Shown in pieces: positions 1 through 38,255 of a stretch of 38,255 nt of DNA. Under the pieces are notes generated by a model that saw only the letters and a program-made list of their open reading frames with translations, had not been told where the DNA came from and did no database searches. The position numbers and the translations under genes were made by a program. Source of the stretch: Actinomycetaceae bacterium (GTDB taxonomy: Bacteria; Actinomycetota; Actinomycetes; Actinomycetales; Actinomycetaceae); assembly GCA_017539125.1 (NCBI GenBank), contig JAFYHO010000087.1, forward strand, positions 1-38,255, in the 5' to 3' direction. Within the stretch, counting starts at the first letter, position 1. Every line of letters starts with the position of its first letter.

Positions 1-15
1 GTGGAGCTAACGGGA
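1..15. repeat. attL core direct repeat
   Basis: The sequence GTGGAGCTAACGGGA is identical to 30145-30159. At the right end it belongs to the tRNA-Ala 3' end; here it is the displaced copy left by integration. Weaker similarity to the tRNA continues for about 20 bases past the core, as expected if the element's own att site mimics the T-arm. Confidence 0.85.
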
Positions 16-79
16 GAGAAACCCACAGCCCCTTACGCAGATTTCATGTTCTACTCACACTCCGGAAAAAGGAGTGTCA

Positions 80-937
80 ATGGAACATTGCACCGAGAGA
101 GATTCTATAAGAGGCACGCGGTTTTCGCACGGTTTTTGCACGAGTAAAGCGTTCGCAGATTGCGTGGATTCTTTTGCTCAGAGTTTGTGTAATCGCGAGC
201 TTGCGGGTTTTGATTTTGATGATGTAAGGCAGACTGTTGCTTTACAGGTCTGGGACGAGTATGGAGACGGCGAGACAGATTCTCTTGTTTTTTCTTCTGC
301 GCGCCGGTGGGCTGTGTGCCGCGAAGTTGCTCCGGAGTTGTACGCGAGTAAAACCCCCGCACAGCCTCTTTTACCTTTAGACGTTCTGGCCGACGATGCA
401 CATGTGACGGCTCTTGTGGCAGGAACAGGGGTTGATATTTCTCGCTTGTATGCCAGCGATATTGACGATTCTCTTGTCCCCCCACGTATTCTTGCCCGCC
501 TAGTCGCTTTCCTTGTCTCCCAGATTGGTCTTGATGCCCAGGTCTGCTCACGGATTGTAGGACGCGCTGTTAAGACACGTCTCAATGTCCTCAAGAACGA
601 CTCACACGCATTTTACGGTCAAGACGGCCTAAAAGATTTTTCCCAGTGGCTTGAACGGGAGTATGAGCCACTGGGTTCTTCTGCTGTTACTTGGTGGCAG
701 CTCTTGTTCGGCTCGGCTCGTGCCAGGGAAAAGTCGTTATGGCTTCGCATGGCAGGACTCGCCCCGGAAGAAGATATACAGGATTTGCTGGACGGCTGGA
801 CACAGCGCCGTATTAAGACATTACGTGATGTAACAGCCGTCTATGGATTGTCCCTTGTTGTTGAAGAAAAAGCTGAACGTCTCAAGACCACAGCTTTAAC
901 AGAGGCGTCTAACGAATTAAAGGAGATAGCGGCATGA
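80..937 (+). CDS. Hypothetical protein coupled to the Rep-like gene
   Basis: This encodes a soluble protein of about 286 residues that I do not recognise. I chose ATG at 80 because AAAGGAG ends six bases before it; an in-frame GTG at 74 would overlap that ribosome binding site. No signal peptide, membrane segment or clear motif is visible. The C-terminal third is helical and rich in charged residues and tryptophans. Its stop overlaps the start of the next gene (ATGA), so the two are probably translated together. First place in the element, ahead of a replication-type gene, suggests a role in replication or its control, but that is inference from position only. Confidence 0.7.
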   Translation: MEHCTERDSIRGTRFSHGFCTSKAFADCVDSFAQSLCNRELAGFDFDDVRQTVALQVWDEYGDGETDSLVFSSARRWAVCREVAPELYASKTPAQPLLPLDVLADDAHVTALVAGTGVDISRLYASDIDDSLVPPRILARLVAFLVSQIGLDAQVCSRIVGRAVKTRLNVLKNDSHAFYGQDGLKDFSQWLEREYEPLGSSAVTWWQLLFGSARAREKSLWLRMAGLAPEEDIQDLLDGWTQRRIKTLRDVTAVYGLSLVVEEKAERLKTTALTEASNELKEIAA

Positions 938-1974
938 GTTTTGAAGCGTTGAATTGGGCGCAACACGATCTTCCGGAGCTTTCTATGGGTGAGGCGTTCA
1001 CTTTGATGTGTCTGGCGAACTATGCGGATGAGAATAACTCTTGTTACCCGTCGCAGGAGCAATTAGCTCGTGATGTTCATACGTCGCACGCATCTGTGAA
1101 GCGACATTTGAAGCGTTTGCGTGAGTTGGGGTTAATTTGTGTCAAGTCGCGTTCTTCATTGGGAGGGCGTAAAACTAACCGTTATATTCTTAATGTTGGC
1201 ATGAAACTTAGCAGTAGTGAAACTGCTGGTCAGCCTGCAACAGCTCAAAATGAGCTGTTGGGGAAACATAAACAAGACCTGCCTGTGGATAACTCTGTAT
1301 CGCCGCAGGTCAATCTGCAACAGCTCAAAATGAGCCATCGCACGACGGGCGAGCCTGCAACAGCTCAAAATGAGCCATCGCAACAGCTCACCGGTGAGCC
1401 GTTGCATATATATTCAAACCACCACTTGGAAACCCCCACTCCATACCAAGTCAGTAAGGAAGCTCGGCTTTCGCGCGAGGTTGCTTCGCTCGATGGTGGT
1501 GTGGTTGGCGTGGATGATTTTGTAAATGCGGTGGTTGACCGTGAGTTGCTTGATAAGGCTTTGCCTGCTTCGTGGCTTGGCAGTCTTCCGCATAACGCTC
1601 AGGCGCGTCTTTCGCGTGATATTGCGGGTTGGGTGGCTAAGGGTGGTAATCCTGCTGATATTCGCCGTCGTCTTGAAAATGATGCTTTGCCGCCTGTGAT
1701 AAAGAATTTTTCTGGTCTTGTGATTCACCGGGTTTCGCAGGCTTTAGAGGCCGTGTCCCCCTTGTCCCGTGAAGAGAAAAAACAGGCGCGGCGTAACGAG
1801 ATTCAACGGCTTGCTGAGGATGTTCTCAGTGAGGACAAGAGGCCAACTCAGCGTATGTGGGTGCAGCTTTCCAGTGCTCTAAGCGAGCTTAATTCTTCGT
1901 CTGATGCCGAGTTGTATGGCTTGGTTGAACAGGCATATCGCAAGATTTCTGACAACCTTTATTCCCACGTTTAG
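934..1974 (+). CDS. Winged-helix replication initiator-like protein
   Basis: Residues about 15-85 form a helix-turn-helix/winged-helix domain of the HTH_36 kind, with a YPSQEQLA recognition-type segment followed by KRHLKRLRELGLI and a basic wing. This domain is common in plasmid and phage replication initiators. Residues about 100-155 are low in predicted structure and are encoded by DNA containing repeated palindromes and a DnaA box. The C-terminal half is helical and unrecognised. An N-terminal DNA-binding domain with iterons inside the gene is the layout of RepA_N-type plasmid initiators, although I cannot show homology to that family. Starts by ATGA overlap with the previous gene, with GGAGA upstream. 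A transcription regulator remains possible. Confidence 0.65.
   Translation: MSFEALNWAQHDLPELSMGEAFTLMCLANYADENNSCYPSQEQLARDVHTSHASVKRHLKRLRELGLICVKSRSSLGGRKTNRYILNVGMKLSSSETAGQPATAQNELLGKHKQDLPVDNSVSPQVNLQQLKMSHRTTGEPATAQNEPSQQLTGEPLHIYSNHHLETPTPYQVSKEARLSREVASLDGGVVGVDDFVNAVVDRELLDKALPASWLGSLPHNAQARLSRDIAGWVAKGGNPADIRRRLENDALPPVIKNFSGLVIHRVSQALEAVSPLSREEKKQARRNEIQRLAEDVLSEDKRPTQRMWVQLSSALSELNSSSDAELYGLVEQAYRKISDNLYSHV
1234..1404. repeat. Palindromic iterons inside the Rep-like gene
   Basis: Four copies share CAACAGCTCAAAATGAGC or a close variant: 1238-1260, 1318-1340, 1358-1380 and 1381-1404. The first is a perfect palindrome with 10-base arms around AAA; the last has 9 of 10 paired positions around CCGG. 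Copies 1 to 2 are 80 bases apart and 2 to 3 are 40 apart. Copy 2 is read in a different frame from copies 1 and 3, so selection is on DNA, not peptide. Probable binding sites for the Rep-like protein and a candidate replication origin. Confidence 0.75.
1284..1292 (-). promoter_or_regulatory. DnaA box in candidate origin
   Basis: TGTGGATAA on the plus strand is a perfect consensus DnaA box (TTATCCACA) on the minus strand. It lies between iteron copies 1 and 2, which supports a DnaA-assisted origin inside the Rep-like gene. A single nine-base match alone could be chance; the context raises its weight. Confidence 0.5.
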
Positions 1975-1986
1975 AAAGGAAAAACA

Positions 1987-2901
1987 ATGAAAAACCGTAA
2001 AACGAAAGCAGCTATCACGCTTGCGTTGAGTGCGTCAGGTTTAATGATGACCCCTCTTTTAGCGGTGGCTGACGAGCCTAGCACTCCTGATGATAGCGTG
2101 GCTAATGTCCCGTCCGCTCACCAGGCAGATCTGCCTGGTGAGTCTGGTGAGGTGACTCCTGCTCCTGAGCCTCCTAGTGCTCCGAGTGAGCCGTCACCGT
2201 CTCCAGACACTACGAGTAATACGGAAACTGGCACGAATACGCCGAGTGCTCCTGGTGAGCCTGGCGACTCTGGTGAGCCTGGCGAGGGTAGTCCTGCTCA
2301 GCCTGGCGAGCCACCTGCGTCCACTGAGGGTACTGACGATACTGGGACAGGTGAACAACCGGGCGATCTAGGTGACAGTGAGCAAGAACAGCCCGCACCG
2401 ACGCCTACGCCAAGCGACCCTAGCAATCCAGGCGAGCCCGGTGAACCCGGTGATTCTGGTGAGTCTGGTGAGGTGACTCCTGCTCCTGAGCCTCCTAGTG
2501 CTCCGAGTGAGCCGTCACCGTCTCCCAGTGTCCCGTCTGTTCCACAACCTGCTCCTGTGAACATTGTTGAGCGTATCGTTCCTCTGCCTGCTGCTCCTGT
2601 TGATTGGGGCGCAGCTAATACGCCGTCTGCTCCTGGCGGCAGGGAAGGTACTCTCACTTTGCCTGTGACGGGTGCGCCCGCGGCTCCTGCTTCTGCGGGA
2701 ACTTCTAGTGGTCTAAATCGTGTAGCGCCAAGTTCTTCTCAGCTTCCCGTACAAGAGCTTGCTAAGACGGGTGCGGATGACCCGTGGCATGGCGCATGGC
2801 TTGCCGGCGGGCTTATTGGGCTTGGCACAATCATGATCCGCCGAGCACATACTGCGCCCGTGGCTGCTGCCCCGCGCCGTCGAGGCAAGCACGCAATGTA
2901 A
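1987..2901 (+). CDS. Sortase-anchored proline-rich surface protein
   Basis: The 304-residue product has a signal peptide (basic start, hydrophobic core, cleavage likely after AVA at 26-28). A long Pro/Ser/Glu/Gly-rich stalk fills about residues 30-200. The C-terminus carries LAKTG at 258-262, then a hydrophobic segment and a basic tail. LAXTG signals are the kind used by class E sortases in Actinomycetota. A 70-bp stretch is repeated exactly (2135-2204 and 2456-2525), giving two copies of a VTPAPEPPSAPSEPSPSP unit. The gene follows the Rep-like gene and leads into the mating-pair genes, so a role in donor-recipient contact or surface exclusion is plausible. The tail of about 42 residues after the motif is longer than usual. 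Confidence 0.75.
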   Translation: MKNRKTKAAITLALSASGLMMTPLLAVADEPSTPDDSVANVPSAHQADLPGESGEVTPAPEPPSAPSEPSPSPDTTSNTETGTNTPSAPGEPGDSGEPGEGSPAQPGEPPASTEGTDDTGTGEQPGDLGDSEQEQPAPTPTPSDPSNPGEPGEPGDSGESGEVTPAPEPPSAPSEPSPSPSVPSVPQPAPVNIVERIVPLPAAPVDWGAANTPSAPGGREGTLTLPVTGAPAAPASAGTSSGLNRVAPSSSQLPVQELAKTGADDPWHGAWLAGGLIGLGTIMIRRAHTAPVAAAPRRRGKHAM

Positions 2902-2942
2902 GGAATGCTGGTTTTTACAAAGAAAGATGAAAGGAAAAGATT

Positions 2943-3158
2943 ATGGCAATTTTGAATAGCTTGATTGCTCTTATTGCTAATGGTGCGAAGATTGGTGGCA
3001 CTTTGTGGGGTGCATGGGGTGTTATCCAGTTTGCGCAGTCTTTTGGCGAGAATGGTCCTGAGATGAAGCAGGGCATTTGGAAAATTGTTGCCGGCGCAAT
3101 GGTGATTGCTGTTGGTGTTGCTATCGCCAAGATTAAGTTGAGTATGGGCACAAGTTAA
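2943..3158 (+). CDS. Maff2/VirB2-like small membrane protein
   Basis: A 71-residue protein with two hydrophobic segments (about residues 3-32 and 46-64) joined by a short polar loop. Size, topology and the TLWGAWGVIQF segment fit the Maff2 family found next to PrgI and VirB4 genes in Gram-positive conjugative elements, thought to act like VirB2 pilins or channel subunits in the membrane. AAAGGA lies upstream of the ATG. The genes that follow (PrgI, VirB4) agree with this assignment. Family membership is judged by eye. Confidence 0.7.
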   Translation: MAILNSLIALIANGAKIGGTLWGAWGVIQFAQSFGENGPEMKQGIWKIVAGAMVIAVGVAIAKIKLSMGTS

Positions 3159-3168
3159 GAGGTACCAA

Positions 3169-3627
3169 GTGGCTCTTGAGGTAAAGGTTTACCGTGATTT
3201 AGAAGAATACAAAGCTCGCGCGTGGTTTGGCATGACTGGTCGCCAGTTTGTTGCCCTGTGTGGGATTGTTCTGGTCGCAGGCGGGACGTATGTGCTGCTG
3301 TTTTTTCTGGGGTATCAACAGATCGGACAGTTTGTTGCAATGGCTCTTGCCGTGCCGTTTGGCGCGTGGGGGTGGGTTCGCCGTATGGGTTTGAATATTG
3401 AGGATTACGGGCGTTATATGCGTGATTTTCATACCCGCCCGAAAACCTATACGTGGGTTTCCCCGTGCCCGTCATGCGTGGTGGAGGCTGGTACGGGACT
3501 TGTACCTGCCTCCACTCATGACGCGGCTTCATGCACTTGGCGGCGACCTCGCATATATAAGGGCTTTTTGGATGTGTCAGCGAAGAAGGTGAGGAAGAAT
3601 GTCTCTGTTTTCGAAACAGAAAACTAA
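3169..3627 (+). CDS. PrgI/VirB3-like mating channel protein
   Basis: The 152-residue product starts at GTG (AAGAGGT upstream). It has a short cytoplasmic start, two membrane segments at about residues 27-45 and 49-68, and then FGAWGWVRRMGLNIEDY, typical of PrgI-family proteins (VirB3-like partners of VirB4). Family members usually end soon after about 110-120 residues; here the last 50 residues are unusual, Cys-containing, and encoded partly by a strong DNA hairpin at 3471-3522. The end overlaps the start of virB4 by 29 bases. It probably acts in the membrane beside VirB4 to build the conjugation channel. Confidence 0.75.
   Translation: MALEVKVYRDLEEYKARAWFGMTGRQFVALCGIVLVAGGTYVLLFFLGYQQIGQFVAMALAVPFGAWGWVRRMGLNIEDYGRYMRDFHTRPKTYTWVSPCPSCVVEAGTGLVPASTHDAASCTWRRPRIYKGFLDVSAKKVRKNVSVFETEN
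3471..3522. repeat. Long imperfect hairpin inside the PrgI-like gene
   Basis: Bases 3471-3494 and 3502-3522 are nearly complementary (GTCATG...TGGAGGC...GTAC against GTACCTGCC...CATGAC), with a seven-base loop, and pairing can continue weakly outward. The hairpin encodes the atypical tail of the PrgI-like protein. No second copy was found by eye in this window. Confidence 0.6.
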
Positions 3628-6046
3628 CGATACGGACGCGGCTAGTGCCGAAGTTGAGAACGTGTCAAAGAAAAAGAAGAAGAAAAAGAAGCGTTCTGGC
3701 TCGCAGGCGGTGTCGCGTAAAGCACCTTATGGATGGCGACCTGCCTATTCGGTGCAGTCGCAAATCCAGTATGAGGCTATGACGAAAACAGGGCTGTGTT
3801 GGCTTGGCGGTAATCAGTTTTCGATGTCTATTGCTCTTGGGGATATTGATTTCGTGAGCCAGGAAGATAACGGTAAGGCTGGCTTGTGTGAGGCTTACGC
3901 AAAGTTTTTGAATACACATCTTCCCGATCAGCACCTTCAAGTCAGTGTTGTCAATCGAGTTATCGATTCGCGTGATTTGCTCGATAAAGTTTCTATTCGT
4001 TCACATGATGATACTTTTGGTGTCTATCGCGATGATTTCAACTCGCTTATGGCAGATGCTGCGGTTTCGCATGGTTCTACCGTGGTGACCGATAAGTATG
4101 TGACCTTGCGTATTGAAGCAGACTCTGCCGAGGACGCTCAAACAAAGCTCTCGCGCCTACTTTCTGCCGACATTAAAGCTCTCGGTGGCGTTGGGGGTTG
4201 TCAAGCTCACGTAATGAACGGGGTCGAGCGCCTCGATGTACTCTCGCGCCTGTGGCGACCTGTTGCCCCGTCTGCTCCTTTTGATTATGAGAACATCCGC
4301 GGGCAGGCTCTCACGTCCAAGGATTATGTTGCCCCTGGCGGGCTTGACGTGTCTGATAAAAACTCTATTACCTTGCTTGGTGGTGGGAGTGAGAAGAAAT
4401 GGCAGGTTCTTGTTCTTCGTAAGCTCCCGCCGTGGCTGAGTGACACTCTGCTATCTGAAATAACAGCGTTGCCGTTTGAATTGGCTATCTCGGCTCATTT
4501 TGACCCGTTCAGTCAAGCTGAGTCTTTGAAAAAGGTCAATAGGTATGTTGCCGAGCTAGATATGGAACGTGAAGCCGCTTTGAAAAAGCTGGCAAAGCAA
4601 AATCTTCCTGCTGATATGCTCAAGCATTCTCTTGTCGAGTCCCATGAAGAAGCATCGCGTTTGCGTGAAGATTTGTCTGCTTCTAATGAAAAATTGTATG
4701 CGGCAAGTCTTGTGGTTGGCGTGGCGGGACGTGATAGTGAAGAATTGAAAGCGAATGTTGAGCGTGTACGCCAAGTCGCTTCTGGTCTGAGCTGCGAATT
4801 AGAAGATTTGACGTATATGCAGCTTGACGGGTTGAACGCTTTATCACCGATTGGTGTTAATCGTTTGCCCTACAAGCGACTGCTTACTACTGCTGCTTCT
4901 GCCGTCCTTGTTCCTTTCACTAGCCAAGATGTCATGCATGACGAGGGTGTTTTTTATGGAACAAACACCTCTAGCGGAAATCTAATCTATGGGGACAGAT
5001 GGGCAGGTGGCGCCGCCAACGGTTTCGTGCTTGGTAAGACTGGCGCAGGTAAGTCCCAGTTCGCTAAAGCAGAAATAATGCAACGCTTTTTACGCTCGAG
5101 AGACGAGATTCTTATTATTGACCCTGAGCGTGAATATAAAGCTCTTGCTGAAAATATTGGCGCTGCACGAGCGGTTATTAGTGCAGGGAGCGAGCATTGT
5201 GTGAACGCTCTCGCCTTAGACATGGACGCAGCTTCAGAGCTTGAAGGAACTCCCGTGCGAGCAAAAGCCTCGTTCGTGTTGTCCCTGCTAGAAACGCTTA
5301 TCGGCGGCACCTACGGTCTAGCTGCCGAAGATCGCAGCGTTATTGACCGTGCGGCTATGGCGATGTATCAAGATTTTGTTGACGGTGCGTTGCAAGAACA
5401 GCCTACTCTTGCGACTTTGCATGAGTATGTCAAGCGCCAGCCCGATGCGAATGCGACATCTCTAGCTACACGCTTAGAGTTGTACGCTATCGGTTCAGCG
5501 TCAGGTTTTGCCCGTCAAACTAACGTTGACTTGTCCTCGCGCGTAGTTGTTTACGATACGGCTGATTTGTCCGAGGATATGCAGACCTTCGGAATGATGA
5601 TCGTCCTTGAAGATATTTGGGCGCGTATCGTTCGTAACCGCAAACGTGGCATTCGCACATGGGTGTATGCCGACGAGTTTCATCTGTGGTTCAAAAATAA
5701 GTATGCGAGCGAGTATTTCCGCTCGATGTGGGCGCGTGTGCGCAAGTATGGCGCAGCTATGACAGGTCTGACGCAAAACGTCGAGGCTGTACTAGCACAC
5801 GAGGATGCACGCATTATGCTCGCAAACTCCCCCTTCCTTGTCCTGCTTGGACAGTCCGAGACAGACGGGGCTGCCCTGGCAGACCTGTTGGGATTGACGA
5901 CAAGTCAATACGAGGCTTTCATGAATGTTGCCCCAGGCAACGGGCTGCTTCGTATTGCTGGGACAACTGTTGGTTTTGAAAACCAGATGGACAGAAATAG
6001 TCAGATTTATCGTTTGTTCTCTACCGACCACCGAAACGACAACTAA
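3599..6046 (+). CDS. VirB4-type conjugation ATPase
   Basis: An 815-residue cytoplasmic or membrane-associated ATPase that powers assembly of the type IV secretion channel. The C-terminal half holds Walker A GKTGAGKS at about 479-486, Walker B ILIIDPE near 504-510, and a YADEFHLWF motif near 690, all as in VirB4/TraC proteins. The N-terminal half matches the VirB4 N-domain in size. Residues 24-32 are a run of nine lysines and an arginine, encoded by a purine-only stretch. It starts inside the end of the PrgI-like gene and is followed 18 bases later by the RCC1-repeat gene. Length is normal for the family. Confidence 0.95.
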   Translation: MSLFSKQKTNDTDAASAEVENVSKKKKKKKKRSGSQAVSRKAPYGWRPAYSVQSQIQYEAMTKTGLCWLGGNQFSMSIALGDIDFVSQEDNGKAGLCEAYAKFLNTHLPDQHLQVSVVNRVIDSRDLLDKVSIRSHDDTFGVYRDDFNSLMADAAVSHGSTVVTDKYVTLRIEADSAEDAQTKLSRLLSADIKALGGVGGCQAHVMNGVERLDVLSRLWRPVAPSAPFDYENIRGQALTSKDYVAPGGLDVSDKNSITLLGGGSEKKWQVLVLRKLPPWLSDTLLSEITALPFELAISAHFDPFSQAESLKKVNRYVAELDMEREAALKKLAKQNLPADMLKHSLVESHEEASRLREDLSASNEKLYAASLVVGVAGRDSEELKANVERVRQVASGLSCELEDLTYMQLDGLNALSPIGVNRLPYKRLLTTAASAVLVPFTSQDVMHDEGVFYGTNTSSGNLIYGDRWAGGAANGFVLGKTGAGKSQFAKAEIMQRFLRSRDEILIIDPEREYKALAENIGAARAVISAGSEHCVNALALDMDAASELEGTPVRAKASFVLSLLETLIGGTYGLAAEDRSVIDRAAMAMYQDFVDGALQEQPTLATLHEYVKRQPDANATSLATRLELYAIGSASGFARQTNVDLSSRVVVYDTADLSEDMQTFGMMIVLEDIWARIVRNRKRGIRTWVYADEFHLWFKNKYASEYFRSMWARVRKYGAAMTGLTQNVEAVLAHEDARIMLANSPFLVLLGQSETDGAALADLLGLTTSQYEAFMNVAPGNGLLRIAGTTVGFENQMDRNSQIYRLFSTDHRNDN

Positions 6047-6064
6047 AAAGAGAGGTGTAAAGAC

Positions 6065-6901
6065 ATGAATTTCAAGAAAAACACAAGCAATACTTTGCCT
6101 TCTAACACGTCAAAAATGCCCTATATTATTGGTGCTATTGTTGTCGTGATTGTCCTAGCCGCACTCTTCATTATTCCCCTATTTACGGGCGAGAAAAGTG
6201 ACGCAACAGAAAGCACGACATCTTCTGAGAACACGTCTGACAAGAAAGGAACGCCCTCTATTGTCACTGGAGCTTTGACCGCTGCAGGTGACGGTTTTGT
6301 GTGCTATGCCGACGGCAATGAAGTTACCTGCCTGGGGCAAAATACTCGCGCACAACTGGGCGACTATTCCAATCAAAACATCCACTCCAACTCGTTTAAT
6401 CTTGCTGGCGATGTTGTCTCCCTCGTCGCAGGTAAAGACTTCGCCTGTGCAACGAGCGGGCAAGGATTGACCTGCTGGGGCGATAATCGCTGGAAGCAGG
6501 CAGGCGATAGTGACGATGTGATGCTTGACCCGACCGAAGTGCCAACTTTTAAGAATAAAACTGTTTCCTCTATCAGTGCTGGCGAAAATTTCGCGTGTGC
6601 ACTGGCAGAAGAAGAAATCTATTGTTGGGGTGCAGACAACGCCGCCCAGCTCGGTAGCGGCGTTCAAGGCTCTGACGTGAACGGTATCAAGCGTGTAAGC
6701 CTGCCCGAAGGGGTAAAGCCCGTGCGTCTCATTTCCTCTGGTTTCTCCACGTTCTTCGAGACTGACAAGGGCGAGTGGTACGGCTTTGGCGCCAATCAAG
6801 AAGGACGCATTTCCTCTGATGCTGTCCCCTACCTTCCACCCACACCCGTTGGGCAGTCTACTGGGCAATCCATGACTGACGATGCCCACGCAAATGAATA
6901 G
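6065..6901 (+). CDS. Membrane-anchored RCC1-repeat protein
   Basis: The 278-residue product has one N-terminal membrane segment (about residues 19-41), a Ser/Thr-rich linker, then four RCC1-type repeats. Each repeat reads like FACA...CWGDN...AQLG, and the first three have a pair of cysteines about ten residues apart, suggesting disulfides outside the cell. RCC1 propellers usually need seven blades, so this is a half-propeller or it pairs with itself. It lies between virB4 and the wall hydrolase, so it is likely an outward-facing part of the mating apparatus, perhaps for contact or channel scaffolding. Function is inferred from position and topology. Confidence 0.75.
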   Translation: MNFKKNTSNTLPSNTSKMPYIIGAIVVVIVLAALFIIPLFTGEKSDATESTTSSENTSDKKGTPSIVTGALTAAGDGFVCYADGNEVTCLGQNTRAQLGDYSNQNIHSNSFNLAGDVVSLVAGKDFACATSGQGLTCWGDNRWKQAGDSDDVMLDPTEVPTFKNKTVSSISAGENFACALAEEEIYCWGADNAAQLGSGVQGSDVNGIKRVSLPEGVKPVRLISSGFSTFFETDKGEWYGFGANQEGRISSDAVPYLPPTPVGQSTGQSMTDDAHANE

Positions 6902-6912
6902 GGGTCTATTCT

Positions 6913-8931
6913 ATGGCAGCCCCGACCCCTCCCGCTACACTCTCGCAATCTTTTAGAGAGGGGGTGCGCTCTGGCTCTCGCTTTGTCTCGACGCAATCAA
7001 GAGATACGGTTGCTGGTTCTTTGAAACCGACCGTCACGCATTTCGGTTTCGCCCTGGCTTCTTCTGATGCTTTCGGGCAAGGCATGGGTGACGCTCAGGC
7101 GGCAAGCGTGGGTGTACAGACTGCCTATAGAGCCAGCGGGGCAGCTTTCACTGGCATAGACATGGCTGCCAGTGGGATTATCAACGGAACAACAGGAACG
7201 GCACAAGGCGCTGTTACTGCCGTAAAGAACGCACCTGAGATAGCCCAAGCATCTATGCGTGGCATGCAGGCTCTTCTTGATAGCCCTGAAACTATCAAAA
7301 CTGGTGTGAAAAACAGTGCCGTTGCAGTTAAAGATAGTGCGGTAGCAACGAAACAGTTTGTGCAAGCTGCTCCTGGCAGGGCTGCCGAAGGCATAAAAAG
7401 TGGTGCTCTCACTGTCAAGAATAACGCGATAGCGACAAAACAGTTTGTTCAGACTGCCCCAGGTAGAGCCGCTAATGTCGCAAAAGACGGTGCTCTGAAA
7501 ACCTCGCGGTTTATTAGAGAAGCACCGTCTAAGGCGGCAACGAGTGTAAAAGAGGCAGGCAAGGCTGCTGCTAAGAGCGCCCGTCATGCTGCTGGTGCTC
7601 CAGGGCGCGCGGTCAAAACCGTGCGCACGTCCGCAGCGAACGCTCAAAAGTTTGTGCGTGAAGGTGGCGGGATTATGAAAACGGGCATGAAGCTCGGCAA
7701 AGGTGGGGCGCGTGCCGCTGGGCGTGGCAGCCTTTCTTTTGCCAAGCGTAGCGCCCAAAAAATAACCCAGGCACTTGGGCGCATGGTGATGAAAGTGGTA
7801 GGGGCAGTTAGTGGCGTGCTGGCGAAGTTCGTCCTTGTTCCGCTTGTTGTCATTTTGGCTGCCGTGTTGCTTTTCCAGTCAATGGTTCCCAGTTTCCTAT
7901 TCGCTATCTTCTTTGAGGAAACAAAACACCAGTCCGCTGCTATCGCAGCCCAAGATGACTATCCCTGGCGTGGCGGTCTAGCTAACGACTCAGGGTGCGA
8001 AGGTGGCATTGCTTGTTTGAACCTAGACAGTTCTTTGAAACAGCTGTATGACAGAGCAGAAGCCAATCCTGTGACGAATTTTTACTACGGAAACTGCACA
8101 GATTTCGTGTATTGGCGCGTTAACCGTGACAAGATTTTACGCTCTGGCACCGACGCGCAAAAGAAACAAGTGGAAGAAATCCGTGCCCGTGGCTATGTGC
8201 CTAAAAAATCGACAAATGTCAATACATCAAGTTGGCCGTACAAGTACGCCGACTTGATAACCATTCCAGGGCACGGCAACGGCGGGCAATGGGGTAACGA
8301 TTACAACATGCCAGGCTGGGTGAAAGTTTCTTCTGCCCGAGATGTGCAGCCTGGAGACGTTTTGTCTATTAAAGGTGGCGTGGACGGTCATCACGCAACG
8401 GCAGGGCACGTTGCCTATGTGTATGCGGTCGATCAAGACGCTAAGACTGTTTCTATTGAGCAATACGGTATGGCTTTGTATTCCACACAAACATACACGT
8501 TTGATTTCCTTAATCAACGCATGGCAGCTGGCACATACGTCTTTAAGCATGACCCCGAAAATACCTTTGACGTTGGCAGTGTCGGTGGCGATATTGACGC
8601 CGATACGGCAACACCAGAAGGAGCGAAAAAATACGCTGCTGCACGCTTGAAGGATTACGGGTGGGACACCCCCGAACAGTACCAGTGCCTCGTGCAACTA
8701 TGGCAGGGCGAGTCAGGGTGGAGCTATAAAGCACTCAATAAATACTCTGGTGCTTACGGTATCCCCCAGTCACTTCCAGCAAACAAAATGGCATCCGCAG
8801 GAGCTGACTATTTAACCAACGGTAAAACACAGATTAACTGGGGACTGGACTATATCCAACGCAGACCCGACTATGGCAGCCCGTGTGCCGCATGGCAGAA
8901 ATGGCAATCACGATCTCCCCATTGGTACTAG
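6913..8931 (+). CDS. CHAP and transglycosylase wall hydrolase (VirB1-like)
   Basis: The 672-residue protein opens peptidoglycan for the conjugation channel. Residues 1-300 are Ala/Lys-rich with amphipathic repeats of about 31 residues (two ATKQFVQ-x-APGRAA units near 143 and 174 and a looser third). A membrane segment lies near 300-333. A CHAP amidase/endopeptidase domain follows, with the likely catalytic Cys in NCTDF near 394 and His in GHVAYVY near 498. The C-terminus (about 560-672) is a lysozyme-like transglycosylase with WQGESGW, Glu near 599, and AYGIPQSLP. The pairing of both activities is common in Gram-positive conjugation systems. The long N-terminal repeat region inside the cell is unusual. 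Confidence 0.88.
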   Translation: MAAPTPPATLSQSFREGVRSGSRFVSTQSRDTVAGSLKPTVTHFGFALASSDAFGQGMGDAQAASVGVQTAYRASGAAFTGIDMAASGIINGTTGTAQGAVTAVKNAPEIAQASMRGMQALLDSPETIKTGVKNSAVAVKDSAVATKQFVQAAPGRAAEGIKSGALTVKNNAIATKQFVQTAPGRAANVAKDGALKTSRFIREAPSKAATSVKEAGKAAAKSARHAAGAPGRAVKTVRTSAANAQKFVREGGGIMKTGMKLGKGGARAAGRGSLSFAKRSAQKITQALGRMVMKVVGAVSGVLAKFVLVPLVVILAAVLLFQSMVPSFLFAIFFEETKHQSAAIAAQDDYPWRGGLANDSGCEGGIACLNLDSSLKQLYDRAEANPVTNFYYGNCTDFVYWRVNRDKILRSGTDAQKKQVEEIRARGYVPKKSTNVNTSSWPYKYADLITIPGHGNGGQWGNDYNMPGWVKVSSARDVQPGDVLSIKGGVDGHHATAGHVAYVYAVDQDAKTVSIEQYGMALYSTQTYTFDFLNQRMAAGTYVFKHDPENTFDVGSVGGDIDADTATPEGAKKYAAARLKDYGWDTPEQYQCLVQLWQGESGWSYKALNKYSGAYGIPQSLPANKMASAGADYLTNGKTQINWGLDYIQRRPDYGSPCAAWQKWQSRSPHWY

Positions 8932-8948
8932 AAAAGAGGCATAGATAT

Positions 8949-9863
8949 ATGGATTTTACGACAGCGATACTTTTCATGGCTGATGACGATAATGAAGGCG
9001 CTAAAGGCTTCATTAAAACCATGTTCTCGATGATTTTCGGGAAAGATGTCGGTTCGGGTTCAAAATGGGATTTCGCGCAAGGCTACGACCAAATCACAGC
9101 AAAAGGCTGGATGCTTTCAGACGTAATGGACGTGGTAACTAAGCTTATGAGCACTGTGTTCACTCCTGCCGTAACCATTTTTCTTACTGTCGTATTCACG
9201 ATCAATTTCTTCAAAGTTCTCCTAGCTCTCGACGCTAGTGATTCTTCTGGCGGTGTTCAGCGAATTATCCAAGTTGTCATCAAATACGCAATTCTTGTTC
9301 TCTTAGCCAATAACGCTATTATGATTGTCAAATCAATCGCTGCCATTATCGACGCTCTAGTAAATAAAGCAGCTACAGGATATAAAGCACCACCGACAAT
9401 AACTTACGACGCCAAGCAACTAGAAGGCGCTATCAACGGGCTAGGAACAATAGACTCCATTGTTCTCATCATTATCCTTCTCATTCCTTTCCTTATCGCC
9501 GTAGCCGCTAACCTCGCCGTCTATGTTGTTGTAATACTCCGTTTAGCAGAGTTCATTATGCTTGCAGCTGCCGCACCCGTGCCTGTCGCATTTATGGGCG
9601 ATGATGACACAAAGAGTATCGCGATTGGATATTTGAAAAAACTAGGCTCTATCGGACTTCAAGCAGTCCTACTCCTATTCATTTCCTCAGTAATCGCGCG
9701 CTTTGGAAGCGCACTCACAAGCGGCGACTTTAACGGAGTAACATCAGATAACCTTGTCGCCACAACAGCAGGCAATTTTATCGGCTTCCTTGTCCTGCCA
9801 ATCATTCAGCTTGTCCTTGTCTTTGCCACAGGCAAACTTTCGCGCGCAATCATGGGCGAATAA
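8949..9863 (+). CDS. TrbL/VirB6-like polytopic membrane protein
   Basis: I place the start at ATG 8949, 17 bases after the previous stop, because AAGAGG lies upstream; longer readings overlap the previous gene. The 304-residue product has about five or six membrane segments after a charged N-terminal domain, including FLTVVFTINFFKVLLAL, a long central pair, and FLVLPIIQLVLVF near the end. Topology, length and place after the wall hydrolase fit TrbL/VirB6-type inner-membrane channel proteins. Family assignment rests on topology and context more than on sharp motifs. Confidence 0.8.
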   Translation: MDFTTAILFMADDDNEGAKGFIKTMFSMIFGKDVGSGSKWDFAQGYDQITAKGWMLSDVMDVVTKLMSTVFTPAVTIFLTVVFTINFFKVLLALDASDSSGGVQRIIQVVIKYAILVLLANNAIMIVKSIAAIIDALVNKAATGYKAPPTITYDAKQLEGAINGLGTIDSIVLIIILLIPFLIAVAANLAVYVVVILRLAEFIMLAAAAPVPVAFMGDDDTKSIAIGYLKKLGSIGLQAVLLLFISSVIARFGSALTSGDFNGVTSDNLVATTAGNFIGFLVLPIIQLVLVFATGKLSRAIMGE

Positions 9864-9873
9864 GCAGGCAGTC

Positions 9874-10281
9874 ATGGCCAGACCAACAGTGCCCGGAGGA
9901 CGGGAACGGCAACGACTGAAGCGCGTTTTTGTCACCGAACAAGAGGCACGCAAGATTGATTCGCTCGTAAGGAAAAACGGCGAGACGTTTTCCGACTACG
10001 CCCGCCGTGTTCTCATGGACGAAAACAAGAACACATCCATGAGAATCGAGCAGGTCGTCTCACGCGAGGTCATGCGAGAGCTACACGCTATCGGCAACAA
10101 CATCAACCAGATAGCTCACAACTCAAACATTCACGACGCTGCCACACGAGAAGAAATCTACCAAGCAGCCGCACTCGTCGAAGATCTAGCCCTCACCCTC
10201 CAACCCATGAGAATAAAACTCTCCAGCCAATACACCCACTGCCCCACCTGCAAACAAAAACTTGACAGACGCAACGCGTAA
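9874..10281 (+). CDS. mobC: MobC relaxosome accessory protein
   Basis: A 135-residue protein with the MobC hallmark MRELHAIGNNINQIAHNSN in its second half and a basic, ribbon-helix-helix-like N-terminus (GGRERQRLKRVFVTEQEARKI). MobC proteins bind near oriT and help the relaxase open the strand. The chosen start is ATG 9874, ten bases after the TrbL-like stop; an upstream reading would overlap that gene. It ends with a CPTCKQK cysteine pair. Unusually it is about 6 kb away from, and on the opposite strand to, the relaxase. Confidence 0.85.
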   Translation: MARPTVPGGRERQRLKRVFVTEQEARKIDSLVRKNGETFSDYARRVLMDENKNTSMRIEQVVSREVMRELHAIGNNINQIAHNSNIHDAATREEIYQAAALVEDLALTLQPMRIKLSSQYTHCPTCKQKLDRRNA

Positions 10282-10294
10282 AGCTGTAACGCTA

Positions 10295-10335
10295 TTGTGT
10301 TTCATTGTGTAGAATTATGTGTGTCTGAAAGGAGT
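10295..10335 (+). promoter_or_regulatory. Likely promoter of the antitoxin-zeta operon
   Basis: TAGAAT at 10311-10316 lies about 25 bases ahead of the antitoxin start, with a weak TTGTGT-like -35 upstream. The AT-rich stretch follows the mobC stop directly. Confidence 0.4.
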
Positions 10336-10340
10336 TTATT

Positions 10341-10775
10341 ATGTCAGTGAGTGTCAATTTTCGTACTGATGAAGAATTGAAAAAAGAAGCTGAGAACATT
10401 TGTCGGACGCTTGGCATGAATATGACTACAGCGATGAATATGTTTCTCACAGCTATGGTGCGTGAGCGCACTATCCCCTTTGACTTGACCCCAACCTCCC
10501 CTACTCCTACCACAGCAGATGTTGAGTGGGAGGACTACAACCCAATGCTTTACGACGTTATGCGTGAGACGGCTACGCGCCTTGGTGGGGTTTATTTACA
10601 CCTTGCTGATGTTGCGAAAAATGAGCAGGAAGAAGATTATTGGGTGCAAAAAGATAGAGAATTATTTGAAGAAATAAATTCTATGCCGTTTAATACGGCT
10701 GAAAAAGTGCGCTCCATGCAAGATGATTTGAATAAGCGTTTAGAAGAAGCCCTTGCAATTGGTGCTGATAAATGA
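10341..10775 (+). CDS. RelB/DinJ-like antitoxin of the zeta toxin
   Basis: A 144-residue protein whose first 50 residues match RelB/DinJ ribbon-helix-helix antitoxins (VNFRTDEELKKEAENICRTLGM, then an MNMFLTAMV helix). The remaining 90 residues are acidic and helical and probably bind the toxin. AAAGGAG precedes the ATG, and its stop overlaps the zeta toxin start by four bases. RelB/DinJ proteins usually pair with RelE or YafQ; pairing with a zeta kinase makes this a hybrid module. It likely represses its own promoter through the N-domain. Confidence 0.8.
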   Translation: MSVSVNFRTDEELKKEAENICRTLGMNMTTAMNMFLTAMVRERTIPFDLTPTSPTPTTADVEWEDYNPMLYDVMRETATRLGGVYLHLADVAKNEQEEDYWVQKDRELFEEINSMPFNTAEKVRSMQDDLNKRLEEALAIGADK

Positions 10776-11749
10776 CGGCAGAATTATCTCAGGTAGAGTT
10801 AGAACGTATTTTTGAGCGTCGCATTCGTCCAGGGTTCGATGCACACCTTAGCAAGCTATCTTCCTTTAATCCTGTACTAATAATGGTTGGCGCTCAGCCT
10901 GGCGCTGGCAAATCGCGCTCAATGAACAGAGTGCTCACTGAATATGCTGGGGCTATCCCAGTTATTGGTGATGATTTTCGTCGCCACCACCCCGCCTATA
11001 ACAATTTAATGTCGTCTCCTGAGACTGCTTTGCAGATGCCGCAAGTGACAGCACAGGCTGCCGCGCGGTGGGTTGAGATGAGTATTGACTATTTGCGTGA
11101 ACTGGGCGCACCTGTTGTTCTCGAAACAACGATGCGTCAGCCTGACGTAGTAGCTAGTACGATGCGCAGTTTTCGTGATGCTGGCTATTATTGCGAAGCT
11201 CGTGTTTTGGCTGTTCCTCGTGAAGTGTCCTTGCTCGGTGTGGTGGAGCGTTACGCGCAGCAGGTGCTAGAAAATGGTGCGGGCAGGTGGACTCCTGTCG
11301 ATGTGCACGATGCTGCATACAATAGCCTTCCACAGTCTTTAGACAAAATTGCTGCCAGCGGCGTAGTTGACCGTATTGTGGTGACAAATCGCGGTGGAGA
11401 AGTCCTTTACGATACACGCCTACACAATTCCATTGACATGCCTGCCATACACAAAGCTATTGAGCAAGGTCGTGATTTTCATTCACTCTCCCCCGCTCAG
11501 CACACACAATGGGAAGTTGGACTATCAAAAACGCAAGCCATTCTCGTCCAAACTGGCGAGAAAAACGAAGATGTCCTCAAGACAGCAAAAGCCCTTGAAA
11601 CAAACAAGAAGCAGACACGCACAGAGTCGCGCGCTGAGCGTGTAGCGCGCAAAAAGCTTGCTGCCGAGAAGCTAGACCCTGAACGTGTACGCCAGATGCG
11701 TGAACGACTTTATGGTGACGAGCCGCCCACGCGCGGTCTTTCCCGATAA
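10772..11749 (+). CDS. Zeta toxin family kinase with a shared C-terminal tail
   Basis: The 325-residue protein has Walker A GAQPGAGKS at 40-48, the DDFRRHHPAY motif at 67-76 expected for the catalytic Asp and substrate site, and ETTMRQPD further on. Zeta toxins phosphorylate UDP-N-acetylglucosamine and block wall synthesis. The kinase part ends near residue 230. The last 40 residues are basic and carry KLDPERVR, ERLYG and EPPTRGLSR, almost the same as the end of the Fic toxin encoded at 22421. The tail is not part of the kinase fold and may be a recruitment or transfer signal. The overlapping antitoxin gene confirms the toxin role. Confidence 0.88.
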   Translation: MTAELSQVELERIFERRIRPGFDAHLSKLSSFNPVLIMVGAQPGAGKSRSMNRVLTEYAGAIPVIGDDFRRHHPAYNNLMSSPETALQMPQVTAQAAARWVEMSIDYLRELGAPVVLETTMRQPDVVASTMRSFRDAGYYCEARVLAVPREVSLLGVVERYAQQVLENGAGRWTPVDVHDAAYNSLPQSLDKIAASGVVDRIVVTNRGGEVLYDTRLHNSIDMPAIHKAIEQGRDFHSLSPAQHTQWEVGLSKTQAILVQTGEKNEDVLKTAKALETNKKQTRTESRAERVARKKLAAEKLDPERVRQMRERLYGDEPPTRGLSR

Positions 11750-11773
11750 TCCAACACAGGCAAAAAGCCAGCT

Positions 11774-12313
11774 TTAGTTGCGCAGTGCTGTGTAGAGAGT
11801 TTGGCGCGATACGCCGAGCCGGCGGGCAACTTCTGCTTTAGGCACGCCACGTTTTATTTGCACTCGCGCTCGAGCGATAGCATCGGCATCGAGCTTGCGC
11901 TGCTTCTCGTACACTCCCCTTTTCTTCGCTAAAGCAATTCCCTCTGCTTGGCGTTCTTTGATGAGTGCCCGCTCGAACTCTGCCACAGCACCAAGAACAG
12001 TAAGCACAAAACGTCCCTGCGGACTGTTAGTGCTGAGGGCTGGCGCGTCCACAAACTCGACCCCTACCCCTTTCGCTTCGAGCGTCCCGAGAAGTTCAAG
12101 CAAGTCCCTCGTCGAGCGTGCAAGCCTATCGACAGACTTCACCCGAACTATGTCCCCTTCCCTCACCCAATCGAGCAAGGCTGTGAGTTCCGGACGTTGT
12201 GTATCTTTCCCGGAGACCTTATCGCAAAAAAGTTTTTCTACATCCCCTAGGGCTTCGACTTGCCTAGCTTCGTTCTGCTCTACGGTCGATACACGCACAT
12301 ATCCAACAATCAC
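11774..12313 (-). CDS. Serine recombinase, resolvase/invertase family
   Basis: A 179-residue small serine recombinase. The N-terminus IVGYVRVSTVEQN contains the nucleophilic Ser (position 9), VDRLARSTRDLLE and GRFVLTVLGAVAEFERALIKERQAEG are conserved catalytic and dimer regions, and the C-terminal Hin-type helix-turn-helix is GVPKAEVARRLGVSRQTLY. The start is GTG at 12313 with AAGGAG nine bases upstream. It reads away from a set of tandem palindromic repeats (12341-12530), which are likely its recombination sites. Probable job: resolving multimers of the circular element; an invertase role is less likely because no second site is seen. Confidence 0.92.
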   Translation of the reverse strand: MIVGYVRVSTVEQNEARQVEALGDVEKLFCDKVSGKDTQRPELTALLDWVREGDIVRVKSVDRLARSTRDLLELLGTLEAKGVGVEFVDAPALSTNSPQGRFVLTVLGAVAEFERALIKERQAEGIALAKKRGVYEKQRKLDADAIARARVQIKRGVPKAEVARRLGVSRQTLYTALRN

Positions 12314-12340
12314 GATCCATTTCTCCTTATTTTTCGCTGT

Positions 12341-12530
12341 GAGAGCCTCTCAGAGTAAAAGTTGAGCGGCCGACCGCTCAACTTTGTTCAATAATTCGCT
12401 CTACGGGCTTCTGAGAGAAAAGTTGATTGGCCAGAAACTCAACTTTGCACAATAATTCGCTCTGTAAGCCCCTGAGAGAACTTTATCCGGCAATTCTCGG
12501 CCGAAAATTGCCTAATAAAGTCTAGACCCG
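12341..12530. repeat. Three tandem res-like palindromic units
   Basis: The space between the resolvase and virD4 holds three units about 61 bases apart. Units 1 and 2 share CTGAGAG or its complement, an AAAAGTTGA...TCAACTTTG dyad, and CAATAATTCGCTCT. The first dyad (12357-12385) has perfect 12-base arms; the second (12418-12447) is partly decayed; the third (12480-12520) has a different stem, CTTTATccGGCAATT. Three spaced dyads beside a small serine recombinase look like res subsites I to III, and may also be operators for the resolvase gene. Confidence 0.6.
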
Positions 12531-12604
12531 CTTTACACTAGTGTCAAACATGGTACGGTGTAACTTTACTAGACACTCGCGAACTGGGAAAATATCTTAC
12601 TGCA

Positions 12605-12642
12605 GAACTTGTCAAACGGGGTGTACTTTGTTTGACAAGTTC
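12605..12642. terminator. Perfect inverted repeat after virD4
   Basis: GAACTTGTCAAAC and GTTTGACAAGTTC pair perfectly over 13 bases around a 12-base loop, just beyond the virD4 stop. There is no clear T run on either strand, so it may be a weak or factor-aided terminator or a protein-binding site. Confidence 0.45.
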
Positions 12643-12651
12643 TTCAGCGTA

Positions 12652-14640
12652 CTAGATTCGGGCGGCCGTGACTTGCCAGCCTGGTATAGCATTTTCTAGT
12701 TCGCGTATTTCATCTTCTAGTAGTTGATATGCTTCTTGGCCAGTAACTGCTTCCTGCTCGCGCGTGTGCGTCTGCAACACTTCTTCTTCATAGAAATCAT
12801 CTGTAGGAGCAACCTCCGGTAATTCTTCTGTCTCTACAGGAGCCGGCATGAGCGAGCGTCCACTCTCAATGTCCTCATCATAATTTTCTGGAATATCGGA
12901 CGTGTGGACGGCCAGCTGTTCTTCTGCTCGTTCTACAGCATGAACGTATGCGCCTTTCATTTTCGCCGGGGCGTGCTTGTGTGCCTTAAAAGGCTTGATG
13001 CCACGCAAAATATAGATGCATTCACGGTTATCGAGGCGAGCAAGTTCGTCTTGCGTGAGAAGTTCTCTGCCTGTTTTCTGCCACTGGCGGCTTGATGAGC
13101 CTTGCATACCTACAGCTTCATGGTGGTTTTTCACTCGGATTGTTTGTTTACCGAGCAGGCGCGAGATGAGTTCTGTGGTTGATTTTTCTTGCCCACCAAG
13201 GAAAAGAACAGAGTCACAGTTACCGATAATGGTTTCCCAGTCGTCCTTGTAGAGTGATTTTCCTTGTGCGTCTGACTGGAGAATGACCGAGGCAGATATA
13301 CCACGTGAACGCATGACGGCAATCTTCCGGTCAAAATCAGGTATTTGTCCGATGTTGGCGAACTCGTCCATAAAGCACTGCACAGACACGTCTAGCGCCC
13401 CGTTTTCGTTTGAGTCTGCTTGGGCGATAAGTGTCTCAAACAGTTGCTGATAGAACACGGCTGCGAGCCAGTTGAACGTGGTATGAGTGTCTGGCAGGAC
13501 AAGAAAAAGTGCTGTTTTTTCGCGTCCTATATCGTCGATACGGATTTCATCTACGCCACCGACAAGGGCTTGCATGGGAGCCATGTAAAGGGAAGCTAGG
13601 CGCACACCAAGAGAGATAACCACGCTCTGCCGTGTTTCTGTCGCGCCTTTGGTATAAATGTCGTACTGGGAGTGTGCGAAAAGAATACCGTTTGCCTGCC
13701 ACAGTGTATATATGTCTGATTGGCCATCACGGGCGGCTTTGGCATTGATTGCTGAATAAATGATTTCTTCATCAAAACTTTCTTCCTGCTCGCTTTTCTT
13801 ATCGCGCGCTTTATTGTTCATTGTGCTAAGAAAATGAGCAACATCGACAAGGGAAGCATTTTCAGGATTCTCGAAATATGCGTAAGTGATAAGAGCGGTC
13901 AAAAGTGCTTTTTCTGCGCGTTCCCAGAACGCTTGGTCGCCTTGTGGTTTGCCGCCTGTCGTGTTCGTAATGATGTTATTGACAAGGATTGAGATAGAGA
14001 TTTCTGGCTGGCTTTCATCGAAATAGGCAAATGGGTTAAATCGATCTGATTTGGTGAAATCAACGAGGTTTAGACAACGTATTTTGTAGCCGTTCTTCAC
14101 CAGGTGTTCTCCGCTTTGACGCAACAGTTCACCCTTGGGGTCTGTGACGACAAAAGACGTAGAACACGTCTCTAGGTTCGGCAAAACAAAATAGCGCGAT
14201 TTACCTGACCCAGCCGAGCCATAGACAAGAACATTACGGTTACGCCCAGTCTTGTGCGTATCAAGAGAAAGAGTGTGCTCGGCAGTAAGAACGATGCCTT
14301 TTTCTTTGCCAGCCACAAAAGGCTTGAAATCTTTAGCGCTCCCCCAACCGGCCGAGCCGTATTCTTCTCCAGTGCGCGTGCCTTTCTTTTGAGACTGTGA
14401 GTACAAGATAATAAGGGCAAGTACAGCTATGGTGCCAAGACCTACAAGCAGGTCTGTTTGGTGGAAAGAAAAGTGCATAGGGTTATTGGTGATGTCATCT
14501 AGGAGATGCGTGAATGCTTCCATCCACTCCATTCCTCCCTCATGGAGGGTGCGCACTTGCCAGCTCGCCTTATCGCCGCCCCAAAAAGCAAACAGGGCAG
14601 CAATAGCGATGATGACGTAACTAGGGTTTATTTTCCGCAT
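12652..14640 (-). CDS. VirD4/TraG coupling protein
   Basis: The 662-residue protein recruits the relaxase-DNA complex and other substrates to the channel. Two membrane segments lie near residues 8-20 and 64-80, Walker A GSAGSGKS at 141-148, FVVTDPKGEL as the following VirD4 motif, and FMDEFANIGQIPDF as Walker B region. The last 120 residues are strongly acidic. It follows the PcfB-like gene by ten bases, in one transcription unit with the relaxase. An acidic C-terminus could meet basic tails such as those on the zeta and Fic toxins, which is inference only. Confidence 0.95.
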   Translation of the reverse strand: MRKINPSYVIIAIAALFAFWGGDKASWQVRTLHEGGMEWMEAFTHLLDDITNNPMHFSFHQTDLLVGLGTIAVLALIILYSQSQKKGTRTGEEYGSAGWGSAKDFKPFVAGKEKGIVLTAEHTLSLDTHKTGRNRNVLVYGSAGSGKSRYFVLPNLETCSTSFVVTDPKGELLRQSGEHLVKNGYKIRCLNLVDFTKSDRFNPFAYFDESQPEISISILVNNIITNTTGGKPQGDQAFWERAEKALLTALITYAYFENPENASLVDVAHFLSTMNNKARDKKSEQEESFDEEIIYSAINAKAARDGQSDIYTLWQANGILFAHSQYDIYTKGATETRQSVVISLGVRLASLYMAPMQALVGGVDEIRIDDIGREKTALFLVLPDTHTTFNWLAAVFYQQLFETLIAQADSNENGALDVSVQCFMDEFANIGQIPDFDRKIAVMRSRGISASVILQSDAQGKSLYKDDWETIIGNCDSVLFLGGQEKSTTELISRLLGKQTIRVKNHHEAVGMQGSSSRQWQKTGRELLTQDELARLDNRECIYILRGIKPFKAHKHAPAKMKGAYVHAVERAEEQLAVHTSDIPENYDEDIESGRSLMPAPVETEELPEVAPTDDFYEEEVLQTHTREQEAVTGQEAYQLLEDEIRELENAIPGWQVTAARI

Positions 14641-14650
14641 AATCGCTTCC

Positions 14651-16120
14651 TTACCTGCTCAGTTTCGCGTTTGGCGTGGTCGGGGTTGGTGCTTGCTTTG
14701 CGGCGGCTGCACGCTCAGGGTCGAGCTTATAAGCTGCGTCTCGCTTACGAGCTGCGCGCTCCTGTTTTGTCTCAGTGCGCTTACTTTTCTGCTGTCCCCT
14801 GTTGTTGCGTGTAGTAGTCGTGGTGGTTTTTTGTGTCCCTGGGGCGTGCTGGGTAGGCACGTCTTGACCTGTGAGATTGCCGTCCAAAGTGATGTCCTGG
14901 GTCGGCTCTGGAACGTCATTGGAGGTGCTTACTGTTTCACTCACAACGGTTTCTTGTGTCTCTACTTCATTCTCAGAAAGCATTTCCTGTGTGTTCTTTG
15001 GTGTTTCCTGAGCTTTCTCGATCGTTTCACCGAGTTCTTTCTCCTGTGTGGGAGGCTCTACAACTCTTTCTTGCTTTACCTGCTCTTTGAGTGAGTTTTC
15101 TAGCTCTGTTTTTTCTTGAGCAAGCTGACTACGCTCCGTTTTCATTTCATCCATTGGCTCTGGAACATCATTGGAAGTGCTCACTGTTTCACTCACAACG
15201 GTTTCTTGTGTCTCTACTTCATGCCCAGCAAGCCCGTCCTCATGGGGTGCGCTCTGCGTGTTCTCTGGAGCTTCCTTGGCCTGATTGACCGTTTCGCTGA
15301 CTTCCCTGTCCTGGACGGGAGGCTCTACAGCTCTTTCTTGCTTTAGCTGCTCTTTGAGTGAGTTTTCTAGCTCTGTTTTTTCTTGCACTAGATCGGCGCG
15401 CTCTGTTTTCATCTCCTCGGCGCGCTCTTGACGCTCGATGCGCTCGTCTCGAAGTTCTTTTACTTCGTCAGAAAGCCCCGTTTGTTTCTCTCGCAATGCT
15501 TCTACTGCACGCTCATTTCCTTCTTGTTGGGAAAGCTGACTGATGTCTTTATCTATTGCGCCTATTTCTTCTGTTCTTTGGGCAATCTCTTTGTCTAGCT
15601 CACCGATAACTTTTTCCTCTGCTTGAATCGTCGCAGCAAGGTCGGTGATGTGCGCATCGAGCTCTCTGATTTCCATGCGCATGATTTCTGGCTGTACGGC
15701 TTCGAGGGCGTGCTCAAGGCGTGGCAGGTCTTTGGCCTCAAGGTGAATATATGCGCCATGCTCTGTGTGCTCTACAGTAAAAGCAACACCGTAGTATTCG
15801 AGTTTTGCTTTCAGTGCTTCAAGTTCTTTCGATTCAAGCAGGCGCGTGGTGTGGATGCCTGTGGTTTCTTGGGCTACGAGTTTTTTCATCGTGATTTCCC
15901 CACGCTTTTCCAACAGCTCCGGGTGTTCGTTGGCATAGCGCACAAGCGAAGCTATTGCTTTGAACGGCGCTGTGATTGCTTTCCCGGCCAGATAGGTTAT
16001 CCCTAGCGTGCCAATGACACCTGCGGTTGCCAGTCCTCCTATTCCTTGGGTTGCACCCCGGAACATGGGGCTAGCTAGTCGCATCATCATTTCTGTACTA
16101 CGCAGTGCTTCTTCACTCAT
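14651..16120 (-). CDS. PcfB-like (DUF3801) coiled-coil conjugation protein
   Basis: A 489-residue protein. Residues about 75-150 (KKLVAQETTG, then LKAKLEYYGVAFTVEHTEHGAYIHLEAKDLPRL) resemble PcfB/DUF3801 proteins, which are accessory factors that help a coupling protein recognise its substrate. A Gly/Ala-rich hydrophobic stretch lies near residues 25-50. A long coiled coil (about 150-270) follows, then two direct repeats of 84-86 residues. The C-terminus is basic, with QERAARKRDAAYKLDPERA and a final KLSR, akin to the tails of the zeta and Fic toxins. The start overlaps the relaxase end by four bases, and virD4 follows after ten. Confidence 0.75.
   Translation of the reverse strand: MSEEALRSTEMMMRLASPMFRGATQGIGGLATAGVIGTLGITYLAGKAITAPFKAIASLVRYANEHPELLEKRGEITMKKLVAQETTGIHTTRLLESKELEALKAKLEYYGVAFTVEHTEHGAYIHLEAKDLPRLEHALEAVQPEIMRMEIRELDAHITDLAATIQAEEKVIGELDKEIAQRTEEIGAIDKDISQLSQQEGNERAVEALREKQTGLSDEVKELRDERIERQERAEEMKTERADLVQEKTELENSLKEQLKQERAVEPPVQDREVSETVNQAKEAPENTQSAPHEDGLAGHEVETQETVVSETVSTSNDVPEPMDEMKTERSQLAQEKTELENSLKEQVKQERVVEPPTQEKELGETIEKAQETPKNTQEMLSENEVETQETVVSETVSTSNDVPEPTQDITLDGNLTGQDVPTQHAPGTQKTTTTTTRNNRGQQKSKRTETKQERAARKRDAAYKLDPERAAAAKQAPTPTTPNAKLSR
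14904..15410 (-). repeat. Two tandem 252-bp repeats in the PcfB-like gene
   Basis: The 84-codon units at about 14904-15155 and 15156-15410 each encode EMKTER, QEKTELENSLKEQ, ETQETVVSETVSTSNDVPEP and related segments. They differ at many positions, so the duplication is not fresh, yet some blocks remain identical. Copy number may vary between related elements. Confidence 0.8.
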
Positions 16121-17892
16121 AGTCTGTGTCCTTTCCGTTGTTCTTCTTCTAGGGTTTTTCCTCCGTCGCGTCTGATACGACGGATACGTTCTTGTTCTTG
16201 CACTTTCGCCTTTTCTCGTGTGAGTGTTTGCGTACTCTTGGCTTGAGCGCGTTTGTGTGCTGGTGGTATTTCTCCGGTGCGCAGCTCATTGATAGCTCGT
16301 TGTGCCGATTTATAGGTGAGTCTGTCTGTACCAAGATTATTGTGCGTCGTCGCCTGTGCTGGCTCAGACATAGTGACTGTCTGTAGTGGAACAACAATAA
16401 CGGGTGTTGTTTCTCTGTTGTTAATATAAGTAAATTGCGGGTCTGTGCCTACTGTGTCTTGCCAGCCAGCGTGGATAGAGCGCACAACAAGTTCTTGGCG
16501 AGCTATCGCCTCATCGATACGTCCCAGCTCGATGCGTTTCGTTGGCGCACCAAAACGCGACCCCTCAATCTCTTGTGAAAGCTTTTCCCGCTTGACAATC
16601 AACTCATCAAGCTTTGCGCTCTCTGTGTCCAAACGTGAGACGATTTCGCGCGCATAGACCGCTCTGCGACTACCACTCATCCCTGCCCAGCGCCTACGTA
16701 TCTCGCTCGCCTCGGCCGAATGCTTAACCTTAATAGTCTCTGCCTGGCGGTCAACTTTAGCGAAATAACGCTGCTGCGCCTCGGTCTTACCGCGTGGCCG
16801 GATAGCCGGACGTGAAATACCCAAGTGTGGCTGACGGTGAGCAAAAAACTTGAATACCTCGCTACTTGGTATCGTTGCCACGTAGCGCCCCTGCGCGTCA
16901 CACAAATCAATCATCGTGTTCTCCGGAGCAATACCAATAAAGTTATTTCCTCTCGGTATCAACTGAGCATCGTGAACACTCATATAGACAGCCCTGCCGA
17001 ACACGTCGCGTCCCCGGGGAATAAAAACACGGCGCACACCATGCGCATCTTTTTCTCCCACAAGACGATCGGCCGCAATAAAAGTAGGAGTAACTTGCCC
17101 ATTGATACGGTTAATCAATGCCGCCTGCGTATAAGGCGCACCCAAGCTTGCCCCACGCACACCACGCGACCCCTCCCGCGGCAAGCTAAAAACAACATTA
17201 GCCCCACGCATCGACACACCAATATTATGCTCACGCAAAAGCGTAGCGAACTCACCCCAATTGTGTGCCCTCACCACAGCCTCATCAATAATACCCGCGA
17301 GCCATTTCTTCTCACTCCCACCACCCAGCGAAGCATAGATTTCATGAATTTGCCGACGGCGAGGATAACGCTGCGGCTTCGTATCAATAACAGAAAGCCC
17401 CCTCCCACGGCACAACTCGTCACTAATTCCTCGCCAATTTTTCAACGTCCACGGACGCACTTTCATACGCTCAAGCGTCTTATTATTGACAGGATTAAGA
17501 TAGATATGGTTGTGAATATGATGCTTGTCAATATGAGTCGCCACCACCCAATCATGCTCATGCCCGCCCGCAATTTTCTTAATGAACTCGACCCCAATCT
17601 GGTGAGCCTCACTCGCGTTCGTCTCCCCCGGTTTGAACGACTGAATAATATGATGAGCCAACACGCTCGGACGGCGACCCCGCCTGCGTGTCCCCATGTT
17701 CTGTGCGTGCAGCTCTGCCGCCTCTTGCGAATACTCAAAACGATCGACCGCCATATCCACAATACGCTCTCGACTAAAAGCCCCTACCCCACTAGAGACA
17801 TATTCACCCATGCCAGTCTTAGCACCATTAACCCCATACCCAATCGCAGCACGAAGATTAGCACGTACCTGTATCACCTTCACAGTCGCCAC
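16117..17892 (-). CDS. mobA: MOBP-type relaxase
   Basis: The 591-residue protein should nick oriT and lead the strand into the recipient. The N-terminal domain has a likely catalytic Tyr near residue 19 (AAIGYGVNGAKT), VLAHHIIQSFKPGE at 77-90, and the metal-binding three-His motif HIDKHHIHNHI at 120-130. The rest is helical and basic. The start is GTG at 17892 behind GGAGGTGAG; a longer reading is not needed. It heads the relaxase, PcfB-like, virD4 operon with a four-base overlap into the next gene. The 575-base gap upstream is the natural place for oriT. Confidence 0.93.
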   Translation of the reverse strand: MATVKVIQVRANLRAAIGYGVNGAKTGMGEYVSSGVGAFSRERIVDMAVDRFEYSQEAAELHAQNMGTRRRGRRPSVLAHHIIQSFKPGETNASEAHQIGVEFIKKIAGGHEHDWVVATHIDKHHIHNHIYLNPVNNKTLERMKVRPWTLKNWRGISDELCRGRGLSVIDTKPQRYPRRRQIHEIYASLGGGSEKKWLAGIIDEAVVRAHNWGEFATLLREHNIGVSMRGANVVFSLPREGSRGVRGASLGAPYTQAALINRINGQVTPTFIAADRLVGEKDAHGVRRVFIPRGRDVFGRAVYMSVHDAQLIPRGNNFIGIAPENTMIDLCDAQGRYVATIPSSEVFKFFAHRQPHLGISRPAIRPRGKTEAQQRYFAKVDRQAETIKVKHSAEASEIRRRWAGMSGSRRAVYAREIVSRLDTESAKLDELIVKREKLSQEIEGSRFGAPTKRIELGRIDEAIARQELVVRSIHAGWQDTVGTDPQFTYINNRETTPVIVVPLQTVTMSEPAQATTHNNLGTDRLTYKSAQRAINELRTGEIPPAHKRAQAKSTQTLTREKAKVQEQERIRRIRRDGGKTLEEEQRKGHRL

Positions 17893-18100
17893 CAGTACTC
17901 ACCTCCACCTACTACAACCTCGTTCCTATCAAGGAACATTTTTCCCATTAAGGGGTTTGGGGCTTGCCCCCATATTCTTCTCTTACATGAGCGATTTAGC
18001 GAATGGCAAGCAAGGGTTTTTGTAGCTACAAAAACTATGCTTGCTATGTGTCAGACTTCCCCCAAAAGGGCGTTTTGACTGGCAGTCGGCTTAGTGGCTT
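17893..18100. other. Candidate oriT region
   Basis: Upstream of the relaxase gene lies a long imperfect palindrome, 18006-18044, with 19-20 base arms (GCAAGCA...TTTTTGTAG and CTACAAAAAC...TGCTTGC) and no loop. Smaller dyads occur at about 17912-17927 (GTTCC/GGAAC) and 17959-17970 (GGGGC/GCCCC). Inverted repeats beside the relaxase gene, at the border between transfer and leading regions, are what an oriT shows. I cannot point to the nick site. Confidence 0.5.
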
Positions 18101-18418
18101 TTTTGGCGCATCTGCCCCTGTCGAAACTGCCACACTTTTTGGCGTGTCCACCCTTGGGGCGTGGCGTGGCCTGGACGCTCCTCGCTGCACTCGTCGCGCT
18201 AAAAATCTCCCTGCCTCCTACCGCGCCCCTGCGCGGCTTTCCGCCCAGGGCTGTGCGGGTCTGTGGGCGCTGCGCGCCTCGCGCGGGCAGGCTTCGCCTG
18301 CCCGCGTTTTCTGCCATGACTGCACGGGGTATATGTATTACAAAAAAGAAAGGAGACGTGTGCGCACAGCAAAGCACGTGTGCCCTGGACTTTAAGTGTC
18401 GCTAAAAAAGCGCACGAA
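18101..18418. other. Non-coding GC-rich stretch before the leading region
   Basis: No convincing gene is seen. The clearest structure is a perfect hairpin at 18282-18306 (CGCGGGCAGGC, loop TTC, GCCTGCCCGCG) followed by TTTT, which could stop transcription running rightward or fold in the transferred strand. The open frames here are short, biased and lack good ribosome binding sites. Confidence 0.5.
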
Positions 18419-18455
18419 AAAACAGGACACTAGAAGCTATCTAGTGCCCTGTTTT
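18419..18455. terminator. Terminator at the end of the first leading operon
   Basis: AAAACAGGACACTAG and CTAGTGCCCTGTTTT pair at 14 of 15 positions around a seven-base loop. It lies just downstream of the DpnD/PcfM-like gene, with A and T runs that allow action in both directions. Confidence 0.8.
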
Positions 18456-18467
18456 CCTGCCCGCTTC

Positions 18468-18644
18468 TTACGTTCTTTGCTCTCGGATTTCTATCGTGTG
18501 GCCGATAAAATCCTCAGCGTCTAAGACTATCTCGCACGTCCTATAACGCTCTGCGATTATGTCTAAGGCTTCCTCTTTCGAGTCGGCTACAACTTCCACA
18601 TCTCGCACAAGTTCTTCTCTTACTCGGACAGTCCACACACTCAT
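18468..18644 (-). CDS. DpnD/PcfM-like small protein
   Basis: A 58-residue protein starting MSVWTVRVREELVRDVEV, with SKEEALDIIAERY and EIVLDAEDF. The pattern of two strands, a helix and an EIVLDAEDF-like end matches the DpnD/PcfM family found on conjugative elements and in restriction-modification loci; its function is unknown. I chose the start at 18644 with GAAGGA upstream rather than one ten codons earlier. It is the last gene before the presumed oriT and so would enter a recipient first. Confidence 0.7.
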   Translation of the reverse strand: MSVWTVRVREELVRDVEVVADSKEEALDIIAERYRTCEIVLDAEDFIGHTIEIREQRT

Positions 18645-18662
18645 CTTTTCTTCCTTCATAGT

Positions 18663-18733
18663 TAATGCTGGCATTGTCGGTTAAAGCTGGCTTTTACATA
18701 AAGACTTGCTTTGCCGTAAAAGCCAGCTTTTAG
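18663..18733. repeat. GCTGGC repeat cluster 1 with hairpin
   Basis: It contains GCTGGCATTGTCGGTTAAA followed by a perfect 15-base inverted repeat (18683-18697 AAAGCTGGCTTTTAC with 18716-18730). It lies between ssb and the DpnD/PcfM-like gene and could end or attenuate the ssb transcript. The same units recur at 24724, 25309, 28076 and 28646. Confidence 0.7.
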
Positions 18734-18737
18734 GTGT

Positions 18738-19163
18738 TTAGTTCTCCCGCTCAGCGTGTGCCTCGTTGTTCTCCGGGACTATTTCTGTTTGCTGTGGACG
18801 GGTCTTTTTTATAAAAGTTGCCGTGCCGGTGGCCAGGTCGATGCCGACTCGGTCAGCGGTGATGACGTGGCGGGAGCGCTTTACTCCGTCCTCACCTACC
18901 CACTCGCGCAACTTCAATGTGCCCCGCACAAGAACAGGCGTGCCCTTGTCGATAGAGGCAAGAACGTTGCGGGCTAAAGTGCCGTATGTGCGCACTGAGT
19001 ACCACGCGGTAGCCTCGTCCTCCCATGTGTCGGCTTCTTTGTTGAAACGGCGAGAGGTAACACCGACAGAGAAAACTACTGTCTGGATACCGTTCTCATT
19101 CTCATAAACATCAGGCATTCCGCCTACGTAACCTGAAACGATGATTTTAGTGTCATTAGACAT
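18738..19163 (-). CDS. ssb: Single-stranded DNA-binding protein 1
   Basis: A 141-residue protein with an OB fold: IIVSGYVGGMPDV at the start, VVFSVGVTSRRFN, TAWYSVRTYGTLARNV, KGTPVLVRGTLKLREW and ADRVGIDLATGTATF. It would coat the incoming strand. The usual acidic SSB tip (DDDIPF-like) is absent; the protein ends NEAHAEREN. Its start overlaps the upstream nrdH stop by eight bases, so both come from one message that begins near the fold-back at 19459-19649. About half of the residues match the second SSB encoded at 28168. Confidence 0.92.
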   Translation of the reverse strand: MSNDTKIIVSGYVGGMPDVYENENGIQTVVFSVGVTSRRFNKEADTWEDEATAWYSVRTYGTLARNVLASIDKGTPVLVRGTLKLREWVGEDGVKRSRHVITADRVGIDLATGTATFIKKTRPQQTEIVPENNEAHAEREN

Positions 19164-19401
19164 GGCTAAGTGTCCTTTCTGTGTTTGTAAGGGTTTTGAT
19201 TTTGTCGGGTCGGAAACCGCTCCAGTGACTAGCGCCTGCTATCACTACAGGGGCAGATGAATAACCTAGAGATTTCACATAGTCAAGAGCTGTAGTGTCT
19301 TTGTCGAGAAAGACCTCTGTGTAAGCAATGCCCTGCTTCTTCAAAGCACGCTTGGTCGCGTTGCACTGCATACACATCTCTTTGCTATAGACCGTAACAC
19401 T
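19156..19401 (-). CDS. NrdH-type glutaredoxin-like protein 1
   Basis: An 81-residue redoxin with a CMQC active site at 11-14, the following NATKRALKK, APVVIAG with the cis-Pro, and SGFRPDKI, all signatures of NrdH redoxins, which feed electrons to class Ib ribonucleotide reductase. I start at MSVTVYS (AGAAAGG upstream), not fourteen codons earlier. Being ahead of ssb in the leading region suggests a service to DNA synthesis right after entry, perhaps by raising dNTP supply. A second, close copy lies at 27707. Confidence 0.88.
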   Translation of the reverse strand, partial: SVTVYSKEMCMQCNATKRALKKQGIAYTEVFLDKDTTALDYVKSLGYSSAPVVIAGASHWSGFRPDKIKTLTNTERTLSHV

Positions 19402-19458
19402 CATTTTTCTTAACCTTTCTCTAACATTTTCGTTCAACCCCAAGGGTTTATTTTTTTC

Positions 19459-19649
19459 GCCTCGGCGGCACGAATGTGCCTTAGGGGCAAGCGTGCGGAT
19501 GTCAACATGCGAAGTCTCCTTTTTCCGCGGTGATAACCCTCATGCGAGGCACGAGCGTGAGGGTTATCAGGGCAAGGAAAAACGGGGCGTAGCGCCCCGT
19601 AGGGGTTGACAGAAGCACGTGCCCCGTATAATTGCGCTTGCGCCGAGGC
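19459..19649. promoter_or_regulatory. Frpo-like fold-back promoter A upstream of nrdH-ssb
   Basis: The plus strand can fold so that 19459-19506 pairs with 19605-19649. Paired blocks are GCCTCGGC with GCCGAGGC, GGGGCA with TGCCCC, CGTGC with GCACG, and GTTGACA with TGTCAAC. The 3' arm carries TTGACA (19606-19611) in the duplex and TATAAT (19627-19632) in a mismatched bubble. Polymerase starting there would leave the stem copying the plus strand leftward into nrdH and ssb. The loop holds two more hairpins (19531-19569, 12-base arms; 19582-19600). Element-internal homologue at 20816-21004. Confidence 0.75.
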
Positions 19650-19681
19650 AAAAAATGACCCGTCAGGGTCAAAAAGAAGTC

Positions 19682-19840
19682 GATGCCCGCAGCGTAAAGG
19701 GCATGGCGGGCGCGGCGAGAAAGCACACACCCAGCGCAGCGGTGTGTGGTTTCTCGGGGCAAGAACGCCTGCCCCAGCTGAGGGCATCTCCAACGCCCGC
19801 CCTCCGTCGGCGGGCTGGCAACGCCTTTAGCGTTGCCCCT
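19682..19840. other. Structured region A2 next to fold-back A
   Basis: A second fold-back closes with GATGCCCgCAGC (from 19682) against GCTGaGGGCATC (to 19788) and ends in an apical stem 19716-19756, CGAGAAA...CACACC, loop CAGCGCAGC, GGTGTG...TTTCTCG. Two more hairpins follow at about 19795-19814 and 19817-19836. The equivalent region at 21032-21190 keeps the pairing with different bases. Could be a primer or primase start site on single strands, or a short RNA made rightward. Confidence 0.6.
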
Positions 19841-19848
19841 CTTTCAAG

Positions 19849-19884
19849 AAAATGGGGCGCTAGAGTTTTCTAGCGCCCCATTTT
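19849..19884. terminator. Bidirectional terminator after the DUF4192-like gene
   Basis: AAAATGGGGCGCTAGA and TCTAGCGCCCCATTTT pair perfectly over 16 bases around GTTT. It closes the minus-strand unit that starts behind fold-back B and separates it from region A. Confidence 0.85.
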
Positions 19885-20390
19885 TATCCCTGACAAAAGC
19901 TCGTATTCGGCGAGGGAATTTCACTGGTCATTATTCGGTGCATAAGGACTGCTAGTGTTTGGCTGGGGTCTTGCTTGTAGGCAGACTCGGTGTACTCATA
20001 AGCAAGCCCATATTGGCGATGCCACCACAATAGATATGCCATGACCGCGCGCATGTTAGCTGTCGCACGGTCAGAGTGTGCGCTTATAACCGCCCGTATT
20101 ACATTAGTGGCGTGAAGTAACCGCTCACAGTTATGCTGGCGACTCTCGCCGTCCACTAGACCTTTTTCTATGTTCTCGTCGGGAAAACTTGTAGAAAAGA
20201 TTTCCTCGCACGTATAGCTATCATTGACAGCCCATAACAGGTACTTGTCCCTGAAACGTCCGTTTTCAAAAAGGCGCTCCAACTCGATAACTTCACTCTC
20301 AAAATCAAGCACGCTCAAGTCCTGCTTTTCTAACAAGCTTTCCATGATTGCAATCGTCTTTGTGCCTTCTTTTACTGGTGCAAGTGTCAT
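19884..20390 (-). CDS. DUF4192-like protein
   Basis: A 168-residue soluble protein. Its C-terminal part (ANMRAVMAYLLWWHRQYGLAY then SAYKQDPSQTLAVLMHRIM) looks like the end of actinobacterial DUF4192 proteins, whose function is unknown. TAGGAGAAAGACA precedes the ATG. It follows the small hydrophobic gene and is closed by the terminator at 19849-19884. A position in the leading region behind fold-back B suggests early expression in a recipient, so a role in establishment is possible but unproven. Confidence 0.7.
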   Translation of the reverse strand: MTLAPVKEGTKTIAIMESLLEKQDLSVLDFESEVIELERLFENGRFRDKYLLWAVNDSYTCEEIFSTSFPDENIEKGLVDGESRQHNCERLLHATNVIRAVISAHSDRATANMRAVMAYLLWWHRQYGLAYEYTESAYKQDPSQTLAVLMHRIMTSEIPSPNTSFCQG

Positions 20391-20496
20391 TGTCTTTCTC
20401 CTATAAAATTGCGATTTTTTGTCCGTGGGGTGTGTTAGCCTTACAGGGAGAGGAAAAGTTAGTGGCTTTCCCTCTCACCTGTAAGGGTTTTGCTAG

Positions 20497-20727
20497 TTAC
20501 TCGCTAGAGTGGCTAGCGGTGTCCTTGGCGTGTTTTCCACGCCTAGGCGCAACTGTTGATTTGATTGCCGGGGCAATTGTTTTGATTGCCTCGGCAATTG
20601 CTTTTACTGTTCGCGCTATCGCGGTTACAGCTCCAGCTATCAAAACAACGGTTTCTATCATCTGCCTCACCTCCTCCCCTTTTGAGTAGTGAGTGGGCGG
20701 GCTTCTCCCGCGCTCTACGGGTTTCAT
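20497..20727 (-). CDS. Small Ile/Ala-rich amphipathic peptide
   Basis: A reading frame of 76 codons starts behind a strong AAGGAGGTG (ATG at 20727). An inner ATG at 20660 also has GGAGGTGAGG and would give 54 residues; I cannot decide between them. The core MIETVVLIAGAVTAIARTV plus repeated KAIAE-AIKTIAPAIK forms a membrane-like then amphipathic helix. I do not recognise it. Two good ribosome sites support a real gene. It is the first gene downstream of fold-back B. Confidence 0.5.
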   Translation of the reverse strand: MKPVERGRSPPTHYSKGEEVRQMIETVVLIAGAVTAIARTVKAIAEAIKTIAPAIKSTVAPRRGKHAKDTASHSSE

Positions 20728-20815
20728 GTATATTCACCTCCTTATGCTTTATTTCGGTGTTCTCGTGGTGTTCTCTATAGAGTTTTCAAACAACCACCGC
20801 ACGGCTTTCTTTTTC

Positions 20816-21004
20816 GCCTCGGCAGCGAGGAACGAGCTTGCGGGTAAGGGAGTGGATGTCAACATGCGAAGTCCCCTTTTTCCGCGGTGATAACCCTCAT
20901 GCGAGGCACGAGCGTGAGGGTTATCAGGGCAAGGAAAAACGGGCGTAGCGCCCGCAGGGTTGACAGGAACGACCGCCCGCTATAATTGCCAGGCCTGCCG
21001 AGGC
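20816..21004. promoter_or_regulatory. Frpo-like fold-back promoter B
   Basis: Homologue of fold-back A. The 5' arm 20816-20863 pairs with the 3' arm 20959-21004: GCCTCGGCA with TGCCGAGGC, GCGGG with CCCGC, TGTCAAC with GTTGACA. TTGACA (20960-20965) is paired and TATAAT (20981-20986) lies in a bubble opposite AAGCTC. The loop (20864-20958) is nearly identical to A and contains the TGATAACCCTCA hairpin (20888-20926). The arms differ from A yet still pair. It would serve the unit reading left through 20727 and 20390. Confidence 0.72.
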
Positions 21005-21031
21005 TAAAAAGAGAGCCGCAGGCTCAAAACA

Positions 21032-21190
21032 GTGATACCCGCAGCGCCCATGTGTGACGCGGCGAGAAAGCACACACCCAGCGCCAGCGGTGTGTGGTTT
21101 CTCGGGGCTAGACACACTGACGGCGCGATGCGCGGGTATCACCTACGCCCGAGCCTCTGTCGCTCGGGCTGGCACGGCTTTCGCCGTGCC
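21032..21190. other. Structured region B2 next to fold-back B
   Basis: GTGATACCCGC (21032-21042) pairs perfectly with 21132-21142, inner GCGCC and TGTGT blocks also pair, and the apical stem 21063-21104 repeats CGAGAAAGCACACACCCAGC with one extra loop base. Hairpins CCCGAGC/GCTCGGG and GGCACGG/CCGTGCC follow. Base changes relative to A2 occur on both sides of the stems. Confidence 0.6.
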
Positions 21191-21217
21191 CTCTATCAAA
21201 TACAAAAGGACACAAAA

Positions 21218-21250
21218 AGGGGGTTACTCCCCGCGTGGGAGCAACCCCCT
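21218..21250 (-). terminator. Terminator of ardA
   Basis: AGGGGGTTaCTCCC and GGGAGCAACCCCCT pair with one mismatch. On the minus strand the hairpin is followed by TTTTTG, an intrinsic terminator just after ardA. Confidence 0.85.
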
Positions 21251-21264
21251 AGGATTGGGGTTTA

Positions 21265-21864
21265 TCACCCCTCATAGTAGTATCCATTCTTGGTGGCTGT
21301 GAGATCGAAAGAGACGTCTCGACCGTAAGCTTCATAGTCGAAGTAGTTGAGGACTTCTTCGGGATAGTCGCTAAACATTCCCAGCTCGTGTACGTAATAC
21401 CAGCCGAGGTCATAATCAGTAGCTACTTCGATATACACATAATCGTCAAGGTTGTCAGCCAACTCAACGAAGTCTTGAACACTGGCGTGCCAGGAAAGCG
21501 CAACGGGTGCTATCTCAGCCAATTTCTCTTGATCGTCGCAATCTTCCCACGCCTGCGCAAACTCGCTCAGCTCGCCCAGGTTGCCATATTCCCCAAGCCA
21601 GGAAGAAAGCCCCATGCCTGTGTTATCGTCCCAGTCCATAACCAGGTATTCATAGACAAGCTCACCGTCTTTCATGCAACCAATACGGGTAAGCATAGCG
21701 TTGATTTCTTCTTCACTAGCTGGCAAAGCTAACCATTCACCGGCTAAATAACCATTGTTATAAGCCTCCAGATTACCTACCCAAACACTAATGTCTGCAT
21801 GAGATGCCTGTGTCGCGTCGCTAGTGGTGGCGTGGTTGGCAGTTGTAAGAGTTGTGGTAGTCAT
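21265..21864 (-). CDS. ardA: ArdA antirestriction protein
   Basis: A 199-residue acidic protein. ISVWVGNLEAYNNGYLAGEW followed by LPASEEEINAML is the ArdA signature; the rest (SEFAQAWEDC, a Tyr/Asp-rich end) fits the elongated DNA mimic that blocks type I restriction enzymes. I start at 21864 (AGGAAGG upstream), rejecting 89 extra residues that read through the structured leader. A 20-residue Thr/Ala/His-rich N-terminal extension precedes the domain. Early expression is what protects incoming DNA, and the gene lies behind fold-back C. Its terminator is at 21218-21250. Confidence 0.93.
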   Translation of the reverse strand: MTTTTLTTANHATTSDATQASHADISVWVGNLEAYNNGYLAGEWLALPASEEEINAMLTRIGCMKDGELVYEYLVMDWDDNTGMGLSSWLGEYGNLGELSEFAQAWEDCDDQEKLAEIAPVALSWHASVQDFVELADNLDDYVYIEVATDYDLGWYYVHELGMFSDYPEEVLNYFDYEAYGRDVSFDLTATKNGYYYEG

Positions 21865-21869
21865 GATAG

Positions 21870-22070
21870 GTGTTTCCTTCCTGTTTATGAGGGGTGTTGA
21901 CGCACAAGCCGTCACAAGCGGTTCTGGCGAAGCGCTACAGGAAGGGTGCCCGTGCAAACACCTCACACCCAGCGCAGCGGTGTGAGGTGTTTCACGGGAA
22001 GGTAGCCTGTAGAGCAAAGACAGGTTCGCTTGTAGGCTGGCCAAGGAACACCCCAAACAGGAAGAAACAC
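21870..22070. promoter_or_regulatory. Fold-back C, the ardA leader
   Basis: A 200-base imperfect hairpin: 21870-21886 pairs with 22055-22070 (one bulge), GGGGTGTT 21891-21898 with 22047-22054, ACAAGCG 21914-21920 with 22027-22033, CTACAGG 21935-21941 with 22006-22012. The top stem CCCGTG...CACGGG encloses CACACCCAGCGCAGCGGTG, the same loop as in A2 and B2. No clear TTGACA/TATAAT pair is seen in the arms, so its promoter role is less certain than for A and B. It covers the ardA ribosome site. Confidence 0.6.
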
Positions 22071-22183
22071 TCCATTGACATCCCCCGCAACCACGCCATG
22101 TCACGCCACTTTTCTTTGACGCACGCAACACTCCAAAAACAGGTGTTTTTCCTTGTAATCGTGCGGTTTTACAGCGTTTATGG

Positions 22184-22189
22184 TAGAAT
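22184..22189 (+). promoter_or_regulatory. Minus-10 element of the vbhA-fic operon
   Basis: TAGAAT preceded by TGG lies about 30 bases ahead of the antitoxin start. The -35 is weak. The other toxin-antitoxin operon also has TAGAAT, at 10311-10316, at a similar place. Confidence 0.45.
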
Positions 22190-22216
22190 GATAGCCAGTG
22201 AAATAAGGAGGGAATT

Positions 22217-22420
22217 ATGAGTATTCCAGCTGTGAAAACAAAACGTGTATTGACACCTAAACAACAGGAAATTATCGACTATGCCGATGCGGCTCTTGCC
22301 GTTGCGGGACATAAGGTTACTGACCCTATTGCCCGTGAAAATATGGAGGCTATTGCGGCAGGCGATATGACTGCCGATGAAGCTGTTGCTTTGATGCGAG
22401 AACGTTTTTTAGGTAAATAA
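22217..22420 (+). CDS. VbhA-family antitoxin
   Basis: A 67-residue helical protein with a segment aligning to VbhA (DAALAVAGHKVTDP, then ENMEAIAAGDMTADEAVALM). VbhA proteins hold Fic toxins inactive by inserting a (S/T)xxxE(G/N) motif into the active site. I find no exact match to that motif here; the equivalent segment lacks the Glu. AAGGAGGGAATT precedes the ATG. Its stop abuts the fic start with no gap. It is on the plus strand, unlike all other leading-region genes. Confidence 0.8.
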   Translation: MSIPAVKTKRVLTPKQQEIIDYADAALAVAGHKVTDPIARENMEAIAAGDMTADEAVALMRERFLGK

Positions 22421-23272
22421 ATGTCTGAAAAGCCTATTTTTCGTTCCTGGGATGACTATTTCATTCCAGGAACAAATGTTTTACGAAATAAGTTTGTCAC
22501 TCCGGATATGCCTTTTGGTGTCAACAATCAGGAACGTCTCACTAAAATGGAAGAAGAAGCCACAGCTTACCGTTTTGAAGAACTAGCACTTCACCCCATC
22601 CCGGGCAATTTTGACTACGCACACATGAAAGCTATTCACCACCGCCTTTTTCAAGATGTGTACGAGTGGGCAGGACAAGAACGCACAGCGCCCGTAGGCA
22701 CATACATGGTTAAAACAGCTCCGGATGTCATCAACTATCCCCTTGGCGACCCGCGCGCCCCATTACGCGAATACGCCTACTATCCTGCAGGCAGTGAACT
22801 CACCCGCGCCGCTGAAGCACAGTACACGAAAATAGCAGAACATAATTACTTGCGCGGCCTTGATAAACATACTTTCTCCCAACATCTAGGGGAAATATGG
22901 GGAGAACTCAATGTAGTCCACTCTTTCCGTGAAGGCAATACCCGCTCACAATTCGCTTTCTTCACCCAGCTCGCCACACAGGCAGGATGGAAAATAGACC
23001 CCAAGCATTTCCTGCCAGGCACACCAGGGCGAGACGAGTTTGTTGCCGCACGTTTCCACTGTCAAGCAACAGGAACAAGCACCCGACTGGCCAACCTTAT
23101 CGAAAAAGAAATCACTCCCCTGCTCACGCCACACCACAAACGATACGAGTCACACGCTGAACGTATTGCATCGAAACGTCTCAAAGCTATGAAACTAGAT
23201 CCTGAGCGCGTTCGGCGTTTGGATGAGCGTTTGCGTGGTGGTGAGCCGCCTACTCGTGGGCTTTCGTGTTAA
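22421..23272 (+). CDS. fic: Fic-domain toxin (VbhT-like) with a shared tail
   Basis: A 283-residue protein. The Fic core carries HSFREGNTRSQ at 167-177, the catalytic His and phosphate-binding loop of AMP-transferring Fic enzymes, with the usual GQERTAPVGTY flap region near 85-95. Partner gene vbhA supports a toxin that modifies host proteins such as topoisomerases, as in the VbhA/VbhT pair. The last 42 residues are basic and end in KLDPERVRRLDERL, then EPPTRGLSC, about 29 of 41 positions identical to the zeta toxin tail. VbhT itself carries a BID secretion domain in that place; here this short tail may do a similar job. Confidence 0.9.
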   Translation: MSEKPIFRSWDDYFIPGTNVLRNKFVTPDMPFGVNNQERLTKMEEEATAYRFEELALHPIPGNFDYAHMKAIHHRLFQDVYEWAGQERTAPVGTYMVKTAPDVINYPLGDPRAPLREYAYYPAGSELTRAAEAQYTKIAEHNYLRGLDKHTFSQHLGEIWGELNVVHSFREGNTRSQFAFFTQLATQAGWKIDPKHFLPGTPGRDEFVAARFHCQATGTSTRLANLIEKEITPLLTPHHKRYESHAERIASKRLKAMKLDPERVRRLDERLRGGEPPTRGLSC

Positions 23273-23286
23273 CCAGCACATATAGA

Positions 23287-23317
23287 AAATGCCAGCATTA
23301 TAGAAATTGCTGGTTTT
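23287..23317. terminator. Convergent terminator between fic and the lipoprotein gene
   Basis: AAAATGCCAGCA and TGCTGGTTTTT flank a ten-base loop. It sits exactly between two converging genes and reuses the GCCAGC motif. Confidence 0.65.
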
Positions 23318-24132
23318 TATTTTTGACTTCCTTGCGCATAGAGATTGTCTATGCCCCAGAAATCTCCTATAAGATTGACGAGCTCTTCTGTTGTGTACTC
23401 TTTGTTCTCGTCATAGGTTCCAGCAATTTTGCAGGCACGTTCGTGTTCGTCTGCCCATACGGGGACATCACGAGGGAAGAAGAAGAGCGTGTCCTTTTCC
23501 TCTATGTTGTATTTTTCTGCTTCGGCTATCTGTTCTTTCCGTTTCGTACAGGACTTAGAATATGCTCCCATCATTTCCTTCAGGCGCTTGTTAGAAGCGT
23601 CAGCTTCTTCTTTGTATGAGTTTCTGGGCGCCTCAGGACTATTAGCCCCTTCTAAACTAATAGCGGCGCTGGTAAGCCTGTCTTTAACTGTCATGAGTTG
23701 CTCTATGGGAAGCCCGTCGTCCTCATCGAGAGCTTTCTTATCAAGGGGTAGGGCAAATGTTTCTTCTTTATCCAGACCGTTCTCTGTTGTCCATTTGACC
23801 GTTATTTCTTTCAAGAAAACATTGTTGTATGACTCGCCATTCTTGAAAGTTTCTTCCAGGTGGCTTATGCGCTTTTCTGCTTCTTCTTTGAGTGTTGGCT
23901 CGTCTGCGTCAATAGCCCACCCGTCATATCCTTCGTATTGCGCGTTGCAATTCCACATATTGGCTGCGCAATACTCAATATCAGGTTTCGCGTTCTCATA
24001 GGCTTTCTCATAAGCCTCCCACGCGCTCTGTACCTGTGCGACGGCTTCTTTATGCTCGTCGCTCTCACAACCGCTAAGAGTGCCCGTAAGAGCAATAAGA
24101 GCGGCAGAAGCGGCTAATAGTCGTTTTTTCAT
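23317..24132 (-). CDS. Lipoprotein of unknown function
   Basis: The 271-residue product starts MKKRLLAASAALIALTGTLSGC, a lipoprotein signal with the lipobox LSGC and Cys at 22. The mature part is charged and helical, with several Cys residues (CAANMWNCN, SCTKRKEQ, ERACKIAG). I do not recognise the family. The start ATG at 24132 overlaps the stop of the membrane-protein gene (ATGA), with GGGAGGAAAA upstream. Surface lipoproteins on conjugative elements can give entry exclusion, which is a guess here. Confidence 0.75.
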   Translation of the reverse strand: MKKRLLAASAALIALTGTLSGCESDEHKEAVAQVQSAWEAYEKAYENAKPDIEYCAANMWNCNAQYEGYDGWAIDADEPTLKEEAEKRISHLEETFKNGESYNNVFLKEITVKWTTENGLDKEETFALPLDKKALDEDDGLPIEQLMTVKDRLTSAAISLEGANSPEAPRNSYKEEADASNKRLKEMMGAYSKSCTKRKEQIAEAEKYNIEEKDTLFFFPRDVPVWADEHERACKIAGTYDENKEYTTEELVNLIGDFWGIDNLYAQGSQK

Positions 24133-24572
24133 TTTTCCTCCCTTGTTTGCTGATTTTGGATCGTGTTTTGTAACTCTGTGATAGCTGCCTGCATTTCTTG
24201 CATTGACGCTTGTTCTGCTCCTTTTGCAACGTCGCCCGCAATAAGCAGACTGACAAGCAGGTGGGTGAAATAGAGGGTTATCTCGAACCATATCCATATC
24301 ACTAGCACCAAATATGTTCCGTCTTTGAATATATCCGCAAAAGTGGTGTCTGTAAACGCTACCAGTCCAAGCACAATAATGGTAGCCAGGCGCAAGAACC
24401 AGCGCAAGAAACGCCCCAAGAACGCGATGGGGCGCAAAATAAGCGTCAGGGCGTGTGCTAGTGCAGAAGGCAAGGAGGTGCCGCGTGAGACTTTGTAATA
24501 AGCGAAAAACAATGCTATAGGGATAGCGATGAGAATAGGTAAAAGAACTGCATCTTTGACACTAAAAGCCAT
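24129..24572 (-). CDS. Small polytopic membrane protein with coiled-coil tail
   Basis: The 147-residue product has about three or four membrane segments (residues 8-25, 40-75, 85-113) and a Gln-rich helical tail of about 30 residues. GAAAGGAAAC precedes the ATG. It is translated with the lipoprotein gene through a four-base overlap, so the two likely act together in the membrane. Unknown family. Confidence 0.7.
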   Translation of the reverse strand: MAFSVKDAVLLPILIAIPIALFFAYYKVSRGTSLPSALAHALTLILRPIAFLGRFLRWFLRLATIIVLGLVAFTDTTFADIFKDGTYLVLVIWIWFEITLYFTHLLVSLLIAGDVAKGAEQASMQEMQAAITELQNTIQNQQTREEK

Positions 24573-24614
24573 CTTTAGTTTCCTTTCTTTCCTTGGTCTT
24601 GTTATCTATGCTTT

Positions 24615-24728
24615 TTTCTTTTCGGCGTCCGTGATTTTCGCTTGCGAAAATTCGGGCGCAGTGCGCGGGTGCAGGCGGCGCACCGCCTGCCGGGGAGTGG
24701 GGCAGCGCCCCACACGGAAAACACCAGC
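24615..24728. repeat. Structured repeat D (copy of E)
   Basis: About 112 of 114 bases match 27970-28083. It contains tight hairpins ATTTTCGC/GCGAAAAT (24634-24651), GCAGGCGG/CCGCCTGC and GTGGGGC/GCGCCCCAC. Its ends can pair weakly (TTTTC...CCGTG with CACGGAAAA). It lies in the leader of the 24572 unit, as E does for nrdH 2. Confidence 0.75.
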
Positions 24729-24790
24729 CTTTACGGCAAAGCTGGCTTTTACGACAATGCTGGCATTGTCGGTAAATGCTGGCATTTTCC
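24724..24790. repeat. GCTGGC repeat cluster 2
   Basis: Four GCTGGC or CCAGC units with TTTACGGCAAA and GTCGGTAAAT spacers, at the end of repeat D. From 24791 to 24900 nothing further is recognised apart from a C run at 24872-24879. Confidence 0.65.
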
Positions 24791-24900
24791 ATAGTGTTAC
24801 CTTGCGAGACATTCTTACATGGGGGTAGGACATAAAATGACACCTTTTTGCCCTGACATCAATCTAGCGCCCCCCCCATGCGTCAAATCACCGCCCCTTT

Positions 24901-25287
24901 TTAGCGTCGTCCTTTGGGGATAACGTCGGTTTCTAGTGGGATAAATGCTTGCCCGCCATTGACACGTTTTTCTGTGTCGTGAACTGTGTCCATGAGGTGG
25001 GTGACGATCCATTGACTAAAGGATGACACTTTCCTGGTCGCGGCTTCTGCCATGAAAGCCGCTCTCATGCGTCCTGCGTCGTCCTCGTCCACAGCAAACG
25101 TGATTTTCTTCTTGGGCTTTTTCTCCCCAGCTAGTTTGTTTGCTTGCGCGACAAGCGAGGGTGTGCCAAGCTCGTCCGGAGCTTCCATATCACTAACCGG
25201 CGCAGTTGGCAGCCCTGCGGCGATAATAGGGTCTGTGACCGGGGCTTGCTTGAGCGAGTCCATGACTTCTTGACTGGGAACTTTCAT
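24901..25287 (-). CDS. Probable ParA partner protein
   Basis: A 128-residue protein: a flexible N-terminal half, a basic KKPKKKITFAVDEDDAGRMR and a helical C-terminal part (SSFSQWIVTHLM) that looks like a ribbon-helix-helix DNA-binding domain. Small proteins of this build downstream of parA bind centromere repeats in type Ib partition systems. AAGGAG lies upstream of the ATG. The cluster of repeats just before its start (25309-25360) is a natural binding site. Assignment depends on context; no specific family was recognised. Confidence 0.6.
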   Translation of the reverse strand: MKVPSQEVMDSLKQAPVTDPIIAAGLPTAPVSDMEAPDELGTPSLVAQANKLAGEKKPKKKITFAVDEDDAGRMRAAFMAEAATRKVSSFSQWIVTHLMDTVHDTEKRVNGGQAFIPLETDVIPKGRR

Positions 25288-25308
25288 TATCTTTCTTCTC
25301 CTTATCTA

Positions 25309-25360
25309 ATGCCAGCGTTTACGGCAAAGCTTGCATTGTTGGTTAATGCTGGCATTTATT
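25309..25360. repeat. GCTGGC repeat cluster 3 at the par locus
   Basis: AATGCCAGC and GCTGGCATT form an inverted pair around TTTACGGCAAAGCTTGC-type units. It lies between parA and its partner gene and overlaps the parA 3' end. Candidate centromere or operator. Confidence 0.6.
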
Positions 25361-26101
25361 GACGAGTTGAGTGAACACGTTATCAACACATTCTTCTTTA
25401 CCGACCGCAATCGGTTCGTGTGCAGAGTTTGCCTTGGCAATGTGCTCGTGCTTGGGGAGCATGTCCTCGATGAGGTAGTCCCCGTAATACTCAGAGAGGG
25501 CTTCGACCCACTCAGTGACGTTCGTGCGGGCTTTAATATGCTCATTGATAACAATGGCAATGTGCTGTAGCTTGGGATTGTAGTGCCCTCGCACTGCGGA
25601 AATCGTGTTGAACACTTCCGCAACACCGTTAGTCGCTGTCTCACGCGGGTGCGTCACAACAACAGCCATGTCTGCTGCTACAAGAGCATTAGAGGTCATC
25701 ATGCCAAGCGAGGGTGGACAATCAAGCACAATATGCTCATACGTCCCTGTAAGCCCCTCTAAAGCGGTTTGTAGGCGGAACTCACGCCCGAGTGCCATAT
25801 CTGTCTCACGGGTCGCTAGAGCACGGTTAGCGGGGATAATATCAAAGCCCCACGGCTCAGCTGCCGACACGATGGCTTTGCGTGCCAAGGAAGCCGACGC
25901 GCCCCCTGCAATAGCGGCAAGCACATCATTGAGCGTATTCATGCCACCCGTGACCTCGATGCCACAGGTACTTGTCGCATCTCCTTGCGGGTCACAATCA
26001 ACCAACAGCACACGAGCATTCTGTGCAAGGCGATTAGCAAGATTAACCGCAACAGTCGTCTTGCCAACACCGCCTTTCTGATTCACAACAGCAATAATCA
26101 T
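25343..26101 (-). CDS. parA: ParA-family partition ATPase
   Basis: The 252-residue protein begins MIIAVVNQKGGVGKTTVAVN, the deviant Walker A of ParA/Soj ATPases with the signature Lys residues at 9 and 14. VLLVDCDPQGDAT and HIVLDCPPSLG are the A' and B motifs. It moves or positions the circular element so that both daughters keep it. No N-terminal DNA-binding domain is present, so it is the short type. AAAGGAG precedes the ATG; the partner gene follows after the repeat cluster. It implies that the element spends time as a replicating circle. Confidence 0.93.
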   Translation of the reverse strand: MIIAVVNQKGGVGKTTVAVNLANRLAQNARVLLVDCDPQGDATSTCGIEVTGGMNTLNDVLAAIAGGASASLARKAIVSAAEPWGFDIIPANRALATRETDMALGREFRLQTALEGLTGTYEHIVLDCPPSLGMMTSNALVAADMAVVVTHPRETATNGVAEVFNTISAVRGHYNPKLQHIAIVINEHIKARTNVTEWVEALSEYYGDYLIEDMLPKHEHIAKANSAHEPIAVGKEECVDNVFTQLVNKCQH

Positions 26102-26107
26102 TGTCCC

Positions 26108-26350
26108 CTACACTCCTTTTGGCAGTTCTACTGCTTTTGCCCTGTAAGAATCTAAATCAAAAATTTTGCATGAATCATCTACAAGAAAAGGGGTGAGTTC
26201 ACGAAAAGCATCACCTGCGCCCATACCTATGAACGTAGTAAAACCCGTATTGTCGTTAAAAGCGAAACTCAATTTACCAACCTCCTTCTGTTTTACACTT
26301 ACAAGCATTTCCACGTTATAAATTTTCGAACCATCACGAATCAGTTTCAT
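26108..26350 (-). CDS. Hypothetical small protein upstream of parA
   Basis: An 80-residue protein with alternating hydrophobic strands (YNVEMLVSVKQKEVGKLSFAF) and no membrane segment. Only six bases separate it from parA and fourteen from the acidic gene upstream. AGGAAGGAATAGG precedes the ATG. Unknown family. Confidence 0.6.
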   Translation of the reverse strand: MKLIRDGSKIYNVEMLVSVKQKEVGKLSFAFNDNTGFTTFIGMGAGDAFRELTPFLVDDSCKIFDLDSYRAKAVELPKGV

Positions 26351-26364
26351 TTACCTATTCCTTC

Positions 26365-26697
26365 CTATTCCTTGATTTCTTCTGCTTTTGCTTCTTCTAA
26401 CTGTGGTAGATAATCACCTATAGCGAAAAAAGCATCTTCTAGTTTGTTTACGAGTTCGTAGAACGCAGGGCTGTCGCTAGAATTTTCAAACTTTCTGAAA
26501 AATTCCATAAAATGACAGATATTTCCTTGAAGGGCATCGAAACTCTCTACAAAATCATTGAAAGAGTCAAACCACAACGCCAAATCAATTTTGATTGGTC
26601 CAGGCTTATTAAAAGCCTCGATAAAATCACCGAAATCATCAATAACAGGTGCCTCAATGAAATCATCACAATCATCAATTGTCATTGTTTCATCCAT
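26365..26697 (-). CDS. Very acidic small protein
   Basis: By hand count 28 of 110 residues are Asp or Glu and about seven are Lys or Arg. The first half repeats a DDFIEAP, DDFGDFIEAF, FNDFVESF pattern. Many aromatic residues suggest a compact helical fold. AAAGGAATAAATA precedes the ATG. No family recognised. Small acidic proteins in leading regions are often DNA mimics that block restriction or CRISPR enzymes, so this is a candidate anti-defence protein; that is inference from charge and place. Confidence 0.65.
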   Translation of the reverse strand: MDETMTIDDCDDFIEAPVIDDFGDFIEAFNKPGPIKIDLALWFDSFNDFVESFDALQGNICHFMEFFRKFENSSDSPAFYELVNKLEDAFFAIGDYLPQLEEAKAEEIKE

Positions 26698-26715
26698 TAT
26701 TTATTCCTTTCTTTC

Positions 26716-26991
26716 TTAAAGTTGTTCTTTCAATTCACACGCAGATATGCGTTCGTCTAACCAATCGTCTAGCTTGCATGAAAGCCATCCGAGTCCTGCA
26801 ATAGCACCAAGGAAAAGCACTCCACCGACAATAAGGAGCTGAATAAGAAAAGGAACGGTAGCCCATAGCGTCACTACTAGTGTCATTTCTGGGCTAAAAC
26901 CTGCTTCAACCGCAAGGAAGTGGGCTACAAAGACCCCTACTGCCGCCGTGCTTGCCCATACAAGTTCCTGCATAATGGTTTTACGATTCAT
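26716..26991 (-). CDS. Small membrane protein 1
   Basis: A 91-residue protein from ATG 26991 (GGAGGACTGCAA upstream). Hydrophobic segments at about 9-30 and 35-70, then a charged C-terminus with two Cys residues. It overlaps the gene upstream by four bases. Part of a three-gene membrane set between nrdH 2 and parA. Unknown family. Confidence 0.6.
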   Translation of the reverse strand: MNRKTIMQELVWASTAAVGVFVAHFLAVEAGFSPEMTLVVTLWATVPFLIQLLIVGGVLFLGAIAGLGWLSCKLDDWLDERISACELKEQL

Positions 26992-27338
26992 TTGCAGTCC
27001 TCCTCTCTTTGCTTTTTGATGAACCATATTGGTAGGCGATTAAAATCTTTTGGAAGGCGTGTGCGTATCCATGTCACGATGAACACGAAAATCCACGAGA
27101 GAGCGGCAATAATCCACGTCCAGACAAGAGCACCACCATGAGCATGCTTGTAAATCAGGTACGTTGTAATGAACAAAGTGTTGAAGATGAGCGTGTACTG
27201 CCCATACATGACCATTCGCGGCAAACTAGCATCCTTGTCTTTTCTCCACACGCCAACAATTTCAAAAATGAATACAGCGCCATACATCAGCCACAGAAGT
27301 CCAAAAACGACGAGACACAGACTAATCCAACCCATCAC
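26988..27338 (-). CDS. Small membrane protein 2
   Basis: A 116-residue protein with about three membrane segments (residues 3-28, 47-63, 71-90) and a basic C-terminal tail. AAGGAGGTG lies upstream; ATG at 27338 or 27335 are both possible. It follows the 27339 gene directly. Unknown family. Confidence 0.6.
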   Translation of the reverse strand: MMGWISLCLVVFGLLWLMYGAVFIFEIVGVWRKDKDASLPRMVMYGQYTLIFNTLFITTYLIYKHAHGGALVWTWIIAALSWIFVFIVTWIRTRLPKDFNRLPIWFIKKQREEDCK

Positions 27339-27704
27339 CTACACCTCCTTTGTTTCTTCAACAGGATATGGAGTAAGGGGCGCAAATTCCCTTGTTACTA
27401 GCCTTTCCATGTTTTTCTGTGCCTGCTGAAAATCTTCCGCAGTGAAAGAAATACTGATAGGCTGTTTCATCTCGCGCAACTTCATATTTTCTTTCTCAAG
27501 CTCGTCAATTCTCTCACTATCATCACTTGTCACCCTCTCAGCTCCGCGTCCTCTACCAAAAGGGTCTGTGACAACATTTAGAAGCAATTTGATAATGCCG
27601 AGTAAGGCAACACAGACTAAAAGAGGGATTGCGGAATTCACTATCAACTGCAATGGCTCCAAGTGGTGTGCATTCACCGAATTTTGTGGTTCAAAAACAA
27701 ACAT
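27339..27704 (-). CDS. Single-pass membrane protein with coiled coil
   Basis: About 121 residues: one membrane segment at about 19-45, then a charged coiled coil (DDSERIDELEKENMKLREM) and a cytoplasmic tail. I start at ATG 27704; a GTG one codon earlier overlaps the nrdH 2 stop. AGGAAGG is upstream, inside the end of nrdH 2, so translation is coupled. Unknown family; topology recalls small scaffold proteins of mating or exclusion systems. Confidence 0.6.
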   Translation of the reverse strand: MFVFEPQNSVNAHHLEPLQLIVNSAIPLLVCVALLGIIKLLLNVVTDPFGRGRGAERVTSDDSERIDELEKENMKLREMKQPISISFTAEDFQQAQKNMERLVTREFAPLTPYPVEETKEV

Positions 27705-27706
27705 CA

Positions 27707-27952
27707 CTACTTCCTTCCTATGTTTACTTTTTCAGCTATTTCTTTGATTTTGTCGGGTCTGAATCCGCTCCAATGTTCACTGCCTGCTATTACTACAGGG
27801 GCTTGCAGGTATCCGAGTGCTTTCACCTTGTTGAGAGCTTTCTCGTCCTGAGAGAGGTCTATTTCTTCATACTCGACGCCTGCTTTCTTAAACGCACGCT
27901 TGGTGGCATTACATTGGACGCAGACAGGTTTTGAATACAGAGTGACTGTCAT
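27707..27952 (-). CDS. NrdH-type glutaredoxin-like protein 2
   Basis: An 81-residue redoxin with CVQC at 11-14, NATKRAFKKAG, APVVIAG and HWSGFRPDKI. It is close to the protein at 19156 and differs mainly in the middle helix. I start at 27952, behind AAGGAGG about ten bases upstream; the longer frame reads through structured repeat E. It heads a run of closely spaced genes down to the ParA partner. Two such redoxins in one element are unusual. Confidence 0.88.
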   Translation of the reverse strand: MTVTLYSKPVCVQCNATKRAFKKAGVEYEEIDLSQDEKALNKVKALGYLQAPVVIAGSEHWSGFRPDKIKEIAEKVNIGRK

Positions 27953-27969
27953 ATCGACATAGACCTCCT

Positions 27970-28083
27970 TTCTTTTCGGCGTCCGTGATTTTCGCTTGCG
28001 AAAATTCGGGCGCAGTGCGCGGGTGCAGGCGGCGCACCGCCTGCCGGGGAGTGGGGCAGCGCCCCACAGAGAAAACACCAGCT
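27970..28083. repeat. Structured repeat E (copy of D)
   Basis: Nearly identical to 24615-24728, with the same three stable hairpins. It ends right at the ribosome binding site of nrdH 2, so it forms that gene's leader. Both copies are followed by GCTGGC repeats. Confidence 0.75.
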
Positions 28084-28160
28084 TTTACGGCAAAGCTGGC
28101 ATTGTCGGTAAATGCTGGCATTTTCCTGCTTTTGTAAAAGTGGTTAATGCCAGCATTTAC
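28076..28160. repeat. GCTGGC repeat cluster 4 with hairpin
   Basis: CCAGCTTTTACGGCAAAGC, GCTGGCATTGTCGGTAAAT and a perfect 15-base inverted repeat (28108-28122 with 28146-28160). The hairpin follows the ssb 2 stop, as cluster 1 follows ssb 1, and may end that transcript. Confidence 0.7.
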
Positions 28161-28167
28161 GAGTTGG

Positions 28168-28602
28168 CTAGTATTGTTCATCCCATTCGTTTGGGTAATC
28201 GGGGAGCGGTGCTGGCTGTTCTTCAGCTTGAATCTCGCCGTTCTTGGTGAATGTTGCCGTACCGGTGGCAAGCTCGATGCCGAGAGCGTCAGCAATAATG
28301 ACATCACTTTGCTTGGCATTACCCTCGTCATCTGTCCACTCCCGACGAGTAAAACGACCCCGGACAAGAACGGGCATACCTTTTTTGATTGTGGCGGCCA
28401 CGTTGCGTGCAAGAGAGCCATAGGAGCGCACTTGATACCACATGGTAGTATCACTTTCCCACTCGCGATTTTCCCGGTTGAAACGGCGAGCTGTCACACC
28501 AACTGACACAAGTGTCATATCCGGTGCTCCGTCCCTCGCTTCAAAAGTCTGCGCGTCAGCGCCTGCGAAACCGGAAACAGTAACTTGAGTTGCGTTAAAC
28601 AT
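28168..28602 (-). CDS. ssb: Single-stranded DNA-binding protein 2
   Basis: A 144-residue SSB (QVTVSGFAGADAQTF, VSVGVTARRFN, TMWYQVRSYGSLARNVA, KGMPVLVRGRFTRREW, ADALGIELATGTATF). I start at MFNATQV, 28602, behind AAAGGAACACTG. It ends PNEWDEQY, again without the common acidic tip. Its order relative to nrdH is the reverse of the first pair, and it has its own leader with repeat cluster 5. Confidence 0.92.
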   Translation of the reverse strand: MFNATQVTVSGFAGADAQTFEARDGAPDMTLVSVGVTARRFNRENREWESDTTMWYQVRSYGSLARNVAATIKKGMPVLVRGRFTRREWTDDEGNAKQSDVIIADALGIELATGTATFTKNGEIQAEEQPAPLPDYPNEWDEQY

Positions 28603-28920
28603 AATCAGTGTTCCTTTCTGTACAACTAACAAAAACGGTGAGCGGAAATGCTGGCATTTACGGCAAAGCTGGCATTGTCGGTAAATGCTGGCTTTTAATG
28701 AAAAAGGAGAGCTTCTCGCCCTGGAGTGTCATGTGTAAACAAAAAACAATTAGGACGAGAAGCTCACATGTAAGCATCAGGAAAATGCGCACAAGACGAT
28801 TTCTCCAAAAAACTGTGCAAGCCAAAAGGCTTCGCGCCTCACCTGCGCGGCTCACCAATGCCTACACTTATATACCCGACTTTTATCTACGAAATCGCAC
28901 CCTGCAAAACGTGAAATGGG
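28603..28920. other. Gap between integrase and ssb 2
   Basis: No reliable gene. GCTGGC repeat cluster 5 lies at 28646-28699. A dyad of GAGCTTCTCG (28709-28718) and CGAGAAGCTC (28756-28765) encloses TGTAAACAAAAAACAATTA (28734-28752), which nearly repeats at 30095-30113 in the attachment arm. A small AAGCC/GGCTT hairpin lies near 28818. The 121-codon plus-strand frame is poor in coding character. Confidence 0.55.
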
Positions 28921-29979
28921 TTATCTGGTGGGTAGTTCTGGGAGTTTATTGGCAAGTTCTTTTTGTCGTTTAATGCTGGCGTGTTGATACACCATAACGG
29001 TATCTGCGTCCTCGTGCCCACCACGACTCATCAGATCAGCATTAGTCGCTCCGGTGCGCCCGTACCAGGTCAAGTGTGTGTGCCTAAGCTCGTGAAAAGT
29101 TACATTTCCTAATCCTGCTTTTTTACGTGCTTCATTAAACTTATTATTAAATGTCGTGTGTGCTATCGGGTCGCTCGGGTTTCTACTCGCGGGAATGATA
29201 GGAGCGGTCGGAAAGTCCTCACAATAATCACTTTTAAGATAGGTACGCAAAGCAGGCATAATCTGGCTTGGTATAGCCAATGTGCGCACTCCAGCTTTTG
29301 TTTTAGGCGCACCAAGCATGCCCCCACCTTCTGAACGTTTCAAAGCTCTGCGCACGTGCATTTCTTCATTGTCCAAGTCAATATCTTGGCGCTGCAACCC
29401 CGCCATCTCGCCAAAACGCAGCCCCATATATGCGCCTAACAAGATACTGATGCGATAGCGTTCTTCCATTGCCAAATACAAGTCGAAAACTTGTCGAGGG
29501 GTAAGCGCTACACGTTCACGTTTAGCTTTGAAACTCAAAGCCTTTTTAATCTTGCGTATCGGATTTTCTTCGACCACACCCTCATCGACAAGATACGCAT
29601 AAAACGCAGAGACGGCGCGCGTGACATTAAAACGCCTTGCACTACCATCAATAGAGGAAAAAAGTAGTTCCCACTCATCAACTCTAATCTCATGCGGATA
29701 ACGCTCAGCAAAAACAGGAAAAACGTGCTTACGAAGATTGCTCTTATACCCTCGTAACGTATTAGGTGAATAATCGTTATCGACTAAATACTCCCACCAT
29801 AACTCTGCCCAATACTCAAAAGTATGCGCACTATCATTACCAACCCTTTCCTCACCCGCATACCCCAAGTCTTTCAAAATATCCCGCACAGCAATAGCCT
29901 CACTAAGTGAAGCATAACGGCGAATAACCCCACGCCCACGCACAACGTAAAACCCATTATCGGTAACCTCAATGCTCAC
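28921..29979 (-). CDS. int: Tyrosine site-specific integrase
   Basis: A 352-residue phage-type integrase from GTG 29979 with AAAGGAG upstream; a longer frame would read through the attachment arm. An N-terminal arm-binding part is followed by a SAM-like core-binding domain (about 52-130) and the catalytic domain: Arg 188 in GAYMGLRFGE, HELRH at 296-300, His 322 and Tyr 331 (VMVYQHAS). All catalytic residues are present. The gene ends toward the element and starts next to the tRNA, the normal layout for tRNA-targeting elements. Confidence 0.95.
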   Translation of the reverse strand: MSIEVTDNGFYVVRGRGVIRRYASLSEAIAVRDILKDLGYAGEERVGNDSAHTFEYWAELWWEYLVDNDYSPNTLRGYKSNLRKHVFPVFAERYPHEIRVDEWELLFSSIDGSARRFNVTRAVSAFYAYLVDEGVVEENPIRKIKKALSFKAKRERVALTPRQVFDLYLAMEERYRISILLGAYMGLRFGEMAGLQRQDIDLDNEEMHVRRALKRSEGGGMLGAPKTKAGVRTLAIPSQIMPALRTYLKSDYCEDFPTAPIIPASRNPSDPIAHTTFNNKFNEARKKAGLGNVTFHELRHTHLTWYGRTGATNADLMSRGGHEDADTVMVYQHASIKRQKELANKLPELPTR

Positions 29980-30144
29980 CGATACACTCCTTTTCCTCCA
30001 CCAAGCACACAATATACAGTCCCACAAAAACCAGAAAAGCGGAATAAAACACTCCAAGAACTGGACAAAAGTCCTAAAACTGCTAGTATGAAACTGTAAA
30101 CAAAAAATAATTAAAGTGTGTAGTAGTACGGAAATCAAGCAACT
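29980..30144. other. Attachment-site arm beside the integrase
   Basis: This non-coding stretch separates the integrase start from the core. It holds TGTAAACAAAAAATAATTA (30095-30113), a near copy of 28734-28752, and AT-rich sequence suited to arm binding. Confidence 0.5.
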
Positions 30145-30159
30145 GTGGAGCTAACGGGA
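30145..30159. repeat. attR core direct repeat
   Basis: Identical to 1-15 and covering the last 14 bases of the tRNA-Ala gene plus one base beyond it. Recombination here rebuilds an intact tRNA. Confidence 0.85.
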
Positions 30160-30218
30160 TTCGAACCCGTGACCTCTTCCATGCCATGGAAGCGCGCTAC
30201 CAACTGCGCCATAGCCCC
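30146..30218 (-). tRNA. tRNA-Ala (GGC)
   Basis: A 73-base cloverleaf: acceptor GGGGCTA pairs with TAGCTCC (one G-U), discriminator A, anticodon loop ATGGCAT with anticodon GGC, T-loop GTTCGAATC. CCA is not encoded. It is the integration target and remains whole. Confidence 0.97.
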
Positions 30219-30295
30219 GTAGACCTGATACATACTACAGAGATTTCATCTCCCCTACAGGTCAAATACGTAAGTCTCCCTGTAAAAAAGCTCAC

Positions 30296-30958
30296 TTAGG
30301 CTTCCATAGAGGACATGCCCTGGACACCCAATTCACTTTCACGCTCAGTAGGAATAACACGATTATGTGCAAGCAGCCTCCAAAAAGGCGGTTGCTCAAA
30401 AGAACGCATAAGCGACCAATGGCAATTATCTAAGCCCGCAATCCCAGACCACGCATCAGCATCCATACCCAACATCGCCGTCACCGCACAACTCAAAGCA
30501 GCACCGTGCGCGACAACAAGAAGAACCCCGCCATCCATCTGCTCACAGGCCTCAATAATCGCTTGGCTTGTGCGTCCACCAACCGATGTGCGCGTCTCCA
30601 CCCCGCGCTCAACGGGTGTACCTCCTGACTTCCACAACGCATAGTCTTTAGGAAAACGCTCACACAATTCATCACGCGTTAAGCCCTCAAAATCCCCAAA
30701 ATTACGCTCACGAAGCCGCTCATCCGTCTCAACAACCAACCCCGTCAAAGTAGCTACTTCCTCAGCTGTACGCACAGCACGCTTCAACGGCGAAGAAATA
30801 ATGCGGATGGGATTCATTGCCGCGACATAAGGAGCAACACGATGAGCCTGAGCAATCCCGTCCTCATTTAATTCGATATCCAAGGCTCCTTGGACACGCC
30901 GCGCCTGATTGTAATCCGTCTGCCCGTGGCGCCAAAAAATAATACGCTGCGCCGTCAT
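30296..30958 (-). CDS. Histidine phosphatase (phosphoglycerate mutase-like)
   Basis: A 220-residue protein with FWRHGQTDYN (catalytic His 11), SSPLKRAVRTAEE, ERNFGDFEG and VVAHGAALSC, the four conserved blocks of the histidine phosphatase superfamily. In actinobacteria the gene often follows rsfS, as here, with a four-base overlap. The substrate cannot be fixed from sequence; members act on sugar phosphates, phosphoglycerate or alpha-ribazole phosphate. Confidence 0.88.
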   Translation of the reverse strand: MTAQRIIFWRHGQTDYNQARRVQGALDIELNEDGIAQAHRVAPYVAAMNPIRIISSPLKRAVRTAEEVATLTGLVVETDERLRERNFGDFEGLTRDELCERFPKDYALWKSGGTPVERGVETRTSVGGRTSQAIIEACEQMDGGVLLVVAHGAALSCAVTAMLGMDADAWSGIAGLDNCHWSLMRSFEQPPFWRLLAHNRVIPTERESELGVQGMSSMEA

Positions 30959-31383
30959 TGGAACTCGCTACCAGAAAAAGCGTAGGATGCCAGAGGATTA
31001 GCCTGTTCCTCTTCACCAGAAAAGTCACATTCCAAGTCGATAACGGGACAGTCTCCCCACAGCTTGTCGAGAGCATAAAAATCGCGTTCGTCCTCGTGAA
31101 AAATGTGGACAATGAGGTCACCGTAATCCAGAAGAATCCAATGCATTTCACCGCTCATGCCCTCACGGTGTTTCAACTGCACCCCACACTTATGAGCAGC
31201 CTCATCAACCGCATTGACGATTGCTCTCATTTGGCGCTGCGACGAAGCAGAGAGAACAAGAAAAGCCTCAACAAGTACCAATTGCTCGGACACATCAATA
31301 CACGTACCACTCGTTGCCTTCACGTCGGAAGCTGCCTGAGCTAAAGTGCGAGCAAAAGAAACAATCTCCTCGCTTGCCGTCAC
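30955..31383 (-). CDS. rsfS: Ribosome silencing factor RsfS
   Basis: A 142-residue protein of the RsfS/Iojap family: CIDVSEQLVLVEAFLVLSAS, REGMSGEMHWILLDYGDLIVHIFHEDERDFYALDKLWGD-type core. It binds large subunit protein L14 and keeps subunits apart when nutrients are low. Standard order nadD to rsfS is kept, with one extra gene between them. Confidence 0.93.
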   Translation of the reverse strand: MTASEEIVSFARTLAQAASDVKATSGTCIDVSEQLVLVEAFLVLSASSQRQMRAIVNAVDEAAHKCGVQLKHREGMSGEMHWILLDYGDLIVHIFHEDERDFYALDKLWGDCPVIDLECDFSGEEEQANPLASYAFSGSEFQ

Positions 31384-31430
31384 ATCATCTCCTCATACAC
31401 AAGCTGCGCTAGACCCGATTAGGGCTCTAA

Positions 31431-32669
31431 CTAAACCGCGTCTACCCCATAATCCACAACGCACGCTTGAGCGGTCTCTACGGGCTCCAGCGAAGTTCCT
31501 TCTGCACCAAAAATAAGTTTCTGAACGATAAGTCCGAGAACGACGCCAATAAGAACAAAGACAAGGATAATAAGAGCCGAGATGAGGCGATCTTTCGTTG
31601 TTTTTTCTTCATCAACATCGCCTATTCGCATGGTGACGTCCGTGGGATAACGACCATCCGCAGCAACCACCGCAACCTCGTCAGAATCCGCAGAAGAATC
31701 GTCAGGCGAATCCGCTGAGACATCTACGGCTGCAGAATCGTCACGCCCAACCTCCTTCGCTTTGTCATCCTTGTCATCTGCGCTGTCATCTGTCTCGTCT
31801 TTATCATCCTCAGGGCTATCGGCACTCTCTGGTTGAGCTTCCTCTTCCTTTTCAGAGGTGGTGTCGGCCTGCGCACTTTCTTCTGCACGAGGTGCGCCTT
31901 CCTCAACTGGAGCTTCGCCAGCCTTATCGTCCGCTTCCGCAGGAGCCTCAACGTCATTATCCTCTGTTGTCACTTCGACAAGTGATTCTGGCTCGTCTAC
32001 GACAGTCTGAGGTGCCTGCGCAGAATCGTCTACCTGCTCATCTGGCGTATCGGCAGACTCGGCAGACTCGGCAGACAATACATCACGAGCTTCTTTCTGC
32101 CCCTCGCGTGTGCGAGCAACGAGACGATCACGGAAAGAAGCAGCATCTTTATCTTTTGTGTGGAAACGGTCAAAGACAGAGGAACGCCCAGAATGCGTAG
32201 CCTCATCTTTCTTGTCTTTCTCTTCTTTAGCGGCATCAGTGCTATCTTGAGTATCAACAGCCTTGCCCTCTTCAACATCCTTATGTGCTTCTTCCTCAGA
32301 AGTGGCAGTCTCAGACGTTGATGTTTCAGCACCAGATTCCAAAGACTCTTTCGTATCCTCGCTTTGAGCAGCATCGCTGAGTGCGGGAAAACTAAAGGTA
32401 TGGACTGCACCTGCAGTATTTTCTTCTGGAGCGTTATCCTCTTCAGCCTGCGTAGAAGCTGAAGCAAACTTGGCGCTTTGTTCGGCCGCCTTAGCCTCAT
32501 TCGCTTCACGCTGCAGACGCATTTCCCTACGCGAAGGGCGACGGAGATGCAATTCAGATGTACGCGTCAGCAAATCGTCACGTGAGACTTGGTCGTCCTC
32601 CCGTCCGACTTTCAACAAACCTTGTTCACGCATCTCACGACGGGACAGGCGGGGTTTTTCCTCGCTCAT
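31431..32669 (-). CDS. Acidic disordered protein with C-terminal membrane anchor
   Basis: A 412-residue protein. The start is basic and repeats SRREMR twice, the middle 300 residues are rich in Glu, Asp, Ala and Ser and probably unfolded, and one membrane segment lies near 362-388. It overlaps nadD by ATGA. Similar low-complexity membrane proteins stand between nadD and rsfS in other Actinomycetaceae as far as I recall; no function is known to me. Confidence 0.8.
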
Positions 32670-33367
32670 TCGTACTCCTTTCGCTTGCCCATAGAGGGCT
32701 CTGATGGCTGCGGCTTCAAAAAAGCTCCAGATTCATCATTATATAAATGATACTTCGCAATATAGCGAACTACACTATCAGGTACTAAATACCACACTGG
32801 CTTGCCTGCACTAACTCGTTGCCGGCAGTCCGTCGAGGATATCGCCATTGCGGGGACTTCGAGGAGAGAAACCTTGCCTTCGGGTAAACCTTTCGTATCA
32901 AAGTGATGTCCTGGGCGACTCACTCCAACAAAATGCGCTAAATCCCAAAGCTCCTCTGAATCTTTCCATGTCAAGATTTGCGATAACGCATCAGATCCCG
33001 TAATAAAGAAAAGCTCGTCAGCAGGATAGATAGCTTGTAAATCTCGAAGGGTGTCGATTGTGTAGGTATCTCCCGGACGATCGATATCAACGCGGGAAAC
33101 AGAAAAACGGGTGTTCGCCACGGTTGCAAGCACAGTCATCAAATAACGGTGTTCCGGCAAAGTAACCTGACGGTCTTTTTTGAAAGGCTGACAACCCGCA
33201 GGGACGAAAACAACCTCATCGAGCGCAAATTGGTACTGCACTTCAGAGGCAGCGACAAGATGCCCGTGGTGGATGGGGTCAAAGGTACCGCCCATAATCC
33301 CAATACGGCGCGGTTTGCCTGAGACGACATCAGTAGGGACGCCTAAATGATTATTAGGCTGACTCAT
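32666..33367 (-). CDS. nadD: Nicotinate-nucleotide adenylyltransferase
   Basis: The 233-residue enzyme joins ATP and nicotinate mononucleotide in NAD synthesis. [12 protein letters not shown] at 26-37 is the nucleotide-binding motif, [16 protein letters not shown] and [11 protein letters not shown] (ISSTxxR motif) follow in the right places. An 18-residue N-terminal extension precedes the fold; the start has good support but a shorter one near the core cannot be excluded. Confidence 0.94.
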
Positions 33368-33443
33368 CCGTCTCTCCTATTCCTTGACACCTGTTCTCAT
33401 ACGTCTAGGACGTGTGATGACATCATCCTACACGATTGTCACC

Positions 33444-34712
33444 TTAGGAGCGAATATGCCCGTCACCACGAGCAATCCACATAGTTGTCGTGATTTCGTC
33501 AAGACCCATCGGACCGCGAGCATGAAGCTTCTGGGTAGAAATGCCGATTTCTGCACCCAAACCGAATTGTCCGCCGTCCGTAAACCGAGTCGAAGCGTTG
33601 ACCATAACAGCCGCGCAATCAAGCCCGTTGACAAATTCTTCGATAGCGTCGCAATCTTGGGCAACAATGGCCTCAGTATGCCCGGTCGAATAGGTGCGTA
33701 TATGCTCAAGTGCGCTGTCCAAATCAGGAACAACACGCACTGCCATCTCTAAAGCGAGATACTCGCGCTCCCAATCGTCCTCGGTAGCGTCAACAATCTC
33801 GACCCCCTCAGGCGCCAACTCGCGCGTGCGCTCATCAGCGTGGAGAACAACGCCCGCCTCAGACAGAGACGAGAGCGCTCCAGGCAGGAAATCCTCCGCA
33901 ACATCGCCGTGTACAAGGAGCGTCTCGGCAGCATTACACACGCCGACGCGCTGAGTTTTGGAGTTTATGGTGATGGCGTGGGCTTTATCAAGGTCAGCCG
34001 AAGAATCAACATAAACATGACAGTTGCCAACGCCTGTTTCAATGACGGGAACAAGAGACTGTTCTACGACGGTACGGATGAGCCCTGCGCCCCCGCGAGG
34101 AATAACGAGGTCAACTAGCCCACGGGCACGCATAAGGGCAACAGCACCCTCGCGTCCGAAACTGTCGATTGAGGAAATAGCGTCACTGGGCAGCCCGCAG
34201 CTGGCAATCGCCGTGCGCATAATATCGACGAGCACACTATTGGTACGCGCCGCAGCGGAACCGCCACGCAAAATAGCGGCACTTCCTGCTTTGAGGGCGA
34301 GACTTGCCGCATCGACCGTCACATTAGGACGGGCTTCGTAGATCATTCCAATCACACCGATAGGTACGCGCACTTGAGTCAGGCGCATTCCGTTATCGAG
34401 GGTGCGTCCTTTGATGACATCTCCAATGGGGTCAGGAAGGGAGGCAACATGACGGACAGCCTCGGCGATATCCGCGATGCGTTCACTATCGAGGAACAAG
34501 CGGTCGAGTAGGCCTTGGCTCATGCCTCCTGCGCGTTCGCGCTCGTAATCTTCAGCATTTGCTTCTTCAATCTGAGCTGCGTTTTCACAGAGGGCCGCTG
34601 CGATAGCTTCGAGAGCTTCATTTTTTTGCGCTGTTGTTGCTTTGCGCATAGTAACGCTAGCCACGCGCGCAGCGCTAGCGATACTTTCCACACTTTCGGT
34701 ATAATCGTTCAT
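33444..34712 (-). CDS. proA: Gamma-glutamyl phosphate reductase
   Basis: The 422-residue enzyme makes glutamate semialdehyde for proline. It shows VPIGVIGMIYEARPNVTVDAA-type conserved sequence, the LRGGSAA motif and the catalytic Cys in QRVGVCNAAETLLVH, plus GPMGLDEITT near the end. Length is usual. Its partner proB lies 1 kb away with trxA and one other gene inserted between them. Confidence 0.96.
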   Translation of the reverse strand: MNDYTESVESIASAARVASVTMRKATTAQKNEALEAIAAALCENAAQIEEANAEDYERERAGGMSQGLLDRLFLDSERIADIAEAVRHVASLPDPIGDVIKGRTLDNGMRLTQVRVPIGVIGMIYEARPNVTVDAASLALKAGSAAILRGGSAAARTNSVLVDIMRTAIASCGLPSDAISSIDSFGREGAVALMRARGLVDLVIPRGGAGLIRTVVEQSLVPVIETGVGNCHVYVDSSADLDKAHAITINSKTQRVGVCNAAETLLVHGDVAEDFLPGALSSLSEAGVVLHADERTRELAPEGVEIVDATEDDWEREYLALEMAVRVVPDLDSALEHIRTYSTGHTEAIVAQDCDAIEEFVNGLDCAAVMVNASTRFTDGGQFGLGAEIGISTQKLHARGPMGLDEITTTMWIARGDGHIRS

Positions 34713-34808
34713 GCTCTAAGCGTACAGGAGTGCCGACGGGAATAGACCCGCCTTTGGGTGCGTTTTGATTCTTGAAACATTCCAGTTAACAATATAAGGA
34801 AGGCAAAG

Positions 34809-35204
34809 ATGGCGACCATCGAACTTACCGAGTCAACTTTTGACGACACCATTAAAGAGGGTACCGTCCTCGTGGACTTTTGGGCACCTTGGTGTGGCCC
34901 CTGTCGTCAGTTTGCTCCAATTTTTGAAAAAGTTTCCGAGGCACACGCGGATGTTGTATTCGCTAAGGTGAACACGGAAGAAGAAACTGCACTTGCAGCT
35001 TCTGCGCAGATTTCCGCCATTCCCACTTTGATGGCCTTCCGTGACGGTATCTGCATTTTCCAGCAAGCAGGTGCTCTTGGCGCTTCTGCCCTCGAGTCTC
35101 TTATTGAGAAGATTCAGAGTCTCGATATGGACGAAGTGCGCAAGGCTGTCGCAGAGCAGGAAGCTGCAGAAGATTCGCCCGCTTCCGGTTCGGGAAGTTT
35201 CTAA
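34809..35204 (+). CDS. trxA: Thioredoxin
   Basis: A 131-residue thioredoxin with WCGPC at 28-32 and the cis-Pro in SAIPTLMAF. A short acidic, Ser-rich tail follows the fold. AAGGAAGG is upstream, and TTGAAA/TATAAG at 34772/34793 may be its promoter (short 15-base spacer). It is the only plus-strand gene on the chromosomal side, set between proA and proB. Confidence 0.93.
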   Translation: MATIELTESTFDDTIKEGTVLVDFWAPWCGPCRQFAPIFEKVSEAHADVVFAKVNTEEETALAASAQISAIPTLMAFRDGICIFQQAGALGASALESLIEKIQSLDMDEVRKAVAEQEAAEDSPASGSGSF

Positions 35205-35220
35205 ACTAATAAGTCTTTAC

Positions 35221-35257
35221 GTAGGGGGCAGAGATACCAGTTATCTCTGCCCCCTAC
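35221..35257. terminator. Convergent terminator after trxA
   Basis: GTAGGGGGCAGAGATA and TATCTCTGCCCCCTAC pair perfectly over 16 bases around a five-base loop, between two converging genes. Confidence 0.9.
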
Positions 35258-35269
35258 ATTATTGCCCGA

Positions 35270-35752
35270 CTAATCACGTTGAGGAAAAAGTGTCGCTAAG
35301 TAATCAGCCAAGCGCTCGGTGAAAAAAGAGTAATAATCTCGCTTCCCATATCGCCACTGGCGCGACAAAAGCGGAAAACCTGCCCATGCGAGCGAGGGAA
35401 TACCGATAAGGAGAAGATAGAGCGGTCCGAAGAAAAGCGATTGAATGCTGTGCCCATACTCGTGTGCGTGCAATTTCCTGCTTTTCTCAAGCTCGTTGGC
35501 AGACACAGGCGAAGCAGGGTCAATATAGGCAGGACGAGGAAGAAAAAGAAACATTCCCAAAGAAACAGCACCTCTTTTAGGCCAATACGTCACGACTGCA
35601 CCGCGATATACGGCATGAGGAGAACGCACATAAACACACCACACAATAAAACCGAGACAGCTTTGAGGCAATCCCCATGTCAGCTGCCAGAACACATAGG
35701 CTGTACGTGCAAAACGACGCCGCATGGTAACTCTGGCGCTCTCGTCCGTCAT
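35270..35752 (-). CDS. HEYGH-motif membrane protein
   Basis: A 160-residue protein with hydrophobic stretches near 18-44 and 111-127, and HAHEYGHSIQSLFFGPLYLL, a HExxH-like zinc-binding motif between them. The motif suggests a small metallopeptidase, but no third ligand can be assigned with confidence. Short proteins with HEYGHS and GPLYL segments occur in Gram-positive bacteria without known function. It overlaps proB by four bases. Confidence 0.7.
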   Translation of the reverse strand: MTDESARVTMRRRFARTAYVFWQLTWGLPQSCLGFIVWCVYVRSPHAVYRGAVVTYWPKRGAVSLGMFLFLPRPAYIDPASPVSANELEKSRKLHAHEYGHSIQSLFFGPLYLLLIGIPSLAWAGFPLLSRQWRYGKRDYYSFFTERLADYLATLFPQRD

Positions 35753-36879
35753 TGATGGCTACCCGTACTGCGGATACGAACTAAATCATTGGCATGGACA
35801 ACAGGGCGCAAGCCGCGCGCCGAATCCTTATCAGCTGCAATACGAGTGAGGTCCTCCGAAGAAAATCCAGTCAAACCGCGCCCAATCTTCTGACCGTCCA
35901 CACTTTGAATATCAACCAAATCCCCCACTGTAAAACGTCCAGCAACCGCCACGACACCGACAGGAAGCAAAGAAGCACCACTTGAGCCCAATGCCTGAGC
36001 AGCCCCCGAGTCAACAATGACCGTGCCACGTGACTGAGCTGCATGAGCAAGCCAAAGCTGACGGGCAGAACTACGCGGACGTGTCGGAGCAAACCACGTA
36101 CCAACATTCTCACCAGCCAGAGCACGCTCGACATTATCGGCGCTCGTCAACAAGACACCTACTCCCCCGTTACACGCCAAATCAGCGGCGGCAACCTTCG
36201 TCGCCATGCCACCAGTGCCCACAACGGAACCGCGCCCAGTAATCTCATACTGCTCCAATTCGTCAAGGGCATGAACCTCGCTGATGAGGCGCGCGTCGCC
36301 ACCGTGGGAAGGCGGAGAAGTGTAAAGGCCGTCAACATCTGTGAGAAGAATCAGAGCATCGGCAGCAACCAAATGCGAGGTGAGAGCCGCCAGGCGGTCA
36401 TTGTCTCCAAAACGCAATTCTTCAGTTATCACAGCGTCATTTTCATTGACGATAGGAATAATCCCGTAGCTGAGCAGCAAGAGCAAAGACTCTTGAGCGT
36501 TCGCATAATGACGGCGATTCATAATATCTGTTACCGTCAACAAAACCTGCCCAACCGTAATATCGGCCTTAGCGAATTCTTCCTGATAAGCAGCAATCAG
36601 GCGCGACTGCCCAACCATCGACGCGGCCTGATGAAGAGGAATATCTTTCGGGCGGTCCTTCAAACCAACCGCATTCATGCCTGCTGCCATAGAACCAGAA
36701 GAGACGAGTACAATCTCCTGGCCGCGTTCACGCGCTCCAATAATCGCCTGGGTTAAACGGGCAATAGCCTCGGTATCAAGAGTGCCGTCTGGCAAAGTCA
36801 AAGACGAAGAGCCGACCTTAACAACAAGGCGCTCTGCGTGACGGATTTGCTCGCGGCTACTGAGGGCTTCTTTCATCAC
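35749..36879 (-). CDS. proB: Glutamate 5-kinase
   Basis: The 376-residue enzyme phosphorylates glutamate in proline synthesis. The amino acid kinase domain shows VVKVGSSSLT, IVLVSSGSMAAGMNAVGL, NENDAVITEELRFGDND and GTGGMATKVAAA; a PUA domain follows from about 280 (GTVIVDSGAAQAL). Length is typical of the PUA-bearing form. It follows obgE with a one-base overlap. Confidence 0.96.
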   Translation of the reverse strand: MMKEALSSREQIRHAERLVVKVGSSSLTLPDGTLDTEAIARLTQAIIGARERGQEIVLVSSGSMAAGMNAVGLKDRPKDIPLHQAASMVGQSRLIAAYQEEFAKADITVGQVLLTVTDIMNRRHYANAQESLLLLLSYGIIPIVNENDAVITEELRFGDNDRLAALTSHLVAADALILLTDVDGLYTSPPSHGGDARLISEVHALDELEQYEITGRGSVVGTGGMATKVAAADLACNGGVGVLLTSADNVERALAGENVGTWFAPTRPRSSARQLWLAHAAQSRGTVIVDSGAAQALGSSGASLLPVGVVAVAGRFTVGDLVDIQSVDGQKIGRGLTGFSSEDLTRIAADKDSARGLRPVVHANDLVRIRSTGSHQ

Positions 36880-38255
36880 TACTCCTGGGCGGGGTCAATC
36901 CACATACCTGTTTCGCGCTCACGCGCTAATTCTTCGCGGGCAGCGGCTTTAGAATCCATACGTTCATAATACTGCTCTCGTTTCTGTGCGCGAGTAGCAC
37001 GCTCACTATCCTCAAGGCGCATGTCACTTCCGCGAGGCCCTAAGAGCTCTGCACCGGCAGTTATTGTAGGCTCCCAATCAAAAATAAAGCCAGAATCTTC
37101 AGGACCAATCACAACCATATCCCCTGCTTGAGCGCCGGCTTTCAGCAAAGCGTCCTCAATGCCGATACGGTTGAGACGGTCAGCGAGATAACCGACTGCT
37201 TCGTCATTATCGAAATCGGTTTGACGCACCCACAATTCAGGCTTATCGCCACGAATAAGATAAAACTCTTCTCCGTCTTTCTTGCGGTAGGTAATAGTGA
37301 AAGGCTCTCCCTTGCCTTTTGCTTGGGGGCGCAGCACAAGACGAGGTGCTTCCTTTTCATTGTCGGCGTACTGGGCGCGTACACTCTCAACTGCCCGTCC
37401 TAGAGCAAAAGTCAACTCGCGTAAGCCCTCATGGGTGGCAGTTGAGCAGGAAAAGACTGCCAGACCTCGCGCACGCAAATCCTCTGTGACAAAATCTGCC
37501 AACTCTCTCGCCTCAGGAACGTCAATCTTGTTGAGCACAACGAGACGGGGACGCTCCATAAGGCTCGGCCGCCCCTCGAGAGGAGGAATTGAGGCGGCGT
37601 ATTCAGCCAATTCGGCTTCAATAGTCTCCAAATCAGAGAGAGGGTCACGCCCTGGCTCCATCGTGGCACAGTCCAAGACATGGGCGATTACAGAACAGCG
37701 CTCAATATGGCGCAAGAAATCGAGCCCTAAACCTTTACCTTGACTGGCCCCAGGGATAAGACCAGGAACATCGGCAATGGTGTAGCGGTACTCCCCTGCT
37801 TGGACAACACCAAGATTGGGGACGAGAGTGGTGAAAGGGTACTCAGCGATTTTGGGGCGAGCAGCGCTCACCGCAGCAATAAGAGAAGATTTACCTGCGC
37901 TAGGAAAACCAACAAGAGCCACATCGGCGACAGATTTCAATTCGAGGATAATCTCGGCGCTCTCGCCCTCATCGCCCAGCAGGGCAAAACCTGGGGCTTT
38001 GCGCTTGCGAGAGGCCAGAGCAGCATTACCAAGACCGCCTCGACCTCCGGCAGCCACAACAAAACGCGTGCCGATGCCGACAAGGTCGGCAAGAATATCG
38101 CCCTCAAGGTTTTTGACGACGGTCCCCGAAGGAACAGGTAGCACACAATCTTCGCCATTTTTTCCAGGGCGCCAATCGCCGGCTCCTGGCTGACCGTTGC
38201 CAGCTTTCTGGTGCGGTGCATGGTGATAGGAAAGCAAGGTCGTCTCTTGCGAGGA
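36879..38255 (-). CDS. obgE: Obg GTPase, 5' end outside the window
   Basis: The frame stays open to the window edge and lacks roughly the first 60 residues of the Obg fold; a TTG at 38237 is not the true start. Visible parts: the end of the glycine-rich Obg domain, the GTPase domain with [25 protein letters not shown] and NKID, and the C-terminal OCT domain. It acts in ribosome assembly and stress control. Its place before proB is standard. Confidence 0.96.

Follow-up and report, generated by a model that had tools for sequence, protein, structure and literature searches.

The segment 1238–1438 is probably a replication origin that lies inside its own initiator gene, would be aided by DnaA, would work by the theta mode, and would be used after excision of the conjugative element carrying it. 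The analyzed window, a DNA stretch of 38,255 nucleotides, is contig C64 of a 1.79-Mb draft genome. Read at the sequence level, the basis of this assignment comprises the repeats, a DnaA box, conservation of the DNA itself, an N-domain with O-like homology, and the context of the element.

The gene (934–1974, + strand) encodes an initiator-like protein of 346 residues, with an HTH_36 N-domain, an array-bearing linker, and a C-domain. The array begins ~300 nt into the gene. Iteron 1 (1238–1260, unstranded) is a perfect palindrome with 10-bp arms, CAACAGCTCA-AAA-TGAGCTGTTG. Iteron 2 (1318–1340, + strand) is the imperfect palindrome CAACAGCTCA-AAA-TGAGCCATCG, and iteron 3 (1358–1380, + strand) is a 23-mer identical to iteron 2 in the other reading frame. 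Both retain the inner arms GCTCA/TGAGC intact and carry 2–3 mismatches in the outer right arm. Iteron 4 (1380–1405, unstranded) is formed by GCAACAGCTCACC and GGTGAGCCGTTGC around a different spacer, and 12 of its 13 arm bases pair. The core shared by the iterons is CAACAGCTCA-N-TGAGC. An earlier note on this DNA had described four palindromic copies at 40-base steps, kept at the DNA level although read in two frames, with a perfect DnaA box among them. The four copies are real; as palindromes, the first is perfect and the fourth nearly so, while the second and third are imperfect. The even steps were an error: the centers at 1249, 1329, 1369, and 1392.5 are spaced by 80, 40, and ~24 bp.

The iteron consensus matched 6 times in the 38-kb window, both strands counted, as compared with 0.01 matches expected. 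The pattern CAACAGCTCA-N2-4-TGAGC has four sites in the 1.79-Mb assembly, all in this array and none elsewhere. Exact 11-mer repeats cover 122 nt of the gene. When synonymous codons were shuffled with the protein sequence fixed, the mean coverage was 12.7, and the observed value was reached in 0 of 5000 trials. The iterons are translated as ATAQNE (copies 1 and 3) or as QQL (copies 2 and 4), which upholds their conservation as DNA across two frames. The protein sequence does not account for the repeats.

The DnaA box named in the earlier note was confirmed as the sole perfect copy in the 38 kb (0.28 expected per window). It reads TTATCCACA (1284–1292, − strand) and lies within CCTGTGGATAAC, which codes for PVDN; the 12-mer GTTATCCACAGG at this site occurs a single time in the assembly. 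The center of the box (1288) is separated by 39 bp from that of iteron 1 and by 41 bp from that of iteron 2, and the box fills the vacant 40-bp slot between them. In the linkers of the relatives, the V-D-N codons are GTG-GAT-AAC (TGTGGATAA) at 15 of 17 sites, with 2.1 expected from the codon usage of each gene. Two PVDN motifs occur in L031; the N-terminal one is written CCC-GTC-GAC-AAC, and the one in the linker is CCT-GTG-GAT-AAC, which equals the box. The distance from the center of the first palindrome to the DnaA box is 39–40 bp in nine genes (the window gene, L007, L009, L012, L016, L017, L019, L020, and L022). L019 keeps this spacing despite an unrelated N-domain, and it has two DnaA boxes. 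Measured by hand, the spacing is ~25–28 bp in L004 and L006. A box at 25 occurs in both L013 and L022; the one that L013 has at 40 is degenerate. A perfect box was absent from some relatives in the family comparison. An exact 40-bp rule for all relatives was rejected, as it fails in L004, L006, and L013; the 39–40 bp spacing is a tendency. Its constancy may be due in part to a colinear protein segment, because the box and the first iteron mostly share a frame.

Directly 3' of the iterons is an AT-rich stretch, TTGCATATATATTC (1402–1415, + strand, 79% AT), which is a candidate unwinding site. It is followed by the degenerate tandem AAACCACCA/AAACCCCCA (1416–1438, + strand), the counterpart of an RAACCAYCA element in the relatives. 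AT-richness is not significant in the window, and the AT peak of the window is located away from the candidate site. In most relatives, the peak falls at the position matching 1402–1415, over the candidate unwinding site, and in many of them the tandem element overlaps the top AT-rich stretch. The tandem form, RAACCAYCA-N3/4-GAACCACCA, stands right after the last iteron in most close relatives, and the element was found in L004, L007, L012, L013, L014, L016, L017, L018, L020, L022, L057, L091, and L092. All three frames are used for it: it is read as EPPIEPP in L004, L017, L018, and L022, as TTNRTT in L012, L013, and L014, and as NHQLNHQ or similar in L007, L016, and L020. The strict pattern GAACCAYCA-N2-4-GAACCACCA yielded 8 matches in 213 genomes, every one in this initiator gene family, and the reversed control pattern yielded 0 in the same genomes. 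Five of the matches (G021, G044, G069, G145, and G179) correspond to L017, L012, L004, L018, and L022, respectively; those in G151, G162, and G004 fall into linkers of the same family. The initiator gene in G004 (L086) is interrupted, and it retains the iterons and the tandem element. Judging by the sequence comparison, the AT-rich stretch and the degenerate tandem are part of the same conserved layout as the iterons.

The winged-helix N-domain covers approximately residues 1–90 (Pfam HTH_36, E 5e-12 over residues 15–68), and the family alignment places the C-terminal domain at approximately residues 204–336. Profiles of phage replication-initiation PHROGs matched residues 1–172 (phrog_1032, E 3.3e-17; the O-like phrog_391, E 2.5e-15). 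These matches end near residue 172 and leave out the C-domain, for whose family four scans of viral contigs gave no relative. By sequence profile, the N-domain is nearest to HTH_36 and phage O-like initiators. The protein had no match to PF06970 (RepA_N), even at E 0.1. A search of genome contigs with the protein returned one locus only, in a Hellea MAG and limited to the HTH domain, and the family profile found no significant relative among PDB sequences. The AlphaFold2 model of the full protein from a single sequence had a pLDDT of 49 and was left out of the fold searches, for which we used a model of residues 1–105 (pLDDT 78). This model is predicted to be a winged helix. It aligned with 4pql_B with a Z of 10.7 over 90 residues (rmsd 3.3), and unrelated winged helices scored equally. 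The N-domains of RepA_N proteins (4pql, 4pt7, 5kbj) and DnaD aligned over nearly the whole model, tied with ordinary regulators. As modeled, the PDB matches do not separate RepA_N and DnaD from ordinary winged helices. The viral structure matches of the model include one phage replication protein O.

In the same taxonomic family, sampled as one genome per species, 35 of 213 genomes had a match to the protein, the window's own genome included. The aligned relatives have the N-domain and the C-domain in common, with a variable linker between them. An excess of DNA repeats over synonymous-codon shuffles was found in 22 of 24 homologues (p ≤ 0.025; the exceptions are L006 and L027), and the densest 300 nt of repeats sits over the linker. 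A separate run with controls gave z > 3 in 20 of 26 initiator genes as compared with 10 of 111 control ORFs. The palindromes are clade-specific (GCAACCGGCCAAGTTGGCCGGTTGC in L007, ATACCGGTCAATCTGACCGGTAT in L020, TGGTCAAAATTTGACCA in L030), and the diverged ones share their position and the inner core G-N-Y-C-A/TGRNC. L019 and L029 match in the C-domain only and have a different N-domain; linker repeats are still present. The comparison thus indicates that the origin-like layout is characteristic of this gene family. When the search was extended to the order, HTH_36 genes whose linkers contain repeats turned up in further taxonomic families. The phage HTH_36 genes L099 and L101 carry linker repeats too, and such repeats may thus be an old feature of HTH_36 initiators. 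One relative lies near T4SS genes on the Corynebacterium mustelae plasmid pCmus45274. We rejected this plasmid as proof that the relative is a sole rep gene; because a separate RepA is present, the relative need not be the working replicon of that plasmid.

The window gene rides on an element of ~30.1 kb bounded by a 15-bp direct repeat, GTGGAGCTAACGGGA, with its left copy at 1–15 (+ strand) and the second at 30145–30159, the 3' end of a tRNA-Ala gene. A tyrosine integrase (28921–30138, − strand; Phage_integrase, E 3.2e-22) adjoins this tRNA gene (30145–30218). The cargo includes PrgI, VirB4, CHAP, TrbL/VirB6-like, NikA/MobC, VirD4, MobP relaxase, ArdA, Fic, zeta toxin, and SSB genes. Because the integrase, the att repeats at a tRNA, the relaxase, the coupling protein, and VirB4 are all present, the element is an integrative conjugative element of the T4SS type. 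It also encodes a ParA ATPase (25343–26101, − strand; AAA_31, E 2.8e-43) and its likely ParB-type centromere-binding partner (24901–25287, − strand; CB_ParB_C, E 1.8e-5, slightly short of the curated cut-off). The earlier note had proposed an integrated actinobacterial element with ParA; integration and the partition pair are supported, and an actinobacterial host would be consistent with the Corynebacterium plasmid relative. The start of the contig at an att repeat was rejected as a sign of excision, since the last bases of contig C66 are an overlapping copy of positions 1–141, and this contig extends further to the left. An SSB gene was assigned by Pfam at 18738–19163, and a second SSB-like reading frame (28168–28632) was judged by eye. 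Adjoining VirD4, the ORF 14651–16120 (489 aa) has no match in Pfam, and its DNA is strongly repetitive as compared with codon shuffles (z 8.4). An RCC1-repeat protein (6065–6901) stands between VirB4 and the CHAP hydrolase, and its homologue is similarly placed in L036.

The gene stands first in a T4SS cluster of the same orientation, and the protein may be a transcription regulator of that downstream operon, with the palindromes as its operators (by roadblock or autoregulation) and the DnaA box as a regulatory site. The generic winged-helix fold of the N-domain would suit such a role, as would the T4SS surroundings of the relative on pCmus45274, a plasmid with its own RepA. However, among the sampled neighborhoods only L036 and L047 share the window's T4SS genes by tblastn, a result that leaves room for unrelated T4SS genes. 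The array is located ~300 nt inside the gene, the profile matches are replication initiators, and conservation of the array extends to the DnaA box and to the tandem element. We therefore regard a regulator as unlikely.

Relaxase-driven replication of integrative conjugative elements is established in other elements, and the MobP-type relaxase found here would allow rolling-circle replication by the relaxase alone, as in ICEBs1. The initiator-like gene and the array would then be a remnant, or serve another step, for example oriT or the control of excision. The relaxase gene lies at a distance of 14 kb, and the constraint on the array DNA has been kept across many genera along with the open reading frame, unlike in a remnant; this scenario has a low probability, below that of the regulator.

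The presence of ParA and a ParB-like protein also raises the question of whether the palindromes serve this system as its centromere (parS), as palindrome arrays are typical of centromeres. A better candidate is the palindrome AATGCTGGCATT, which has 28 approximate matches as compared with 4.7 expected, clustered near parA and at further intergenic sites (18664–18730, 23288–23299, 24738–24786, 25308–25356, 28092–28157, and 28647–28695). These clusters are likely ParB sites that double as operators. The intragenic array, for its part, accompanies the initiator gene in the relatives and carries a DnaA box, and we find a centromere at this position very improbable. Finally, linkers are often repetitive, but a chance or protein-level repeat is refuted, leaving it a negligible probability, because identical DNA occurs in different frames and the repeats vanish in synonymous-codon shuffles.

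For the intragenic origin, we propose the following mechanism. In dimeric or oligomeric form, the HTH_36 winged-helix N-domain would bind the palindromic iterons, and host DnaA would bind the box fixed 39–40 bp from the first iteron. Helix opening or the loading of helicase or primase would take place at the AT-rich stretch and the tandem element, with the C-terminal domain recruiting host replication proteins. Most of the linker would owe its sequence to the origin, its translation being incidental. The origin would act on the excised circle, together with the ParA/ParB and SSB of the element, and replication would presumably proceed by the theta mode.

The proposed origin has counterparts in known systems. 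In pSK41, four Rep boxes lie in the middle of rep, the linker is encoded by the ori, and the C-domain binds primase (PMC5703833). The repeats of RepA_N plasmids are semi-palindromic and converge on an A tract (PMC7145576). The RepA_N initiators pSK41 Rep and pTZ2162 RepA thus resemble the window protein in a winged-helix N-domain, a linker encoded by origin or origin-like DNA with four boxes, and a separate C-domain; semi-palindromic repeats converging on an A tract are a further likeness, and their boxes within rep appear to be matched by the candidate array (1238–1405) and by those of the relatives. Over 90 residues, both 4pql and 4pt7 aligned with the modeled N-domain, in a tie with unrelated winged helices. 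The window protein differs in lacking PF06970 and in having a perfect DnaA box at fixed spacing and a tandem RAACCAYCA element; no plasmid DnaA box had been found in staphylococcal plasmids (PMC5703833). This gene rides on an integrated T4SS element and not on a plasmid of Firmicutes. The earlier note had likened the origin inside the initiator gene to RepA_N plasmids. The array inside the gene, on an integrated conjugative element, is supported, with the same anatomy of array and gene in 22 of 24 homologues. The parallel is apt as an analogy; membership in RepA_N is not supported.

In lambda, the ori in the middle of O has four iterons and an AT-rich tract as its described parts (PMC7466680). 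The layout of the window is similar, and its N-domain matches O-like PHROGs, but it adds a DnaA box that is not among the described parts of the lambda ori, and its C-domain family was not found in the four viral-contig scans. Beside the window gene, no P-like helicase loader was recognized. The phage initiators L099 and L101 have the HTH_36 N-domain and direct repeats in the linker; they differ in the C-domain and in the repeats, and neither a DnaA box nor a tandem element was found in them. The parallels suggest, by analogy, that the proposed origin works like those of RepA_N (pSK41) and lambda O. As in iteron origins helped by DnaA, iterons and a DnaA box occur together here; an AT-rich stretch lies beside them, and its AT content does not reach significance in the window. 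AICEs of the pSAM2 type are integrated, tRNA-targeted conjugative elements that replicate, and tRNA-targeted integration is likewise seen here. They appear to differ from the window element, whose scanned genes include a VirB4/VirD4 T4SS, a MobP relaxase, and an HTH_36 initiator; AICEs combine RepSA, RepAM, or Prim-Pol with an FtsK-type transfer protein (PMC3218068).

A description of the family was not found in the open-access literature, the scope of our search. The same layout with different repeats in distant relatives suggests a little-described class of self-replicating conjugative elements. More tentatively, and with somewhat less than even confidence, we propose a distinct, undescribed initiator family of conjugative integrative elements that is defined by the C-domain. 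In it, the origin would always be intragenic, and its grammar would be fixed: a palindromic iteron followed at 40 bp by a DnaA box, then more iterons specific to the clade, and a tandem RAACCAYCA, independent of frame, as the opening or loading site. The N-domain would be exchangeable, as suggested by the unrelated ones in L019 and L029.

Only a few groups of T4SS conjugative elements have a known mode of replication after excision, and when actinobacterial integrative conjugative elements were surveyed, the replication types recognized were mainly RepSA, RepAM, and Prim-Pol (PMC3218068). If the proposed origin is correct, a widespread group of elements would have a recognizable origin of the theta type. 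Its three DNA elements would be open to tests by synonymous changes, and it would provide replicon parts for genera with few vectors. The family would also offer a natural series of diverged pairs of initiator and iteron, in which a single gene contains both the protein and its site.
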